Shown: positions 1 to 64,000 of the stretch, piece by piece | Numbering within the stretch: position 1 is the first letter of the stretch | Layout of the letters: every line of letters starts with the position of its first letter | Assembly: GCA_022763425.1 (NCBI GenBank) | Contig: JALEGD010000001.1 | Coordinates: 1-64,000, forward strand | DNA from: Pelagibacteraceae bacterium | Lineage (GTDB): Bacteria > Pseudomonadota > Alphaproteobacteria > Pelagibacterales > Pelagibacteraceae | Direction: 5' to 3' | DNA: 64,000 nt | Translations under genes and position numbers: made by a program | The notes under the pieces: model-generated | Told to the model about the DNA's origin: nothing | What the model saw: the letters and a program-made list of their open reading frames with translations, nothing else | Databases searched by the model: none

Positions 1-92
1 GCAAAACACAACAACCTAAATGGGTTGATATGGAGTTAATCGAAACAAACGGGATGAAGCCGCCAAAGAAATATAAATATTATGATATTTAG
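1..92 (+). CDS. C-terminal fragment of a gene cut by the window edge
   Basis: An open frame enters from the left edge and ends at a TAG at 90-92. The last 30 residues are polar and basic and end in 'PPKKYKYYDI'. I do not recognise the family. No in-frame stop interrupts the fragment, and its tail of lysine and tyrosine looks like an ordinary protein C-terminus. It precedes the accessory patch that contains the glycosyltransferase, so it may belong to the same variable region, but this is inference. Confidence 0.5.
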   Translation, partial: KTQQPKWVDMELIETNGMKPPKKYKYYDI

Positions 93-553
93 ATTAACCA
101 CGTTGACACGGACTCATAATGCATTAAATTATAATTGTTAGTTATACGTGGTTGCGCTTTGTATCTTTCCTAATCTTGCCCATACAAAATTAGCACTGAG
201 TTAACAGCAAGGCGCAACTGCTTTAAATTTCCTCGATCCTCGATCCTTGCTGAATTCTCTAACTTACCAATAATATTTTGGAAGGTAAACATTGTACAAA
301 ATTGGAAATCCTAAAAATAAAAAAATTTTTAACCAAACAAATCTACCTTTTGCTTTGCCTACATATATCCATGTAAGCATTATCCAAAAACTTGGAAAAA
401 AAATTCCAAAGCGCATCACCCAAAATGCAGTAAAGCATGAAACTACGAAAAACAGGATATATTGCTCCAAATGAAAAAGGCCTAAGTTAATAAAAAATAA
501 TATCTTATTGAATGAAAATAATTAATATCATTCTTGAGAATTAAATTTAAAAC
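93..553. other. Sparse intergenic stretch with one doubtful small ORF
   Basis: Between the partial left-edge gene and the glycosyltransferase there is no convincing gene apart from the doubtful minus-strand ORF listed separately. An 8-bp inverted repeat (CAGCAAGG at 205-212 and CCTTGCTG at 245-252) and a tandem TCGATCC doublet lie just before that ORF's end. No good promoter spacing, tRNA or insertion-sequence end could be recognised. Confidence 0.4.
264..470 (-). CDS. Possible small membrane protein
   Basis: The 68-residue frame opens with TTG; an in-frame ATG at 416 would give 50 residues. Composition is rich in Phe, Trp, Ile and Leu, with two hydrophobic stretches (about residues 4-34 and 46-60) separated by a basic 'GKAKGR' turn, as in a two-helix inner-membrane protein. 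There is no clear ribosome binding site. The opposite-strand 60-residue frame over the same bases is Lys/Asn-rich and less protein-like. I do not recognise it; it could be a chance frame in an AT-rich spacer. Confidence 0.33.
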   Translation of the reverse strand: MEQYILFFVVSCFTAFWVMRFGIFFPSFWIMLTWIYVGKAKGRFVWLKIFLFLGFPILYNVYLPKYYW

Positions 554-1486
554 ATGATTAATGCAGTTTTTTGCTTCGATGAAAAATATCTATATCCAGC
601 AATCGTATCAACTTCGTCTGCAATTAAAAATACCAAGAACTTAAAAATTTACTGGATAGTTTTTAATAATCTCAAGGAGAAAGTAAAAAATATTTTAAGT
701 AAATATGAAATTGCCAATTCTGTAGATCTAATTTCAGTAGATGATAAATTATTCCAAGATTGGAGAGAAGAATTTCTTGTTGAATTATATAATTTCAAGT
801 TTTTAGTTTCTAGAGCAGCATATTTAAAGTTTCTAATACCAGAATTAATTAACAAAGATAAAATAATTTATTTAGACAGCGATACATACGTCCTATCAGA
901 CCTTAGTGAGTTATACAGAGAAAATTTAGATAATTTTTGTATTGGTGGAGTTGAGGATTTAGTAGCATCAAAATCAAATAAAATAATGAAAGGTTCAACC
1001 GATAAATATATTAACTCCGGAGTATTACTAATGAATTTAAAAAAAATAAGAGAAAAAAAATCTCTAAGTAATTTAAATAATTTTTACATTGAAAATGAAG
1101 AAAAAATTGTTTGGGCTGATCAATGTATTTTTAACAAAATTTTCGAAAAAGAAAAAAAAATAATAGACTATAAATGGAATAAAATCATCAACACAACAAA
1201 AACAAAGTATGAAGATTTTAATCAAATTATAAAAAAAAATTATATTTTGCATTTTGCAGGTGGTGTAAAACCATGGCAGCAATGGTGCAATCCTGAAATT
1301 TTTAATTATTATAGAAAACAACTAGATAAGTTAAATATTTTTGATTTTCCATTTCAAAAAATTGACAATGTTGGTAAAGCTTTAAAGTTGACGGAAGCAT
1401 TGGAAATAAACGGTCAATTTCAAAAGTCATGTGAAATTAAAACAGAAATTATTGATAATTTATTAAAAGAAATTGATAAAAGTTAA
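554..1486 (+). CDS. Glycosyltransferase family 8 protein
   Basis: The protein (310 residues) matches the GT8 / lipopolysaccharide 1,2-glycosyltransferase family: a Rossmann-like nucleotide-sugar domain with the metal-binding DxD in 'YLDSDTYVL' (Asp108 and Asp110), the family pattern 'NSGVLLMNLKKIR' after it, 'WADQCIFN', and a late 'LHFAGGVKPW' that corresponds to the HxxGxxKPW motif. It probably transfers a hexose from a UDP-sugar to a surface polysaccharide on the cytoplasmic face of the membrane. It starts at ATG 554. It stands alone without other polysaccharide genes, flanked by poorly conserved spacer and a decayed tRNA, which fits an accessory island. The sugar and acceptor cannot be read from the sequence. 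Confidence 0.9.
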   Translation: MINAVFCFDEKYLYPAIVSTSSAIKNTKNLKIYWIVFNNLKEKVKNILSKYEIANSVDLISVDDKLFQDWREEFLVELYNFKFLVSRAAYLKFLIPELINKDKIIYLDSDTYVLSDLSELYRENLDNFCIGGVEDLVASKSNKIMKGSTDKYINSGVLLMNLKKIREKKSLSNLNNFYIENEEKIVWADQCIFNKIFEKEKKIIDYKWNKIINTTKTKYEDFNQIIKKNYILHFAGGVKPWQQWCNPEIFNYYRKQLDKLNIFDFPFQKIDNVGKALKLTEALEINGQFQKSCEIKTEIIDNLLKEIDKS

Positions 1487-1585
1487 AATAGTAGACTTTT
1501 TTAGATTTATAATTTTAATAAAAATTTAACATTCATGAATAATTTTTTTTTTAGAAAATGAAGAATAAGTTTAATTTCTGGATAA

Positions 1586-1798
1586 TTAAAACTCCTGATA
1601 AGCGATGCAGTTAAAAACATAACCTGAATAACAGCGAACGCACATAGGCCCAGAGTTATAATTTCCCTCGCCAAACTCCATTGTAATTCTAGTTTTCACA
1701 GGTTTAGATTGACCGCAATTGATACAGCGATCTATTTCAGGTTCCTTGAATAAATCTTCGTGATTAGAGTATTTGTGTCCGTTTACCCAACCCGTCAT
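1586..1798 (-). CDS. Small two-CxxC (zinc-ribbon-like) protein
   Basis: The ORF track lists a 115-residue TTG-started frame here, but a 70-residue ATG start at 1798 is better: it lies 2 bases after the stop of the preceding tiny ORF and drops an N-terminus that merely overlaps that ORF in another frame. The product has 'CINCG' near residue 30 and 'CVRC' near residue 55, which together could bind one zinc ion. I do not recognise the family. It is the last of three closely stitched small ORFs, so it may be translated by coupling with two predicted membrane peptides. Confidence 0.55.
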   Translation of the reverse strand: MTGWVNGHKYSNHEDLFKEPEIDRCINCGQSKPVKTRITMEFGEGNYNSGPMCVRCYSGYVFNCIAYQEF

Positions 1799-1800
1799 AA

Positions 1801-1893
1801 CTACCAATGCATAATTAAGTTTATGATTAATATGACTGCCAAAATCCATATGCCAACTTGACTGGATTTTGTGTCCCAATTCCAACGCCTCAT
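1801..1893 (-). CDS. Tiny single-helix membrane peptide, possibly the frame-shifted tail of the gene before it
   Basis: This 30-residue ORF starts at an ATG that overlaps the preceding TGA (ATGA) and ends at a TAG 2 bases before the CxxC gene. It begins with a basic/aromatic 'MRRWNWDTK' and continues with one strongly hydrophobic helix. The preceding ORF ends immediately after an A9 run (T9 on the plus strand at 1893-1901). One extra A would join both frames into a single 88-codon membrane protein. It is too short for the ORF track. It is either a coupled mini-gene or the C-terminal part of one gene with an indel or slippage site. Confidence 0.45.
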   Translation of the reverse strand: MRRWNWDTKSSQVGIWILAVILIINLIMHW

Positions 1894-2063
1894 TTTTTTT
1901 TAAAACCTGTTGTCGGGTCCCAGTTAAAAACAAGAATACCTATGACCATTGCCAATATAATCATGCCAATAATATTGCCCTCATTTTTAGGCATATTTAA
2001 AAAAATATATAGCCAACCAAGAACTGACCCAATTTTTATTACGAAACCAATTGAGTTTTTCAT
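1890..2063 (-). CDS. Small two-helix membrane protein
   Basis: This 57-residue ATG-started frame is below the track's length cut-off. It has a hydrophobic helix at about residues 5-23, a short polar turn 'NMPKNEGN', a second helix at about 31-46 and a basic end 'TTGFKKK'. The helix-turn-helix layout and sensible charges argue that it is real. It leads a run of three ORFs on the same strand (57, 30 and 70 residues) joined by an ATGA overlap and a 2-base gap. No function is known to me. The opposite-strand 69-residue frame at 1858-2067 is its shadow. Confidence 0.55.
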   Translation of the reverse strand: MKNSIGFVIKIGSVLGWLYIFLNMPKNEGNIIGMIILAMVIGILVFNWDPTTGFKKK

Positions 2064-2464
2064 ATAGGATAATCTAACACTCTTTCGAAAAAAATTTCTA
2101 TAATATTTTTTGGGTCTGTGAATGAGTGAATGTTTGATAATTTAGGTCGAGTAGAAGCTACTCCTTCAACTTTTTAAACGGGTATGGGTCCTATTAAATT
2201 TCCAATTCGTCTTAGAATCTTTTTTTTAGAGATTGTAGGTCGAACGTAGGTCGAAATATAAAACAGATTTACACCGAGTCTATTAACCGCTAAATTAAAG
2301 GATAGTAGAAAGAAATAATTTCTAAACGTTTGATCCGTAGTCAGACGATCTATCCAGTTGATCTACGGGCGCAATTATTTGTTGTAATATCATTGTTTTG
2401 CCTCAATTAAATTAAAAAATAATTATTGTTAAATTCTAAGAGTAAGAGTAATTACCGAAAAAAA
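2064..2464. other. Gene-free stretch with repeats and a tRNA relic
   Basis: No convincing ORF is present. The stretch holds a 5-bp hairpin (GAGTA/TACTC at 2149-2163), an 11-bp tandem repeat (GTAGGTCGAA at 2235-2244 and 2246-2255, with a third partial TAGGTCGA at 2143-2150), and the decayed tRNA-Arg half listed separately. It separates the accessory genes on the left from the core metabolic genes on the right and looks like an old recombination boundary. Confidence 0.5.
2297..2372 (-). pseudogene. Decayed tRNA-Arg (ACG): intact 5' half, lost 3' half
   Basis: Read on the minus strand from 2372, the sequence begins with acceptor strand GCGCCCG, then TA, a D arm with paired GATC...GATC around AACTGGATA, and an anticodon arm TCTGA-CTACGGA, giving anticodon ACG (arginine). 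The 3' anticodon strand has one mismatch. After that the similarity stops: there is no proper T-arm with TTCRA loop and no CGGGCGC to close the acceptor stem. This is a broken tRNA, not a functional gene. Its intact 5' half faces the conserved right side and its missing half faces the accessory patch, as expected if recombination or deletion removed the 3' part. Confidence 0.7.
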
Positions 2465-3700
2465 ATGAGTTTGATTAAAGAAAATATTAAAGATCTTCTA
2501 CCATCTTCTACACTTTTAATTAATGAAATGTGTAAAGAAATGTCTAAAGCTGGTAAGACGATTTATCAGTTTGGATTTGGACAATCTCCATTTCCAGTAC
2601 CTGAAAAAATTGTTAAGGCTTTAAAAAATAATGCGCATCAAAAAGATTATCTGCCCTCTAAAGGTTTATTAGAACTTAGAAAGTCAATTGCAGGTTTTTT
2701 AACGAAAAAAGGTTACAAAAATTTAAATCATGAAAATATAATTATAGGTCCTGGTTCAAAGGAATTAATGTTCTTGCTTCAAGTTGCGTTTGACGGTGAA
2801 GTTATTTTGCCTGTTCCAAGCTGGGTTTCTTACGCACCTCAAGCAATTATTGCTAAAAATAAATATCATTGGATCCAAACTGAAAAAGAAACTAATTGGC
2901 ATATTTCCCCTGAACATATTGATCAAATTGCATCAAAAATCGAAAGCAAAAATAAACTCATTATTTTAAACTCTCCAAATAATCCATCTGGAACAAATAT
3001 TCATTTATTAAAAGAGTTAGGCGAAGTATTTACTAAACATAATATTACTGTCTTATCAGATGAAATTTATTCTGAACTTTATTTTAAAGATAACTATAAA
3101 TCTATTTCACACTTTCATGAAAATACGATTGTAAGTAGCAGTTTAAGTAAATGGGCTGGAGCTGGTGGTTGGAGAGTGGGATATTTTGCTGTACCAAATA
3201 ATTTAATCGAGATTTTTGAAAAACTTGCTGTGCTTGGAACTGAAACATTTAGCGCCGTATCTGCACCTACACAATTTGCAGCAATTACCGCTTATGAAGA
3301 AGATCACTCTGAATACTTAAATAAATCTAAAAAAATTCTTCACGTCATTGCTCATTATGTTTACGAGCAATTGAAACAGCTTGATGTTGATATGATTGAA
3401 CCAGAGGGTGGTTTTTATTTAATGCCAGATTTTACAAGAATGCTTGATAAAAAATTTAAAAATTCAAAAGATTTTTGTAAAACTTTATTAGATGAATCAG
3501 GTGTTGCAGTGCTACCTGGATCTGATTTTGGCTTTCCAATTGAAAGATTAATATTTAGACTAAGTTATGTTGATTTTAATGGTACAGAATTTTTAAAAGT
3601 TAATAATTCAGATATTACCGAAGAAAATTTACCAAAATACGCTCCAAAAATTGTTGATGGTGTTCAACAAATTATCAACTTTGCAAAAAAATACGCATAA
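2465..3700 (+). CDS. Class I/II pyridoxal-phosphate aminotransferase (AspC-like)
   Basis: The track's TTG start at 2426 adds 13 unconserved residues; ATG 2465 gives a normal 411-residue product. Fold-type I signatures include 'YLPSKGLLELR', 'NSPNNPSGT', 'SDEIYSEL' and the PLP lysine in 'SSSLSKWAGAGGWRVGYF' (Lys229), followed by a C-terminal 'FRLSYVDF' that carries the substrate-carboxylate arginine. It should transfer an amino group between an amino acid and a 2-oxo acid in the cytoplasm. The exact substrate is not determined; the aspartate/tyrosine subgroup is the best guess. It precedes the TAXI-TRAP genes on the same strand, separated by 70 bases, so a substrate link to that transporter is possible but unproven. 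Confidence 0.9.
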   Translation: MSLIKENIKDLLPSSTLLINEMCKEMSKAGKTIYQFGFGQSPFPVPEKIVKALKNNAHQKDYLPSKGLLELRKSIAGFLTKKGYKNLNHENIIIGPGSKELMFLLQVAFDGEVILPVPSWVSYAPQAIIAKNKYHWIQTEKETNWHISPEHIDQIASKIESKNKLIILNSPNNPSGTNIHLLKELGEVFTKHNITVLSDEIYSELYFKDNYKSISHFHENTIVSSSLSKWAGAGGWRVGYFAVPNNLIEIFEKLAVLGTETFSAVSAPTQFAAITAYEEDHSEYLNKSKKILHVIAHYVYEQLKQLDVDMIEPEGGFYLMPDFTRMLDKKFKNSKDFCKTLLDESGVAVLPGSDFGFPIERLIFRLSYVDFNGTEFLKVNNSDITEENLPKYAPKIVDGVQQIINFAKKYA

Positions 3701-3770
3701 CTCAAAGGTTGATATCACTACAAGGCTATAGTATTTTCCCTCAAACTTTAATTAATTAAGGGGGACAATA

Positions 3771-4769
3771 ATGAAAAAGCTATTTGCTTCTTTCACGTCA
3801 GCTTTAGCAATTTTTGCTTTTAGTTTACCTTTCAGTACTTCTGTAAAATCTGCAGAATTCTTTACAATTGGTACTGGTGGTGCAACTGGAGTTTATTTCC
3901 AAGTTGGTAACGCTATTTGTAAAATGGTTGCAAAGCTACAATCTGCCGAGCACGGTAGAAAAAAAGGAACTGACAAAGCGTACAGATGTGCGGCTCCATC
4001 TTCAGGTGGATCAACATATAACATTGGTCAGATCCAACAAGGCGAGTTTCAATTTGGTGTAGCTCAGTCTGACTGGCAGTATCATGCGTACAATGGTTCT
4101 AAGCCAGATAAAGTAAAACCTTTCAAAGATCTAAGAGCTGTATTTTCTGCTCACCCAGAGCCTTTTCAAATTATCGCAAGAAAAGGATCTAAGATCAAAG
4201 ATTGGAAATCTTTAAAAGGAAAAAAAGTTAACATTGGTAACCCAGGTTCTGGTCAAAGAGGAACTTTTGAAGTGCTAATGGAATCTCACGGTGTAAACAA
4301 AAGTTATTTTGGTTCATCTTCTGAGTTAACTTCATCTGAGCAATCAGGTGCACTATGTGATAAAAAAATTGATGCTTATGGTTATACTGTAGGTGTACCA
4401 AATGCTGGTGTTGCTCAAGCAACTGATGGCTGTGGTGCTTACATTATTAACCTAACAACTCCACAAGTAAAGAAGCTAGTTGCGGATAACCCGTTCTATG
4501 CTTTTGCAACTATTCCAAAGGGAACTTACAAAACTTCTAAGAAGGATGTAACAACTTTTGGTGTGATGGCATCTGTTGTTACAAGCGCAAGTGTTTCTGA
4601 TGAAATGGTATACAATGTAGTGAAAGCTGTTTTTGAAAATCTTGATGATTTCAAAAAACAACACCCTGCATTTGCAAACCTTGATCCTAAGAAAATGATC
4701 AAAGATGGTTTGTCTGCACCATTACACCCAGGAGCAGTTAAGTATTATAAAGAAAAAGGCTTAATGTAG
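3771..4769 (+). CDS. TAXI-family TRAP transporter solute-binding protein
   Basis: The 332-residue product has a Sec signal peptide with predicted cleavage after Ala28 ('SVKSA'). The mature start 'FTIGTGGATGVYFQVGNAI' is the hallmark of TAXI solute receptors, and 'SSGGSTYNIGQIQQGEFQFGVAQSD' type text further supports it. It binds a substrate in the periplasm and delivers it to the fused membrane component encoded downstream. A strong GGGGG ribosome binding site precedes ATG 3771. A terminator hairpin follows the stop, which would let this gene be made in excess over the permease. TAXI ligands are usually carboxylates or amino acids such as glutamate; here the ligand is unknown. Confidence 0.93.
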   Translation: MKKLFASFTSALAIFAFSLPFSTSVKSAEFFTIGTGGATGVYFQVGNAICKMVAKLQSAEHGRKKGTDKAYRCAAPSSGGSTYNIGQIQQGEFQFGVAQSDWQYHAYNGSKPDKVKPFKDLRAVFSAHPEPFQIIARKGSKIKDWKSLKGKKVNIGNPGSGQRGTFEVLMESHGVNKSYFGSSSELTSSEQSGALCDKKIDAYGYTVGVPNAGVAQATDGCGAYIINLTTPQVKKLVADNPFYAFATIPKGTYKTSKKDVTTFGVMASVVTSASVSDEMVYNVVKAVFENLDDFKKQHPAFANLDPKKMIKDGLSAPLHPGAVKYYKEKGLM

Positions 4770-4781
4770 TCTTTTGATATT

Positions 4782-4815
4782 AAAAGGCCCAGTTAATAAA
4801 CTGGGCCTTTTTTTT
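4782..4815 (+). terminator. Rho-independent terminator after the TAXI receptor
   Basis: Thirteen paired bases (AAAAGGCCCAGTT / AACTGGGCCTTTT) enclose an AATA loop and run into eight Ts. It sits between the solute-binding-protein gene and its permease, so it probably reduces rather than abolishes read-through. The GGCCCAG stem core recurs in the terminator after amtB. Confidence 0.9.
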
Positions 4816-4852
4816 ATACTCCTTTAAAAAACAAAAGTTTATAATTCTCATC

Positions 4853-7207
4853 ATGTCAAAAGAAGAAATTAAAACTGCACCAGACCAATTTGAAAATATT
4901 GATGATGAAGGTGGAGTAAAAAGAAACCTTAAAGGTTTTAATCTAAAACTTGTTGCCGGTATTGCAATTTGCTGGACGTTGTTTCAGTTGTGGTATGCAA
5001 GTCCGTTTCCATTTCTTTTAAACTTTGGAATTTTTATTGATTTGCCCGCTAGAGCTATACATTTAGCTTTTGCATTAATTTTATGTTTTTTAATTTACCC
5101 TTCTAAAAAATCAAATTCTAATCAACCCATAAAATATTATGATTATTTATTTGTTGGGCTTTCTATCATTACAACTTTTTATATTGTCTTTGACTATGAA
5201 GGTTTAGTTAACCGTCAAGGAGTCCTTGCAAATATCAATCTATTTGGGATTAAAATTCCATATGAAATGATATTAGGTGCTGTTGGTATGATTTTGTTGC
5301 TTGAAGCAACCAGAAGAGCAATTGGATTGCCTTTAGTTTTTATCGCCGTCATATTTATTATTTTTTCAATTTTTGGTCAGCAAATGCCAGACCTTATTGC
5401 CCATGCAGGTTTATCGATTACTAGATTAGTTGGATATCATTGGCTGGGAGGAGAAGCTATCTTTGGTATTCCTATAAGCGTTTCTGTTGGTTTTATTTTC
5501 TTGTTTGTTTTATTTGGATCCATTTTAGATGCAGCAGGTGGTGGTAAATATTTTTTGAATTTAGCATTTGCTCTTGTAGGTAAAATGAGAGGTGGTCCCG
5601 CAAAAGCTGCTATTTTAGCTTCTGGGTTAACCGGTATGATCTCTGGATCATCTGTTGCAAATACAGTTACGACTGGAACATTTACAATTCCAATTATGAA
5701 AAAGACAGGTCTTCCTGCAGTAAAAGCTGGTGCGGTTGAAGTTGCGGCATCTGTTAATGGACAAATCATGCCACCAATTATGGGGGCTGCCGCATTTGTA
5801 ATGGCGGAGCTACTTGGTATTCCTTATCTAACTGTTGTTACTCATGCCTTTTTACCAGCTGTAATATCTTATATTGCACTTTTTTATATTTCACATTTAG
5901 AAGCATTAAAATTAGACATTAAAGGTCTACCAGAAAAAGACATTCCACCTCTAAGGCAGACATTTCTAGGTGGAATTCATTACTTAATTCCAATTGGTGT
6001 TTTAATTTATTTACTCTTGGTGATGAATTGGACTGCGGCGTCTGCTGTTTTTTATTCTATTATTTCACTCATATTAATTATTTTAATTAAAGAAATCCTA
6101 ATTTCTAAAAAAGAAAATCAAGAGACAAAAGCTGGTCTTATTAGAGCTTTTAATAAAATAATTACTGGATTTGAAAAAGGTGCGGTTAATATGGTTAGCG
6201 TTGGTATAGCAATTGCAACAGCTGGTATAATTGTTGGTGCAGTTTCATCAACTGGATTAAGCAATAATTTAATCATTGTTGTAGAGGCGATCTCAGGTGG
6301 AAATATTATTTATCTTTTGGGTTTAACAGCATTTTTATGCATCATATTAGGAATGGGACTTCCAACAACAGCTAATTACCTCGTTGTAGCAGCATTAATG
6401 GCAAATGTTGTTGTGGAAGTTGGCGGTGCATCCGGTTATGTGTTTCCATTAATTGCAATTCACCTCTATGTTTTTTATTATGGGTTAATGGCAGATGTCA
6501 CCCCGCCAGTAGGTCTAGCTTCATATGCTGCGGCTGCAATCTCAAGAGCAGACCCAATTAAAACTGGAATACAAGCTTTCTGGTATAGTTTAAGAACAGG
6601 AATACTTCCTATTGTTTTTATCTTTAACAATGAACTTCTTTTAATAGGTATTGAAAACTGGTTCCATGCAGTTGTTGTTATGATAACTTCATTGATCGCA
6701 ATTCTTGTGTTTACATCTGCTACTCAGGGTTGGTTTATTAACAAACTCAAATGGTTTGAGATAATAGTTTTTTTAATAATATCACTAGCTTTATTTAGAC
6801 CAGGATTAATTATGGACCAGTTTTATCCAGAATTTAATCAATTAGAATTAAATTCAAAAAAAATAAATCAGTTTGAATTTAATAAAGATCAAAAAATACA
6901 AATTAAAGTGACACGACAAACTGCATATGGCCCACGTTATAAGATGTTTGAGATAAATAAAAATGACATGGAAAATAATTTTTCAATCGAAGATTTTGGT
7001 ATAAATTTAATCGATAAAGATAAAAATCTTATTATTGATACTCTAAAATGGAATGGTCTTGCAAAGAAAAAAGGGTTTCAAACAGACGATATTATTGATG
7101 AATTAAAAATCGAAAACTCAAATAGACCAGATAAAGACATTGTTTATCCTTTTGCTCTTTTGTGCCTAGGCTTGATAGGATTTTATAATTTTAGAAAAAA
7201 AGTCTAG
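4853..7207 (+). CDS. TRAP transporter fused 4TM/12TM membrane protein
   Basis: The 784-residue protein fuses the small (DctQ-like, roughly residues 30-115) and large (DctM-like, roughly 130-600) TRAP membrane subunits, the usual partner of TAXI receptors. DctM-type motifs are visible: 'ILASGLTGMISGSSVANTVTTG', 'VNGQIMPPIMGAAAFV' and 'ILGMGLPTTANYLV'. After more helices, a hydrophilic C-terminal part (about 660-765) ends in one last helix; similar C-terminal extensions occur in TRAP 4TM/12TM fusion proteins. It catalyses sodium-driven uptake across the inner membrane. Its end overlaps the convergent lyase gene by 4 bases. Confidence 0.93.
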   Translation: MSKEEIKTAPDQFENIDDEGGVKRNLKGFNLKLVAGIAICWTLFQLWYASPFPFLLNFGIFIDLPARAIHLAFALILCFLIYPSKKSNSNQPIKYYDYLFVGLSIITTFYIVFDYEGLVNRQGVLANINLFGIKIPYEMILGAVGMILLLEATRRAIGLPLVFIAVIFIIFSIFGQQMPDLIAHAGLSITRLVGYHWLGGEAIFGIPISVSVGFIFLFVLFGSILDAAGGGKYFLNLAFALVGKMRGGPAKAAILASGLTGMISGSSVANTVTTGTFTIPIMKKTGLPAVKAGAVEVAASVNGQIMPPIMGAAAFVMAELLGIPYLTVVTHAFLPAVISYIALFYISHLEALKLDIKGLPEKDIPPLRQTFLGGIHYLIPIGVLIYLLLVMNWTAASAVFYSIISLILIILIKEILISKKENQETKAGLIRAFNKIITGFEKGAVNMVSVGIAIATAGIIVGAVSSTGLSNNLIIVVEAISGGNIIYLLGLTAFLCIILGMGLPTTANYLVVAALMANVVVEVGGASGYVFPLIAIHLYVFYYGLMADVTPPVGLASYAAAAISRADPIKTGIQAFWYSLRTGILPIVFIFNNELLLIGIENWFHAVVVMITSLIAILVFTSATQGWFINKLKWFEIIVFLIISLALFRPGLIMDQFYPEFNQLELNSKKINQFEFNKDQKIQIKVTRQTAYGPRYKMFEINKNDMENNFSIEDFGINLIDKDKNLIIDTLKWNGLAKKKGFQTDDIIDELKIENSNRPDKDIVYPFALLCLGLIGFYNFRKKV

Positions 7208-8091
7208 GACTTATAGCTATCTTCAATTTTGTAATAATCGTTAAAACCAACTACATCACGTAGATCTTCGAATTTAGATACATTTGTATTGTATTTGCGA
7301 TTTTTAATATTTTCTAAACTTTCCTTCATTGTTTTAACTGTAGCGCTCATAAGTGTTAAAGGTAACACAGCAATTTTGAAACCAATATCTTCTAATTCAT
7401 TAATTTCTAAAAGCGGAGTTTCTCCATCTTCAATTAAATTAACCATGTGATAACCGGGAACTTCTTTGATCACTGTTTTCATGTCTTCTTTTGATTTTAT
7501 TGCTTCAATAAATAGTAGATCAGCACCTAATTCTCTGAAAGTATTCATTCTATCAATTGCGTCTTTCAAGCCTCTTGTTGCAATTGCATCAGTTCTTGCC
7601 ATTATTAAGATATCTTTTTCACCATTTAATTTGCTCGCATCAGCAGCAGCTTTAATTCTTGCTTTTGCTTCATCAAGCTCAACAACATCTTTTCCTTTTG
7701 TGTGACCACATTTTTTTGGCCATTTTTGATCTTCAATCATTATTGCGGCAGCACCTGCATCAGCATACCCTCTTACTGTCCTATAAACATTTCCTGCATT
7801 TCCCCATCCGGTATCTCCATCAAACAAAATTGGTATCGAAGTAATGTTGCAAATATTTCTGACTTGATCTTGCATTTCTGTATAAGAAATCAGACCTGTA
7901 TCTGGCATACCAAGTCTTGTTGATGAAACACAAAAACCAGACATAAATCCTGCCTTAATGCCAGCTTTTTCAATTAATTTTGCCGATAAAGCATCATAAC
8001 AACCCGGTAAAGTTACTAATTTTTCAGAGTCTAATAACTGTTTAAGTTGCTGAGATCTTTTCTTAGAATTTAATGGATTAAAAAGTGTCAT
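7204..8091 (-). CDS. Isocitrate lyase/PEP mutase superfamily C-C lyase
   Basis: The 295-residue barrel protein resembles 2-methylisocitrate lyase, 2,3-dimethylmalate lyase and oxaloacetate decarboxylase. Visible motifs are 'LPGCYDALSAKLIEKAG', the metal-binding 'FDGDTGWG' and 'IEDQKWPKKCGH'. The cysteine in KKCGH is the catalytic residue of the lyase branch and is absent from true phosphonomutases, so I favour cleavage of a 2-hydroxy-dicarboxylate or a related acid. It starts at ATG 8091, overlapping the dctM stop by 4 bases, and is the last gene of the dctPQM transcript. It therefore probably acts on the imported acid or its product. The exact substrate is unknown. Confidence 0.85.
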   Translation of the reverse strand: MTLFNPLNSKKRSQQLKQLLDSEKLVTLPGCYDALSAKLIEKAGIKAGFMSGFCVSSTRLGMPDTGLISYTEMQDQVRNICNITSIPILFDGDTGWGNAGNVYRTVRGYADAGAAAIMIEDQKWPKKCGHTKGKDVVELDEAKARIKAAADASKLNGEKDILIMARTDAIATRGLKDAIDRMNTFRELGADLLFIEAIKSKEDMKTVIKEVPGYHMVNLIEDGETPLLEINELEDIGFKIAVLPLTLMSATVKTMKESLENIKNRKYNTNVSKFEDLRDVVGFNDYYKIEDSYKS

Positions 8092-9359
8092 AATTTAAAT
8101 GGTATATATAAAGCAATATCTGGAAACAAGTATATTATAAATACAGCAAATAACATTATTAAGACAAAAGGCGCTACCCCTTTTCCAATTTCTTCCATTT
8201 TTGCATTTCCAATAGCCTGAAGCACATAAATGTTTAATCCTACTGGTGGAGTTATCAAAGCACACTCAATCATAAGAGTGAAGATTATTCCAAACCAAAT
8301 AATATCAATATTCATTGCCGCAATTGAAATAGAAAAAATTGGCATCATAATTAAAATCAAAGATAAGGTTTCCATTATAAAACCTAAAATTAAAAGCGTA
8401 ATACAAACAACTAATATAAACATTCCTTGCTCGTTTATATTTGAAACAATAAATCCTGATATATCTTGTGGTATTCTATATAAAGAAATTGCTTTTCCAA
8501 ATATTTTAGCACCAGCTATGATAATGAAAATAGTAACTGTTGTTTTCATAGTATCCAAGCCAGATTCAATAAAACCTTTAAAACTTAAACGTTTTTTTAA
8601 AACTACATAAACAAGTGAAACAAAAAAACCGATACCTCCAGCTTCAGTCGGGGTATAAATTCCAGCATAAATTCCTCCGAGCATTAAAAATGCCATTAAT
8701 AATATTGGGAGACCTTTTTTTGTATTTTCAATTTTTTCTTCTCTTGTACTTTTGATATTTTCAACTTCTTTATTAAAAACTTTGACATAAAAGACCGAAA
8801 ATATAATAAAAAATAAAGCCAGCATTATTCCAGGTCCAATACCAGCTAAGAACATGCTTAAAACTGACTCTTCAACTACGAATGCATAAACAATCATTGG
8901 AATTGAAGGTGGAATTAAAATTCCCAATGTTCCACCTGCAGCTAAAATACCTAACGTAAAATTTCTATGGTACCCTCGCCTAATCATTGCAGGAAAAGCA
9001 ACTGTAGATATTGTTGCAGCTGTTGCAACTGAAGAACCTGAAATAGCTGCAAAAATGCTACAAGAAACTATTGTTGCAATTGCCAATCCTCCTGGAAAAT
9101 TTCCAACCCAACTTTGAGCAAAATTAAATAAATCTTCACCTACTCCTGCTTTGAGTAAAATATTTGACATCATTAAAAACATTGGAACAGCCAAAAGAAT
9201 AAAATTATCTCCGACACTATAAAAAGTTTGAGGTATCATCATGGGTGAAATATCTCCTAAAACCATCAGAGATAGTCCAAGTGAACCAAGCGCAAATGCT
9301 ATTGGTATACCTAAAAATAATAAGAAAAATAAAGATAAAATTATTATTATAACTGTCAT
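8088..9359 (-). CDS. dctM: TRAP transporter large membrane subunit (DctM)
   Basis: The 423-residue polytopic protein carries DctM family signatures: 'NILLKAGVGEDLFNFAQSWVG', 'SCSIFAAISGSSVATAATIS' and 'GTLGILIPPSIPMIVYAF'. It forms the sodium-coupled translocation channel with DctQ. Its start overlaps the dctQ stop by 4 bases (ATGA) and its stop overlaps the downstream lyase start in the same way, so the three are translationally coupled. Length is typical. Confidence 0.95.
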   Translation of the reverse strand: MTVIIIILSLFFLLFLGIPIAFALGSLGLSLMVLGDISPMMIPQTFYSVGDNFILLAVPMFLMMSNILLKAGVGEDLFNFAQSWVGNFPGGLAIATIVSCSIFAAISGSSVATAATISTVAFPAMIRRGYHRNFTLGILAAGGTLGILIPPSIPMIVYAFVVEESVLSMFLAGIGPGIMLALFFIIFSVFYVKVFNKEVENIKSTREEKIENTKKGLPILLMAFLMLGGIYAGIYTPTEAGGIGFFVSLVYVVLKKRLSFKGFIESGLDTMKTTVTIFIIIAGAKIFGKAISLYRIPQDISGFIVSNINEQGMFILVVCITLLILGFIMETLSLILIMMPIFSISIAAMNIDIIWFGIIFTLMIECALITPPVGLNIYVLQAIGNAKMEEIGKGVAPFVLIMLFAVFIIYLFPDIALYIPFKL

Positions 9360-9826
9360 GTTTTTATAAAATTAATAATATAGTTGGTTACCTCAATAAC
9401 CAATCTTAATAAAAGCAAGCCAAAACCGATTGGAATTGCAAATTCTGTTAAAAACGAAGGAAGGTCTAAAATAGTAGAACTAGTTCTTCCGGTAACAAAT
9501 GAGTCATGTGCAATTAACCATCCATAATAAACAACGAATGAAGTAAAAAAAATCATTACGATAAAAGAAATTAAATCTAAAAATTTTTTAGATTTTTCAC
9601 TTACGCGATCATAAATTACTGTAATCCTAATAAAATCTTTAAAGTGAAAAGAATAAGTTAAAGCTAAATATGTTGCCCAAATTTGTAAAAAAGTTGAAAT
9701 CTCATTTACCCAAACAGTTGGTGAGTTAAAAACATATCGTGAAACTACTTCAAATGATACGATAAAACCTATCAAAACAAATAAGCTTGAAGCTAGATAA
9801 CCAGAGTATTTAATGAATTTTTCCAA
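9356..9826 (-). CDS. dctQ: TRAP transporter small membrane subunit (DctQ)
   Basis: The 156-residue protein has four predicted membrane helices (about residues 10-32, 42-60, 85-108 and 126-150) and the DctQ pattern 'VSRYVFNSPTVWVNEIS' in its first half. It scaffolds the DctM channel. It follows dctP by 48 bases, an interval filled with a strong hairpin, and overlaps dctM by 4 bases. Confidence 0.92.
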   Translation of the reverse strand: MEKFIKYSGYLASSLFVLIGFIVSFEVVSRYVFNSPTVWVNEISTFLQIWATYLALTYSFHFKDFIRITVIYDRVSEKSKKFLDLISFIVMIFFTSFVVYYGWLIAHDSFVTGRTSSTILDLPSFLTEFAIPIGFGLLLLRLVIEVTNYIINFIKT

Positions 9827-9834
9827 TATTTTAT

Positions 9835-9862
9835 ATTCACCCCGTTTTTTAACGGGGTGAAT
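9835..9862 (-). terminator. Intercistronic hairpin between dctP and dctQ
   Basis: A perfect 12-bp stem (ATTCACCCCGTT / AACGGGGTGAAT) encloses four bases. In the transcript direction it is followed by ATAAAATATT, not a U-tract, so it looks more like an mRNA-stabilising or attenuating hairpin that favours the receptor gene than a full terminator. Confidence 0.75.
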
Positions 9863-9874
9863 TATTTTTTAAAT

Positions 9875-10864
9875 TTACAATTTTTTTGCTTCTTGAACTA
9901 GCTTGTCGCCAACTCCACCTTTTCCACCAGTTCTTTTGATGTAATCATCGATAACTGAGGAAGAGGCTTTTTTAAGTGCATTAAGTTCTGAACCTGAAAG
10001 TTTTACAATTTTCATGCCATTTTCTTTTGCAACTTTGTATGCGCCAGCTTCAATATTAGCCATGTCATCTCTAACTGCTTTTTCAGCAATTTTAGATGCA
10101 GCTTGTATAGCTTTTTGTTGTTTTGAATTAAGCTTGTTGTACCATTTTTGATTTACAACAAGTAAAAATTCAATATCACCATGATTAGTTACAGTTAGTG
10201 TATCCATCACTTGATATAATTTTCTTGATTTAACACCTGATACACCTGTCATTCCAGCATCAACTGTACCTCTTTGATATGCAAGATATTGTTCAGATCC
10301 TGAAATTAAAGTTGGCTTACCACCAAGTGAAGAAACAAAAGCACCTAAAGTTTTTCCAAAAACTCTGATCTTTTTATCTTTAAAATCAGATGGTGTTTTC
10401 ATCGGTTTGCCATTTGATAACATTACCGCCATTCCATAAGCCTGATAATAAAGTGGCATTGCTCCTGTTTTTGCAATTGCCGGGTCTAAAATTGCCCTAA
10501 TTTTAGAACCTTGTGCTGTAGCTTTTCTTACTTTTTTTTCTGAGTCAAATAAGAACGGCAAATAAAACACATCTACTTCAGGATTAGTACCAGCAAATCT
10601 GGTAATTGATGCTACACCAGCTTCAATCGCTCCAGACCCAACAGCCTGAGGCACTTCCTTATCTTTATAAAGTTGAGCCGAATCATATATTTCAACTTTA
10701 ATATCTGATCTCTTTTCTAACTCCTTCTTAAATACCAAAAGGTTTTGACCCAAATGTGCTTTTAAAGGTAGTTGAAGAGTAATCCTCATCTTAGTTTCTG
10801 CAAATGATATTGTTGCGAATGAAACTAAAACAAATGTAAGAAATAATTTTCTTAAAATTTTCAT
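9875..10864 (-). CDS. dctP: TRAP transporter solute-binding protein (DctP)
   Basis: The 329-residue product starts with a Sec signal peptide (cleavage near 'ISFAET', about residue 22). The DctP fold is shown by 'DSAQLYKDKEVPQAVGSG', 'VDVFYLPFLFDSEKK' and 'YLAYQRGTVDAGMTGVSG', the last covering the usual ligand-binding region. It captures an organic acid in the periplasm for DctQM. It is the first gene of the dctPQM-lyase transcript, preceded by a strong GGGGGA ribosome binding site. The accompanying lyase and the 2-oxoacid-dehydrogenase-type E1 upstream suggest a small carboxylate as ligand, but this is inference. Confidence 0.94.
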   Translation of the reverse strand: MKILRKLFLTFVLVSFATISFAETKMRITLQLPLKAHLGQNLLVFKKELEKRSDIKVEIYDSAQLYKDKEVPQAVGSGAIEAGVASITRFAGTNPEVDVFYLPFLFDSEKKVRKATAQGSKIRAILDPAIAKTGAMPLYYQAYGMAVMLSNGKPMKTPSDFKDKKIRVFGKTLGAFVSSLGGKPTLISGSEQYLAYQRGTVDAGMTGVSGVKSRKLYQVMDTLTVTNHGDIEFLLVVNQKWYNKLNSKQQKAIQAASKIAEKAVRDDMANIEAGAYKVAKENGMKIVKLSGSELNALKKASSSVIDDYIKRTGGKGGVGDKLVQEAKKL

Positions 10865-10887
10865 TTATCCCCCTTGTTAAAAACTTA

Positions 10888-10917
10888 TATTTAATATTTT
10901 TTTAATAATTTTGACAA
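10888..10917 (-). promoter_or_regulatory. Candidate sigma-70 promoter for dctP
   Basis: On the minus strand TTGTCA (10917-10912) and TAAATA (10893-10888) are separated by 18 bases and lie 24 bases before the dctP start codon. The fit is reasonable but AT-rich DNA produces such matches easily. Confidence 0.4.
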
Positions 10918-10920
10918 GAT

Positions 10921-13572
10921 TTATCTTTTCCACGGATGATCAGTATTTGATTGAAAACCATAGTTTTTAAGGGCATTTTCTAAAATTTCTAGCTTGATCT
11001 TTTGACACTCAAAAAGAGAGTATAAAGACTCTATTACAATATGCTTATAATCAATTTCAAAAAAATCTCTTAAATTTGCGCGTGTATCACTTCTACCAAA
11101 ACCATCTGTTCCCATTGGAACAAATTTATTTTTTACATAACTTGAAATCATCTGAGCAAATGATCTTACATAGTCAGATGTTGCAATAATAGGATCATTA
11201 TTTTTTAGAATATCCTCTAGATGATTTTTTTTAATATTAGATGGATTTAACATATTCTGCCTTTTTATTTCTTTACAGTTTTTTTCCAATTCTGTGTAAC
11301 TTGTAATACTGTAAAGTCTTGAGCCAATAGAAAACTCATTTTTTAATATCTCGCTAGCTTTAATACATTCTCTAAATATTGGACCAGAACCCATCAAGTT
11401 AATATTAATTCCATTAATCGATCTATCTTCAAATAAATAACCGCCCTTTAAAATACCCTCTTTATTAGTTAAGTTAATTTCTGGGTGAGAATATTTTTCA
11501 TTATAAACAGTTAAATAATAAAATTCATCAATATGATCTTGCATCATTCTCTTCATTCCTTCGTCAAATATAATTGCAAGTTCATTTGCAAAACACGGAT
11601 CATATGATTTTAAATTGGGAATTGTAGATGCAAACAAATGACTTTGTCCATCTTGGTGCTGCAACCCTTCCCCTGAAAGTGTAGTTCTTCCAGCTGTTGC
11701 ACCTACTAAAAATCCTCTTGGCATTTGGTCAGCAGCTGCCCAAATTAAATCTCCAACTCTCTGAAAACCAAACATTGAGTAAAAAATATAAAACGGCATC
11801 ATTGGAAAACTGTGGTTACTATAACTGGTAGCAGCTGCGCTCCATGAAGAAATAGCTCCAGCTTCATTAATACCCTCTTCTAAAAGCTGTCCATCCTTGG
11901 ATTCTCTATAACTTAATAAAGAACTTGAGTCTTCAGGTTCATAAAGCTGACCTTTGGGAGAGTAAATTCCAATTTGACTAAATAAATTTGCCATACCAAA
12001 AGTTCTTGCTTCATCTGCAACAATTGGAACAACTTTTGGACCCAGAGTTTTATCTTTTAAAATATTTCCTAAAGACCTGATTAAACCTGTTGTTGTTGAA
12101 AATTCTCTATCACTTTTTTCGAATAAATATTTTGAGTGCTGTTCTAGTTTTGGAACATCAATTGGTATATTAATATATTTTCTTTGTGGTACAAAGCCAC
12201 CAAGGTTCTCTCTTCTTTGTTTTAAATATTTTATTTCTTCAGAGTTATCGTCAGGTTTATAAAATTCTAAATTCTCTAATTTATGATCTGAAATATCTAA
12301 TTTAAAACGATTTCTAAATTCTTTTAAAGCTTCAAGGTTTAGTTCTTTTGCTTGATGGGCTGTCATTCTAGACTCTCCAGCTTTACCCATGCCAAACCCT
12401 TTTTTTGTTTTAGCCAATATAACAGTTGGTCTTCCCTTTGTTTCAACTGCCATTTTAAAAGCGGCGTATAATTTTTTAAAATCATGACCACCTCTTTTTA
12501 ACTTGTCAATTTCATCATCTGTCATGGATGAAACAAGCTTTAAAGCTTCATCATTTTGTCCAAAAAAATTATTTAAATTGTAAGCTCCATCTCTTGCTCC
12601 TAATGTTTGATATTCACCATCAACAGTTTCTGCAAAACGCTTGAGCAAAGAGTGATTTTTATCCATTAAAAAAATTTTGTCCCACTCTGATCCCCATAAA
12701 ACCTTGATTACATTCCATCCTGCACCTTTGAACAAAGACTCCAATTCTTGGATTATTTGTCCATTTCCTCTAACAGGTCCATCTAATCTTTGAAGATTGC
12801 AATTAATAATAAAAGTAAGGTTATCTAAATTCTCTCTTGCGGCTAAAGATAATCCTGCCAAGCTTTCAGGCTCATCCATTTCTCCATCACCAAAAACACC
12901 CCAGACTCTCTTGTTAGATTTTTTTAAGTTTCTGTGCTCAAGATACTTTAAAAAACGTGCTTGATAAATTGCACTCAAAGGTCCAATTCCCATTGAACCA
13001 GTTGGAAAACTCCAAAAATCTTTCATTAAATAAGGGTGGCAATAAGAAGATAATCCATCTTCTTTTGTTTCGTGTCTATAATTGTTTAAATGATTTTCTG
13101 TTAATCTTCCCTCCAAAAATGCTCTTGCATAAATTCCGGTTGATGAGTGTGGTTGATAAAAAACTAAATCAGCATCTTTGCCACCTTTAAAGAAGTGATT
13201 AAATCCCGTCTCAAATATTTCAGCGCATGAAGCATAGCTTGCAATATGACCTCCAACACCTCCATAATTTTTATTTGCTTTCATAACCATGGCTAATGCG
13301 TTCCACCTTAATATTGCAGTAATTTTTTCCTCTATAACTAAATCACCAGGATAAACACCTTGCTCGTGTTGAGATATACTATTTCTATAAGGAGAGTATG
13401 GTAGCGGAGAATAAAGAACACGTAGTTCCTTTGCTCTTTTTTCAACAGCCTCTAAAATTGTTTTTGCGCCATCTCTGCCTGATCTTTGAATAACCCCTTC
13501 TAAAGATTGTATCCATTCTTGTATTTCTTCCGGATCAAGTCGATCAAAAATATTTTGTTTTTCACTACTCAT
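10921..13572 (-). CDS. aceE: Homodimeric pyruvate dehydrogenase-type E1 component
   Basis: The track's TTG start adds eight residues; ATG 13572 gives 883 residues, the usual AceE size (E. coli 887). N-terminal 'DRLDPEEIQEWIQSLEGVI', 'GGHIASYASCAEIFE', the thiamine-diphosphate motif region 'VWGVFGDGEMDEPESL...NLTFIINCNLQRLDGPVRGNG', and the C-terminal 'TDGFGRSDTR' are clear. The enzyme decarboxylates pyruvate (or a related 2-oxo acid) and acylates a lipoyl E2. No E2 or E3 gene is adjacent. MdeB-type 2-oxobutyrate dehydrogenases belong to the same family, so the true substrate could be 2-oxobutyrate. It lies 56 bases upstream of dctP on the same strand, with a candidate separate promoter between. 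Confidence 0.92.
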   Translation of the reverse strand: MSSEKQNIFDRLDPEEIQEWIQSLEGVIQRSGRDGAKTILEAVEKRAKELRVLYSPLPYSPYRNSISQHEQGVYPGDLVIEEKITAILRWNALAMVMKANKNYGGVGGHIASYASCAEIFETGFNHFFKGGKDADLVFYQPHSSTGIYARAFLEGRLTENHLNNYRHETKEDGLSSYCHPYLMKDFWSFPTGSMGIGPLSAIYQARFLKYLEHRNLKKSNKRVWGVFGDGEMDEPESLAGLSLAARENLDNLTFIINCNLQRLDGPVRGNGQIIQELESLFKGAGWNVIKVLWGSEWDKIFLMDKNHSLLKRFAETVDGEYQTLGARDGAYNLNNFFGQNDEALKLVSSMTDDEIDKLKRGGHDFKKLYAAFKMAVETKGRPTVILAKTKKGFGMGKAGESRMTAHQAKELNLEALKEFRNRFKLDISDHKLENLEFYKPDDNSEEIKYLKQRRENLGGFVPQRKYINIPIDVPKLEQHSKYLFEKSDREFSTTTGLIRSLGNILKDKTLGPKVVPIVADEARTFGMANLFSQIGIYSPKGQLYEPEDSSSLLSYRESKDGQLLEEGINEAGAISSWSAAATSYSNHSFPMMPFYIFYSMFGFQRVGDLIWAAADQMPRGFLVGATAGRTTLSGEGLQHQDGQSHLFASTIPNLKSYDPCFANELAIIFDEGMKRMMQDHIDEFYYLTVYNEKYSHPEINLTNKEGILKGGYLFEDRSINGININLMGSGPIFRECIKASEILKNEFSIGSRLYSITSYTELEKNCKEIKRQNMLNPSNIKKNHLEDILKNNDPIIATSDYVRSFAQMISSYVKNKFVPMGTDGFGRSDTRANLRDFFEIDYKHIVIESLYSLFECQKIKLEILENALKNYGFQSNTDHPWKR

Positions 13573-13613
13573 AAAAATAAAGTATATAACAACCAAAAAA
13601 AAAATTAAGCTCT

Positions 13614-14510
13614 ATGAATTGGATTGTTGTCACAGTTATTGCGGCCTTTTTGCAAAACCTTAGATTTACTTTGCAAAAAAATATAAACAAAAATGTTTCT
13701 ACTTTTGCGTCATCTTATGTAAGATTTGCTTTTGCATGTCCTTTTGCAATAGCTTTATTTTTTATTTATTTTCAAGATACTTCAATTATTACACAAGCAT
13801 TATCGAATAATAAATTCATCATCTATTTTATATCGGCATCAATATCACAAATAATTTTTACATTCATAATGTTGTACTTATTTCAATTCTCAAATTTTAT
13901 AATTGGAACGTCATTAAGTAAAACAGAAGTGATACAAATTGTTGTTTTGGAACTTGTATTATTTGGCGATACTTTAAGTTTTTTAGCAACAACTGGTGTG
14001 ATAATCTCAACCATAGGGATTATTATTTTTTCAGTAAAAAATTTAAATCTTTTTTTTAAAAATTTATTTTCAAAAACAACAATTATTGGAATCATTACAG
14101 GTTTTTTTTTAGGTTTAAGTGTTGTGTTGTATCGTGGGGCAACATTAAGTCTTACAGAATTTGATTCAAAATTTGAAAAAGCGTTATGTACTTTGTTTTT
14201 TGGAGTTACTTTTCAAACAATACTCATGACGATTTATATTTATCTATTTGAAAGAGGAGAATTTAAAAAACTTTATGAACATAGATATCAATGCCTAACA
14301 GCAGGGTTTTGTAGCTTTGTGGGAACTTTATCGTGGTTTTATGCATTTTCACTAATACAATCTTCTTTTGTAAGAGCGTTGGGCCAAATCGAGTTATTAT
14401 TTAGTTATTTCTCTTCTACTTTATTTTTTAAAGAAAAAGTTAAATTAATCGAAATAATTGGAATCTTAATTTTCGTTACAGGAGTTACTATTATGCTAAT
14501 TTTTAAATAA
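13614..14510 (+). CDS. EamA/DMT-family membrane transporter
   Basis: The 298-residue protein has about ten hydrophobic helices in two EamA-like halves. The second half ends with 'ALGQIELLFSYFSSTLFFKEKVKLIEIIGILIFVTG', typical of drug/metabolite transporters. It would export or import a small metabolite across the inner membrane; the substrate cannot be predicted. It is divergent from aceE (41 bases apart) and its last 15 bases overlap the 3' end of the LysR stump on the other strand. Confidence 0.85.
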   Translation: MNWIVVTVIAAFLQNLRFTLQKNINKNVSTFASSYVRFAFACPFAIALFFIYFQDTSIITQALSNNKFIIYFISASISQIIFTFIMLYLFQFSNFIIGTSLSKTEVIQIVVLELVLFGDTLSFLATTGVIISTIGIIIFSVKNLNLFFKNLFSKTTIIGIITGFFLGLSVVLYRGATLSLTEFDSKFEKALCTLFFGVTFQTILMTIYIYLFERGEFKKLYEHRYQCLTAGFCSFVGTLSWFYAFSLIQSSFVRALGQIELLFSYFSSTLFFKEKVKLIEIIGILIFVTGVTIMLIFK

Positions 14511-14741
14511 ACTTAAATTAGTATCAAACTCATTTACAACTTTTAAAAGAGCATTTCCTTTTTCAGTTAATTCTATTCCATTTTTCATATGACGAATAAA
14601 TAACTTGAAACCCAGGTCTTTTTCTAAGCTCATTATATCTCGACTAAAACTAGATTGAGATTTTTTAAGAACTTTAGAAGCGTGATTAAAACTTTTATAT
14701 GTTGAGATTTTTTTAAATGTTTCTAATTTTTTCCAATTCAT
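14496..14741 (-). CDS. LysR-type DNA-binding domain without effector domain
   Basis: The 81-residue product is an almost complete LysR N-terminal winged helix-turn-helix ('LETFKKISTYKSFNHASKVLKKSQSSFSRDIMSLEKDLGFKLF') followed by 'LTEKGNAL' and a short linker helix. Normal LysR proteins have about 300 residues; the co-inducer-binding domain is absent. The downstream sequence is the convergent DMT transporter gene, so no remnant of that domain is present. It is either a truncated gene or a genuine HTH-only regulator. ATG 14741 is the natural start. Confidence 0.75.
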   Translation of the reverse strand: MNWKKLETFKKISTYKSFNHASKVLKKSQSSFSRDIMSLEKDLGFKLFIRHMKNGIELTEKGNALLKVVNEFDTNLSLFKN

Positions 14742-14804
14742 AATTATAATTTAATATAATTGATTAAAGTTAATAATATTGTTTATGCAATTCAGTTATG
14801 ACAA

Positions 14805-14841
14805 AAATAAAAAGGCCCAGATTTTAAGTCTGGGCCTTTTT
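14805..14841 (-). terminator. Rho-independent terminator after amtB
   Basis: On the minus strand AAAAGGCCCAGA and TCTGGGCCTTTT pair over 12 bp around a 7-base loop and are followed by TTTTTATTTTTG. It lies 28 bases downstream of the amtB stop and ends the transcript before the LysR stump. Confidence 0.9.
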
Positions 14842-14869
14842 GTAATGATATAAACAAGAGTGTAAATAT

Positions 14870-16162
14870 CTAGTCTCTTATTGCATAAGCTGCTACACCG
14901 ATCTCAGCAACATCTGTTCCCTTTTGCTCGGCTTCTTTACTTACTCTTATTCCAAATGTGCTAGCCATCACCTTCCAGATCACAAATGATACTACGAAGA
15001 CAAAAGCTATAACACTAATCACCCCTAGGAACTGTGCTCCAAAGTTAGTGTCAGCATTTGATAAAGGAACTGCTAATGTTCCCCAAATTCCAGCGAACAT
15101 GTGTACAGGAATTGCTCCAACTACATCATCAATTTTTAATTTGAATAATAGTTTAGTTCCTAGCACAACGATTGCTCCACCAATTGCTCCAATAATAATT
15201 GCAGCACCAGGTGTTGGCGCTAATGGTTCAGCTGTAATTGCAACTAATCCGCCTAAAGCACCGTTTAACATCATAATAACATCTGTCTTACCTGTTAAAA
15301 ATCTAGTGATTAATGCATTGGCAATTACACCACCACAAGCAGCTAAGTTGGTATTGATGAAAATTTTTGCAACAGCAGTTGCATCATCAACAGTACCTAA
15401 AGCTAATTGTGATCCACCATTAAATCCAAACCAACCAAACCAAAGGATAAATACACCGATAGTTACTTGTGGAATTGATGAATTTGCAAATGGAGGCATA
15501 GGCTTATCTTTAGATGATGAGAATCTTCCAAGTCTTGGACCTAAAACGATTGCACCAGCTAAAGCAGCAGCTCCACCAGCGGCGTGAACAAGAGTTGAAC
15601 CAGCAAAATCAGAGAAACCGGCTTTTGCTAACCAGCCTCCGCCCCACTGCCAACCCATTTCAATTGGGTAAATTACACCAGTTAAAATTGCCGCAAAAAT
15701 AAAGAACGGCCAAATTTTAATTCTTTCAGCTAATGTACCTGAAACAATTGATACAGTTGTTGCACAGAAAACCATTTGGAAGAACCAATCAGATCCATCT
15801 GAGTAACCAGTATCTAATTTTGATCCATCGCTCCAAGGGATGAACGAACCTATGTATCCACCTTCAGGAATACCATATGCTAAATTATATCCTCCAAGCC
15901 AGAACATAATTCCAGCGATAGAAAATAATCCAATATTTTTTGCTGCAATTGAAGAAACACTTTTCGATGTTACCATTCCTGATTCCAACATTGCAAAACC
16001 GGGCGCCATAAACATTACTAGAAAACCACATATTAAGAATAATAATGTATTAAAAATATATTGTGTTTCAGCCCCTACCTTACTTTCGGCAGAAAAACTG
16101 GGTTCTACTAGGAATATTAAAGCGAACAGTGCAAAAGATAAGTAGTGACTTATTTTTTTCAT
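14870..16162 (-). CDS. amtB: Ammonium transporter AmtB
   Basis: The 430-residue protein has a cleavable-looking N-terminal signal ('VEPSFSA') and the 11-helix Amt fold. The two pore histidines are visible in 'GSTLVHAAGGAAALAGA' and 'VGAIPVHMFAGIWGTLAV', and 'FNGGSQLALG' is also typical. It conducts ammonium into the cell for glutamine synthesis. The usual partner gene glnK is not adjacent, in line with the reported absence of PII proteins in Pelagibacterales. A strong AAGGAG site precedes ATG 16162, and a long leader with several hairpins and an internal terminator lies upstream, suggesting RNA-level control. Confidence 0.96.
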   Translation of the reverse strand: MKKISHYLSFALFALIFLVEPSFSAESKVGAETQYIFNTLLFLICGFLVMFMAPGFAMLESGMVTSKSVSSIAAKNIGLFSIAGIMFWLGGYNLAYGIPEGGYIGSFIPWSDGSKLDTGYSDGSDWFFQMVFCATTVSIVSGTLAERIKIWPFFIFAAILTGVIYPIEMGWQWGGGWLAKAGFSDFAGSTLVHAAGGAAALAGAIVLGPRLGRFSSSKDKPMPPFANSSIPQVTIGVFILWFGWFGFNGGSQLALGTVDDATAVAKIFINTNLAACGGVIANALITRFLTGKTDVIMMLNGALGGLVAITAEPLAPTPGAAIIIGAIGGAIVVLGTKLLFKLKIDDVVGAIPVHMFAGIWGTLAVPLSNADTNFGAQFLGVISVIAFVFVVSFVIWKVMASTFGIRVSKEAEQKGTDVAEIGVAAYAIRD

Positions 16163-16220
16163 TTTATTCTCCTTAAAATAAATTTTATTGTTATGCGGAA
16201 TTTAGATAGTTATCGGTTAC

Positions 16221-16249
16221 AAAAAAGCGCTAATCTGGATAATCAGCGT
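16221..16249 (-). terminator. Terminator-like hairpin in the amtB leader
   Basis: In minus-strand sense CGCTGATT and AGATTAGCG form an 8-bp stem with two G-U pairs around a short loop, followed directly by CTTTTTTG. It lies about 60 bases before the amtB start, so it either ends a small RNA or the upstream gene's transcript, or attenuates amtB. Confidence 0.6.
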
Positions 16250-16437
16250 TTCAAAAATTAGATATCTAAAAACGGAATACTTGATTTGATGATATAGAAT
16301 GTTTTGGTGTGCTTAAATTTAACTAACAGGGGACATGAAGTGAGCAAACTCAAGCACACACCTAAGTCCTATTCGTATTCGTTTCTTTTTTGAATCAAAA
16401 ATGTCCTAATTCACCCAATACGAGTCTTTAGATAAAA
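16221..16437 (-). ncRNA. Candidate structured leader RNA or small RNA upstream of amtB
   Basis: The 275-base gap between two minus-strand genes is long for this genome and less AT-rich than normal spacers. In the amtB sense it contains a TCGTATT/AATACGA pairing (16417-16423 with 16373-16379), a larger arm with GGTGTGTGCTT pairing AAGCACACC (16352-16362 with 16306-16314) enclosing a smaller GAG-CAAA-CTC hairpin, and a final hairpin with a U-tract (16221-16249) before the amtB ribosome binding site. Two pairs in the last hairpin are G-U only on the minus strand, which supports that transcript sense. It does not match a riboswitch class that I can name. Confidence 0.55.
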
Positions 16438-17292
16438 TTAAATCGCTATTTTTTTAGCTTTTTCGATATATTTTTCACGCAACAACTTAGTGAATTTTCC
16501 TGGTTTTCCATCTCCAATTGTCGACTTATTGATTTTGATTACGGGTGTAACAAAAGTTGTGGCGCTTGTTACAAACGCTTCATCTGCGCTTTGTGCTTCG
16601 TTAATTGTAAAATTTTTAAAATCTACTTTGTAATTTAATTCCTCTGCACATTCGATAACTGCTTCTCTCGTAATTCCTCTTAATATTAAGTTATCAAACT
16701 GCCTTGTAATCACGGTTCCTTTTCTAATGATCCATGCATTATTAGATGTTCCTTCAGTAATATATCCATTTCTAACCATCCAAGCATCATCAAAACCTTT
16801 TTCAACTGCAGAGGATTTAGCAAATGAGGGATATAGAAGTTGTACTGTTTTGATGTCACAACGCTTCCATCTCATATCATCAATGGTCATAACTTTAATT
16901 CCTTTTAAAGCTGCATCATTTTGGAGTAGGTCTTTGACTTGTGTAAACGCTGTAACAGTCAGTTCTATTTTTTTGTCTGGAAAATCAAAACTTCTCTCGG
17001 CTACACCGCGTGAGACTTGAAGGTAAACCACACCTTCTTTCAAGTTATTTTTTTTTACTAGTTCTCTATGAAATAATTCAAGATCTTTATGGTCTAATAA
17101 TTTTGGATAATTTAGTTCTGTCATTGATCGATCAAGCCGTTTCATGTGATTTTTAAAATCTATTAACTTGCCGTCTAATACTGAAGTTACTTCATACAAT
17201 GCATCACTAAAGAGCAAAGCACGATCAAAAATTGAAACTTTTGCCTGCGCTTCATCAAGATACTCACCGTTTAAATAAACTGTTCTTCCCAT
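16438..17292 (-). CDS. dat: Class IV aminotransferase, D-amino acid aminotransferase type
   Basis: The 284-residue product begins 'VYLNGEYLDEAQAKVSIFDRALLFSDALYEV', as do D-alanine and branched-chain aminotransferases of fold type IV. The PLP lysine sits in 'RCDIKTVQLLYPSFAK', equivalent to DIKSLNLL in Bacillus D-amino acid aminotransferase, and 'GYITEGTSNNAWII' follows, as in that subgroup. It should interconvert D-alanine and D-glutamate with their 2-oxo acids for cell-wall supply or D-amino acid use. It lies 2 bases downstream of nadB, so it is probably cotranscribed. Confidence 0.88.
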   Translation of the reverse strand: MGRTVYLNGEYLDEAQAKVSIFDRALLFSDALYEVTSVLDGKLIDFKNHMKRLDRSMTELNYPKLLDHKDLELFHRELVKKNNLKEGVVYLQVSRGVAERSFDFPDKKIELTVTAFTQVKDLLQNDAALKGIKVMTIDDMRWKRCDIKTVQLLYPSFAKSSAVEKGFDDAWMVRNGYITEGTSNNAWIIRKGTVITRQFDNLILRGITREAVIECAEELNYKVDFKNFTINEAQSADEAFVTSATTFVTPVIKINKSTIGDGKPGKFTKLLREKYIEKAKKIAI

Positions 17293-17294
17293 AA

Positions 17295-18875
17295 TCAGAC
17301 GGCTTTTTTAAATTTTTTATCTAAGTAATCAACTAAATCATTTTGCTCAAAAATATTTCTTTTTAACAATTGACTATTTTGGCTTGGATAATCAGTTCTA
17401 AAATGAGTACCGCGACTTTCTTTTCTCTGTAGTGCGGCATAAGTAATGAGTTTGGACACAAGAAGCATATCTTTTAACTTTGCAGATAACTTATCTGCTT
17501 CTCTTTCTATTCGAAGAAACTCTATAAATGCTTGGTTCAAAGTAGACTCATTTCTTTCTACTCCAACAAATTTATTCATTGCAGATCTTAGTTGCCATAT
17601 ATATTTCTTGGCTCTAATTTTGCTTATTGTTTTCTCTTTAGGAATATAATTTTCTATATTGATTAATTTGTAACTCTGTTTTGGAGGTTCTGAATTTATT
17701 TTATTAGCAATTCGTCTTGAGAAGACAAATGCTTCTAAAAGAGAGTTACTTGCTAAACGATTTGCACCATGCGCTCCTGTTGAACTACATTCGCCACATG
17801 CCCATAAACCTTCAACACTTGTTTTTCCATCAATATCAACTTTGATACCACCCATATGATAATGAGCAGCTGGTATAATAGGTATCAAATCTTTCATTGG
17901 ATCAATAGAGGCTTGTTTTAAATAGTATGAAGCTGTTGGAAACATTGATTTAAAATCAATTTTAAAATGTCTACAATCTAAAAAAGTAGAATGGCCTTTT
18001 AGCTTATGATTATGAATTGATCTTGATACAATATCACGAGGAGCGAGCTCGCCTAAATCATTATCATCAAATACAAATCGATGATTATTTTCATCAATAA
18101 TAAAAGCACCTTCTCCTCTTATAGCTTCTGTTAATAATGGTGCTGGATCAATGCCAACATCTAAAGCTGTTGGGTGAAATTGAACGAACTCTAGATCGAC
18201 AAGTTTTGCGCCAGCTTGGGCAGCCATGGCAATTGCTTCTCCATACACATCTCTAGGATTGGTCGTATGAGCGTAAATGCTTCCTAATCCTCCGGTTGCA
18301 AGAATAATATTGGGCGATTGAAAAAATACAAAGTTATCAGCAACTTCATTTTTATGAATATGCCCCATTATTCCATGGCACTTATTATCTTTTTGAATGA
18401 TGTGATCGACAGAAACATCTTCAACAAAAGTAATGTGCCCTTGTTGTTTTGCATAATCAATGAGGTGACTGACTAAATATTTACCTGATTGATCTCCATT
18501 AATTTTTAACACTCTTCTATAAGAGTGTGCAGCTTCCTTAGATAATGTAAATTCATCATTATCTTTATCAAATCTTACTCCAATTTTTTCTAAAAATTTA
18601 ACTATATCCAAAGCATCATCAGTAATAACTTTCACAGCTTGTTCATTGCTTAATCCGGAACTGGCTTTTAAAGTATCCTCGAAATGTTTTTTTGGACTAT
18701 CTTCTTTTGTAACCGCTGCCGCAATACCACCTTGCGCCCACGCACTGGATGACATTTCTCCAAGTTTACGTTTTGTCACTAAAGTTACTTTTCTAGGGTA
18801 TAACGAAATCGCAGTCATTAATCCGGAAATTCCAGAGCCAACTATAACAACATCAGATTTATAAATACTTTCCAT
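17295..18875 (-). CDS. nadB: L-aspartate oxidase (NadB)
   Basis: The 526-residue flavoprotein has an N-terminal dinucleotide-binding 'VVIVGSGISGLMTAISL', the NadB-specific 'SSSAWAQGGIAAAV', 'RDVYGEAIAMAAQAGA', 'HYHMGGIKVD' and 'GANRLASNSLLEAFVFSRR'. A C-terminal helical domain characteristic of the succinate dehydrogenase/NadB family follows. It oxidises aspartate to iminoaspartate for de novo NAD synthesis. NadA and NadC are not adjacent. It is divergent from the TPR gene with 28 bases between start codons. Confidence 0.95.
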   Translation of the reverse strand: MESIYKSDVVIVGSGISGLMTAISLYPRKVTLVTKRKLGEMSSSAWAQGGIAAAVTKEDSPKKHFEDTLKASSGLSNEQAVKVITDDALDIVKFLEKIGVRFDKDNDEFTLSKEAAHSYRRVLKINGDQSGKYLVSHLIDYAKQQGHITFVEDVSVDHIIQKDNKCHGIMGHIHKNEVADNFVFFQSPNIILATGGLGSIYAHTTNPRDVYGEAIAMAAQAGAKLVDLEFVQFHPTALDVGIDPAPLLTEAIRGEGAFIIDENNHRFVFDDNDLGELAPRDIVSRSIHNHKLKGHSTFLDCRHFKIDFKSMFPTASYYLKQASIDPMKDLIPIIPAAHYHMGGIKVDIDGKTSVEGLWACGECSSTGAHGANRLASNSLLEAFVFSRRIANKINSEPPKQSYKLINIENYIPKEKTISKIRAKKYIWQLRSAMNKFVGVERNESTLNQAFIEFLRIEREADKLSAKLKDMLLVSKLITYAALQRKESRGTHFRTDYPSQNSQLLKRNIFEQNDLVDYLDKKFKKAV

Positions 18876-18903
18876 TGATAAATTTTAATATATATGGGTA
18901 TTT

Positions 18904-19338
18904 ATGAAAACTTTTTTAGTCCTTTTAGTGTCCTTTTTTTTATCACTCAACGCTTATGCCGCAGGAAGCGATGATGACAATACTGTTGTTAAACCAAGAG
19001 CGTATAAAAAAGCTGTAAAACTAATTAAAAAAGAAAATTATTCAGAAGCTGTAAAACTGTTAGAGGAAATTTTACAAAAAAATAAATATCAACAAGACCC
19101 TGATATCTTGAATGAATATGCCTTTGCTTTGAGAAAAAGTGGCGACCTTCCAAACGCTGAAATAAATTATAACAAAGCTTTAAAAATTGATCCAAACCAT
19201 AAAGGAGCTCTAGAATACTTAGGAGAACTCTATGTCGATACAAAAAGAAAAGATAAAGCTAATTTAATTTTGGTAAAATTAGAAAATTGTAAGTGTGAGG
19301 AATATTCTGAATTAAAATCTTATATTGCTAATAACTAG
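18904..19338 (+). CDS. Exported TPR-repeat protein
   Basis: The 144-residue protein has a Sec signal peptide ('LSLNAYA', cleavage near residue 20) and three TPR-like helical pairs, the clearest being 'AEINYNKALKIDPNHKGALEYLGELY'. A 'CKC' pair near the C-terminus could form a disulfide in the periplasm. TPR modules mediate protein contacts; the partner is unknown. Its stop overlaps that of the convergent hypothetical gene by 4 bases. Confidence 0.8.
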   Translation: MKTFLVLLVSFFLSLNAYAAGSDDDNTVVKPRAYKKAVKLIKKENYSEAVKLLEEILQKNKYQQDPDILNEYAFALRKSGDLPNAEINYNKALKIDPNHKGALEYLGELYVDTKRKDKANLILVKLENCKCEEYSELKSYIANN

Positions 19339-20045
19339 TTAGCTGCCTCCAGTAACCTTAATACACATTCACCGAATTTTTCTGTCTTTGGCTTAAAACC
19401 TAAATCCTCACATTGTTTTTTATATTTATCTAAATTTACATTTTTTGAAGATTTGCTTTTTTCTTTTTTTGGACGGTCTATATCTTTGCCAACTTCTTTT
19501 AGAACTTTAGCAAACTCATACTTTGAAAAATTTATAAATTTTATAGAACATTTTTTTGTATCAGAAATTTTTAATTCTTTACCGTCTTCTGTTTTTAAGT
19601 TCTTGACTTTAGTTTCATTACAATGATCTAAGGCCATATTTATAAAAGTATTTTTTGGTAAATCTGCATCATCTACAATTTTAGGTTTTAAATAATTACA
19701 TTTTTGTAAATTTAATGGACCGACGATTAAACCTTTTTTACCGACACATTTTGATTTTTTATCTCCAAAAAAATGGTGTTTGCTATTGTAGATATGTTGG
19801 TTGACAGTTTCTTTTCCATTAACTGTCATTTTTTGTGACAATAACGCTAAATATTTAGGTTTTATCTCTAAATGTTCTTCAAGCTTAAACCAGTACGCTT
19901 TAGTTTTCGAATAATCGTCCGCGTATGCATCTTTTTTATTATAGCCTAAATTTACTAATTCTTTGTAATCATCAGGTCCTAATCTCTTTTCCGCAAAGCT
20001 AGGAGAGGATAAAAATACTATAAAAATAAATATAATTCTAAACAT
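19335..20045 (-). CDS. Exported hypothetical protein
   Basis: The 236-residue protein has an N-terminal signal peptide ('FLSSPSFA', cleavage near residue 18), then a polar, lysine-rich mature part containing five cysteines. A linker rich in Lys and Ser (about residues 190-206) precedes a C-terminal 'KKQCEDLGFKPKTEKFGECVLRLLE', which resembles the short Cys-pair tails seen in several small alphaproteobacterial exported proteins. I do not recognise the family. Confidence 0.65.
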   Translation of the reverse strand: MFRIIFIFIVFLSSPSFAEKRLGPDDYKELVNLGYNKKDAYADDYSKTKAYWFKLEEHLEIKPKYLALLSQKMTVNGKETVNQHIYNSKHHFFGDKKSKCVGKKGLIVGPLNLQKCNYLKPKIVDDADLPKNTFINMALDHCNETKVKNLKTEDGKELKISDTKKCSIKFINFSKYEFAKVLKEVGKDIDRPKKEKSKSSKNVNLDKYKKQCEDLGFKPKTEKFGECVLRLLEAAN

Positions 20046-20064
20046 CTGCTAATTTTTGTATCAA

Positions 20065-20093
20065 TTGACTTTATATAGTCAACATAGTTAAAT
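20065..20093 (+). promoter_or_regulatory. Inverted-repeat promoter candidate before the TauD-like gene
   Basis: TTGACT (20065-20070) and its inverted copy AGTCAA (20077-20082) flank TTATAT. The first arm can act as a -35 with TTAAAT at 20088-20093 (17-base spacer) for the plus-strand gene. The palindrome could also be an operator shared by the two divergent genes. The -10 lies very close to the ATG at 20100, which would leave almost no leader. Confidence 0.35.
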
Positions 20094-20099
20094 AATAAC

Positions 20100-20912
20100 A
20101 TGTACAATCATATTAAAGTTACTCCTAATAAAAATAACGTCGGCGCAATCATTGAAGCTGAATTGTCAAAATTTAATAATGACATTATAGAAGAAGTTAA
20201 AGATGCATTGGCTGAATACGGTGTAGTTTTTTTTAGAAATCAGAAATTAGACTCAGAAACTTATATTAAGTTTGCAAAACAATTTGGTCCTCTAGCCGAA
20301 TATCCGATGCTTGAAGGTTTAGAAGGTCACCCTGAAATTACTGTTGTTGAAAAAAAACCAGATGAGCAGATTATGTTTGGAGAAGGTTGGCATACAGATT
20401 CTACCTACACAAAAGAACCACCAAGATTTACCATGTTATATTCGGTTAAAACTCCTGAAAAAGGTAAAGGAAATACTCTTTTTGCATCCCAATATAGAAG
20501 TTACGAAACTCTTGATGATAGCATGAAAGAAAAATTAAAAAATTTGAAAGCAGTTTTTAGCGCTGATGGTCCAATTTCAAAAACAAGAAATAATAGAGTA
20601 AAAGAAAAAGGAACAGGAATTGATCCAAAATCACTAAGCGCAATTCATAATATTGTTAAAGAAAATGAAAGAAATAAAAAAAAATCTCTTTATTTGTCAC
20701 CAGGTCATGCAATTAAAATTTGCGATATTGATGATGAAGAGAGTAAAAAATTAATGAAAGAATTAGTTGAACATCAAACTAAAGATGAATTTATTTATGG
20801 TTTTGAATGGGAGCCAAATTGTTTAGCCTTATGGTCAAATTATTCAGTGCTTCACAATCCTGTAAATGATTTTAATGCACACCGTGTAATGCATAGAATT
20901 ACTATTCAGTAA
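20100..20912 (+). CDS. TauD/TfdA-family 2-oxoglutarate-dependent dioxygenase
   Basis: The 270-residue protein has the non-haem iron facial triad: HxD in 'GWHTDSTYTKEPPRFTML' and the distal histidine in 'LHNPVNDFNAHRVMHRITI', with an arginine for 2-oxoglutarate in the same C-terminal stretch. The N-terminus 'ALAEYGVVFFRNQKLDSETYIKFAKQFGPL' is typical. It hydroxylates a small molecule with release of CO2 and succinate; family members release sulfite from taurine or open aryloxyacetates. No transporter is adjacent, so the substrate is open. It ends one base before the convergent SDR stop. Confidence 0.9.
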   Translation: MYNHIKVTPNKNNVGAIIEAELSKFNNDIIEEVKDALAEYGVVFFRNQKLDSETYIKFAKQFGPLAEYPMLEGLEGHPEITVVEKKPDEQIMFGEGWHTDSTYTKEPPRFTMLYSVKTPEKGKGNTLFASQYRSYETLDDSMKEKLKNLKAVFSADGPISKTRNNRVKEKGTGIDPKSLSAIHNIVKENERNKKKSLYLSPGHAIKICDIDDEESKKLMKELVEHQTKDEFIYGFEWEPNCLALWSNYSVLHNPVNDFNAHRVMHRITIQ

Positions 20913-21605
20913 TTACCAAGGTAACTCAGATCCATCCCAATTAAAAAACTTTCCAGTTTGAGATTGATCAACTGAATTAATAATTTTAACTAAGTGTTTT
21001 GCAGACTCTTCTGGTTCTTGAATTTTAAGATTAGTTTTTTGGAATGGTTGAGATAAATTTGATTTAACCGTTCCAGGATGAAGAGCTAAAAATATTGCCT
21101 GCTTATTTTTTACCTTCATTTCTATCGATGCTGTTTTTATCAGTTGATTTAAAGCTGCTTTTGAGGCGCGATAAGAATACCATCCACCAAAACCATTATC
21201 ACTAATTGACCCAACTTTAGCTGACAAAGTTGCAAAAACTGATTTATTTTCACTATCAAGCAAAGGAACAAAATGCTTAATTAAAAGCGCTGGTCCAATT
21301 GAATTGATTAAAAAGTTTTTTTTTGCAAAACTAATATCGATACTTTTTAGAGTTTTTTCTGGCATTGAGTCATCATGATGGAGAATTCCCGTTGCATCAA
21401 ATAAAATTGAAATTGGCTTATTTTTGTTTTTTATAAACTCTGTAGTTTTTATGATTGTATTTTCATCATTAAAATCGATTGAGGGATTAGTTTTGGTTCC
21501 GATTTTTAAAACTTCCTTAAACCCAAGTTTTTCTAATTCATTTGCAATAGCATTTCCTATTGCTCCTGTTCCACCAACAATAACTGCTAAATTTTCTATA
21601 TTCAT
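20913..21605 (-). CDS. Short-chain dehydrogenase/reductase
   Basis: The 230-residue Rossmann protein has an N-terminal cofactor motif 'VIVGGTGAIGNAIANEL' (GGxGxIG) and the catalytic YxxxK in 'GWYSYRASKAALNQLI', with serine upstream in 'FATLSAKVGS'. It belongs to the C-factor-like SDR group that acts on unidentified carbonyl or alcohol substrates. Its ATG directly abuts the T-tract of the metY terminator region in the same transcript direction, leaving no room for a ribosome binding site, so translation may be leaderless or coupled. Confidence 0.85.
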   Translation of the reverse strand: MNIENLAVIVGGTGAIGNAIANELEKLGFKEVLKIGTKTNPSIDFNDENTIIKTTEFIKNKNKPISILFDATGILHHDDSMPEKTLKSIDISFAKKNFLINSIGPALLIKHFVPLLDSENKSVFATLSAKVGSISDNGFGGWYSYRASKAALNQLIKTASIEMKVKNKQAIFLALHPGTVKSNLSQPFQKTNLKIQEPEESAKHLVKIINSVDQSQTGKFFNWDGSELPW

Positions 21606-21640
21606 AAAAAAAGGCCGTAATTAATATTACGGCCTTTTTA
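21606..21640 (-). terminator. Hairpin terminator with T-tract touching the SDR start codon
   Basis: On both strands the stem AAAAAGGCCGTAAT / ATTACGGCCTTTTT pairs over 14 bp around a 4-base loop. It lies 13 bases after the metY stop and ends that transcript in minus-strand sense. Seven Ts run directly into the ATG of the SDR gene at 21605. Confidence 0.88.
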
Positions 21641-21653
21641 AAATTAATCAAAC

Positions 21654-22952
21654 TTATGCGTTTAATGCTTGATCTAAATCAGCAATGATATCATCTGGAT
21701 GCTCGATACCAATTGACAATCTTACATAACCTGGCGTTACACCAGCTTTAAGCATATCTGCTTCACTTAACTGCGAGTGAGTTGTACTTGCTGGGTGAAT
21801 AGCAAGAGATCTTGCATCACCAATATTTGCAACATGGTAAAGCATTTTTAAATTATCAATGAATTTTTTACCTGCTTCTAATCCACCTTTAAGCTCGATA
21901 CCCATTAAAGCACCATTTCCACCTTTGAAATATCTTTTCGCTCTATCTCCTATTTCACCTTCGTGAAGAGATGAGTAAATTACTTTATCGACTTTAGAAT
22001 GTTTTTGCAAAAAGTCTTTTACCTTTTCAGCATTAGAACAATGTTGCTTCATTCTTAAAGCTACCGTTTCTAACCCTTGAATAATTTGAAAAGAGTTAAA
22101 AGGACTAATAGCAGAACCAAGATCTCTTAACAAAACAACTCTTGCTCTGATAATAAAAGGAATATTAGCACCAGTTAATTGTGGAACTGCATCTCCCCAA
22201 ACTGCACCATGATAAGATGCATCGGGTTGCCAAATATTTGGTTGTCTATCTTTATTAACAGACCAATCAAATTGACCTGAGTCTACAATAATTCCACCAA
22301 TACTATTTCCATGTCCTCCAATAAACTTAGTAAGTGAATGCATAACAATTGCTGCACCGTGTTCAATTGGCTTGCAAATCACGGGACAAGCGGTGTTATC
22401 CATAACTAGAGGAATACCAAGTGGCCTTCCAATATCTGCAACTTCCTTAATTGGGAAAACTCTTAAAGATGGGTTTGGAAGAGTTTCTGCATAAAATAAT
22501 CTTGTTTTATCATCAACTGCTTTTTTAAAATTTTCTGGATCAGCTGGATCTGCATAACGAACTTCAATGCCCATAGCTTTTAGAGTGTTGTTAAATAAGT
22601 TTACTGTTCCACCATATAAATCAGTTGAAGCAACTACGTTATCACCTGCATTACATAAATTCTGAATTACAAATGCAGACGCTGCTTGACCTGAACTTAC
22701 GCATAAGCCAGCAACTCCACCTTCTAATGCAGCTACTCTTTCCTCCAACACATTATTTGTTGGATTCATAATTCTTGTATAAATGTTACCAAACTCCTTT
22801 AGGCCAAATAAATTTGCAGCATGTTCTGCAGAATTAAACTGGAATGAAGTTGTTTGGTGAATTGGAACTGCTACAGAAGTTTGACTTTCGTCTCTTCTAA
22901 AAGTTCCTCCATGAAGACCTATCGTCTCTGGATTTTTGCTTTCTGTTGTCAT
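21654..22952 (-). CDS. metY: O-acetylhomoserine sulfhydrylase (MetY)
   Basis: The 432-residue protein is a Cys/Met-metabolism PLP enzyme of the MetY length class (longer than MetB/MetC). Signatures are 'TTSFQFNSAEHAANLFGLKEFGNIYTRIMNPTN', 'ALEGGVAGLCVSSGQAA', the PLP lysine in 'MHSLTKFIGGHGNSIGG' and 'RLSIGIEHPDDIIADLDQAL'. It makes homocysteine from O-acetylhomoserine and sulfide. A strong AAGGAG precedes the ATG and a SAM-binding riboswitch-like element lies in the leader, which fits feedback by S-adenosylmethionine. Confidence 0.95.
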   Translation of the reverse strand: MTTESKNPETIGLHGGTFRRDESQTSVAVPIHQTTSFQFNSAEHAANLFGLKEFGNIYTRIMNPTNNVLEERVAALEGGVAGLCVSSGQAASAFVIQNLCNAGDNVVASTDLYGGTVNLFNNTLKAMGIEVRYADPADPENFKKAVDDKTRLFYAETLPNPSLRVFPIKEVADIGRPLGIPLVMDNTACPVICKPIEHGAAIVMHSLTKFIGGHGNSIGGIIVDSGQFDWSVNKDRQPNIWQPDASYHGAVWGDAVPQLTGANIPFIIRARVVLLRDLGSAISPFNSFQIIQGLETVALRMKQHCSNAEKVKDFLQKHSKVDKVIYSSLHEGEIGDRAKRYFKGGNGALMGIELKGGLEAGKKFIDNLKMLYHVANIGDARSLAIHPASTTHSQLSEADMLKAGVTPGYVRLSIGIEHPDDIIADLDQALNA

Positions 22953-22992
22953 TGTTTCTCCTTAGTTATTCATTTTAGTCAAAATGATTATC

Positions 22993-23060
22993 TAAGCTTT
23001 TGGGTAGTACGCTTTAGCTGTATCTTAGTCCGCAAGCTGTCTCAAATCGACATCGAGTTT
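22993..23060 (-). promoter_or_regulatory. SAM-II/SAM-V-like riboswitch upstream of metY
   Basis: The minus-strand leader reads TTTGAGACAGCTTGCGG, then ACTAAGATACAGCTAAAGCG. The GCTAAA core near the 3' side, the AGCTT/AAGC complementarity and the position before metY match the compact pseudoknotted SAM-II/SAM-V riboswitches known from marine alphaproteobacteria; SAM-V was first described in Pelagibacter. A later AAGCTTAG can pair with the GCTT and CTAAG segments, offering an alternative fold ahead of the AAGGAG site. This suggests translational control. The class assignment (II or V) is by eye. Confidence 0.72.
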
Positions 23061-23069
23061 GTATATTTT

Positions 23070-23258
23070 TTATGAATTTGAATCAAGTAGTTGTTTAATT
23101 TTTTTTCTAAATTTCTCGTCCACTGTAAAATAATGATCCCGCTCTTCATGGAGAGATTCACCTGTAGAGTGATATTTTTTTAAATGCTGATAGAAAGATT
23201 TTATATCTACCTCAATTTCATTATGGCTATCATCTAAGATTTTTACTTTTTTAGTCAT
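23070..23258 (-). CDS. Small conserved-looking hypothetical protein
   Basis: The 62-residue, charged, soluble protein contains 'IKSFYQHLKKYHSTGESLHEE' and 'YFTVDEKFRKKIKQLL'. It starts at an ATG overlapping the stop of the preceding gene by 4 bases, which supports real translation as the last member of a four-gene operon. I do not recognise it. Confidence 0.65.
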   Translation of the reverse strand: MTKKVKILDDSHNEIEVDIKSFYQHLKKYHSTGESLHEERDHYFTVDEKFRKKIKQLLDSNS

Positions 23259-23947
23259 TCTATTTTATTATCAAAATAATAACTAAAATTTTTGCTTAAT
23301 AAACTGTCAATCCTATAAAAGTTTGAAATTAAAAAAGGTCTTCTGGCATGCACCCTATCGTTAACCCATTTACTCGACCAACCTTTAGTTGTTTTTACGC
23401 ATAGGTTTGCAAAATTATTTATTTTAAATTTATCTTGAATTTGAAAACAACCATTTAAGAAAATGTCTACATAAGATTGGACAATAGGATGTTTTTCATC
23501 AGGATTTAAAATGTTATCTTTTTTTGCGGCATATACCCAAAAATTTTTATTTTTAGTTTGTACTTTCTTATTAAAAAAATCTAATTCCTCAGCCTTTACC
23601 TTAGATCTACAATATCCTCGCTCTCTTTTATCTAATTTTAAAATACCCTCTACACTTAATGGATAATATACGGCATTTACGCTTGAACCGACTTTCTTAG
23701 AGATAGTTAAAAATGTAATTTTATATCTTGTGCTTCTTTGACCCCATTCTCTTTGAAAATTTTTGATTAATATAGGTTTAACATTTTTTGCATTTTTATT
23801 TGTTCTAGTTCTAGACTCTTTTTCCATCAAACTTCCATACCCAATGATAAAATTTTTTGAGCCTTTTTTGGGTATTTGATTACATGTGTCTGCAAAGACA
23901 TTCGTGTTTAAAAAAATCAATACAAATAACAGCATAAATATTTTCAT
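23255..23947 (-). CDS. Exported gamma-glutamylcyclotransferase-like protein
   Basis: The 230-residue protein has a signal peptide ('FLNTNVFA', about residue 19) followed by the GGCT-like hallmark 'FIIGYGSLM' and, further on, 'ERGYCR', whose glutamate is placed like the catalytic acid of the family. Members release 5-oxoproline from gamma-glutamyl compounds, but the periplasmic location would be unusual and other AIG2/GGCT-like proteins have unknown substrates. It is coupled by 4-base overlaps to the kinase gene before it and the 62-residue ORF after it. Confidence 0.7.
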   Translation of the reverse strand: MKIFMLLFVLIFLNTNVFADTCNQIPKKGSKNFIIGYGSLMEKESRTRTNKNAKNVKPILIKNFQREWGQRSTRYKITFLTISKKVGSSVNAVYYPLSVEGILKLDKRERGYCRSKVKAEELDFFNKKVQTKNKNFWVYAAKKDNILNPDEKHPIVQSYVDIFLNGCFQIQDKFKINNFANLCVKTTKGWSSKWVNDRVHARRPFLISNFYRIDSLLSKNFSYYFDNKIE

Positions 23948-24753
23948 TTTATAAACCTTAATTTTCTAAAATTATGTTTAGTATCTATAGAAATATAACT
24001 ATTAAAACTTTTTTTATAATCTTTTAATAAATCCATCGTAATTCTTTGATAGAAACTTATAAATTTCTTAAGTTCATTATTATTCATCCTCAATTTTTTT
24101 GGAATTTGTTGCTCTTGTTTTTTTCTCCAATAAAAAACTTGATTAAATGAAGGGATTTTTAAAAAGATTGAAAAGTCAGATTTTTTATAAATCAAAGATG
24201 CATATTTCTTGCTCACCTGATTCACATGATTTCTCCATTTCAAATTTTTGTCTAATAATCTTTCCATTTGATTTACAGGTTTTTTTAATCTTGAGATAGA
24301 ACTCCCCTGATAACCGACACACCACCCTTCTAAAATAAAAATATCATATGGAAAATTTAGATTTATAAATTTTGATTTTAAAACATCGTCATGCCCTTTG
24401 GAAAATAATGGTAATTTAAATTTATTTCTTTTCTTAGATTTAAATTTTTTAAGAACTTCTTTTAATAATTTAAGATTATGGGTACCCGGTACACCTCTAG
24501 TTAAAAATAAATTTGAAATTTTATTAGATAAATTTTTCCTATCTTTTTTGCCTAAATAAAAATTATCAATAGATAAGACAAGCACCTTTAGCTTATTTTT
24601 TTGTAGCTCACTTTTTACATGAGATGAAAATGTAGTTTTGCCTGATCCTTGAGGGCCAGAGATTAAACAAAAAATATTTTTTCTTTTCTTTCTTAAATCA
24701 ATAATTTTATCGGTAACTTCTTTAACCGTATTTAAATAGGATTTGTTGATCAC
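23944..24753 (-). CDS. P-loop kinase, D-glycerate 3-kinase (GLYK) type
   Basis: The 269-residue protein has a Walker A 'ISGPQGSGKTTFSSHV', a 'LSIDNFYL' switch-like strand and 'LTRGVPGTHNLKLL' and 'FILEGWCVGYQG', the order found in plant/yeast-type D-glycerate 3-kinases and their bacterial relatives. It would phosphorylate D-glycerate to 3-phosphoglycerate, feeding lower glycolysis. Four-base overlaps join it to the lipoprotein gene upstream and the exported GGCT-like gene downstream. Confidence 0.78.
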   Translation of the reverse strand: MINKSYLNTVKEVTDKIIDLRKKRKNIFCLISGPQGSGKTTFSSHVKSELQKNKLKVLVLSIDNFYLGKKDRKNLSNKISNLFLTRGVPGTHNLKLLKEVLKKFKSKKRNKFKLPLFSKGHDDVLKSKFINLNFPYDIFILEGWCVGYQGSSISRLKKPVNQMERLLDKNLKWRNHVNQVSKKYASLIYKKSDFSIFLKIPSFNQVFYWRKKQEQQIPKKLRMNNNELKKFISFYQRITMDLLKDYKKSFNSYISIDTKHNFRKLRFIK

Positions 24754-25058
24754 TTATTAATACAATTTTGACTGTCGAATTTTTCAACAATATCTTTTTT
24801 TGGATTAATATAGAATCTTCTCTCGCAAGTTATGATTAACTGGCTTTTTTTATAAACATAAATTTTATAAGGAGAATTAAAAATAATATTTGTAGGCTCG
24901 CCTAGTCGCTCTTTTAATGATGAGCTCTTTTTTCCAAGATATTGTTCGAGTATAGATTTTTCTTTTTCTTGAGATTTAGAGATTTCTTTATCAACGTAAG
25001 CACATTGGGTAGTAAAGAATATTAACGTGAGTATTGTTAATTTTTTAAAAATATCCAT
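24750..25058 (-). CDS. Small lipoprotein
   Basis: The 102-residue protein has a short hydrophobic leader and a lipobox-like 'FFTTQC' with the cysteine at about residue 19. The remainder 'LGKKSSSLKERLGEPTNI' resembles the small SmpA/OmlA-like fold seen in many outer-membrane lipoproteins. It leads a four-gene minus-strand operon and is divergent from lhgO with 28 bases between starts. Exact role unknown. Confidence 0.65.
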   Translation of the reverse strand: MDIFKKLTILTLIFFTTQCAYVDKEISKSQEKEKSILEQYLGKKSSSLKERLGEPTNIIFNSPYKIYVYKKSQLIITCERRFYINPKKDIVEKFDSQNCINK

Positions 25059-25086
25059 AACCTTATTTTATATTTTTTAAAAACGA

Positions 25087-26280
25087 ATGAAATACGATTT
25101 TGCGATTATTGGTAGTGGAATAATTGGGTTAACACTTGCTTTTAAATTAAAACAAAAATTTAATAACTCTAAAATTGTTATTTTCGAAAAAGAACCAAAT
25201 TCTATCTCTCATGGCTCAGGTAGAAATAGCGGCGTTCTTCACAGTGGAATTTATTATGAACCAGGATCTTTGAGAGCAAATCTTTGTGTGACGGGCGTGA
25301 AAGAACTTAAAGAATATATTAAATCTGAAAATCTTTGGATTAATGAGTGTGGCAAGTTACTACTTCCAACTTCAGAATACTCTTATTCAAATTTAGAAAA
25401 TTTATTTAATCGGGCCAAAAAAAACGGTGTTGAAATTAATAAAATTAAAAATGAAGAGATAAAACGAATAGAGCCCAATACGAATTGTAAGTTTGAATAT
25501 GGTTTGCATGTGCCATTTACCTCTGTTGCAGATCCTAGAGAAGTTTCAAAATCATTGATTGAAAATTTAAAAAAAATGAATGTTGAAATTAATTATAATT
25601 CTAAGATTTTAAAAATTAGTGAACAAAAACTATTTACTCAAAATAACACCATTGAAGCTGGTCATATTTTTAATTGCGCCGGTTTATTTGCAGATGAAAT
25701 TGCTAAAAACTCTAACCTAGAATTTCGTTACAGCTTTTTACCTTTTAAAGGAAAATATTGGAAAATTACGAAAAAAAGTTTTAAACTTAATCATTTAGTT
25801 TATCCCATTCCAGATCTTAGGTATCCTTTTTTAGGTTTGCATTCTTCACATAATCGACATGGAGATTTTTATATTGGGCCAAGCTCAACGCCAGTATTTG
25901 GGCGTGAACAATATAATGGAATTTTAGGAGATAATCTTAAAGAAAGTATTAGTTTAATTTTTAACTTTAGTAAAAAAATTATCTTTAATGAAAACAAACT
26001 TCGCACTTTAGCATTACAAGAATTATCCTTGTTAACAAAACGTGGTTTTTTTAATCAAATAAAAAAAATGTTTAATAATGTTAATCCAGATGATCTTGAA
26101 TTATCTGATCAAAAAGTAGGTATACGCTCTCAAATCTTTGATCCTCAAAGTAAAAATCTTGTTAATGATTTTGTTGTTATTAATCAAAAAAATACAACTC
26201 ATGTACTTAATGCTATAAGTCCTGCTTGGTCAGCTTCTTTTGCCTTTGCAGACCATTTAATAAATGAAGCAGCATTATAA
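25087..26280 (+). CDS. lhgO: L-2-hydroxyglutarate oxidase (LhgO)
   Basis: The 397-residue FAD protein of the DAO family shows 'FAIIGSGIIGLTLAFKL' at the N-terminus and the LhgO-type 'GRNSGVLHSGIYYEPGSLRANLC'. 'PFKGKYWKI' and 'GPSSTPVFGREQYN' in the second half are also typical. It oxidises L-2-hydroxyglutarate, a side product of 2-oxoglutarate reduction, back to 2-oxoglutarate with electrons passing to the quinone pool in known cases. Its stop overlaps the start of the deacetylase gene by one base (TAATG). Confidence 0.9.
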   Translation: MKYDFAIIGSGIIGLTLAFKLKQKFNNSKIVIFEKEPNSISHGSGRNSGVLHSGIYYEPGSLRANLCVTGVKELKEYIKSENLWINECGKLLLPTSEYSYSNLENLFNRAKKNGVEINKIKNEEIKRIEPNTNCKFEYGLHVPFTSVADPREVSKSLIENLKKMNVEINYNSKILKISEQKLFTQNNTIEAGHIFNCAGLFADEIAKNSNLEFRYSFLPFKGKYWKITKKSFKLNHLVYPIPDLRYPFLGLHSSHNRHGDFYIGPSSTPVFGREQYNGILGDNLKESISLIFNFSKKIIFNENKLRTLALQELSLLTKRGFFNQIKKMFNNVNPDDLELSDQKVGIRSQIFDPQSKNLVNDFVVINQKNTTHVLNAISPAWSASFAFADHLINEAAL

Positions 26281-27182
26281 TGTTACCAATTATAAATCAC
26301 CCTGATTATGTTGCTCAAATAGGAGATGATCATCGTTTTCCAATTAAAAAATTTGGTGAATTAATAAAGTTACTTAGAAAAAAAAATATAGCGACAAAGT
26401 ATAATACTTTTGAGCCTGATGAGGTTTCAGTGAAAACTCTATTAAATGTGCATACCGAGGAATATATTAATAAAATTAACAATTTATCATTAGATAAAGA
26501 TGAAATAAGAAAACTTGGTTTTCCATTAGTTAAAAGTGTCAGAAGAAGATCTTTTGTTGCAACAGGCGGTACCGTTCTGGCTTCAAAACTTGCGGTAAAA
26601 CATAAGCTAGCGTGCAATACTGCGGGTGGCTCTCATCATGCATTTTCAAATCAAGGTAACGGTTATTGTGTTTTTAATGATGTTGCTGTTGCTACTAGTT
26701 ATTTAAAAAAAAAATATAAATATAAAAAAATCTTAATTTTAGATTTGGATGTGCACCAAGGAGATGGAACTGCTAAAATTTTCGAAAGTGATGACAGTGT
26801 TTTCACTGTGAGTATTCATTCTAAAAAAAATTATCCATCAAAAAAACAAAAAAGCAATATAGATATTGAGCTTGAAGATGGAATTAAAGATGAAGAATAC
26901 CTTAATGTTGTGAATCAATTACTTCAAAAAATTGGAGACCTTCAATTTGATTTTGTTTTTTACGTCGCTGGAGTAGATGTTCATTTTGAAGATAGATTAG
27001 GTAAATTAAATATTACTGAAACTGGAATAAGAAAAAGAGAAGAATTAGTCATTAATAATTTTTTTAAAAGAAATATACCTTTATGCGGTGTCCTTGGAGG
27101 AGGATATAACCATAATTTCGAGCAATTAGTTAATTTGCACTCCATTCTTCATGAGACTTGCAAAAAAATTTTGGAAAATTAA
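26280..27182 (+). CDS. Histone-deacetylase-superfamily amidohydrolase
   Basis: The 300-residue protein has the arginase/deacetylase-fold motifs 'GGSHHAFSNQGNGYCVFNDVAVA' (active-site His pair and metal region), 'LILDLDVHQGDGTA' (zinc ligands) and 'VAGVDVHFEDRLGKLNIT'. Bacterial members deacetylate acetylpolyamines, acetoin-utilisation AcuC-type targets or other acyl-lysine-like compounds; the substrate here is unknown. It is coupled to lhgO by a one-base overlap, so the two are one transcript. Its end overlaps the gor stop by 4 bases. Confidence 0.88.
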   Translation: MLPIINHPDYVAQIGDDHRFPIKKFGELIKLLRKKNIATKYNTFEPDEVSVKTLLNVHTEEYINKINNLSLDKDEIRKLGFPLVKSVRRRSFVATGGTVLASKLAVKHKLACNTAGGSHHAFSNQGNGYCVFNDVAVATSYLKKKYKYKKILILDLDVHQGDGTAKIFESDDSVFTVSIHSKKNYPSKKQKSNIDIELEDGIKDEEYLNVVNQLLQKIGDLQFDFVFYVAGVDVHFEDRLGKLNITETGIRKREELVINNFFKRNIPLCGVLGGGYNHNFEQLVNLHSILHETCKKILEN

Positions 27183-28525
27183 AAAATTGTAACTAATTCC
27201 TCAGATGATGTAGGGTGAACAGGGACAGTCTGTCTTAGATCATTAAGATACAATCCTTTTTGAAAGGCAATTGCCAATGATTGAATAATTTCAGCTGCAC
27301 TCTCTCCAATATAAATTAAACCTAAAACTTTTTCTGATCTTGGATCATACATAACCTTTATAAATACTTTGCTTTTTTTATTTTTCATAAAAGAGTACTT
27401 GAGAGGACCAAACTCAGTAGTTAATATTTTATACTTTTTCTTCAGTTTAATAAGATCATTTTCCCCATATCCAATTGATCCGACTTCTGGCTGGGTAAAG
27501 ATTGCAGATGCGACTTTATTATAATCTAATGTTAATTGAGGTTTTTTGCCCCTAATATGATCAAATAAAATCATTGCCTCTCTAATAGCAACTGGTGTTA
27601 AATTTTTTCGATTAGTCACATCGCCAATAGCATAAATAGACTGGTCGTTTGATCTTGAGTTATTATTAACTTTAATTGCTCTTTTTTTATCTAATTTAAT
27701 TTTTGTATTTTCTAAATTAAGACTATCTACATTTGGCGATCTTCCGATTGCATAAATTAATAAATTTGTTTTGATTGTTTTTTTATTAGTAATAATATTG
27801 ATTTTTGTTCCAGATTTTTTAATCTCTTTTAATGAAGTTTCGTTAAAAACTTTTATTCCTCTTTTTACAGCATACTCTAAAATACGTTTTCCAATATCTG
27901 GATCAAATTCATTAAGAACTGTCTTTTTTCTTATAATTAAATTGACTTCATAATTTAAATTTTTCAACAAAAACGCAAATTCTAATGCAATATAACCACT
28001 GCCAACTATTGATATATTTTTTGGCAATTTTTTTAATTCAAAAAATTGATCTGAACTTATACCAATTTTTGACCCTGGGATATTTGGATAATTTGGTTTT
28101 GAACCTGTGGCTACTATTATTTTTTTAGCACTAATAATTTTTTTACCTCTTTTTAACAGAATTTTTTTTGACGATAAAAATGACCCATGATCTTGGATTA
28201 TTTCAACACCAGCTTTTTTTAAATTTTTAATATAAATTTTATTTAATCTTGAGATTTCTTTATTTTTTTTTTGTACTAAAGTTTTCCAACTATGATTTGA
28301 TTTTCCAACACTCCAACCATAAGTCTTGGCATCAATTACCTGGTCGTTAAAGTTAGAAGCATAAACATATAATTTTTTAGGTACACATCCTCTTATTACG
28401 CAAGTGCCTCCAACACGACTGTTTTCCAAAATACAAACTTTTTTACCAGTGCCAGCCATTAATCTTGCAAAACGCACGCCTCCGGAACCAGCGCCAATAA
28501 CAATGAAATCGTACTGTTTTTTCAT
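27179..28525 (-). CDS. gor: Glutathione reductase
   Basis: The 448-residue flavoenzyme has 'VIGAGSGGVRFARLMA', the redox pair in 'GGTCVIRGCVPKKLYVYAS', a second nucleotide-binding segment 'SIVGSGYIALEFAFLLKNL' followed by an 'IIRKK' that supplies basic residues for NADPH, and the C-terminal 'TVPVHPTSSEELVT' with the catalytic base histidine. It regenerates glutathione in the cytoplasm. gshA and gshB are in the same window about 9 kb away, so a full glutathione system is present. Confidence 0.92.
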   Translation of the reverse strand: MKKQYDFIVIGAGSGGVRFARLMAGTGKKVCILENSRVGGTCVIRGCVPKKLYVYASNFNDQVIDAKTYGWSVGKSNHSWKTLVQKKNKEISRLNKIYIKNLKKAGVEIIQDHGSFLSSKKILLKRGKKIISAKKIIVATGSKPNYPNIPGSKIGISSDQFFELKKLPKNISIVGSGYIALEFAFLLKNLNYEVNLIIRKKTVLNEFDPDIGKRILEYAVKRGIKVFNETSLKEIKKSGTKINIITNKKTIKTNLLIYAIGRSPNVDSLNLENTKIKLDKKRAIKVNNNSRSNDQSIYAIGDVTNRKNLTPVAIREAMILFDHIRGKKPQLTLDYNKVASAIFTQPEVGSIGYGENDLIKLKKKYKILTTEFGPLKYSFMKNKKSKVFIKVMYDPRSEKVLGLIYIGESAAEIIQSLAIAFQKGLYLNDLRQTVPVHPTSSEELVTIF

Positions 28526-28566
28526 AATGTATTTTTTTATATAATTATATTATGTTATAAGTCCAT

Positions 28567-29058
28567 ATGCCTTCATTTGATGTCATTAGCAAAGTAAATC
28601 AACAAGAATTAACAAATGCGATTTCAAATTGTAATCGTGAAATATCAACACGTTTTGATTTTAAAGGCCTGCATATTGTCATTGAACCAAACCAAAAAGA
28701 AAATACGATAACTGTAGTTGCTCCTGATGATTTAAAATTAAAACAAGTTAATGATTTACTAAAAGGTCATTTAGTTAAAAGAAAAATTGATCCAAGAATT
28801 TTTGATATTCAAACAGCTGTTGAAGCATCAGGGTCATCAAAAAGACAGATTATAAAGATTAAAGAGGGAATATCACAAGAAGCTGCTAAAAAAATTATTG
28901 CGGAAATTAAAAAAACTAAAATCAAAGTTCAGGTCAAAATACAAGGTGACGAACTACGTGCAGACGGCAAAAAGAAGGATGATCTTCAAGAAGTAATGCA
29001 ATTTATAAAAAGTATTGATATTGGACAACCTGTCGAATTTACTAATTTTAGAGATTAA
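28567..29058 (+). CDS. yajQ: YajQ/UPF0234 family nucleotide-binding protein
   Basis: The 163-residue protein begins 'MPSFDVISKVNQQELTNAISN', includes 'EISTRFDFKG' and 'DLLKGHLVKRKID', and ends 'QPVEFTNFRD', all hallmarks of YajQ. The family binds tRNA or nucleotides and, in some species, cyclic di-GMP. Its stop overlaps the start of a 31-codon basic ORF by one base. Confidence 0.94.
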   Translation: MPSFDVISKVNQQELTNAISNCNREISTRFDFKGLHIVIEPNQKENTITVVAPDDLKLKQVNDLLKGHLVKRKIDPRIFDIQTAVEASGSSKRQIIKIKEGISQEAAKKIIAEIKKTKIKVQVKIQGDELRADGKKKDDLQEVMQFIKSIDIGQPVEFTNFRD

Positions 29059-29153
29059 TGAGTAAACGTTACTCTGGAAAATCAAGAAAAGATAAAAAAT
29101 TTAATAAGAGAGCTAAACTAAGCAAAAAAGGGAAATCTAAATTAAAAAAGTAA
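29058..29153 (+). CDS. 31-residue highly basic peptide
   Basis: ATG 29058 overlaps the yajQ stop (TAATG) and the frame runs to TAA at 29151. The product begins 'MSKRYSGKSRKDKKFNK' and nearly half of its residues are Lys or Arg; it has no hydrophobic core. It is too short for the track. Coupled start and the clean basic composition suggest a real small nucleic-acid-binding or ribosome-associated peptide, but chance is possible in A-rich DNA. Confidence 0.5.
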   Translation: MSKRYSGKSRKDKKFNKRAKLSKKGKSKLKK

Positions 29154-29191
29154 TTGATTTAAATTTTAATCAAGATTAAACATACCACCCA

Positions 29192-29965
29192 ATGCAAAAA
29201 GAATTAGCAACACTATCTAAAAAATTAGCAAAAGCCTTTAATACTAATTCGCTTATAGCCCCTTTACCTTCTAAGTTTTGCAAAAATACAAAAAATGCAA
29301 ATTTATTAAGAGTTGCGTCGGAAAAATTGATTAAAAGTCCTATCATTGGTTTCAAGGCGGGTGGTACTGGAAAAGCAATGCTAAAAAAATGGAAAGAAAA
29401 AGAACCTTTTTATGCTTCAATTTTTAAAAAAAATCTTGTTAAAACTAATTCTAAAGTAAAGCTTTCAAAAAATACTTTTGGAATTGAACTTGAAGTATTT
29501 TATTTTCTAAAAAAGAATGTTTTAGAGTCAAAATCAAAAATTACAGAAAAGAATATTGGGCGTTATATCGATGGTATGGGACCGTGTATTGAGCTTGTTG
29601 GATACAGACAAAGAAAAAAAGGTGTGTCTTGTCTTGGAGATTTGACTGCTGACTTTGGTTGTAATGTAAAATTTATTATTGGAAAAAAACAAAAATATAA
29701 AAAATTAAAATTTAATAATTTACCAACTACTCTTTTTAATAAAAAAAGTGGTCAAACAGTTAATGGAAATACAAAAGCAGTTTACGATAGCCCATTAAAA
29801 TCACTTGTTTGGTTGGTTAACCGTGCAAGAAAAGATAAAGTCACTATAAATAAAAATTTCTATGTATTTACTGGTTCAACAGTTGGTGTTGTTCCGATAC
29901 TTAAAAAAGGTTTATTTGAAGGCCAAATTAAATCTTTGGGAACTGTAAAAACAACAGTTCGATAA
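29192..29965 (+). CDS. 2-keto-4-pentenoate hydratase/MhpD-like protein (FAH superfamily)
   Basis: The 257-residue protein has the MhpD/HpcG-type 'IIGFKAGGTGKAMLKKW', 'FGIELEVFYFLKK' (metal-binding ExE-like) and 'CIELVGYRQRKKGVSCLGDLTADFGCN' followed by a late 'VFTGSTVGVVPI' that corresponds to the TGS motif. The fold hydrates 2-hydroxypentadienoates or decarboxylates 2-oxo acids. No aromatic-degradation genes are adjacent, so the real substrate may be a 2-oxo acid from another route; an HpaI-type aldolase lies 2 kb downstream on the other strand. Confidence 0.82.
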   Translation: MQKELATLSKKLAKAFNTNSLIAPLPSKFCKNTKNANLLRVASEKLIKSPIIGFKAGGTGKAMLKKWKEKEPFYASIFKKNLVKTNSKVKLSKNTFGIELEVFYFLKKNVLESKSKITEKNIGRYIDGMGPCIELVGYRQRKKGVSCLGDLTADFGCNVKFIIGKKQKYKKLKFNNLPTTLFNKKSGQTVNGNTKAVYDSPLKSLVWLVNRARKDKVTINKNFYVFTGSTVGVVPILKKGLFEGQIKSLGTVKTTVR

Positions 29966-31024
29966 TTATTTTTTTAATTTTCTCTCTTTATCAAACATAA
30001 CCGCCAAGCGATCGATAATATAATCGGAAGCTTCAAAAATATCTTTGGGCTGAAAGTTTTTAGCATTTCCAATATCAGTCTTATCATCCAGACAGATAGG
30101 GTTTTTTAGACGTTGAGTTACATCCTCACCTTCAACGTATAATAATATTAAATAATCTTTATCTGTAGCAGCATCATCATTTCGAATTAAACATTCTCCA
30201 CTCTCTGAAATATTATCTATGAATCTTAAAGGTGATCTTTTTTTGGTAATATATCTTTTGTTAATCTGGAAAACGATTGACTTCATGTTTCTTGAAAATC
30301 TTTCTAAACGTTCAACTAATTTTTGTTTGAGCGCGTTTTCGGCTTTCTCAGCTTCTAAGATTGCCCTAGCTTCTTCTCTACTTTTCCTTCTAACTTCTAA
30401 TTCTTCAAGTTGTTTTTCTCTTAATTTCTGACGATATTCTTGATATTTTTGACGTATTACAGCAAATCGATCTCCCACTTTCCATAGATGATCTTTAAGC
30501 TGATAAATTTTCTTTCGCTCTTCGAGCTTTATATCTTTGATAAGTTGTAGTCTAAATTTTTCACGATCTCGTTCCTTTTTTTCAGCAAATTTTTGCTCTT
30601 GTTTCAAAAGCTTTTCAAGATTTTGAATATCTCTCTTTGTTTGTTTGATTTTTAATTTTTCTAAATAAATAAGAAATTTTATTTTTAGACGTCTAAAATA
30701 TTCATAAACTTTTTCTTTTAATTTTTCGAAAAAAGATGGTTTTTGAATAGTCTTTATTTTTTTAATTTTTTTCTTTTTAGATTTTTTTTTCTTGAGCTTA
30801 AATATTTTTTTAAAATTTTTTTGCTTTTTAAGTTTATTTTTTTTTAGTTTTTTTTTTGTTTTTAAGCTTGATTTCGAGAGTTTTTTTTTCTTTTTAAAAT
30901 TGTTTTTCTTTCTAATTTTAGATGATTTTTTTTTAAATTTATTTTTCTTTTTTATTTTTAAAGGTTTTTTTTTAACCTTTTTTTTTGTTTTTTTAGTCTT
31001 TTTCTTTTTATTTTTTTTCGACAT
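29966..31024 (-). CDS. Extremely lysine-rich coiled-coil protein
   Basis: The 352-residue product has an N-terminal 100 residues that are roughly half lysine, with no acidic residue for long stretches, then a long charged coiled coil (about residues 115-240), then a compact C-terminal segment with 'GECLIRNDDAATDKDYLILLYVEGEDV'. No membrane helix is seen. I do not recognise the family. The tail would bind nucleic acid, membranes or polyphosphate non-specifically. The gene overlaps the frnE stop by 17 bases and is last in a six-gene operon. Poly-A runs in the coding strand make frameshift artefacts possible, but the frame stays open. Confidence 0.75.
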   Translation of the reverse strand: MSKKNKKKKTKKTKKKVKKKPLKIKKKNKFKKKSSKIRKKNNFKKKKKLSKSSLKTKKKLKKNKLKKQKNFKKIFKLKKKKSKKKKIKKIKTIQKPSFFEKLKEKVYEYFRRLKIKFLIYLEKLKIKQTKRDIQNLEKLLKQEQKFAEKKERDREKFRLQLIKDIKLEERKKIYQLKDHLWKVGDRFAVIRQKYQEYRQKLREKQLEELEVRRKSREEARAILEAEKAENALKQKLVERLERFSRNMKSIVFQINKRYITKKRSPLRFIDNISESGECLIRNDDAATDKDYLILLYVEGEDVTQRLKNPICLDDKTDIGNAKNFQPKDIFEASDYIIDRLAVMFDKERKLKK

Positions 31025-31640
31025 TTGATTTTTTTATTGCTTCAATCAATTGTTCAACGGACTGAGCACCTGATATAGATAATTGATCATTAAATACATA
31101 AAATGGAACTCCAGTAATACCCATTTCTTTCGCAACATTGTCCATTTTGTCTATTTTTTTTATATTTTCTTCATCATTTAAATACGTCTTAACTTCATTT
31201 ACATCTAAATTATTTTTTTTTGCAATAGACATTAAAACTTCTTCATCCCCAATATCTTTTGCTTTATTAAAATAACTTTCAAATAAATCTGAAATCACTT
31301 CATTTTCAGCTTTATACTTTCTTGCGAGATCTATTAATAAATGAGACTTAACAGTATTTGGTGTTCTTTTGATCTTATCAAGCTTAATTTGTAAATTTTC
31401 TTGTTCACCTTGCAATATCATGTTGTCATACATGGGTTTTGCATTTTCAATGCTACCAAATTTTGTTTTGATATATTCAATTCGGTCCATCCCGTCTTTG
31501 GGCATTGAAGGATTGAGTTGAAAAGGCAAGTTCATCACAATTGTCTCTGGAAGGTTAAGTTTTTTTAATGCTTGGTTCAACCTTTCTTTACCAATATAGC
31601 ACCAGCCACAAATTGTGTCTGAAAACATTTTAATTTGCAT
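31008..31640 (-). CDS. DsbA-family FrnE-like thiol oxidoreductase
   Basis: The 210-residue protein has the thioredoxin-fold start 'IKMFSDTICGWCYIGKERL', with CGWC as active-site CxxC, and a cis-proline loop in 'MGITGVPFYVFNDQLSISGAQS', as in FrnE/DsbA-like proteins related to 2-hydroxychromene-2-carboxylate isomerases. There is no signal peptide, so it acts in the cytoplasm. It probably reduces or isomerises a thiol or glutathione adduct. It is preceded by the aldolase gene (3-base gap). Confidence 0.88.
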   Translation of the reverse strand: MQIKMFSDTICGWCYIGKERLNQALKKLNLPETIVMNLPFQLNPSMPKDGMDRIEYIKTKFGSIENAKPMYDNMILQGEQENLQIKLDKIKRTPNTVKSHLLIDLARKYKAENEVISDLFESYFNKAKDIGDEEVLMSIAKKNNLDVNEVKTYLNDEENIKKIDKMDNVAKEMGITGVPFYVFNDQLSISGAQSVEQLIEAIKKSNVEKK

Positions 31641-31643
31641 GAA

Positions 31644-32405
31644 TTATTTAAATTCTTTTAATAAACTCTCAGCACTTCTAGCAAAAAGATTAGTATCACT
31701 ATTAATTGCAACGAATGTATACCCGGCCTCAACATATTTTTTTGCATAGTCTTTTTTAGCAGTAAGAATTCCTGCAGGTTTTCCAACTTTGTTACATACA
31801 TCTAGAGCTTCATGAATTAAATCTTGAACTTCCTGATCTTCAAATTTTCCAATTTTTCCAATAGACCCAGAAATATCACTAGGCCCCATAAAAATCCCAT
31901 CTACCCCATCGATTTTGCTAATCTCTGGAATATTTTTTATTGCGTCTTTAGTCTCACACTGAACTATCACGCAAATTTCTTTTTCAGCATCCTCATAATA
32001 ATTTTCAACATGACCATATCGATTCATTCGAGCGGCTGACATAATTCCTCTAATTCCTTTAGGTGGATACCTGGTTGCAGCAACCGCTGCTTTTGCCTCT
32101 TCAGCATTTTGAACAAAGGGAAACAGAATTGTTTGTGCTCCCATATCAAGAATTCTTTTTACCATTATTGGTTCATTCCAAGGTACCCTTACAACGGGTT
32201 CAGTATCATAACCTTCCATAACCTGTAATTGTGTTAATACCTCTTGAATATCATTTGGAGAATGCTCCATATCAATCACAGACCAGTCAAAACCTGTAAC
32301 TGAAACAATTTCGGCAATGGTATTATTGGATAAACAGCTCCAAATTCCAATTTGTTTTTTTTTATTAGCTATATTTTCTTTAAATTTATTTTTTTTGATT
32401 TTCAT
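31644..32405 (-). CDS. HpcH/HpaI-family aldolase
   Basis: The track's TTG start adds two residues; ATG 32405 gives 253 residues. Motifs are 'IGIWSCLSNNTIAEIVSVTGFDWSVIDMEHSPND' (catalytic histidine and metal site), 'QCETKDAI' and 'DGIFMGPSDISGSIGK'. Members cleave 4-hydroxy-2-oxo acids to pyruvate and an aldehyde (4-hydroxy-2-oxoheptanedioate or 2-dehydro-3-deoxyglucarate aldolase). The substrate is undetermined. It follows the AsmA-like gene by 15 bases in the same operon. Confidence 0.9.
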   Translation of the reverse strand: MKIKKNKFKENIANKKKQIGIWSCLSNNTIAEIVSVTGFDWSVIDMEHSPNDIQEVLTQLQVMEGYDTEPVVRVPWNEPIMVKRILDMGAQTILFPFVQNAEEAKAAVAATRYPPKGIRGIMSAARMNRYGHVENYYEDAEKEICVIVQCETKDAIKNIPEISKIDGVDGIFMGPSDISGSIGKIGKFEDQEVQDLIHEALDVCNKVGKPAGILTAKKDYAKKYVEAGYTFVAINSDTNLFARSAESLLKEFK

Positions 32406-32420
32406 ATTCAATTGTTATCT

Positions 32421-33197
32421 TTATTTAAGAAGTTTATCAAATTTTTTAAATAAATCCTTTTCATTTCCTTTTAACAAATCATTTAAAATATCTTTTTTTA
32501 AATTCTTTATTTTTTTTTCAAATTTTTGCTTCACTTTTTGCTTCAAAATATCATTTTGAACTTTTGCTATGATGTTAGTTAATATCATTGCCGCAACATC
32601 TTTGAAATGATTGGCATTTTTTGAGTTTCCAACATTTAAAAACTCCATATCACTTAATTTTGTATTCGTATTAACTTGCAAGTCGTCCGAAACAACTTGA
32701 GCATATGCATTTTTAAAAGTAAGTTTTTTTATAATAAAATTTTTATCTTTTTCCTTTTGAGGATAAATTTTATCATTCTTACTTGATCCACCGCCTACAC
32801 TTCTTTCTTGTTTTAAAGCCTGATTAATTAGAGATAAGTTATCTACGATCTGCCCATTTCGAATGGATACTTTATACTGAAAATTAATACCTTTGATATC
32901 AACTAACTTAACTTCTACTGTATCACTCGTAACAGACTTTAGATTAGTAATGATTTTAACATCTTTAATTTTTAATAATTCTCCAGGAAAGCCATCATTG
33001 TTTTTAATACTAATATTTTTTAATGTTATTTGTTCTTTTAAAAAATCGATCTTTAAATTTTCTATCTTAACTTCACGTTGTGAAGCTTCCGTAGCTTTAT
33101 TTTCAATAATATTTTTTGCAATGTCATCCGCTTTAAATTCTGAGAATAAATAAACTCCGCCAACAATTAGTGTAATTAAAATAATAAAAAATCTCAT
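32421..33197 (-). CDS. AsmA-like membrane-anchored protein
   Basis: The 258-residue protein has one N-terminal membrane helix and then beta-rich sequence with 'VKIENLKIDFLKEQITLKNISIKN' and 'LLKIKDVKIITNLKSV', the repeating pattern of the AsmA/DUF748 N-terminal domain. A Lys-rich amphipathic end (from about 215) follows. AsmA-like proteins span the periplasm and help lipid traffic or outer-membrane assembly; this one is short. It starts in an ATGA overlap with a 40-residue membrane ORF. Confidence 0.6.
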   Translation of the reverse strand: MRFFIILITLIVGGVYLFSEFKADDIAKNIIENKATEASQREVKIENLKIDFLKEQITLKNISIKNNDGFPGELLKIKDVKIITNLKSVTSDTVEVKLVDIKGINFQYKVSIRNGQIVDNLSLINQALKQERSVGGGSSKNDKIYPQKEKDKNFIIKKLTFKNAYAQVVSDDLQVNTNTKLSDMEFLNVGNSKNANHFKDVAAMILTNIIAKVQNDILKQKVKQKFEKKIKNLKKDILNDLLKGNEKDLFKKFDKLLK

Positions 33198-33316
33198 ATT
33201 AAATATAGAACCAGACTAATAATAAGAATTATAGGTAACACAAGAATAAAACCGATGATTTTGTTCTTAATAAAAAAATAATCTAAAATACTAAGTAAAA
33301 ATTTTATTTTTCTCAT
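33194..33316 (-). CDS. 40-residue membrane peptide
   Basis: This ORF is below the track's cut-off. It starts at an ATG overlapping the stop of the DnaJ-like gene (ATGA) and stops in an ATGA overlap with the AsmA-like gene. The product has a basic start 'MRKIKFLLSILDYFFIKNK' and a single strong helix. Two exact 4-base junctions are unlikely by chance, so I regard it as real. It may pair with one of its neighbours in the membrane. Confidence 0.68.
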   Translation of the reverse strand: MRKIKFLLSILDYFFIKNKIIGFILVLPIILIISLVLYLI

Positions 33317-33801
33317 TTATGTATCTCAAGAAGTATATCTCTTGCTCGGTTAATTTTGCTAGCTAATTCATTGCTTCCAGATTTATCAGGATGAGCTTGC
33401 TTTATTTTTGTTTTATGTGCATTTATAATTTCTTGCCTCGAGCAATTCCGCTCTAATCCTAAAATTTTATATGCCTCATTCACTTCGCCAAATGATGATG
33501 TAAAAGTTCCATTTGATCTATTTTTTCTAACTTTTAAAATCGTAGAAACTAATCGGTAAAGATAAACAAGGTTTACAAAATTAAATACACTTCGTTTAAG
33601 TGCGGTTCCAATAACTGCAAAAAAAGGTAAAGAAAGTAAATACCTGCCAGCTAAAATTAATAAAATAATTGCGGTTACCGATAGAAGAATAATTCCAAAC
33701 TTAAACATTCCAGAGAATGTTTTTTTATCCATATTGGAAATTAGCCAAAGAACACCATATAAGATAAGGAATATAACTAAGCTTAAAACAATCAGATTCA
33801 T
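33313..33801 (-). CDS. Membrane-anchored DnaJ-domain protein
   Basis: The 162-residue protein has two N-terminal membrane helices (about 4-20 and 32-60) and a C-terminal J domain with the HPD motif in 'NAHKTKIKQAHPDKSGSNELASKINRARDIL'. The topology resembles TIM14/Pam18-type co-chaperones in alphaproteobacteria, which recruit DnaK to the inner membrane. It leads the six-gene minus operon. Its ATG faces the ptrB ATG with only 2 bases between. Confidence 0.85.
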   Translation of the reverse strand: MNLIVLSLVIFLILYGVLWLISNMDKKTFSGMFKFGIILLSVTAIILLILAGRYLLSLPFFAVIGTALKRSVFNFVNLVYLYRLVSTILKVRKNRSNGTFTSSFGEVNEAYKILGLERNCSRQEIINAHKTKIKQAHPDKSGSNELASKINRARDILLEIHK

Positions 33802-33803
33802 TT

Positions 33804-35873
33804 ATGAAATTAGTACCTAAATTAAGAAAAGAAAAAAAGGTGATAAATCTTCATGGCGATGAATTGATCGATGATTATGCATGGATCAAACAAAAAGACT
33901 GGCAAAGTGTTCTTAAAGATCCTTCAAAGCTAAATGGAGAAGTTCTAAAATATATTAAAGAAGAAAATGATTATAAATCTGATCAACTAAAAGATTTAAC
34001 TGACTTAAAAAATAAAATTTTTAATGAGCTTAAAGGAAGAATAAAGGATAAAGACTCCTCCGTTCCTATAAAAGATGGCGCTTATAGTTATTACAGTAAA
34101 TATTTAGAAAACTCTGAATATCCTCAATTTTTAAGAATTGATGGCAATAATAAAGAAGAGGTGATTTTTGATGCAAATCTAAAATCTAAAGACTTTAAAT
34201 TTTTTAATCTAAGCTCTGTTAGTCACAGCCATGATCACAAATATTTAGCATACAACGTCGATACTAATGGAAGTGAACATTATGATTTATCTGTCGAAGA
34301 AATTGAAACAAAAAAAGTTATTACTAAAAAAATTGAAAATACAACTGGTGAAATTATCTGGCACCCAAATAATAAAATAATTTTCTATACAGTTTTAGAT
34401 AATAATCACAGACCTAATAAAATTTTTGCTCATGAAATAGGATCTGATCCAGCTAATGATCAACTTATATATGAAGAAAAAGATGCTGCATATTTTTGCT
34501 CTCCTTCATTAAGTCAAAGTAAAAATTATCTTTTGATTAGAACAGGAGATCATCAAACTTCTGAGTATTGGTTTAGCCAAATAGAAGACTTTAGAAATAT
34601 TAAATGTTTTAAAAAAAGAAAAGACCGAGAAGAATATGAAATAGATCACGCAAATGGAATTTTTTATATTCTAAATAATTTTAATGAATGTAAAAATTTT
34701 AAAATCTCAACTGCGAGTATTGAGGATATTAATATTTGGAATGATTATATAAAATATAATCCTAAACATTTATTGCTCGATTTTACAGTATTAAAAAATT
34801 GGTTTATTTTGTTTCAAAGAGTTGATGGATTAAATCAAATTTTAATTAAAAGTTTAGAAAATTCTGAAGAACATTTAATTAAATTTGATGATGAAACTTA
34901 TGAACTCTCTCTTTCAGGACAATATGAATTCGATACTGATTTAATAAGAATTTCTTATAGCTCACCAATTACACCTGCAACGGTTTACGATTATAACTGC
35001 AAGGAAAGAAAAAAAATTCTAAGAAAAACTCAAGAAATTCCATCGGGTTATGAAAAAGATAATTATGTTTGCAAACGAGTACTCGTGAGCGCTCATGACC
35101 AAGAGCAAGTGCCTCTAACTATTTTTTTTCATAAAGATACACCGTTAGATGGAGATGCTCCCTTACTTCTATATGGTTATGGAAGTTACGGCATTACTAT
35201 TCCAGACAGCTTTTCTTCAAACAGATTTTCTTTAATCGACCGTGGATTTGTTTACGCCATCGCTCATATCCGGGGAGGGCGCGAAAAGGGCCAAGAATGG
35301 TACGAAAATGGCAAGTTAATGAATAAAAAAAACACGTTTTTAGATTTTATTTCTTGTGCAGAATATCTTTGTAACAATCAATATACCTCCAAAGGCAAAA
35401 TCATTGCTCAAGGTGGTTCTGCTGGTGGCTTGTTAATGGGATATATTTCTAATGAAAGACCAGATCTTTTCCTAGGCATTATAGCTCAAGTTCCTTTCGT
35501 TGATATTTGTAATACGATGCTTGATGAAGAACTTCCGTTAACTATAACTGAAATTCCTGAATGGGGTGATTTAAAAAATAATAAAAAAGCTTATCAGTAT
35601 ATTAAAAGTTATTCTCCCTACGATAATGTTAAGAAACAAAACTATCCTAACATGCTTATTACGGGTGGTATTACTGACCCGCGAGTAACCTACTGGGAAA
35701 TGACAAAATGGATTGCTAAATTAAGAGATTGCAAAACAGATAATAATTTAATGATGCTAGATATGAATATGGATGCAGGACACAGTGGCGCAAGTGGAAG
35801 ATATGATTATTTAAATGAAGTTGCGCTTGCATATATTTTTGCTTTAAAAATTTCTAACAAAGCTACATCTTGA
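33804..35873 (+). CDS. ptrB: Oligopeptidase B (S9A serine peptidase)
   Basis: The 689-residue protein has an N-terminal beta-propeller and a C-terminal alpha/beta-hydrolase domain. Catalytic Ser is in 'IIAQGGSAGGLLMGYISNERPDLF', Asp in 'GGITDPRVTYWE' and His in 'DMDAGHSGASGRYDYLNEVA'; 'IRGGREKGQEWYENG' is also diagnostic. It cleaves peptides after basic residues in the cytoplasm. No ribosome binding site is visible before ATG 33804. Its stop codon lies inside the -35 element of the hsp20 promoter. Confidence 0.94.
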   Translation: MKLVPKLRKEKKVINLHGDELIDDYAWIKQKDWQSVLKDPSKLNGEVLKYIKEENDYKSDQLKDLTDLKNKIFNELKGRIKDKDSSVPIKDGAYSYYSKYLENSEYPQFLRIDGNNKEEVIFDANLKSKDFKFFNLSSVSHSHDHKYLAYNVDTNGSEHYDLSVEEIETKKVITKKIENTTGEIIWHPNNKIIFYTVLDNNHRPNKIFAHEIGSDPANDQLIYEEKDAAYFCSPSLSQSKNYLLIRTGDHQTSEYWFSQIEDFRNIKCFKKRKDREEYEIDHANGIFYILNNFNECKNFKISTASIEDINIWNDYIKYNPKHLLLDFTVLKNWFILFQRVDGLNQILIKSLENSEEHLIKFDDETYELSLSGQYEFDTDLIRISYSSPITPATVYDYNCKERKKILRKTQEIPSGYEKDNYVCKRVLVSAHDQEQVPLTIFFHKDTPLDGDAPLLLYGYGSYGITIPDSFSSNRFSLIDRGFVYAIAHIRGGREKGQEWYENGKLMNKKNTFLDFISCAEYLCNNQYTSKGKIIAQGGSAGGLLMGYISNERPDLFLGIIAQVPFVDICNTMLDEELPLTITEIPEWGDLKNNKKAYQYIKSYSPYDNVKKQNYPNMLITGGITDPRVTYWEMTKWIAKLRDCKTDNNLMMLDMNMDAGHSGASGRYDYLNEVALAYIFALKISNKATS

Positions 35874-35896
35874 AAAATTAAAATTCATTCCCATAT
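35869..35896 (+). promoter_or_regulatory. RpoH (sigma-32) promoter for hsp20
   Basis: CTTGAAA (35869-35875) and TCCCATAT (35889-35896) are separated by 14 bases, a near-consensus heat-shock promoter (CTTGAA N13-14 CCCCATNT). It overlaps the ptrB stop and lies about 65 bases before the hsp20 ATG. CCCATA also pairs with a downstream TATGGG. Confidence 0.85.
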
Positions 35897-35961
35897 CAAA
35901 AGTATGGGTCGCTTAATGTTAGGGCCTATAAAAAAAGTACTTGCTTAACAAAGGAGGAAAA

Positions 35962-36408
35962 ATGAGTAATGCTTTATCTATATTTAATCAACTAAGACCT
36001 GTTACTGTAGGTTATGATAATATTTTCGATCATTTTGAAAAAATGTTTGAGGATGATTTTTTTAAGACACCTTCAGTAAACTATCCACCATACAACATCG
36101 TAAAAACTGGTGAAAACCAATACAATGTTGAAGTGGCATTAGCAGGATATAATAAAAAGGATATCGCCATCGAATATGCTGATAACCTTTTAACAATCAA
36201 ATCTGTTAAAAAAGATAGTTCAGAAACTAAAGATGAAAACGGCAATGTTATTCATCAAGGTATTTCTAAAAGGTATTTTAGTAAATCTTTTACAATCGCT
36301 GATGACACCGAAGTTAAAGGCGCTGAACTAAAAGATGGTCTTTTAAAAGTTTCTTTGGAAAGAATTATTCCAGAAGCTAAAAAACCAAGACAAATTGAAA
36401 TACAATAA
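35962..36408 (+). CDS. Small heat-shock protein (Hsp20/IbpA family)
   Basis: ATG 35962 behind AAAGGAGG is the correct start, giving 148 residues; the track's start 7 codons earlier runs through the ribosome binding site. The alpha-crystallin domain covers about residues 28-135 with 'NQYNVEVALAGYNKKDIAIEYADNLLTIKSVKK' and 'DGLLKVSLER', and the C-terminal 'IPEAKKPRQIEIQ' follows. It holds unfolding proteins for DnaK/ClpB rescue. A sigma-32-type promoter and a hairpin flank it as a single-gene unit. Confidence 0.95.
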   Translation: MSNALSIFNQLRPVTVGYDNIFDHFEKMFEDDFFKTPSVNYPPYNIVKTGENQYNVEVALAGYNKKDIAIEYADNLLTIKSVKKDSSETKDENGNVIHQGISKRYFSKSFTIADDTEVKGAELKDGLLKVSLERIIPEAKKPRQIEIQ

Positions 36409-36418
36409 ATAATATAGG

Positions 36419-36442
36419 TAGAGGCGACTTTAGTCGCCTCTA
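36419..36442. terminator. Bidirectional hairpin between hsp20 and gshB
   Basis: TAGAGGCGAC and GTCGCCTCTA pair over 10 bp around a TTTA loop, filling the 36-base gap between two convergent stops. No strong T-tract follows on either side, so termination efficiency is uncertain. Confidence 0.7.
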
Positions 36443-36444
36443 GA

Positions 36445-37395
36445 CTATCTTTTAATTTTTTTTTCTAATTTATCCCAAAAAATTTTTTCTAACTTTGTAT
36501 TATTTAACCGGTTAATTTCTTGCATCCCGGTTGGTGAAGTGACATTAATTTCTGTTAAATAATTTCCAATGGCATCTATGCCTGTAAAAAATAAACCTTT
36601 TTTCTTTAAATAAGGTTTAAGTTCTGCACAAATTTTCTTATCCCTAAAAACTAAACCCGTTTTTTTTGCAGATCCACCAGCATGAAAGTTAGCTTTAATG
36701 CTTCCTGTTTTTGGTATTCTAGCAACTGATCCCGCATATTCTCCATCGATAAGTATAATTCTTCTATCTCCTTTACCTATCTCTTTGATAAATTTTTGAG
36801 CAATAATTGCTCCTTTGTATTTTTTAATCATGCGTTGAATGATTGTTTTATTTTTTGATGAACCTTTTTTTACCTTTTCAACACCTTCACCGCCATTACC
36901 ATAGAGAGGTTTGAGAATAGTAAATTTTTGTTTTTTAATAAAATTTTGAATCTCAATTAAATCTTCAGAAATTAACGTATTTGGAATTAAATTCTTAAAA
37001 TTAAACATTGATAATTTTTCAGGATTATTTCTGATCTCAGTTGGGTTATTGATAACCAATACTTTTTTATTCAGCATTTCTAAAAAATAAGTTGCAGTTA
37101 TATATTCCATATTAAATGGAGGATCTTGCCGAACCAGTACACAATGAAATTGATTTAAATTAACGGATTTTTCTTTTTGTTTTTTAAAAAATTTTTTACT
37201 TGAATTAACAATTTTAAAATAAGATCCTTTTGCGGTAATTGTGTTGTTTTTTAAAGAAATATCTTTGGGTAAATAATGAAATATTTTATGCCCTCTTTTT
37301 TGCGCCTCTTGAGCTATGACAAAAGTACTGTCTTCCTTTGGATTAATTTTTTCCAAAGGGTCCATTTGAATGGCAATATTAAAACGCTTTTTCAT
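36445..37395 (-). CDS. gshB: Glutathione synthase
   Basis: ATG 37395 gives 316 residues (the track adds a TTG codon). The ATP-grasp enzyme shows 'FNIAIQMDPLEKINPKEDSTFVIAQEAQKRGH', 'VLVRQDPPFNMEYI', 'ILKPLYGNGGEGVEKVKKGS' and 'NVTSPTGMQEIN'. It joins glycine to gamma-glutamylcysteine. Its start lies inside the end of gshA (17-base overlap), so the two are coupled. Confidence 0.95.
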   Translation of the reverse strand: MKKRFNIAIQMDPLEKINPKEDSTFVIAQEAQKRGHKIFHYLPKDISLKNNTITAKGSYFKIVNSSKKFFKKQKEKSVNLNQFHCVLVRQDPPFNMEYITATYFLEMLNKKVLVINNPTEIRNNPEKLSMFNFKNLIPNTLISEDLIEIQNFIKKQKFTILKPLYGNGGEGVEKVKKGSSKNKTIIQRMIKKYKGAIIAQKFIKEIGKGDRRIILIDGEYAGSVARIPKTGSIKANFHAGGSAKKTGLVFRDKKICAELKPYLKKKGLFFTGIDAIGNYLTEINVTSPTGMQEINRLNNTKLEKIFWDKLEKKIKR

Positions 37396-38707
37396 CAAAA
37401 ATTAAATCTAAATTATTTTTATATTTTTTATTAAATTCTTCGATCAAAATATTTGATAGATTTTTTTTATTTTCAACAAAACCATAAAGGTCTTTTAAAA
37501 AAATACTCTCATCATCATTATTAGAGTTTAATTTTTTTCTATGCTCCAAACCTTTTTTTGATAAATCTAAAAACAATTTAACATAATCATGAATTGATTT
37601 ACCTAGTAATTCAGCTTCAAATCCTTTTTTTCCAGCATCTAAATAAGCTTGATTAACCTCTTTAAATTTCCATTCTTTACAAATTTCATAACACTCATCT
37701 AAAGTATGTTGATCATATAAAATTCCAGTCCAAAAAGCTGGAATAGAACAAATTCCTGACCACGAACAAGAGTCAGCTGGTCTTATTTCTAAATATTGCT
37801 TCACCCGAACTTCTGTAAAAATTGTCGACAAATGATTTGCCCAATCTTCAAGATTAGCTTCTTCATGATTGACCTCTTCTAATTTACCATTGATAAAATC
37901 TTTAAAATTTTTTCCTGAAACATCGATGACATTATTATTTCTATTTACGAAATACATTGGTACATTTAATGCATAATCACAATATTGCTCATAAGAATTT
38001 TCTTTATCAAAAAAAAATGGAACTAACCCTGATCTATCTGGATCTGTGTGCTGCCAAATATGAGTGCGGTAACCTATGAAGCCATTTAATTTACCTTCTA
38101 ATATTGGAGAGTTAGAAAATAAAGATATTGCAATCGGAACTAAACAACTTGCAACTTTTGTTTTTTTTCTAAAGTCATCTTCAGATGAAAAATCAAAATT
38201 AACCTGGGTTGCTGCTGTTCTATGCATCATATCTAAACCAAGGCTGCCCATTTTAGGCATATAGTTTCTCATAATAGTATATCTTTTTTTCTTAAGCTTA
38301 TGAATTTCATCAAATTTTGCATTTGGCATGAAGCCTATTCCGATCACACCAATTCCAAGTTTTGAACAAGCTTGTTTTAATTCTTTTAAATATAAATTTA
38401 CTTCTTTGCAGGTTTCATGAATTGTTTCACAGGGTGCACCTGATAGTTCTATTTGCAAGCCTGGTTCCAGCGTGATGGATAAATTTTCTTTCTTTAAGCC
38501 AATAACATTATTATTTTCCTTAATTTCATTCCATTGATTTTCTTTTAAAATATTAAAAATTCCGGTGATGCCTTTTTCTGAAAAATCTACAGGTTTTTTT
38601 GTTTTAATATAAAAGAGAAATTTTTCATGCTCAGTACCAATTTTAAAAAGCTTTGAACTTTTTTCCCCTTGTTTAAAATAATTGACTAAACTTTCTTTCA
38701 ATAACAT
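37379..38707 (-). CDS. gshA: Glutamate-cysteine ligase
   Basis: The 442-residue protein belongs to the plant/alphaproteobacterial class with 'KIGTEHEKFLFYI' at the N-terminus, 'ITLEPGLQIELSGAPCETIHETC', 'MRNYMPKMGSLGLDMMHRTAATQVNFDF' and 'RPADSCSW'. It makes gamma-glutamylcysteine in the first committed step to glutathione. It is divergent from the purine permease with 118 bases between starts. Confidence 0.95.
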   Translation of the reverse strand: MLLKESLVNYFKQGEKSSKLFKIGTEHEKFLFYIKTKKPVDFSEKGITGIFNILKENQWNEIKENNNVIGLKKENLSITLEPGLQIELSGAPCETIHETCKEVNLYLKELKQACSKLGIGVIGIGFMPNAKFDEIHKLKKKRYTIMRNYMPKMGSLGLDMMHRTAATQVNFDFSSEDDFRKKTKVASCLVPIAISLFSNSPILEGKLNGFIGYRTHIWQHTDPDRSGLVPFFFDKENSYEQYCDYALNVPMYFVNRNNNVIDVSGKNFKDFINGKLEEVNHEEANLEDWANHLSTIFTEVRVKQYLEIRPADSCSWSGICSIPAFWTGILYDQHTLDECYEICKEWKFKEVNQAYLDAGKKGFEAELLGKSIHDYVKLFLDLSKKGLEHRKKLNSNNDDESIFLKDLYGFVENKKNLSNILIEEFNKKYKNNLDLIFDEKAF

Positions 38708-38825
38708 TTAATTTTCAATCTACTCTAGAAATTTTTCAATAGATAGACAAAAAAAATCCACATACAAAATTTTTAAAAACTCAAAAAAATATCGAATTAC
38801 AATATAGTTAGAATTGGAGGAAAAA

Positions 38826-40115
38826 ATGTTTGAAAAATATTTTGAATTTAAAAAAAATAATACAGATTTAAGAACAGAAATTACTGCTGGTATTACAACT
38901 TTCTTGACCATGGCATATATCATGTTTTTAAATCCTATTATTTTAAAAGATGGTGGCTTTGATTTTGGTGGTGTATACACGGCTACAATTTTAGCCTCAG
39001 CTGTTGCTTGTTTTATCATGGCTTTCTATGGAAAAAGTTGGCCAGTTGGATTGGCACCTGGCATGGGATTAAATGCATTCATCGCTTATGGTGTTTGTAA
39101 AGGAATGGGTTATTCGCCAGATCAAGCACTAGGAGCTGTATTTATTGCGGGTATTTTGTTTCTAATAATTTCTTTAACCCCAATTCGTGCTTGGATCATA
39201 AACTCAATTCCAAAAAGTTTAAAACTTGGAATTGGCGCTGGAATTGGTTTGTTCTTAGCAATTATTGGAATGGAAATTATGGGTATCACTGTTGATCATC
39301 CTGTAACCTTGGTAACGCTTGGTAATCTTAAAGATCCAATTGTCATCCTTGCTTGTTTAGCTTTTGTTTCAATGATTGTTCTTGAAAAACTAAATGTGAA
39401 AGGAAATATTATTATTGGTATTCTCGTATTTTCTATCATTGCATGGGTTGCTGATTTATCAAAATTTAATGGTGTTGTTGGATCAATTCCTCCAATGAAA
39501 CATTTATTTACTTTTGATCTTTCTGCTGGACTTACAGCTGGAATGGCAACTGTTGTGTTTACTTTATTCTTTGTAGATTTTTTTGACACTGCAGGAACAC
39601 TTACTTCTGTTGCAAATGTTGCGGGTAAAGTTGATGCAAGTGGAAGAGTAAAAGATATCGACAAAGCAATGCTATCTGATAGTGTTGGAACCGTTGCAGG
39701 TTCTTTACTAGGGACAACAACAGTCACAAGTTACATTGAATCTGGTTCTGGAATTAAAGCTGGTGGAAAAACAGGAATGACATCGCTTGTCATTGGTGTT
39801 TTATTTTTAGCATGTCTTTTCTTTGCACCACTTGCTACCTCTTTACCAAAACAAATTGATGGTGCTGCATTGGTATATGTGGCTATTCTTTTTGTCAGAA
39901 ACATCACTGACATTGAATGGGATGATATTTCTGAATCAGGTCCAGCTGTATTAGCTATGATTACCATGCCGCTAACTTATAGTATCAGTTATGGGATTGC
40001 TTTAGCATTCCTTGCTTATGCGTTAATAAAAATCGCGAGCGGAAAAGCAAATACTGTAAACCCTGCAATATGGGTTGTTGCAGTTCTAAGCTTTATTAGT
40101 TTTGCGATAATCTAA
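38826..40115 (+). CDS. NCS2-type purine permease (AzgA/PbuG group)
   Basis: ATG 38826 behind GGAGG gives 429 residues. The polytopic protein has 'NTDLRTEITAGITTFLTMAYIMFLNPIIL', 'WPVGLAPGMGLNAFIAY', 'FFVDFFDTAGTLTSVA' and 'GTTTVTSYIESGSGIKAGGKTGMTS', the marks of the adenine/guanine/hypoxanthine subgroup. It imports purine bases with protons. The convergent phosphoribosyltransferase next to it fits a purine-salvage function. Confidence 0.93.
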   Translation: MFEKYFEFKKNNTDLRTEITAGITTFLTMAYIMFLNPIILKDGGFDFGGVYTATILASAVACFIMAFYGKSWPVGLAPGMGLNAFIAYGVCKGMGYSPDQALGAVFIAGILFLIISLTPIRAWIINSIPKSLKLGIGAGIGLFLAIIGMEIMGITVDHPVTLVTLGNLKDPIVILACLAFVSMIVLEKLNVKGNIIIGILVFSIIAWVADLSKFNGVVGSIPPMKHLFTFDLSAGLTAGMATVVFTLFFVDFFDTAGTLTSVANVAGKVDASGRVKDIDKAMLSDSVGTVAGSLLGTTTVTSYIESGSGIKAGGKTGMTSLVIGVLFLACLFFAPLATSLPKQIDGAALVYVAILFVRNITDIEWDDISESGPAVLAMITMPLTYSISYGIALAFLAYALIKIASGKANTVNPAIWVVAVLSFISFAII

Positions 40116-40123
40116 GCTATTAT

Positions 40124-40161
40124 AAACCACTAGGGTTCAAAAAACCCTAGTGGTTTTTTTT
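40124..40161 (+). terminator. Terminator overlapping the end of the phosphoribosyltransferase gene
   Basis: A 14-bp stem (AAACCACTAGGGTT / AACCCTAGTGGTTT) with a 5-base loop runs into eight Ts. It ends the permease transcript, and its loop contains the stop codon of the convergent gene, so the two share one hairpin. Confidence 0.9.
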
Positions 40162-40664
40162 ATATCTTCAATTCTAATTTCTTCGTATTTTTCAAAAGGT
40201 TGAACGATCCAAGGGCTATCTTTTAATCTATTTGCACAATAATCTGGTTCAAAAGTGGATTGAGATTTTTTCCATAGAACTGCAGTTCTAATTTCTTTAA
40301 TATTTTCTCTCATGGGACGATAATTTTGTAACCACTCGATACTTTTGTTTAATGTTACACCCGTATCTGACAAGTCATCACATAATAAAATATTACCACC
40401 TAATGTGTGGGCTGTTGAACTAAGTTCTCTTGAAAAAATAATTTGACCCTGCTCATTTTCTATCTGGTCTCCAGAGTATGACTCGACTGCCATATAAGCA
40501 CATTTAATTTTAAAAATTCTGCTCAAAACGTCAATGATAGGTGCACCTCCACGCATAATGCCTACTAATAAATCGACCCTAAAACCTGAGTCGTGAACTT
40601 GAATCGCTAACTCTTCAACTGTTTTGTTGTATTCATCCCAGTTAACAATTAATTTATTAACCAT
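40137..40664 (-). CDS. Purine phosphoribosyltransferase (Gpt-like)
   Basis: The 175-residue type I phosphoribosyltransferase has 'DLLVGIMRGGAPIIDVLSRIF' (pyrophosphate loop) and the PRPP motif in 'NILLCDDLSDTGVTLNKSIEWL', with 'CAYMAVESYSG' between. The best match in style is xanthine-guanine phosphoribosyltransferase. It converts imported bases to nucleotides and faces the NCS2 permease across a shared terminator. Confidence 0.85.
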   Translation of the reverse strand: MVNKLIVNWDEYNKTVEELAIQVHDSGFRVDLLVGIMRGGAPIIDVLSRIFKIKCAYMAVESYSGDQIENEQGQIIFSRELSSTAHTLGGNILLCDDLSDTGVTLNKSIEWLQNYRPMRENIKEIRTAVLWKKSQSTFEPDYCANRLKDSPWIVQPFEKYEEIRIEDIKKTTRVF

Positions 40665-40697
40665 AAGTATTTATTAATTAATTTTAAGGAGAAGTAA

Positions 40698-40991
40698 ATG
40701 AAAGGATATTGGATAGCGCTATATAATAAAATTGAAGATCAAAATAATTTATCAAAATATGCTGAGGCAGCAACAAAGGCTATTATAGGATATGGTGGGT
40801 CGCCTGTTGTAAGAGGGGGGGATTATAAATGCTTAGAAGGAACTAATTTTCCAAGAACGGTGATTTGGGAGTTTCCAACATACGAGAAAGCAATAGAATG
40901 TTATAACTCAAAAGAATATCAAACTGCTTGGTCACATGCAAAAGACACTACGTCTCGAAACTTACAAATATGCAAACAGTTTAGTAACTGA
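40698..40991 (+). CDS. DUF1330 family protein
   Basis: The 97-residue protein matches DUF1330 (dimeric alpha-beta barrel): 'KGYWIALYNKIEDQNNLSKYAEAATKAI', 'YGGSPVVRGGDYKCLEG' and 'FPTYEKAIECYNSKEYQ'. An AAGGAGAAG site precedes ATG 40698. Function unknown. Its last 11 bases overlap the convergent alkA end. Confidence 0.9.
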   Translation: MKGYWIALYNKIEDQNNLSKYAEAATKAIIGYGGSPVVRGGDYKCLEGTNFPRTVIWEFPTYEKAIECYNSKEYQTAWSHAKDTTSRNLQICKQFSN

Positions 40992-41598
40992 CTACAACAG
41001 GATCAATACTTCTCCACAAATACCACGTGGCAACTGTACAATAAGGAGACCATTTTTTTTGAAATCTATTAAGTTGATTTTTTTTTGGTGGATAAGAAGT
41101 TTTATAATTAATCGATATAGCTCGTAACAATCCTATATCCTGTACTGGAAAAATATCAGGTCTTAATTGATTAAAAAATAAAAACATTTCAGCAGTCCAT
41201 TTCCCTATCCCTTTGACAGTAGTTAGATGGTTGATTGCTTCATGATCATCCATCTTTTTTAATTTACTAATATTAATTTCTTTAGTCTTAAATTTTTTTG
41301 CCAATATTTTTAAATATAAAATTTTTTGCCTTGATAAACCGCATGATGAAAGCTGACGTGATGAAAGTTTTAAAACATTTTCCGGCTTAATTTTTTTTGA
41401 TTTAGCTTCGAATTTTTTCCAAACTGAGTTTGCTGCCTGAACGGATATTTGTTGGCCCACAATTGATTTACATAAAGAAAAAAAAGGGTCTTTTCTGCTT
41501 TTTAGATAGCCTGGATATTTTTTTATAAGTTTTCCTAATATTTTATCTTTTTTAACTAAATATTTTTTTCCCTGTTCCCAATATTTTGGTTTTGTCAT
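40981..41598 (-). CDS. alkA: DNA-3-methyladenine glycosylase II (AlkA family)
   Basis: The 205-residue HhH-GPD protein has 'DPFFSLCKSIVGQQISVQAANSVWKKFE', the hairpin-helix-hairpin 'LTTVKGIGKWTAEMFLFF' and the catalytic aspartate in 'FPVQDIGLLRAI'. It excises alkylated purines. It is short, without the N-terminal AlkA domain of E. coli, as usual for the MAG-type subgroup. It is 1 base from the DMT transporter gene upstream. Confidence 0.92.
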   Translation of the reverse strand: MTKPKYWEQGKKYLVKKDKILGKLIKKYPGYLKSRKDPFFSLCKSIVGQQISVQAANSVWKKFEAKSKKIKPENVLKLSSRQLSSCGLSRQKILYLKILAKKFKTKEINISKLKKMDDHEAINHLTTVKGIGKWTAEMFLFFNQLRPDIFPVQDIGLLRAISINYKTSYPPKKNQLNRFQKKWSPYCTVATWYLWRSIDPVVVSY

Positions 41599-41599
41599 T

Positions 41600-42484
41600 T
41601 TAAACCTGTCTAACTAAAGTCGAATTAATTTTTTTGTCTGCTTCTCTTTTAAAAATTATTAAAGTACTAAATATGATTAAACATGCCCCAGATATAGTAA
41701 ATAATGAAATTTCTTCATGAAAAATAAACCAGCCAGCTAATATAGCAAAAACTAAACTTAAATATTTTATTGGAGTTACCAAGGATATATCGGCCTCTCT
41801 GATAGATTTTGTAAGAAAAATATTTCCAATAGATCCACTTAATCCTATTAAAATTAAAAAGTAATAATCTTCAGGATTAATTTTTTTCCAGCCTAAATAA
41901 ATTGATACAATTCCAAAAAATATTAATACAATTGTAAAATACAAAGCAATCAAATAATCAGGTTCAGTTTTAGATAATTTTTTTATTGCAATAGATATTG
42001 TTGCAAATCCAATACAAAATAAAATTGGAAAAATGGAATAATACGTAAATAAATCTGTCCCAGGTTTTAAAACTATAACAACACCTGTTAGACCTAAAAA
42101 AATTGCAAACCATCTAATAATGCGAACGACTTCATTTAGAAAAATAATTGAAAAAATTGTAGCAAAAATTGGGGCTGCAAAACTTATCGTTATAGCATCA
42201 GCTAATGGCAAAAATTTTAATCCTAAATATAAAAAGGTCATCGCAAAAGCACCTCCAAAGGCCCGTATCAAATGAAGTTTGATTTTATCTGTTTTTAATA
42301 AATTTCTAAATCTATCTCTTGGGATTATAAATAAAATTGGTAATAATCCAAATAACCCTCTAAAAAAAATTAATTGACCGGTTGGATAATTTGAAGACAT
42401 AAGTTTAACTGAAATATCCATGACTGAAAAGCTAATTACACTTAAGATCATATAAATAATACCTAATTGATTTTTACTAATCAT
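41600..42484 (-). CDS. EamA/DMT-family membrane transporter
   Basis: The 294-residue protein has ten helices with two EamA repeats: 'YPTGQLIFFRGLFGLLPILF' and 'LPLADAITISFAAPIFATIFSIIFLNEVV' in the first, and 'ADISLVTPIKYLSLVFAILAGWFIFHEEIS' in the second. It resembles S-adenosylmethionine or riboflavin-type exporters, but the substrate is not set. It is divergent from sseA. Confidence 0.87.
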   Translation of the reverse strand: MISKNQLGIIYMILSVISFSVMDISVKLMSSNYPTGQLIFFRGLFGLLPILFIIPRDRFRNLLKTDKIKLHLIRAFGGAFAMTFLYLGLKFLPLADAITISFAAPIFATIFSIIFLNEVVRIIRWFAIFLGLTGVVIVLKPGTDLFTYYSIFPILFCIGFATISIAIKKLSKTEPDYLIALYFTIVLIFFGIVSIYLGWKKINPEDYYFLILIGLSGSIGNIFLTKSIREADISLVTPIKYLSLVFAILAGWFIFHEEISLFTISGACLIIFSTLIIFKREADKKINSTLVRQV

Positions 42485-42518
42485 CTAAAATCTAGTATCA
42501 TGAGATAGGAAAAAATAA

Positions 42519-43349
42519 ATGAATTTAGTTAACAGTGATTGGTTAAGTCAAAACTTAAAAAATAAAAATTTAAGTATTTTAGACTGTTCTTGGCACTTGC
42601 CAGGAACAAATCGAAATGGAAAAGAAGAGTTCTTAAAAGAAAGAATACCTGGAGCAATTTTTTTTGATATCGATTATTTTTCAGACGAGAATTCTGAGTA
42701 TCCACATACATTAATAAATAAGGATACTTTTTCAAAAAAAGTTTCTGAGATAGGAGTTAAAAACACTGACCATGTTATTTGTTATGATGCTTTAGGGATA
42801 TTTTCCTCTGCAAGAGTATGTTGGATGTTTAAGCAATTTGGCCATCAAGAGGTATCAATCTTAGATGGAGGGTTAAAAAATTGGAAATTAAAAAATTTAG
42901 AAATTGAAAATAGTGATTATAAAAAAAAAGAGATATCAAATTATATAGCAGTAAAAGAGCCAAATAATGTTAAATACTTTGATGATATAAAAAAAAATAT
43001 CACAAATCATTCATTTCAATTAGTTGATGCCCGACCTGCAGGGAGATATGAAGGATCTAGTCCTGAACCAAGACCTGAATTACAAAGTGGAAGCATCGAA
43101 GGTAGCAAAAATATCCCTTTCTCAGATTTAATTGATCCAAAAACGGGGTGCTTAAAAAGCAAAGAAGACCTAAAAAAAATCTTTAAAGAAAAAAAAATAT
43201 CTAAAAATGAAGACATAACTTTTTCATGCGGATCAGGTGTTGCAGCTGCAATTGCGGGAACTGCATATAATCAAGTTTTTGATAAAGAGTTTAGTATTTA
43301 TGATGGTTCATGGACTGAATGGGCTATTAAAAATAAACTTCTTAAATAA
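42519..43349 (+). CDS. sseA: 3-mercaptopyruvate/thiosulfate sulfurtransferase
   Basis: The 276-residue protein has two rhodanese domains. The first includes 'LDCSWHLPGTNRNGKEEFLKERIPGAIFFDID' and 'VICYDALGIFSSARVCWMF'; the second has 'LVDARPAGRYEG' and the catalytic cysteine in 'ITFSCGSGVAAAI' (CGSGVxA is the mercaptopyruvate type). It moves sulfur from mercaptopyruvate to thiols or cyanide. Confidence 0.92.
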   Translation: MNLVNSDWLSQNLKNKNLSILDCSWHLPGTNRNGKEEFLKERIPGAIFFDIDYFSDENSEYPHTLINKDTFSKKVSEIGVKNTDHVICYDALGIFSSARVCWMFKQFGHQEVSILDGGLKNWKLKNLEIENSDYKKKEISNYIAVKEPNNVKYFDDIKKNITNHSFQLVDARPAGRYEGSSPEPRPELQSGSIEGSKNIPFSDLIDPKTGCLKSKEDLKKIFKEKKISKNEDITFSCGSGVAAAIAGTAYNQVFDKEFSIYDGSWTEWAIKNKLLK

Positions 43350-43432
43350 AAAAGATAAAAGATTCCTTTAATTTGTCCTAATTCAATATTATATGTTCAA
43401 CCTACTAGCGAAAATTTAATTTATTGTCCAAA

Positions 43433-44311
43433 ATGAGCACTAAAAAAAAACTAATAATAATACTTAGCATCGTTGCTGTCGTTATTACCTCAGTAATAAT
43501 TGGTAGAGCAGTAATTGCAAATATTGTTAAGGATAAAATTAAAGAAGCTAGAGATAGGCCTGTCGGAGTCATTGCAGCGAAAGTTAATTTTTCAAATTTT
43601 TTTGATAAACTTGAAACATTTGGCACAGCCATTGCAAATCAAACGTTCTCTATAAGAATAAAAAAAGAAGAATTAATAAGCTCAATTAATTTTGATGAAT
43701 ACCCTTCTGTCAAAAAAGGAGATGTAATTGCAAAACTAAATGATCAAATTATTGTTGCTCCTTTCAATGGCAAAGTTGGAAAAAGGGAAATAACACCAGG
43801 AATTCTTGGTGGAGATGACTCAATTATCGCAACGTTAGATGATATCGAAACCTTAAAAATAGATATAAAAATTCCTGAAAATTTTTTAGGTGTCCTCAAA
43901 AAGGGATTAAAAATTGAAGCAAGCTCATCTGCTTTTGAGGAAACGTTTACAGGACAACTTGAAACAATAAGCTCAAGGGTTGATCCAACTACAAGATCTA
44001 TCTTAGTTCAAGCAAAAATTAATAATGAATCTGAAAAACTAATTCCAGGAATGTTGCTAAATATAAGTCTTATATTTAATGAAACAAATTCATTATCAAT
44101 CCCAGAAGAGGCACTAGTTATTCAAGGAAATGATAAATTTGTTTATTTAATTGAAAATAATAAAATTAAAAAAAACTCCGTAACAATTGGTAAAAGAAAT
44201 TTTGGTAAAATTGAAATATTATCTGGATTAAATGAAGGTAATACTATTTTAGCAGAAGGTACGAATAAAGTGCGACCAGGGTCAAATATTAAAATTACAA
44301 AGTATCAATAA
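43433..44311 (+). CDS. RND efflux membrane-fusion protein
   Basis: ATG 43433 gives 292 residues. One N-terminal helix anchors a periplasmic protein with 'IIVAPFNGKVGKREITPGILGGDD' (lipoyl-like half), a short hairpin and barrel-type 'FTGQLETISSRVDPTTRSILVQAKI' and 'LIPGMLLNISLIF'. It links the RND pump to the outer membrane. It overlaps the pump gene by one base (TAATG). The coiled-coil hairpin is shorter than in AcrA. Confidence 0.92.
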   Translation: MSTKKKLIIILSIVAVVITSVIIGRAVIANIVKDKIKEARDRPVGVIAAKVNFSNFFDKLETFGTAIANQTFSIRIKKEELISSINFDEYPSVKKGDVIAKLNDQIIVAPFNGKVGKREITPGILGGDDSIIATLDDIETLKIDIKIPENFLGVLKKGLKIEASSSAFEETFTGQLETISSRVDPTTRSILVQAKINNESEKLIPGMLLNISLIFNETNSLSIPEEALVIQGNDKFVYLIENNKIKKNSVTIGKRNFGKIEILSGLNEGNTILAEGTNKVRPGSNIKITKYQ

Positions 44312-47300
44312 TGTTCTTAACAGAGCTTTCAATTAAGAGACCAGTCGTTGCAACAGTAATGAGTTTAGTTCTTGTTATTTTTGGAATTGTTACATTTAAT
44401 AAAATTCCCTTGAGAGAACTACCAGATGTAGAAACAGCAAAAATTAACATAAGAACAGATTACAATGGAGCATCCGCTAAAATTATAGATACACAAATTA
44501 CTCAAAAAATTGAAGAGCGAGTAGGAGGAACACCCGGGTTAATCAATATAGATTCTACCAGCGAAGATGAAAGATCATCAATTAATCTAGAGTTTGATTT
44601 GGGTGTTGATTTAGATGTAGCGGCTAATGATGTTAGAGATCGAATTGCAAGAATAGTAGATGATTTGCCAGAACAAGCCGAGCCGCCACAAGTCTTCAAA
44701 GCATCAGCAGCGAGAACTACAACAATGTGGCTAGCATTTCAAAGTGCTCGGATGACTGATCTTGAATTAACGGATTATGCAGATAGATATTTAAAAGATG
44801 AATTTGCAAATGTAGCAGGCGTAGGCCTAATTAGATTAGGCGGTGAAAGAGAATTTTCGCTTAGATTATGGCTTGATCCTGTGGCTATGGCTGCAAGAGA
44901 TATTACTACTGATGAACTTGAAAATATTTTAAGAAAAGAAAATGTTGAATTTCCAGCTGGAAAAATTGAGTCAAAAAGTGTTGATTTAGTTATCAAAGTC
45001 GAAAAAGCTTATCAGGATTTAAATGATTATAAAGAACTCGCATTAAAACGAGCACCTGATGGATCCATTATAAAACTCAAAGATATAGCTAATATAGAAT
45101 TTGGCGCTCTTAACACTAATACACTCTTTAAAGGGAATGGTAATCAAACGGTAGGAATTGGAATCTACCAACAATCAACAGCTAATACAATTGAGGTTGC
45201 GGATAGAATAAAAGAAAAAATTAAAACTTTACAACCTACTCTGCCAGCAGGTTCAAGTTTAAGTGTTTCGTTTGATCGCTCAAGATATATTGAAGCTGCA
45301 ATATATGAAGTTTACAAAACTATCATTATTGCAATTATATTAGTGATAATAATTATTTATTTATTTTTAGGAAACTTAACTGGAGTAATCATACCGGCAG
45401 TAACTATACCAGTTGGAATTATATCTACTTTTTTAGCAATCTACGTTGCTGGATTTACTTTAAACTTATTCACGCTAATGGCACTAGTGTTGGCAATTGG
45501 TATTGTTGTTGATGATGCAATAGTAATGGGTGAAAATATTTCAAGAAGACTCGAAGGTGGAGAAACTAGATTAGTTGCAGCTTATCATGGATCTAAACAA
45601 GTTGCTTTTGCGATCATTGCAACAACCGTAGTTCTAATATCTGTATTCTTACCCTTAATATTTATTAAAGGTTTAATTGGTAGACTGTTTATGGAAATGG
45701 CAGTTACACTATCTTTTGCTGTTTGCATATCTAGCTTTGTTGCTTTGACAATATCACCTATGATTGGTTCAAAATTTCTTAAATCAAAAAAAAGTAACTC
45801 AAGCTTAATTGTAAATTTTAACAATTTTTTTAAAAGATGTGAAATTGGATATACTGAAACATTAAAATTAATAATTAATAAACATAAATTAATTTTTATA
45901 TTCTTAAGTTGTGTAGTTTTGCTGACAGTTTTTTTATTTACTATAACAAAAAAAGAATTACTACCTAAAGAAGATAGGGGGGTATTTTTTGTAATAGTAA
46001 AAGCTCCAGAAGGATCAGGATATAATTATACAGCTTCAAAAGCCCAACAGATTGAAAAAATGTTTTTACCAGAAATTGGTAAAGGAGAAATACGAAGATT
46101 ACTATTAAGAGTGCCAGGATTTGGTAAAAGTAGCAAACAAACCAACTCCGCATTTATAATAGTATTGCTTGAAGATTGGAGCAAACGAAAGAAGGATGGA
46201 AACGAAATACTAAGATCATCATTTGGTAAAATTGCGAGTGTTCCAGGTGTTATCGCATTTCCTGTTATGCCTCAATCAATCAGATCAGGAGGAGTAGAAA
46301 AACCAATACAGTTTGTACTTTTAGGTAATACTTATGACAAGCTTGACGAATGGAAAAATATTTTAAAATCAGAGGCAAGAAAAAATCCAAATATAGTGAG
46401 TGTTGAAGATGACTACAATTTAAACAAACCTGAATTAAAAGTAGAAATTGATAACCAAAAAGCAGCTGATCTGGGAATTAGTATTGAAGCGATAGGTCGA
46501 TCTATTGAAACAATGTTTGGATCAAGAAAAGTCACTAAATTTACAAAAGAAGGGAAAGAATATTCTATTATCTTGCAAAGTAATCTTCAAAATAGACAGG
46601 AACCTGCAAATTTAAACAAGATATATGTTAGATCTACTGTTACAAAAAAATTAATTCCATTATCAAATATTGTAAAAATATCTGAAAGTGCAACCGCACC
46701 TTTTTTAAGTCGTTACAATAGACAAAGAGCTGTTACGATATCTGCACGTTTAGTCGGAAATTACTCAATAGATCAAGCCTTAAAATTTCTAGAGAAAACA
46801 GTAAAAGATAAATTGCCTGAGGAAGTTAGAATTGGATACAAAGGGGAGTCCGAAGAATATAAAAAAACAAATATTGGCATCTATTTGATATTTGGTTTAG
46901 CTTTAATTACTGCATATTTGTCTATGGCAGCGCAATTCGAAAGCTGGCGTCATCCTTTAACAATCATGTTGAGTGTTCCATTTGCAATATTTGGAGGAAT
47001 AGTTGGTCTACTCGTAGCAGGAAGTTCATTAAATATTTATAGTCAAATAGGGTTAATTATTTTAATCGGACTTGCAGCAAAAAATGGGATTTTAATAGTT
47101 GAATTTGCTAATCAAATTAGATCTGAAGGTAAAGATATTTTAAATTCTGTATTACAAGCTTCCAAGTTACGATTTAGACCTATAATTATGACCTCTTTAT
47201 CAACTATAGCCGGCGTAACTCCTTTGATTTTAGGTTCGGGGCCAGGAGAAGCAAGCAGACTAACAATTGGAATTGTAATTTTTATGGGTATGATTTTTAC

Positions 47301-47433
47301 AACCTTCTTTACACTGTATGTAATCCCGGTTGTTTATTTAGTTATTGGCAAAAATACTGTTCCAATTAATACAATAGAAAACCAACTAGATAAAGAACTT
47401 AAATTTAAAGTTAAACAGAATCAAAAAGGGTAA
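44311..47433 (+). CDS. RND-family multidrug efflux permease
   Basis: The 1040-residue pump shows the full AcrB-type layout: 'FLTELSIKRPVVATVMSLVLVIFG' (TM1), porter domain, a middle helix block with 'LMALVLAIGIVVDDAIVMGENISRRLEGG' (proton-relay aspartates), a second porter half, and 'IYSQIGLIILIGLAAKNGILIVEFANQIR' near the end. It exports drugs or toxic metabolites with proton drive. No outer-membrane channel gene is adjacent, so it must use one encoded elsewhere. Confidence 0.96.
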   Translation: MFLTELSIKRPVVATVMSLVLVIFGIVTFNKIPLRELPDVETAKINIRTDYNGASAKIIDTQITQKIEERVGGTPGLINIDSTSEDERSSINLEFDLGVDLDVAANDVRDRIARIVDDLPEQAEPPQVFKASAARTTTMWLAFQSARMTDLELTDYADRYLKDEFANVAGVGLIRLGGEREFSLRLWLDPVAMAARDITTDELENILRKENVEFPAGKIESKSVDLVIKVEKAYQDLNDYKELALKRAPDGSIIKLKDIANIEFGALNTNTLFKGNGNQTVGIGIYQQSTANTIEVADRIKEKIKTLQPTLPAGSSLSVSFDRSRYIEAAIYEVYKTIIIAIILVIIIIYLFLGNLTGVIIPAVTIPVGIISTFLAIYVAGFTLNLFTLMALVLAIGIVVDDAIVMGENISRRLEGGETRLVAAYHGSKQVAFAIIATTVVLISVFLPLIFIKGLIGRLFMEMAVTLSFAVCISSFVALTISPMIGSKFLKSKKSNSSLIVNFNNFFKRCEIGYTETLKLIINKHKLIFIFLSCVVLLTVFLFTITKKELLPKEDRGVFFVIVKAPEGSGYNYTASKAQQIEKMFLPEIGKGEIRRLLLRVPGFGKSSKQTNSAFIIVLLEDWSKRKKDGNEILRSSFGKIASVPGVIAFPVMPQSIRSGGVEKPIQFVLLGNTYDKLDEWKNILKSEARKNPNIVSVEDDYNLNKPELKVEIDNQKAADLGISIEAIGRSIETMFGSRKVTKFTKEGKEYSIILQSNLQNRQEPANLNKIYVRSTVTKKLIPLSNIVKISESATAPFLSRYNRQRAVTISARLVGNYSIDQALKFLEKTVKDKLPEEVRIGYKGESEEYKKTNIGIYLIFGLALITAYLSMAAQFESWRHPLTIMLSVPFAIFGGIVGLLVAGSSLNIYSQIGLIILIGLAAKNGILIVEFANQIRSEGKDILNSVLQASKLRFRPIIMTSLSTIAGVTPLILGSGPGEASRLTIGIVIFMGMIFTTFFTLYVIPVVYLVIGKNTVPINTIENQLDKELKFKVKQNQKG

Positions 47434-47444
47434 GAATTAATTAA

Positions 47445-47759
47445 TTAGGAATTTTTTTTTATCCATTTTAAAAATTTATCATTACCATTATAAATATTAA
47501 AAAAAAGAATACACGGGCAATCATAAGAGTGTTGTTCCTTGATATTCTTAATAATTTTTTTCATATTTTTTCTCTGAGTTTTTCCGATCAAAATATATTC
47601 TTTTGATGATGAAATTTTTTTATTCCATTTAAAAAATGACTGAACATTAGAAATAATATTTGTGCATGCGGCAAGTTTGTTATTAACTAAAAATTTACCA
47701 ATTTTATTTGCTTCTAATTTTGATCCACAAGTTAAATATAAAAGTTTATAATTGCTCAT
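47445..47759 (-). CDS. cutA: CutA1-type protein
   Basis: The 104-residue protein has 'LLYLTCGSKLEANKIGKFLVNNKLAACTNIISNVQSFFKWNKKI' and 'YDCPCILFFNIYNGNDKFLKWI', typical of trimeric CutA1. The family was linked to copper tolerance but its role is unsettled. It is divergent from gpmA with 30 bases between starts. Confidence 0.9.
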   Translation of the reverse strand: MSNYKLLYLTCGSKLEANKIGKFLVNNKLAACTNIISNVQSFFKWNKKISSSKEYILIGKTQRKNMKKIIKNIKEQHSYDCPCILFFNIYNGNDKFLKWIKKNS

Positions 47760-47789
47760 ATTGATAATTTATCATAATAAATAATTTTT

Positions 47790-48512
47790 ATGATAAATCT
47801 AATTTTAATTCGTCATGGTCAAAGTCGGTGGAATTTAGAAAATAGATTCACAGGCTGGTATGATGCCGATCTTACAAAAAAAGGTCTAGAAGAAGCTGAT
47901 AAAGCTGGCCTTCTTATAAAAGAACTCGGTCTTAAATTTAATTATGGTTTTACTTCTTTTCAAACTAGAGCCATAAAAACTTTTGAAACAATTTTAAAAT
48001 CTTCAGAGATTAATATTCCTCACGTCACGAAAGCATGGCAACTTAACGAAAGGCACTATGGAGGTCTACAAGGGCTGAATAAAGAAGAAACTGCAAAAAA
48101 ACATGGAAAAGAACAAGTTATGATTTGGAGAAGAAGTTATGATATTCCTCCTCCTCCACAAGACAGAAGTGACCCTGCTCACCCTGTAAACTCTAAGATT
48201 TACGAGGATATTAATCCAAATTTAATTCCAGATTCTGAGTCACTTAAAGATACTTACAACAGGGCTGTGCCATATTATTTAGAAAATATTGAGCCATTAT
48301 TAAAAAAATCTGAAAATATTTTAATTTCGGCTCATGGAAATAGTTTGCGCGCATTATGCAAAAAAATTTTCGAAATTTCTGATGAGATGATTGTTAAATT
48401 AGAGATACCAACTGGAAATCCAATTCAAATTCAATTTGATGAAAATTTAAATCTTAAAGAATATAAATATTTAGATAAAACACGCGCCAAAGAATTTATT
48501 GTCAAAAAATAA
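47790..48512 (+). CDS. gpmA: 2,3-bisphosphoglycerate-dependent phosphoglycerate mutase
   Basis: The 240-residue protein has the phosphohistidine motif 'LIRHGQSRWNLENRFTGWYDADLT', 'WQLNERHYGGLQGLNKEETA', 'RRSYDIPPPP' and the second histidine in 'ILISAHGNSLRALCK'. It interconverts 3- and 2-phosphoglycerate in glycolysis. It ends 11 bases inside the convergent murU end. Confidence 0.96.
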   Translation: MINLILIRHGQSRWNLENRFTGWYDADLTKKGLEEADKAGLLIKELGLKFNYGFTSFQTRAIKTFETILKSSEINIPHVTKAWQLNERHYGGLQGLNKEETAKKHGKEQVMIWRRSYDIPPPPQDRSDPAHPVNSKIYEDINPNLIPDSESLKDTYNRAVPYYLENIEPLLKKSENILISAHGNSLRALCKKIFEISDEMIVKLEIPTGNPIQIQFDENLNLKEYKYLDKTRAKEFIVKK

Positions 48513-49188
48513 TATCTTTACTCTTTAGCTTATTATAAATTTCTAAATCAGTTGTATGATAAAAAGTCTGCTCGAAAATTTCGCCTGTAATTTTCTTCTC
48601 TTCTATTAAAAGATCCCATATCTCTTTTATTGAAAATGACTTTACCTCTTTATTTTCTAATAATGTGGAATTTAAGATCTGAAACCCTGTATAAATATAA
48701 TTTTTTTTATTTGTTAAAAAGTCATTCTCAATAGAAAAATCTGCATTTAAATTAGGGTCAAAACTCTTATCTTTTCTTGCTAAAAGCAATCCTGCTAAAA
48801 AATTTTTTTGTATAGTTTTTTTAATTAAAGTTTTCATGTCTAAAATATAATTTTTTTGCCAAACAGTATCAGAATTTAGAACAAGAAAATAATCGTCGGA
48901 TAAAAAATGCTTGGCATTAACTAATGCACCACCTGTATCTAAAATAACTTCTTCTTCAAAAACTTTAATATCAGGGTGATTTTTATTTATATAGCTAGAA
49001 ATTTTTTGTTTTAAATGATGAACATTAACTGCAATCTCATTTACACCAAGTTCTTTCAAAATCTTAATTGAATATTCAATTAGTGGAATATTATTAATAG
49101 TTAATAAAGGTTTAGGGGTTGTATTAGTTAGTGGCAAAACACGTTTACCAAAACCAGCACATAAAATTATTGCTTTATTTATTTCCAT
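48502..49188 (-). CDS. murU: MurNAc-1-phosphate uridylyltransferase-like nucleotidyltransferase
   Basis: The 228-residue protein has the nucleotidyltransferase loop 'AIILCAGFGKRVLPLTNTTPKPLL' and metal-site 'VLNSDTVW'. Its pairing with the kinase upstream (10-base overlap) matches the AmgK-MurU recycling pathway of alpha- and gammaproteobacteria, in which N-acetylmuramate is phosphorylated and then converted to UDP-MurNAc, bypassing MurA/MurB. Assignment depends partly on this context. Confidence 0.82.
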   Translation of the reverse strand: MEINKAIILCAGFGKRVLPLTNTTPKPLLTINNIPLIEYSIKILKELGVNEIAVNVHHLKQKISSYINKNHPDIKVFEEEVILDTGGALVNAKHFLSDDYFLVLNSDTVWQKNYILDMKTLIKKTIQKNFLAGLLLARKDKSFDPNLNADFSIENDFLTNKKNYIYTGFQILNSTLLENKEVKSFSIKEIWDLLIEEKKITGEIFEQTFYHTTDLEIYNKLKSKDIIF

Positions 49189-50123
49189 TTTTTTCGAATA
49201 ACTTTGTTAGAAAAATATTTTTTGAATATCAAGTTTAATTCTTTTAATTCATTATGCTTTAGTCTTAATTTTAAAAGGGACCAAGTTCTTGGTAAATATT
49301 TTAAATACTTTTCTTTATGATCTCGTCGATACAATCTTAAAAAAATACCCAAAATTTTTAAAAGCCTTTGAATTGAGAGTATGTGAAAATGAAATAGAAA
49401 ATCATTTTGTTTTTTTTTTGTTTTTTTTAAATAATATTTTACTAATTTGGACTGATCACTTTGACTTATATTTACCCTTACATCATCTACTAGAGACATA
49501 AGATCATAAACAGGATGACCAATTACAGCATCTTGCGTATCTAAAAAACCAATTTTTCTATTATGAATAATTAAGTTTTCGATATGAAAATCTCTATGAA
49601 CAAAAACTTTATTAGATTTAGTGGTTTTTTTTAGTAACTTTAGAAAACAATTATTTATTGTTTTTTGAATTTCTCTTATTTTCTTCTTAGTAAAAAACTC
49701 TGGCAAAAACCATTCATAAAACAAATTCATTTCTTTCTGTAATAATTTCATAGAATATTTGGGTAAATTTTTTTTTGGTTTAATTTTTTGTAATTTTACA
49801 AGCTCATCTATTACCTTTTTAAAATGATTAATTTTATTTTTTTTAATTAAATTTTTTACTAAATTGTTGCCTAAATCTTCAATAATAATAAAATTATTTT
49901 TTATATTTTTTTTTATTGTTTTAGGTGCTTTAATTTTGTTGCTAATTAAAAATTCATTTATCTTTGAATAATTTTCTAAATTATTTTTTTTATCCTTCTT
50001 GCAATAAACTAAAATTTGTTTTTTCTTATTTTTAAAACGATAAAACTTTCTTGGTGACGCATCACCAGCAACTAAATAAATTTCATTATTTAGTTTTTCC
50101 AAAATATTTGATTTTAATGTCAC
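49179..50123 (-). CDS. amgK: AmgK-like cell-wall amino-sugar kinase
   Basis: The 314-residue aminoglycoside-phosphotransferase-fold protein has 'GDASPRKFYRF' near the N-terminus, the Brenner motif 'VFVHRDFHIENLIIH' and 'IGFLDTQDAVIGHPVYDLMSLVDDVR'. In related bacteria this protein phosphorylates MurNAc and GlcNAc at C1 for MurU. The start is GTG 50123, inside tsaE (38-base overlap); a TTG at 50102 is an alternative. The protein is Lys/Asn-rich like its neighbours. Confidence 0.83.
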   Translation of the reverse strand: MTLKSNILEKLNNEIYLVAGDASPRKFYRFKNKKKQILVYCKKDKKNNLENYSKINEFLISNKIKAPKTIKKNIKNNFIIIEDLGNNLVKNLIKKNKINHFKKVIDELVKLQKIKPKKNLPKYSMKLLQKEMNLFYEWFLPEFFTKKKIREIQKTINNCFLKLLKKTTKSNKVFVHRDFHIENLIIHNRKIGFLDTQDAVIGHPVYDLMSLVDDVRVNISQSDQSKLVKYYLKKTKKKQNDFLFHFHILSIQRLLKILGIFLRLYRRDHKEKYLKYLPRTWSLLKLRLKHNELKELNLIFKKYFSNKVIRKKWK

Positions 50124-50520
50124 GTTCGTTTTTTAATTTTGTATGCTTTAAACTTATTTCTATACGATTTATATTTTTTTTCTTAATTAATTCAGGCCAT
50201 TCTATAATATTAATTACCTTATCCTCTAACTCAAATAGACCAATGTTTTCTAGATCTAATTTACTCTTAAGTCGGTATAAATCGTAATGGGCTATAATTA
50301 GTTTATTTTTGACCGGGTAGTATTGGACTATGTTAAAAGTTGGGCTGGTTACTTGGGGTGACTTTTTTTTATTTTTTTTGAAAATTTCACTGATAATTAA
50401 CTTTGACAGAGTCGTTTTACCGGTACCTAAATTTCCCTTTAAATAAATTGTGTGACCTATTTTTACTTTTTTTGAGATTTTATAAGATAGCGTCTTTAAA
50501 TCTTTTAAAGCACATCTCAT
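50086..50520 (-). CDS. tsaE: tRNA threonylcarbamoyladenosine synthesis ATPase TsaE
   Basis: The 144-residue protein has Walker A 'IYLKGNLGTGKTTLSKLII', 'VTSPTFNIVQYY' and 'AHYDLYRL...ELEDKVINIIEWPEL'. It supports TsaB/TsaD in making t6A on tRNAs that read ANN codons. It follows ahcY by 3 bases and overlaps amgK. The tsaE-amgK-murU order is common in alphaproteobacteria. Confidence 0.94.
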   Translation of the reverse strand: MRCALKDLKTLSYKISKKVKIGHTIYLKGNLGTGKTTLSKLIISEIFKKNKKKSPQVTSPTFNIVQYYPVKNKLIIAHYDLYRLKSKLDLENIGLFELEDKVINIIEWPELIKKKNINRIEISLKHTKLKNERDIKIKYFGKTK

Positions 50521-50523
50521 TGC

Positions 50524-51810
50524 TTAATATCTATAAGCATCACCTTTGAAAGGACCTTGTGGAGAGACACCTATATAATCAGCTTGATCATTTGAAAGTT
50601 TTGTTAACTTTGCTCCAACTTTTGCCAAGTGTAACTCAGCAACTTTTTCATCTAAGTGTTTTGGTAGAACATAAACTTTCTTTTCATATTGATTAGGATT
50701 ATTCCATAATTCGATTTGTGCCATAACTTGGTTTGTAAAAGATGCACTCATAACAAAACTTGGATGACCTGTGGCACAGCCTAAATTTACCAATCGTCCT
50801 TCGGCTAATAAGATAATTCTTTTTTTGTCAGGAAATTCTATTTCATGAACCTGAGGTTTAATTTCATTCCATTTATAATTTTTTAATGCATCAACTTGAA
50901 TTTCATTATCAAAATGACCGATATTACATAATATAGACCTATCTTTCATAGATCTCATATGATCTGCTGTTACAATATCTTTATTACCTGTTGCAGTTAC
51001 AACAATATCTGCATTACCAATCATTTCATCCATTAAAACAACTTCGTAACCTTCCATTGATGCTTGTAATGCGCATATTGGGTCAGTTTCTGTAACCATT
51101 ACTCGTGCACCAGCTTGACGTAAAGATGCAGCACTACCTTTTCCAACATCACCAAAACCTGCAACTATTGCAACCTTACCAGACATCATAACATCAGTTG
51201 CTCTACGTATTGAGTCAACTAAACTCTCTCGACATCCATACAAATTGTCAAATTTAGATTTAGTTACCGAGTCATTAACGTTAAAAGCTGGAATCAAAAG
51301 ACTTCCATCTTTTTCCATTTTTTTTAGCTCTTTTACACCAGTTGTTGTTTCCTCTGAAACGCCTTTAATATCTTTTAATAATTCTTTGTAATCTTTATGC
51401 ATTAAAGCTGTAAGGTCTCCACCATCATCTAAAATCATGTTTGGCTTCCAATCTTTATTTCCCTCAATCGTTTGTTTAATGCACCACCAATATTCCTCTT
51501 CCGTTTCACCTTTCCAAGCAAAAACAGGTATTCCTTTTCTAGCAATAGCAGCGGCAGCATGATCTTGTGTCGAAAAGATATTGCAAGAGGACCATCTAAC
51601 ACTTGCTCCAAGATGAACTAAAGTTTCAATCAAAACAGCTGTTTGAATTGTCATGTGCAAACATCCAACAATATTTGCTCCTTTTAGTGGTTTTGAATTT
51701 CCATACTCTTCTCTTATGGCCATTAAACCTGGCATCTCAGACTCGGCTAGAGAAATTTCTTTGTCTCCAAAATCAGCTAAATTAATATCTTTTACTTTAT
51801 AATCCGTCAT
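50524..51810 (-). CDS. ahcY: S-adenosylhomocysteine hydrolase
   Basis: The 428-residue enzyme has '[25 protein letters not shown]', '[11 protein letters not shown]', '[22 protein letters not shown]', the NAD-binding '[20 protein letters not shown]' and the C-terminal '[10 protein letters not shown]'. It splits SAH to homocysteine and adenosine, completing the methyl cycle with MetY-derived homocysteine. It lies 42 bases downstream of the sensor kinase. Confidence 0.97.
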
Positions 51811-51852
51811 TGGCGGTCAACTAACAGTATTGGAAAGTTTAATCAATAGGAA

Positions 51853-53385
51853 TTAAACAGAGGGTAAAGAAATATCAACTATAGCGCCAGAGTTATCTTT
51901 TTTATTATAAACGCTTATTAAACCTTTGTGAGAGTCAATTATATTTTTAACAATGTTTAAACCCAGTCCTGAATGTGACCCTTTTTGCTCGTTTGGTCTA
52001 TCACTATAAAATCTTTCAAAAACCTTATCTAAATTATTTTTATCAAATCCAGGACCCTGATCCACAATTAAAATTTTAAAATTATTTTTTTCCAAATTTA
52101 TTTTAATTAGAATTTCTGAATTATTAGGGCTAAATGATACTGCATTATCTAATAAATTCGCTATGACCTGCTCAATACGACTTTCAATACCAAATATTAC
52201 TGCTTTTTTTAATTTTTGACTATTATCAAAATTAAATTTGATATTCTTTTTTTGATTCACTGTATCTAAGTTAAAATCTTCAACTATGCTATCAATCAAT
52301 TTGAGAAGGTCAAAATTTTTTGCGATAGCTCTTGATTGAGATGCCTCGTCTTTTAGAACTTGAGAATAATCAGTTATTAACCTTTCAATTCTCTCAACAT
52401 CATTTGATAAAATTTTTAAAAGTTTAATTTTTTGATTATCATCCTTTGTTTGATTTAATAAATCTGAAGCACCTTTTAATGAAGCTAAAGGATTTCTAAT
52501 TTCATGTGTCAAATCTGAAGCAAATCTCTCTGCCAATTCAATACGCTGATAAAGTTTATTTGTCATATCAGTCAATGATTTTGATAAATTGCCAATTTCA
52601 TCATCGCGCTTATCAAATTCTACATTTATATTTTCATTACTTTTGGGGTTATCGTAAGAAATCTTTTTTGCAAAAGAGTTTAAAGATCTAATAGGTTTAA
52701 TTATATAATTATTCAAAAATAGAGAAAAAATCATAATCACTATTGCTGCTATCAGTACAGATCTTAAAACGAAATTTTTTCTCTCTTGTACGGCAAGACT
52801 TATTTCATTCGATATCTCACTAACGGTTATAATAATATTATTATCAACCAATTTAAGGATTGAGCTTGTATGTATGACTAAATTATTATTTATACTTTCA
52901 GAAGAAATAAAAAACTTCTGATCAACATTTGAATTAACTTCATCTAAAAAACTATATTTAACTTCAGATACGAAATTGAAATTCTTATTATCATCTTGTT
53001 GCTTGAGTTTTTCATTAATACCAAGTGTTTCAATTCTCTCTGTAACAAATAAAGAAGTACGATCTATATCAATAATTGAACTATCAACTAAAATATCTTT
53101 GTTCATTTTAAAAAATCTAATTTGATCAACTTCATCTAATATGAATTTTGATCTAAATAAAAAATTTTTTAATGTATTTTCATCTGAGTCAATATTTTGA
53201 TTTTTTAAATTTAAATTTATATTTTCTATTATATTTTGATGTTTTTTACTTTTTCGATTAATTAATTCAGGCTCGATTGCCAAAAGGTAAACAAAAGTAA
53301 AAAAGCCTAAAACTAAAAATACAAAAAAATTAAAGGTAAGAAATTGTTTTAATAAAGATCTAGTCGATAATAAATTGGTTATCAT
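51853..53385 (-). CDS. Membrane sensor histidine kinase, ChvG-like
   Basis: The 510-residue protein has two helices (about 14-34 and 203-222) flanking a roughly 170-residue periplasmic sensor, then HAMP, a HisKA domain with the phosphohistidine in 'FASDLTHEIRNPLASLKGAS', and an ATPase domain with 'NLLDNAVSFSPNN' (N box), 'VDQGPGFDKNNLDKVFERFY' and 'GLGLNIVKNII'. Layout matches ChvG/ExoS sensors for acid and envelope stress. It shares one base with the regulator's stop (TAATG), so the pair is coupled. Confidence 0.9.
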   Translation of the reverse strand: MITNLLSTRSLLKQFLTFNFFVFLVLGFFTFVYLLAIEPELINRKSKKHQNIIENINLNLKNQNIDSDENTLKNFLFRSKFILDEVDQIRFFKMNKDILVDSSIIDIDRTSLFVTERIETLGINEKLKQQDDNKNFNFVSEVKYSFLDEVNSNVDQKFFISSESINNNLVIHTSSILKLVDNNIIITVSEISNEISLAVQERKNFVLRSVLIAAIVIMIFSLFLNNYIIKPIRSLNSFAKKISYDNPKSNENINVEFDKRDDEIGNLSKSLTDMTNKLYQRIELAERFASDLTHEIRNPLASLKGASDLLNQTKDDNQKIKLLKILSNDVERIERLITDYSQVLKDEASQSRAIAKNFDLLKLIDSIVEDFNLDTVNQKKNIKFNFDNSQKLKKAVIFGIESRIEQVIANLLDNAVSFSPNNSEILIKINLEKNNFKILIVDQGPGFDKNNLDKVFERFYSDRPNEQKGSHSGLGLNIVKNIIDSHKGLISVYNKKDNSGAIVDISLPSV

Positions 53386-54086
53386 TACGGGTTAGCATTC
53401 CAACGATATCCGCTTCCATAACGAGTTTCAATAGCTGAAAATTCTTTATCAACTTTTTTAAATTTTTTTCTTATTCTTTTTACATGGCTATCAATGGTTC
53501 TATCCTCAATGTCATTATTTTCTTTATAAGCAATTGTCATTAAATGAGATCTCTCTTTTATCACTCCAGGCCTTTTGGCAAGTTCATATACAATTTGAAA
53601 TTCTGTCGTTGTTAACTTGTCTGGCAAATTTTGATCACCCCAAGTACATTCTAATTGCTCTGGATCAAGCATCAATTTTCCCTGTTTAATAATATTCTTA
53701 CTATCAGGAGTTACCTGATCTTTTTTTCTAAATTGAACTTTTACTCTTTCAATCAAAACATTTATTGAAAATCCACCAGATTTTTTTACATAATCATCTG
53801 CACCTAACTTCAGACCTAATAATTCATCTACCTCTTCATCTTTAGAAGTTAAAAAAATAACTGGAAGATTTGTTTTTTTTCGTAGTTTTTTTAAAAGCTC
53901 CTCTCCATTCATTCTTGGCATTTTAATATCAATGATAGCGAGGTCTGGCGGTGTTCTTGTTATTCCAATGTATGCACTCTCTCCATCAACATAAGTTTGA
54001 ACTTTATATCCCTCATTTTCTAATGCTATAGAAACACTAGTTAAAATGTTTCTATCATCATCTACTAATGCAATTGTTTTAGACAT
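53385..54086 (-). CDS. OmpR-family response regulator, ChvI-like
   Basis: The 233-residue protein has a receiver domain with '[15 protein letters not shown]', the phosphoacceptor Asp in '[18 protein letters not shown]' and '[10 protein letters not shown]', and a C-terminal winged helix with '[26 protein letters not shown]' and '[17 protein letters not shown]'. It pairs with the ChvG-like kinase next to it. polA lies 43 bases upstream in the same direction. Confidence 0.92.
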
Positions 54087-54128
54087 GCTGTTTTTATAAT
54101 ATCAAAAAAAGACTAAAATTAGACTAAA

Positions 54129-56906
54129 TTAATGTGCATCATTCCAGTTTTTGCCACTATTTGCATCAACAGTTAAAGGTACAGAAAAGTTATAATCACC
54201 ATCAATTGCATTTTCCATTTCATTTTTTATTTTTTGTATTTCTTTTTTTAAGTCCATATCTTTAGTCTCTAGCAACAACTCATCATGAATTTGGACTAAT
54301 AAGCGTGACTTAATTTCTCTGGACAATATTTTTTTATCAATATTAATCATTGCAAATCTAATTATATCTGCTGCTGCTCCTTGGATCGGTGCGTTAATTG
54401 CAGCTCTTTCTTGAAATGATTTTAAAGTATGATTTTTATCATTAATATTTGGAAAATGACATTTTCGATTAAACATCGTTTGAACAAAACCATTCTTCCT
54501 ACAAAACTTGAGAGTCTCTTGCATGTAATCTCGTATTTCAGGGAATTTTTTAAAATATGAAAATAAAAACTGTTCTGCCTCTGGGTTGCTAACTGAGATT
54601 TGTTTAGCTAACCCATATGAAGATATGCCATAGATAATACCAAAATTAATAGCTTTAGCCTTTCTTCTCATATCTTCGTTGATTTTTTTTATATCGCACT
54701 CAAATATTTGTGATGCTGTAATGTTATGAATATCCTCATTATTTTTAAATGCTTTTTTTAATTCTTTAACATCTGCTACATGCGCTAGAACTCGCATTTC
54801 AATTTGGCTATAATCTGCTGAAATAATTGAGCTTCCTTTTTCAGAGACGAAAGCCGACCTAATTAGCTTGCCTTCTTTTGATTTTATTGGAATGTTTTGT
54901 AAATTTGGATCAGCAGATGCTAAACGGCCAGTGCTTGTTGCTGCTAGTAAAAAAGATGTATGGATACGTTTAGTGTTTTTATCAATATATTCTGGAAGAG
55001 TGTCTGTATACGTATTTTTTAATTTAGACTTTTGTCTCCACTCTAAAACTAATTTTGGAAATTCATGTCCTTTGCTTGCTAAATCCTCGAGAACATTTAC
55101 ATTTGTAGCAAAATTTCCTTTTTTAGTTTTTTTTGTCCCTGAAATTTTTAATTTCTCATACAAAATATCACCCAGCTGTTTGGTAGAGGCTATATTAAAC
55201 TCTTCTCCAGATAGTTTATAAATCTTTTTTTCTAACATTTTTAAATCTGCACTAAAACTATTTGAGAGTTTTTTTAAAATTGCCTGGTCTATTTTTATTC
55301 CATTATTTTCCATTCTTGCGAGAACATCAACTAAAGGAATTTCTAAAGTTTCATAAATTTGAAAACATTTTTCTTTAACTATTCTATCTTTAAATAAATT
55401 ATAAAGTTTTAGAGTTACATCAGCATCCTCACATGCATATCTATAGGCATTATCAATTAAAACTTCATCAAAAGTGACTTCTGATTTTCCGGTGCCAACA
55501 ACATCTTTAAATTTTATGTTATCGTGATCTAAATGTGTCTTGGCTAATAAATCCAAATTATGTCTATTAACCCCAGCATCTAAAGAGTAGGATAGTAACA
55601 TTGTATCCTCAAAAGATTTCAGTTCTATTCCATATTTTAAAAATATTTTGAGGTCATATTTGATATTTTGACCTACTTTTTTAACTGTCTCATCTTCTAA
55701 ATAAGGTTTTAAAACCTTTACCAATTCCTTAATTTTTATCTGTTTTTTTAAATTTGGGTCTTGTTTATTTTTGTGACCGACAGGAACATAATAAGCCTCA
55801 TTTTCGTTAATAGCTAAAGATATACCCACTAAATCTGCTTTTTGTGAATTTAAAGAATTTGTCTCTGTATCAATGGCAAAGTAACCTTGATTGTCAGCTT
55901 GCTTAAGTAAATCTTCTAATTCTTGAACTTCGTAAATAATATGAAAACCACTTTCTTTTTTGTTATTTGTTTTTTGTGATATAGCAGTTTCTTTTTTTAC
56001 AAAAGTATCTAATGATTTTCCGTAAGTTTGCTCAATTCTCTTTTTAATTTTTAAAAATTCCATCTCATCCAAAAAATTAAATATTTTTTCTTTGTCCAAA
56101 GGTTTTAAAATAAAATCTTCAATTTCTTCTTTTATAGGAACATCACTTTTCAGTGTTACAAGCTCTCTACTAATTAATGCATTTTTTTTATTATCTAATA
56201 ATGTTTGTCTTCTTTTAGGTTGTTTAATTGTATCTGCTTTTTTTAATAATTCGTCTAAAGAGCCGAATTGATTAATTAATTCTGCTGCAGTTTTTACTCC
56301 AATACCTGGGACCCCAGGAATATTATCTACAGAATCTCCAGCTAATGATTGCACATCTATTACTTTTTCTGGCGGTACTCCGAATTTTTCTTTGACCTCT
56401 TCAATCCCAATATGTCGATCTTTCATTGTATCTAACATGAAAGTTTCTTTATCAACTAGTTGCATTAAATCTTTATCTGACGAAACAATTGTAATTTTAA
56501 TTTTCTTTTTTTTTGCTTTTTCTTTATATGTCGCAATCAAATCATCTGCTTCGTAATTGAGCATCTCAATTGATGGTAGATTAAAAGCTTTCACTGCTTT
56601 TCTGATGTAATCAAATTGAGGAATTAAATCCTCGGGTGCATCTGCTCTATTACCCTTATAATCTTTATAAATATCATTTCTAAAATTTTTTCTTGCACTA
56701 TCAAATATTACTGCAAGATGGGTGGGAGTATCCATAGTATTACCAGCTTTTGCTTTTTCTAAAAAACTGTAAAGCATGTTACAAAAGCCACTTACTGCAC
56801 CAACAGGTAAGCCATCACTTTTACGCGTCAGCGGTGGCAAAGCATAATAAGCTCTAAAAATATAACCTGATCCATCAATTAAAAATAAATGTTTTTCTTT
56901 AGACAT
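54129..56906 (-). CDS. polA: DNA polymerase I
   Basis: ATG 56906 gives 925 residues (TTG 56921 in the track adds five). The protein has all three domains: 5'-nuclease ('FLIDGSGYIFRAYYALPPL', 'VQSLAGDSVDNIPGVPGIGVKTA'), an apparently active 3'-5' exonuclease ('YFAIDTETNSLNSQKADLVGISL' with the DxE pair), and the polymerase with motifs A ('SADYSQIEMRVLAH'), B ('RRKAKAINFGIIYG') and C ('QIHDELLLE'). It fills gaps and removes primers. It is divergent from the ABC ATPase gene. Confidence 0.97.
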   Translation of the reverse strand: MSKEKHLFLIDGSGYIFRAYYALPPLTRKSDGLPVGAVSGFCNMLYSFLEKAKAGNTMDTPTHLAVIFDSARKNFRNDIYKDYKGNRADAPEDLIPQFDYIRKAVKAFNLPSIEMLNYEADDLIATYKEKAKKKKIKITIVSSDKDLMQLVDKETFMLDTMKDRHIGIEEVKEKFGVPPEKVIDVQSLAGDSVDNIPGVPGIGVKTAAELINQFGSLDELLKKADTIKQPKRRQTLLDNKKNALISRELVTLKSDVPIKEEIEDFILKPLDKEKIFNFLDEMEFLKIKKRIEQTYGKSLDTFVKKETAISQKTNNKKESGFHIIYEVQELEDLLKQADNQGYFAIDTETNSLNSQKADLVGISLAINENEAYYVPVGHKNKQDPNLKKQIKIKELVKVLKPYLEDETVKKVGQNIKYDLKIFLKYGIELKSFEDTMLLSYSLDAGVNRHNLDLLAKTHLDHDNIKFKDVVGTGKSEVTFDEVLIDNAYRYACEDADVTLKLYNLFKDRIVKEKCFQIYETLEIPLVDVLARMENNGIKIDQAILKKLSNSFSADLKMLEKKIYKLSGEEFNIASTKQLGDILYEKLKISGTKKTKKGNFATNVNVLEDLASKGHEFPKLVLEWRQKSKLKNTYTDTLPEYIDKNTKRIHTSFLLAATSTGRLASADPNLQNIPIKSKEGKLIRSAFVSEKGSSIISADYSQIEMRVLAHVADVKELKKAFKNNEDIHNITASQIFECDIKKINEDMRRKAKAINFGIIYGISSYGLAKQISVSNPEAEQFLFSYFKKFPEIRDYMQETLKFCRKNGFVQTMFNRKCHFPNINDKNHTLKSFQERAAINAPIQGAAADIIRFAMINIDKKILSREIKSRLLVQIHDELLLETKDMDLKKEIQKIKNEMENAIDGDYNFSVPLTVDANSGKNWNDAH

Positions 56907-56956
56907 AAGTTTTTTATACAAATTGTATTTTTTAATGTTATTACAAGCTGACCATC

Positions 56957-57706
56957 ATGAATAGTTCAATTGCCTTAAAAGTTGAAAATGTGAATAAAAT
57001 TTACCTGCAAGGTGGTAAGCATGTTGAGGCATTAAAAAATATTTCTTTAGAAGTTAAAACTGGAGAAATTTTTGGATTGCTCGGGCCAAATGGGGCCGGT
57101 AAATCTACTTTCATTAATATACTTGCTGGCACTGTAAACAAAACAAATGGTTTTATAAATGTTTGGGGGTTTGATTTGGATAAAAACCCTAGACAAGTTA
57201 GAGCCTCTTTGGGAATCGTTCCTCAAGAAATAAATGTTGATCCTTTTTTTTCTCCAAAAAAAATTTTAGAAATTCAAGCTGGTTTATATGGTGTTAAGGT
57301 GCAAGACAGGATTACTGATCAAATTTTAGAATTAACAAACTTATCTGATAAGGCGAACGCATACACAAGAAACTTGTCCGGCGGAATGAAAAGAAGGTTA
57401 TTGGTAGCTAAAGCTATGGTTCACCAACCACCAATTTTAATACTTGATGAGCCTACTGCTGGAGTTGATGTTGACTTAAGAAGAAAGTTGCTTGAGTCTG
57501 TACGTGAACTAAATAGGCAAGGGGTAACCATTATTTACACCACACATTATCTTAAAGAAGCTTCTGACATTTGTGATCGTATTGCAATTATTGATAGGGG
57601 TAAATTAGTAGCTTTAAATTCAACGCAAGAACTGCTAAAAAATAACTCTGATTTAGAAGAAGTATTTATAAATCTAACAAATAAAGAAAATGAACATAAT
57701 AACTAA
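56957..57706 (+). CDS. ABC-2-type transporter ATP-binding protein, no permease alongside
   Basis: The 249-residue ATPase has Walker A 'GLLGPNGAGKSTFINILAG', signature 'RNLSGGMKRRLLVAKAMVHQPPILILDEPTAGVD' and the H-loop 'YTTHYLKEA'. The type matches drug, polysaccharide or NatA-like exporters of the ABC-2 class. No permease gene follows; the next gene is bioY, starting 17 bases before its stop. The permease must be elsewhere or lost. Confidence 0.9.
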   Translation: MNSSIALKVENVNKIYLQGGKHVEALKNISLEVKTGEIFGLLGPNGAGKSTFINILAGTVNKTNGFINVWGFDLDKNPRQVRASLGIVPQEINVDPFFSPKKILEIQAGLYGVKVQDRITDQILELTNLSDKANAYTRNLSGGMKRRLLVAKAMVHQPPILILDEPTAGVDVDLRRKLLESVRELNRQGVTIIYTTHYLKEASDICDRIAIIDRGKLVALNSTQELLKNNSDLEEVFINLTNKENEHNN

Positions 57707-58259
57707 AAGAAAAATTCAGAGTAATTCATATAAAGTTTTAATTGCTTTTCTTTTTACTATTTTATTAGCACTAAGTTCAAAAATAAGCGTACCTTTTTAT
57801 CCGGTACCTATGACAATGCAAACTTTCGTAGTCCTGTTCACAGGTGTTGCTCTAGGTGCAAGATATGGATTTATAGCTTTATCTTTTTATATTCTTGAAG
57901 GTGCCTTAGGGCTTCCAGTATTTTCAGGAACCCCAGCTAAAGGGATTGGGATCGCCTATTTATTTGGTCCAACAGGAGGATATATTATTGGATTTGCTTT
58001 TTCAGCTTTTTTAGCTGGAATACTTTTTTCAAATAAAAATTACTTCATTGATAATAAAAATTTTCTAAAAACTTTTTTAAAATTAACTATTTCTTTAACA
58101 CCAACTTATATAATCGGTTTAATTTGGCTTGGAACAATTATTGGTTGGAATAATCCAATTTTAGAGCTTGGTTTTTATCCATTTTTATTAGGTGAACTTT
58201 TCAAAGTTTCACTACTTGCAATTTTAATGCATAAGTTTTTACGTTATAAATTTTTCTGA
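57690..58259 (+). CDS. bioY: BioY biotin transporter
   Basis: The 189-residue membrane protein has the BioY pattern 'KISVPFYPVPMTMQTFVVLFTGVALGARYG' and 'EGALGLPVFSG...LFGPTGGYIIGF'. Six helices are predicted. BioY can import biotin alone or with an EcfAT module; no such genes are adjacent. It overlaps the ATPase gene by 17 bases. Import would suit organisms that cannot make biotin. Its TGA overlaps the first codons of the next, non-canonically started ORF. Confidence 0.93.
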   Translation: MNIITKRKIQSNSYKVLIAFLFTILLALSSKISVPFYPVPMTMQTFVVLFTGVALGARYGFIALSFYILEGALGLPVFSGTPAKGIGIAYLFGPTGGYIIGFAFSAFLAGILFSNKNYFIDNKNFLKTFLKLTISLTPTYIIGLIWLGTIIGWNNPILELGFYPFLLGELFKVSLLAILMHKFLRYKFF

Positions 58260-58663
58260 TTCATTTTAATTCTTTAGAAGGTAACTGGAAAATAAAAAGG
58301 TATATTAATAAAAATACTTACTCTGAAGGATCCTTATTAATTAAAAAAAAAAATAAAAACTTTAAATTTATTGAAAATATAAAAACAAATTTAAATAAAA
58401 AAAATATCACTGGCTTTCAAGTTTATAAAGTATCGGAAAATAGAAATAATATTTTTTTTCACTTTAGTTTAGGTATTGATAAAAATAAAATATATCAAAA
58501 ATTTAACAAAAAAAATTTCAAACCGTCTATATATTTTTGTGGCAAGGATTTGTATATTTCATCTTTGAATGTACTATCTAAAAACTACTTTACAATTCGT
58601 ACAAAAATTAATGGACCAAAAAAAAATTATAATATCTTTTCAAAATACTTTAGAACTATTTAG
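58256..58663 (+). CDS. DUF6314-like protein with non-canonical start
   Basis: This frame is absent from the ORF track because no ATG, GTG or TTG lies near its N-terminus. It is open from 58250 to TAG 58661-58663, about 135 codons. Its text 'SLEGNWKIKRYI', 'YFCGKDLYISSL' and 'KINGPKKNYNIFSKYFR' follows the DUF6314 pattern (G.W.L.R., the H/C..D.Y strand and the GPRKDY..Y.R end). The conserved N-terminus appears right after the bioY stop, so the start must be CTG 58256 (CTGA overlap with the bioY TGA) or ATT 58250/58259. It is probably translated by coupling to bioY. Function unknown. Confidence 0.7.
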   Translation: MIHFNSLEGNWKIKRYINKNTYSEGSLLIKKKNKNFKFIENIKTNLNKKNITGFQVYKVSENRNNIFFHFSLGIDKNKIYQKFNKKNFKPSIYFCGKDLYISSLNVLSKNYFTIRTKINGPKKNYNIFSKYFRTI

Positions 58664-59240
58664 GAGATCTTTTAGATAAAATTCTTTGAAGAGTTCTTCT
58701 GTGCATTTTTAAACGTCTTGCAGTTTCGGACACATTTCTATTACAAAGTTCAAACACGCGTTGAATGTGCTCCCATTTTACTCTGTCAGCTGACATAGGA
58801 TTTTCTGGTGGCTGAGCTTTACTATTTGGTTCAGCTAACAATGCTGCCTCTACATCCTCTGCATCGGCTGGTTTAGCTAAATAATCAATTGCCCCTGCTT
58901 TTACCGCAGACACTGCTGTTGGCAAATTCCCATAACCCGTTAACATGACAACTCTACTATCTGGTTTAAGTTTATGAATTTCTTCAATTACATCCAATCC
59001 ATTTCCGTCCAAAAGCCTTAAATCTACGACAGCAAAACCAGGAGGTGATTTTCGAGCTGATATTAAACCTTCTTCTACACTTTTGGCTAAAGAAACTTTA
59101 AATCCCTTTGACTCCATAGCTCTACCTAATCTGTTTCTGAATGGGTCATCATCATCTACAATTAGCAAGGTTTTATCTGCAAAATCTTCAATATTCATCT
59201 TGCCGACTGTATTTTTCATAACACTTAATATACGTGGCAT
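58656..59240 (-). CDS. actR: ActR/RegA/PrrA-type redox response regulator
   Basis: The 194-residue protein has a receiver with 'LLIVDDDDPFRNRLGRAMESKGFKV', the phospho-Asp in 'FAVVDLRLLDGNGL' and 'VVMLTGYGNLPTAVSAVKAGAIDYLAKPADAEDV', a proline-rich linker and a Fis-type helix-turn-helix 'NVSETARRLKMHRRTLQRIL', all features of RegA. ATGs at 59219 and 59198 are alternative starts, and the shorter ones fit the family better. Its kinase partner ActS/RegB is 3.3 kb away beyond the polyamine operon. Its stop overlaps the DUF6314-like stop by 8 bases. Confidence 0.93.
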   Translation of the reverse strand: MPRILSVMKNTVGKMNIEDFADKTLLIVDDDDPFRNRLGRAMESKGFKVSLAKSVEEGLISARKSPPGFAVVDLRLLDGNGLDVIEEIHKLKPDSRVVMLTGYGNLPTAVSAVKAGAIDYLAKPADAEDVEAALLAEPNSKAQPPENPMSADRVKWEHIQRVFELCNRNVSETARRLKMHRRTLQRILSKRSPK

Positions 59241-59375
59241 ACCAGTTTTTTCAACTCTTACTGAGCAAATAATCCAGATATCACAGTCTAATTCATTTCA
59301 GTGCCAAGTGTTTTTTTTTCTTTACATAAACTGAAATTACTTTATTTCGCGATTTAAGTTGTTTTTTTTAGGGGA

Positions 59376-59393
59376 TTTTTTTCATGAAAAAAA
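59376..59393. repeat. 18-bp perfect palindrome before the polyamine operon
   Basis: TTTTTTTCATGAAAAAAA is a perfect 9+9 palindrome 36 bases before the decarboxylase ATG. It could be an operator or a weak hairpin in the leader. A/T-rich arms lower its significance. Confidence 0.45.
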
Positions 59394-59428
59394 ACGACTG
59401 ACTGTTAACTAACGAGAGGTTTTATGAG

Positions 59429-60613
59429 ATGGCAAAATTTCAGTGTGTGGACGAGTTGGTCAAAGCTTTACAGCCGATAGATCCGGTATATTGCTTTAGA
59501 AAACATAGTTTAAAATTATCGGCAGATTGGTTTAATAATAATTTTCCTGGTGATGTGCTGTATGCAGTAAAATGCAATCCTACAGACGCAGTACTAAAAA
59601 CATTAATTAAAAATGGTATCAAAAACTTTGATGCAGCGTCAATTGAAGAAATTAAATTAGTAAAAAAACTCTCACCAGAATCTAAAATATATTTCATGCA
59701 TACTGTAAAAAAAGAGAGCAGTATTAAAGAAGCTTATTTTTATCATGGTGTCAAAGCTTACTCATTTGATAGCAAAGAAGAATTAGACAAAATTTTAAAA
59801 GTTACGAATAATGCAAAAGATCTTGAATTATTTTTAAGAATTCAAACATCAAATGAACATTCTGAAATAGACTTGTCTAAAAAATTTGGAGCAAGTATTA
59901 ATGAAGCAGTTTCGTTATCAAAAATTGCAAAGGTAAAATCAAAAAAATTTGGTTTTAGTTTTCATGTTGGGTCACAATGTATGCATCCAATTGCCTATTC
60001 AAAAGCGATAAAGGATCTTGGCAATATTATAAAAAAATCTAATATTATTCCTGATATAATTAACGTAGGAGGTGGATTTCCTACAACGTATCCTGATTTA
60101 TATCCGCAACCTATTCAAAATTATTTTAAAGAAATTACCCAGGCATTAAATAAATTAAATTTGACCAAAACACCCAAGCTAATTTGTGAACCAGGTAGAG
60201 CTTTAGTTGCCGAAAGTGGTTCAACAATTGTGAGAGTGGAGCTAAAGAAAAAACAACATTTGTATATTAATGACGGTACGTATGGCTCTTTATTTGATGC
60301 TGGAACACCTAGATTCATTTTTCCAACAAGAGCAATTCAAATTGAAAATACACCATCAAAAAGATTGGTGCCTTATAGTTTCTACGGACCAACGTGTGAT
60401 GGATTAGATTATATGAAAGGACCATTTATGCTTCCTTCAAATATCAATACCGGTGATTATATCGAGATTGGTCAATTAGGTGCTTATGGAATGAGCTTAA
60501 GAACAAATTTTAATGGTTTTTATTCTAATCAACTTCATGAAGTTCAAGATAAACCTTTAATGTCAATTTATGAAGCTGATGAAAACCAAAATATTAAAAC
60601 TTTATTCGCATAA
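59429..60613 (+). CDS. Group IV ornithine/lysine/arginine-type decarboxylase
   Basis: The 394-residue alanine-racemase-fold PLP enzyme has the PLP lysine in 'VLYAVKCNPTDAVLK', 'FDAASIEEI', 'FHVGSQCMHPIAY', 'NVGGGFPTTYPDLYP', 'CEPGRALVAESG' and the catalytic cysteine region 'YGPTCDGLDYM' (C-D is the substrate-site motif of ornithine decarboxylases). It probably makes putrescine from ornithine; an agmatinase in the same operon leaves open that arginine is used. A GAGAGG site precedes ATG 59429. The next gene starts 2 bases after its stop. Confidence 0.9.
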   Translation: MAKFQCVDELVKALQPIDPVYCFRKHSLKLSADWFNNNFPGDVLYAVKCNPTDAVLKTLIKNGIKNFDAASIEEIKLVKKLSPESKIYFMHTVKKESSIKEAYFYHGVKAYSFDSKEELDKILKVTNNAKDLELFLRIQTSNEHSEIDLSKKFGASINEAVSLSKIAKVKSKKFGFSFHVGSQCMHPIAYSKAIKDLGNIIKKSNIIPDIINVGGGFPTTYPDLYPQPIQNYFKEITQALNKLNLTKTPKLICEPGRALVAESGSTIVRVELKKKQHLYINDGTYGSLFDAGTPRFIFPTRAIQIENTPSKRLVPYSFYGPTCDGLDYMKGPFMLPSNINTGDYIEIGQLGAYGMSLRTNFNGFYSNQLHEVQDKPLMSIYEADENQNIKTLFA

Positions 60614-60615
60614 AG

Positions 60616-61638
60616 ATGGGTCACAATAAATCTAGCTTTTTAAAGCAACCCGTTGAGCATATTGATATTACATCATTTGATGCAAGGTCAATTATAGACT
60701 CCATGTCCAAAATGTCTTTTGTTTCAAGAGAGACTGCAAACGCATCGAGAATTTATAATAATATGCTTAAAGACAAAGAATGTACTATATTTTTAACTTT
60801 AGCTGGCTCTACGTCTGCAGCTGGATGCATGAAACTTTATGCAGATTTGGTAAAAAATAATATGGTTGATGCTATTGTTGCAACAGGGGCTTCAATTATT
60901 GATATGGATTTTTTTGAAGCACTTGGTTTTAAACATTATCAAGGTTCTCAATTTCAAGATGACGGTGTTCTGCGAGATAATTATATTGATCGTATATATG
61001 ATACTTACATCGATGAAGATGAGTTACAAAATTGTGACAGGATCATTGGTGAGATTGCTGATACACTTGAACCAAGACCCTATACCTCAAGAGAATTTAT
61101 CAAGGAATTAGGACGATACTTAAAGACAAACGCCAAGAAAAAAAATTCACTAATTGAATTAGCCTATGATCATAATGTACCTATTTTTTGCCCAGCATTT
61201 ACTGATAGCTCGGCAGGTTTTGGTCTAGTGATGCATCAAGAGAGAAATCCAGATAAACATATGACTATTGACTCAATAAAAGAATTTCGTGAATTAACGG
61301 AAATTAAAATCCAATCTAACGCATCAGGATTATTGATGATAGGTGGTGGAGTTCCAAAGAACTTTATTCAAGATACTGTAATTTGCGCAGAACTACTTAA
61401 TAAAAAAGTTGAAATGCATAAATATGCAGTACAAATCACGGTTGCTGATAGTCGTGACGGAGCCTGCAGTAGCTCAACTCTAAAAGAGGCAAGCTCTTGG
61501 GGCAAAGTTGATACCGCAGAAGAACAAATGGTTTTTGCCGAAGCAACCTCTGTTTTACCACTGATTGCAAGTGACGCATATCACAGAGGATATTGGAAAG
61601 ATAGAACTGTAAAAAATTTCTCTAAAATTTTTGATTAA
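60616..61638 (+). CDS. Deoxyhypusine synthase-family protein (probable homospermidine-type aminobutyltransferase)
   Basis: The 340-residue protein matches deoxyhypusine synthase: 'TIFLTLAGSTSAAGCMKLYADLVKNNMVDAIVATGASIIDMDF', the dinucleotide-site text, 'GLLMIGGGVPKNF' holding the lysine that forms the enzyme-imine intermediate (Lys329 in the human enzyme), and 'SRDGACSSSTLKEASSWGK'. Bacteria lack eIF5A, so the donor aminobutyl group must go elsewhere; transfer to putrescine, giving homospermidine, is the likely role by family precedent. It lies between the decarboxylase and agmatinase genes. Confidence 0.88.
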   Translation: MGHNKSSFLKQPVEHIDITSFDARSIIDSMSKMSFVSRETANASRIYNNMLKDKECTIFLTLAGSTSAAGCMKLYADLVKNNMVDAIVATGASIIDMDFFEALGFKHYQGSQFQDDGVLRDNYIDRIYDTYIDEDELQNCDRIIGEIADTLEPRPYTSREFIKELGRYLKTNAKKKNSLIELAYDHNVPIFCPAFTDSSAGFGLVMHQERNPDKHMTIDSIKEFRELTEIKIQSNASGLLMIGGGVPKNFIQDTVICAELLNKKVEMHKYAVQITVADSRDGACSSSTLKEASSWGKVDTAEEQMVFAEATSVLPLIASDAYHRGYWKDRTVKNFSKIFD

Positions 61639-62513
61639 TGAAATTTTTAAAACCATCCGAAGGTTTTCTTGGACTACCAAAAGAAAATAAAAATAAAAAT
61701 AAAGCATATATTATTCCGTTTGGTCTTGAAAAAACTGTAAGTTACAGCAGTGGAACAAAAAATGGCCCAAAAAAAATTATTGATGCATCTCACCAAGTCG
61801 AATTATTTGATGAAGAGCTGAAGTTAGAACCTTATAAAAAATTTAATATTAAAACTTTAAAACAGGAAAAAATTAAATCAAAACTTAACGATAGCTTGAA
61901 CCAACTTTCAAAGATTATTGAAAAAACTTTAAAATCAAAGTGTTTTCCCTTAACCCTTGGAGGCGAGCATTCTATTACACCTGCAATTATTAAACCATTA
62001 GCGAAAAAATATTCAAATTTGACTATTGTCCAAATTGATGCTCACGCAGACTTAAGAGATGGTTACATGGGAATTCATAATTCACATGCTGCAGCTATGA
62101 GAAGATGTTTAGATAATAAAAATATTAAAATTGTATCCATTGGAATTAGAAATTTATGCCAAGAAGAATTTAATTATTTTAAAAAGAATAATAAGAGAAT
62201 CAAAATTTTTTGGGGAAATGAAATGCATAAGTGGAGTATGGAAAAACTATCTAAAATATTAAAAAATAAAAATGTGTATCTAACATTTGACTTGGATGGA
62301 TTTGATTCCAGCCTTATGCCTGCGACTGGTACACCAGAACCAGGTGGTTTATTTTGGTCTGATGCAATGCGCATACTGAAAACGGTATTTAAAAACTCCA
62401 ATGTTGTAGGTGCTGATGTGAATGAATTAGCCCCAAATCCTCATTTGCATGCATGTGATTTTTTAGCGGCAAAATTAGTTTATAAAATTTTATCTTACAA
62501 ATTTGCCATTTGA
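61638..62513 (+). CDS. speB: Agmatinase-family ureohydrolase
   Basis: The 291-residue protein has the binuclear manganese motifs 'LGGEHSITPAI', 'VQIDAHADLRDGYMGIHNSHAAAMRR' and 'LTFDLDGFDSSLMPATGTPEPGG'. It would hydrolyse agmatine (or another guanidino compound) to putrescine and urea. Its ATG overlaps the preceding stop by one base. The last 19 bases overlap the convergent actS end. Agmatinase fits the polyamine operon, though guanidinobutyrase cannot be ruled out. Confidence 0.88.
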   Translation: MKFLKPSEGFLGLPKENKNKNKAYIIPFGLEKTVSYSSGTKNGPKKIIDASHQVELFDEELKLEPYKKFNIKTLKQEKIKSKLNDSLNQLSKIIEKTLKSKCFPLTLGGEHSITPAIIKPLAKKYSNLTIVQIDAHADLRDGYMGIHNSHAAAMRRCLDNKNIKIVSIGIRNLCQEEFNYFKKNNKRIKIFWGNEMHKWSMEKLSKILKNKNVYLTFDLDGFDSSLMPATGTPEPGGLFWSDAMRILKTVFKNSNVVGADVNELAPNPHLHACDFLAAKLVYKILSYKFAI

Positions 62514-63775
62514 GAATTAACCCAGGTAATTTTAATTACTGCTCCAGAATTATTTTTTTTATTTTGAAACATTACCTTTGTATTACATCTCTCTAGTAAA
62601 CTTTTCGATATAAATACTCCTAAACCCATTCCTTTTTTATTTTTATTAACTTTTTCAGATTTTAAATAAGGTTGACCTAAATTTGAAATTACATCGTCTT
62701 GAAATCCTTGGCCGTCATCACTTATTGTAATATTGGTATTTTTTTTGTTTTGATCTATTTGTATTTCAATTTGACTTTTCGCAAATTTAATTGCGTTTTC
62801 AATAAAATTTCTTATTGCATAACTTATTTCAGTTTTCTTATTCATCTTTATTCTTTCATTGAGAGATTTATTAATAATATTAATTTCTTTATTAAATTTA
62901 TTATCTACTGAAAATACTATCTCATTAACTAATTCTTTTGGTGAAACTTTTGCAATAAATTGATCTTCTTGTTTCTTCTCTGCTATATCCTTTAAAATTG
63001 AACTACACCTTGCTGATTGCTCAATTAATAAATTAATATCATCTTTTGCTAAGTTGTTTTTAGAGATTTGTTTTTGAAGCTCCTTACTAACAAGTGAAAT
63101 TGTTGCAAGAGGAGTGGCCAGTTCATGTACAGCTGCCGCAGCTATACCACCAACTGAATTAACTACTTTTTCATTTGTAAGTTCTTGCTCTAATTTATTT
63201 AATGCTTCAGATCTTATTCTATTGTCTCTACCTAATTGATACGCATAATTACCTAAGAAAATAATCCCGATACCTAATGATAACCACATTCCAATTTCGT
63301 AGTATTTTGGAAAATTTAGTGTTTGATTTTGCGGTGACGGTAGTGGCATATGATAAAAAGCAATAACAGTGGAAAAAATAATAGAACAGGTAACTATAAA
63401 TTGACTGCTTCCTCTTGAGAGGTAAGTGACTGAAATCGTGGTTGGAACTATGATTAAAATTGAAAAGGGGTTTGATAAACCTCCAGTCATGAATAGTAAA
63501 ATCACTAATTGAACCAGATCATAAAAAATACTTACAGTGGCAGCAAAATTATCAATTGTTAAGAATTTTTTTTTATTAACCTCTAAATAGGCATTTATAA
63601 TCGCTGAAAGAAAAATTAATACTAAAGCAATATAGTAAGGAAATTCAAATTTAAGGCCGTAGTAAACAAATGATACTGTAAAGAACTGACCAAATATAGC
63701 TATCCATCTTATGTTAATAAGAGTCTCTAAGGTTATTCTCAGGTCTTTTGAATTAATTCGATCTTTAACAAACAT
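62495..63775 (-). CDS. actS: ActS/RegB/PrrB-type redox sensor histidine kinase
   Basis: The 426-residue protein has six N-terminal helices with the quinone-site heptad 'GGLSNPF', a HisKA segment with the phosphohistidine in 'AAAVHELATPLATISLVS', and a HATPase domain ending 'GMGLGVFISKSLLERC'. A cysteine lies exactly 40 residues after that histidine ('SARCSSIL'), the spacing of the redox-active Cys265 to His225 in Rhodobacter RegB. It senses quinone/oxygen status and phosphorylates ActR. It lies 2 bases downstream of gyrB. Confidence 0.93.
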   Translation of the reverse strand: MFVKDRINSKDLRITLETLINIRWIAIFGQFFTVSFVYYGLKFEFPYYIALVLIFLSAIINAYLEVNKKKFLTIDNFAATVSIFYDLVQLVILLFMTGGLSNPFSILIIVPTTISVTYLSRGSSQFIVTCSIIFSTVIAFYHMPLPSPQNQTLNFPKYYEIGMWLSLGIGIIFLGNYAYQLGRDNRIRSEALNKLEQELTNEKVVNSVGGIAAAAVHELATPLATISLVSKELQKQISKNNLAKDDINLLIEQSARCSSILKDIAEKKQEDQFIAKVSPKELVNEIVFSVDNKFNKEINIINKSLNERIKMNKKTEISYAIRNFIENAIKFAKSQIEIQIDQNKKNTNITISDDGQGFQDDVISNLGQPYLKSEKVNKNKKGMGLGVFISKSLLERCNTKVMFQNKKNNSGAVIKITWVNSQMANL

Positions 63776-63777
63776 GC

Positions 63778-64000
63778 TTAGATGTCTAAATTTGATACAT
63801 TTATAGCATTAGAATTAATAAAGTTCTTTCTTTTTGAAACGTCCTCCCCCATCAAAGTAAAAAATATTTCATCATCTGATGAGGAAGGCTCTGAAATTTC
63901 CCCATTTAATTCTGAATAATTTACTTTTAATAAAGAATTGTTTTCAGGATTTAGTGTTGTTTCCCATAATTCATCAGGATTCATCTCACCTAAACCTTTG
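63778..64000 (-). CDS. gyrB: DNA gyrase subunit B, C-terminal part (cut by window edge)
   Basis: The frame enters at the right edge with '[16 protein letters not shown]' and ends '[14 protein letters not shown]', the standard GyrB C-terminus. A short divergent insert '[16 protein letters not shown]' sits where GyrB proteins vary. The track's 68-residue ORF is an internal ATG of this gene. The stop is followed after 2 bases by actS. Confidence 0.94.

Follow-up and report, generated by a model that had tools for sequence, protein, structure and literature searches.

The dat–amtB spacer and its core hairpin

The window analysed here, a stretch of 64,000 nucleotides, contains an intergenic spacer (16163-16437) that is flanked by amtB (14870-16162, minus strand) and dat (16438-17292, minus strand). 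On the minus strand the order is dat, spacer and amtB, all in the same sense. The host genome matches SAR11 subclade IIIa, and the hairpin sequence described below is also found in named records, including HIMB114, AG-894-A09 and CP.1, that are treated as members of this subclade (PMC10030771). An 81-amino-acid open reading frame adjoining amtB (14496-14741, minus strand) resembles the amino-terminal DNA-binding part of a LysR regulator alone. The features of the spacer are as follows:

16370-16381, minus strand: conserved element CRAATA-N4-TA, about 20-26 nt upstream of the stem; candidate promoter or processing region
16307-16359, minus strand: core hairpin of the proposed trans-acting small RNA (sRNA), 53 nt (match to covariance model R1, E 6e-19; fold z -5.0)
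16346-16359, minus strand: 5' arm of the stem, GUGUGCUUGAGUUU, from aligned copies
16321-16345, minus strand: apical loop, GCUCACUUCAUGUCCCCUGUUAGUU (GUCCCCU and AGUU invariant in 14 aligned copies)
16307-16320, minus strand: 3' arm of the stem, AAAUUUAAGCACAC, from aligned copies
16313-16333, minus strand: anti-RBS segment UCCCCUGUUAGUUAAAUUUAA, formed by the loop and the top of the 3' arm and complementary to the DctP-1 and DctP-2 RBSs
16258-16269, no strand assigned: palindrome TTAGATATCTAA, outside the sRNA core, whose own core TAGATATCT keeps a constant offset; probably a DNA site for the amtB promoter
16228-16248, minus strand: terminator-like hairpin of 8 pairs, including two G-U pairs, with CUUUUUUG directly after it (poorly conserved); possible sRNA 3' end here

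Folded as the minus strand, the core hairpin consists of a 14-bp stem and a 25-nt loop (MFE -18.6, z -5.0), whereas the same DNA folded as the opposite strand gives a z of only -0.9. The fold of the entire spacer has a moderate advantage over shuffled sequences (z -1.97). An earlier note on this DNA had described three separate pairings of 7, 9 and 8 bp. The middle one is the stem described here; it was understated, as it comprises 14 pairs, and the other two had been given the same weight; the 7-bp and 8-bp pairings are present but not conserved. The 7-bp pairing (UCGUAUU/AAUACGA), for instance, can be read in the sequence but is broken, as judged by eye, in the near relatives G003 and G004, so that it is probably a product of chance.

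The stem is conserved as a structure. All 14 of its pairs are kept, with 100% of cells paired across nine distinct sequences, and the pairing is lost in a control in which the partner is slid. One position has changed in both arms, and several changes confined to a single arm retain pairing. On the opposite strand the G-U pairs turn into A-C mismatches, two in each scored g1 and g12 copy. The functional RNA is thus assigned to the dat/amtB sense, in which the stem pairs in all scored copies. The 25-nt loop, which includes UGUCCCCUGUUAGUU, is nearly invariant, a GUU in it being changed in G001 alone among the 14 aligned copies.

Upstream of the stem, the CRAATA-N4-TA element was spotted by eye in 16 regions, one of them with the variant CAAATC. 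A sigma-70 promoter search of the minus strand gave no good consensus, and the element is poor as a -10 box. In g12 genomes (L073, L075 and L076), a small hairpin close to the end of dat is followed by a second CCCC stretch (GCGATTCCCCT...), and in G028 the second stretch reads CCCCTGTCAGTT, which resembles another anti-RBS motif.

Distribution of the hairpin

Homologs were sought over the genomes of the family with a DNA search and then with a covariance model. The alignment and covariance check across relatives that the earlier note had proposed recovers the conserved stem in every genome sampled from three genera (eight in g1, three in g8 and six in g12; 17 genomes), and these genera match SAR11 subclade IIIa; the same check yields no Rfam match, a scan of the spacer at both gathering and relaxed thresholds returning nothing credible. 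The remaining genera of the family contain no strong match (among 297 genomes), and 385 alphaproteobacteria contain no new one, at the stricter filters of these large scans, which lose weak matches. A pattern scan of viral_contigs gave no match.

Weak covariance-model matches in G245 and G099 were not homologue-like on inspection, and a match in G018:C2 falls on the RBS of another, third DctP gene rather than on a copy of the sRNA. In G012, dat is present but is followed by neither the hairpin nor amtB. The loop variant of G001, CCCCUACAAG (L077 1501-1553), has a longer stem and a narrower loop; a compensating change in the DctP-2 RBS of that genome was sought and not found, and DctP-1 was not found in this genome, which is 76% complete.

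Relation to amtB

In g8, all three copies of the hairpin still lie directly after dat, but a convergent permease gene comes next and amtB is absent there. Moreover, the amtB RBS shows no excess complementarity to the loop (-8.1 kcal/mol against a background mean of -8.3). The control of ammonium uptake that the earlier note had suggested is not supported, since the hairpin is kept without amtB beside it, the amtB RBS pairs no better than background and the loop instead fits the RBSs of TRAP and ABC binding proteins (see below).

The terminal hairpin and U-tract of that note are indeed present at 16248-16228 on the minus strand, with eight pairs, and the two G-U pairs that it assigned to the minus-strand RNA were confirmed. 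One terminator-like hairpin is found where shuffled sequences lead us to expect 0.1, and similar ones are present in G003 and G036. As a conserved terminator, however, it was rejected for most members of the genus: of the eight scanned with a comparable criterion, six lack it at this position, among them G006, which is 93% identical.

The palindrome behaves differently. Its core, TAGATATCT, lies 51-54 nt from the sRNA loop in all 13 core-bearing g1 and g12 copies and in none of the three g8 copies. Its presence where amtB is adjacent and its absence from the g8 copies suggest that the site belongs to amtB, and TTAGATATCTAA is likely a regulator site for that gene. The lineage is reported to lack PII and NtrBC. 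Two other roles for the palindrome were considered and rejected: it is not a terminator stem, as conservation covers the core without extending to the U-tract beside it, and it does not define a regulon, as TTAGATATCTAA is unenriched, with one exact site and, per strand, 11 sites at one mismatch, compared with 19 for a reversed control pattern.

These observations bear on two readings that tie the hairpin to amtB. In the first, a dual element, the sRNA would be released by termination before amtB, while polymerases that read through from the shared promoter would feed amtB, so that repression of uptake proteins and ammonium uptake would depend on a single transcript; this is a sub-case compatible with a trans-acting sRNA, and we regard it as improbable. 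The sRNA and amtB lie on the same strand, the offset of TAGATATCT is fixed in all scanned amtB-bearing copies, and weak, variable terminators could leak; on the other hand, the palindrome resembles a separate amtB promoter site and the RNA persists in g8 away from amtB. In the second reading the spacer is a cis leader, that is, a riboswitch or transcription attenuator whose hairpins gate transcription into amtB. The position and orientation of the core hairpin relative to amtB agree with such a leader, as do the eight pairs and U-tract seen in the window, G003 and G036, but we consider it very unlikely: amtB is not a conserved downstream gene, the loop is complementary to unlinked genes, nothing in Rfam matches, and there is no expression platform in the form of a conserved terminator or RBS sequestration. 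Of the RNA switch, attenuator or small RNA that the earlier note had offered, the small RNA is thus retained and the other two are set aside, given the unconserved terminator and the g8 copies.

Predicted targets

A 16-nt site complementary to the loop, TTTAACTAACAGGGGA, occurs with at most one mismatch at only three places in the hairpin's own genome: the RNA locus itself and the Shine-Dalgarno (SD) regions of two DctP genes. In these two genes, which encode TRAP binding proteins and carry the site in relatives as well, it lies 7-10 nt before the ATG. Counted by hand in the same genome, the DctP-2 RBS is complementary to UCCCCUGUUAGUUAAAUUUAA at 20 of 21 positions and the DctP-1 RBS is complementary at 17 of 18.

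Ranking 434 genes by loop-RBS duplex energy places nine of the ten binding proteins, which are drawn from five Pfam families, in the top 18 (p 8e-7). The nine comprise four TRAP (DctP), one TAXI, two Liv-type, one OpuAC/ProX-type and one SBP_bac_3 (YhdW/AapJ-type) protein; PstS is not among the predicted targets in this ranking. Such rankings are from samples of about 400-464 kb, roughly a third of each genome, and use simple gene calls and start sites. Two of the predicted targets in the window are:

3741-3770, plus strand: RBS region of a TAXI-type binding protein (3771-4769, plus strand; PF16868), predicted target (-22.6 kcal/mol, rank 5 of 434)
10865-10884, minus strand: RBS of a DctP binding protein (9875-10864, minus strand; PF03480), weaker predicted target (-19.1 kcal/mol, rank 11 of 434)

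Other strong loop partners include an ABC ATPase downstream of the YhdW-like gene (L195 17034-17762; -23.2 kcal/mol) and a PLP-decarboxylase-like gene (window 59429; -20.6 kcal/mol). The partner at rank 3, a DNA-methyltransferase-like gene with a doubtful start (L184, genome position 350497), is probably a gene-call artefact.

A C-rich loop might be expected to meet the G-rich RBSs of highly expressed genes by coincidence alone. Control loops in which UCCCCU was kept and the flanks were shuffled (n=60 per genome) already favour binding proteins somewhat, with a mean of 4.8 in the top 20 in G000. However, none of the 60 controls equals the real loop in any of three RNA-bearing genomes (G000, G006 and G067), whereas 10 of 60 do so in G010 and 13 of 60 in G012, two RNA-lacking genomes in which there is no signal beyond the SD. 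Coincidence is therefore a highly improbable account of the enrichment.

The DctP leaders point in the same direction. The motif AACA[GCT]GGG occurs in the orthologous DctP-2 RBSs of 15 of 15 genomes with the RNA and 0 of 11 without it, and in the DctP-1 RBSs of 9 of 13 and 0 of 4, respectively, although these are not counts of independent events because the genomes are related. RNA-lacking genomes, too, carry the AU-rich stretch UUAACUAA in the DctP-2 leader, and part of the DctP-2 match is thus ancestral and older than the sRNA; in such genomes (L144 and L147) the leader has GTTAACTAAC or TTAATTAACTAA before the SD. Strong duplex energies for single genes also occur in some RNA-lacking genomes (G012, G024 and G025).

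That TTTAACTAACAGGGGA is instead a DNA operator, to which a transcription factor would bind in the spacer as well as at the transporter genes, is very improbable. An identical sequence does recur at several unlinked, functionally related loci, but at the targets it coincides with the SD, lies 7-10 nt from the start codon and always has the G-rich strand as sense. The spacer copy always lies within a stem in which a compensatory change and G-U pairs preserve the pairing for just one of the two strands.

A proposed trans-acting sRNA

The conservation of the hairpin, its strand, the RBS complementarity, the enrichment of binding proteins and the absence of that signal from two RNA-lacking genomes were all obtained by computation. 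Taken together, they make it very probable that the dat–amtB spacer is the gene of a small hairpin RNA with a loop able to pair with the RBSs of many uptake-protein mRNAs, and this RNA would then look like a general brake on nutrient uptake. The best reading is a trans-acting, Hfq-independent sRNA that would work like AbcR, NfeR and GcvB but form a separate family. No match to Hfq (PF17209) was found in 37 Pelagibacterales genomes, while the control search was positive in bacteria known to have Hfq; pairing therefore probably proceeds through the open loop and long complementarity, or with the help of another chaperone.

In the mechanism we propose, the sRNA would be transcribed in the dat-to-amtB direction and would form one stable hairpin, whose large loop displays an extended anti-SD sequence. 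In cells, this loop may pair with the RBSs of periplasmic solute-binding-protein mRNAs. The most likely outcome is RBS occlusion, in which ribosome entry would be blocked and several uptake systems would be lowered together without Hfq. Some signal presumably controls the sRNA, and amtB would be a neighbour with a regulatory site of its own. A more speculative extension, which we hold only tentatively and think unlikely, is that the ancestor of SAR11 IIIa acquired a master sRNA, whose source may have been the leader of a binding-protein gene copied in inverted orientation; that the RNA drew the RBSs of unrelated binding proteins into its control; that its Hfq-free TRAP/TAXI/ABC regulon sets the uptake profile; and that a transcript shared with amtB couples nitrogen supply to carbon uptake.

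SAR11 bacteria depend on binding proteins and have few transcription regulators, and their proteome and transcript changes are reportedly uncoupled. If the proposal is correct, a single RNA that pairs with most of the sampled binding-protein mRNAs would be a direct cause of this uncoupling, and a broad base-pairing regulon would be workable without Hfq in a streamlined genome.

Comparison with known systems

The sRNA family is apparently undescribed so far: literature searches found no description of a dat–amtB hairpin RNA and, for SAR11, no description of a trans-acting sRNA with targets. Functionally, one counterpart is the enterobacterial GcvB, which as a master regulator controls the translation initiation of many mRNAs for ABC binding proteins. 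GcvB, however, uses a G/U-rich linker instead of a hairpin loop, is Hfq-dependent and is unrelated in sequence to the SAR11 RNA.

Within the same bacterial order, a survey of structured RNAs in Ca. Pelagibacter ubique HTCC1062 described housekeeping RNAs and candidate cis-regulatory elements (Meyer et al. 2009; PMC2704228). The hairpin RNA is like these in being a conserved intergenic RNA of a streamlined genome, but its proposed mode of action is base pairing in trans, and it was found in the IIIa genera alone.

Other parallels come from alphaproteobacteria. NfeR1 of Sinorhizobium meliloti represses periplasmic-binding-protein mRNAs and, like the SAR11 RNA, has anti-SD motifs, three identical ones in 115 nt where the SAR11 RNA has one extended loop motif (PMC8844928). 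AbcR1 and AbcR2 (alpha-r15, Rhizobiales) are trans-acting and expose an anti-SD sequence in a hairpin loop that targets the RBSs of solute-binding-protein mRNAs such as LivK (PMC3712013, PMC8844928). The SAR11 RNA is likewise alphaproteobacterial, carries a loop-exposed anti-SD (UCCCCU in a 25-nt loop) and, by prediction, targets solute-binding-protein RBSs. The AbcR RNAs, however, occur in tandem copies with the motifs UCCUCCC and UUCCCCUC, need Hfq for stability and have three stem-loops that end in a Rho-independent terminator, whereas the SAR11 RNA has one conserved hairpin, a variable terminator, longer predicted pairing (up to 20 of 21 nt), prominent TRAP targets and no Hfq match in 37 genomes of its order. 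As it has a single hairpin, no Rfam match and no Hfq, the SAR11 RNA is not a member of alpha-r15. It would fall into the general kind of trans-acting anti-SD sRNAs, being encoded away from its predicted targets and complementary to them at their translation starts.
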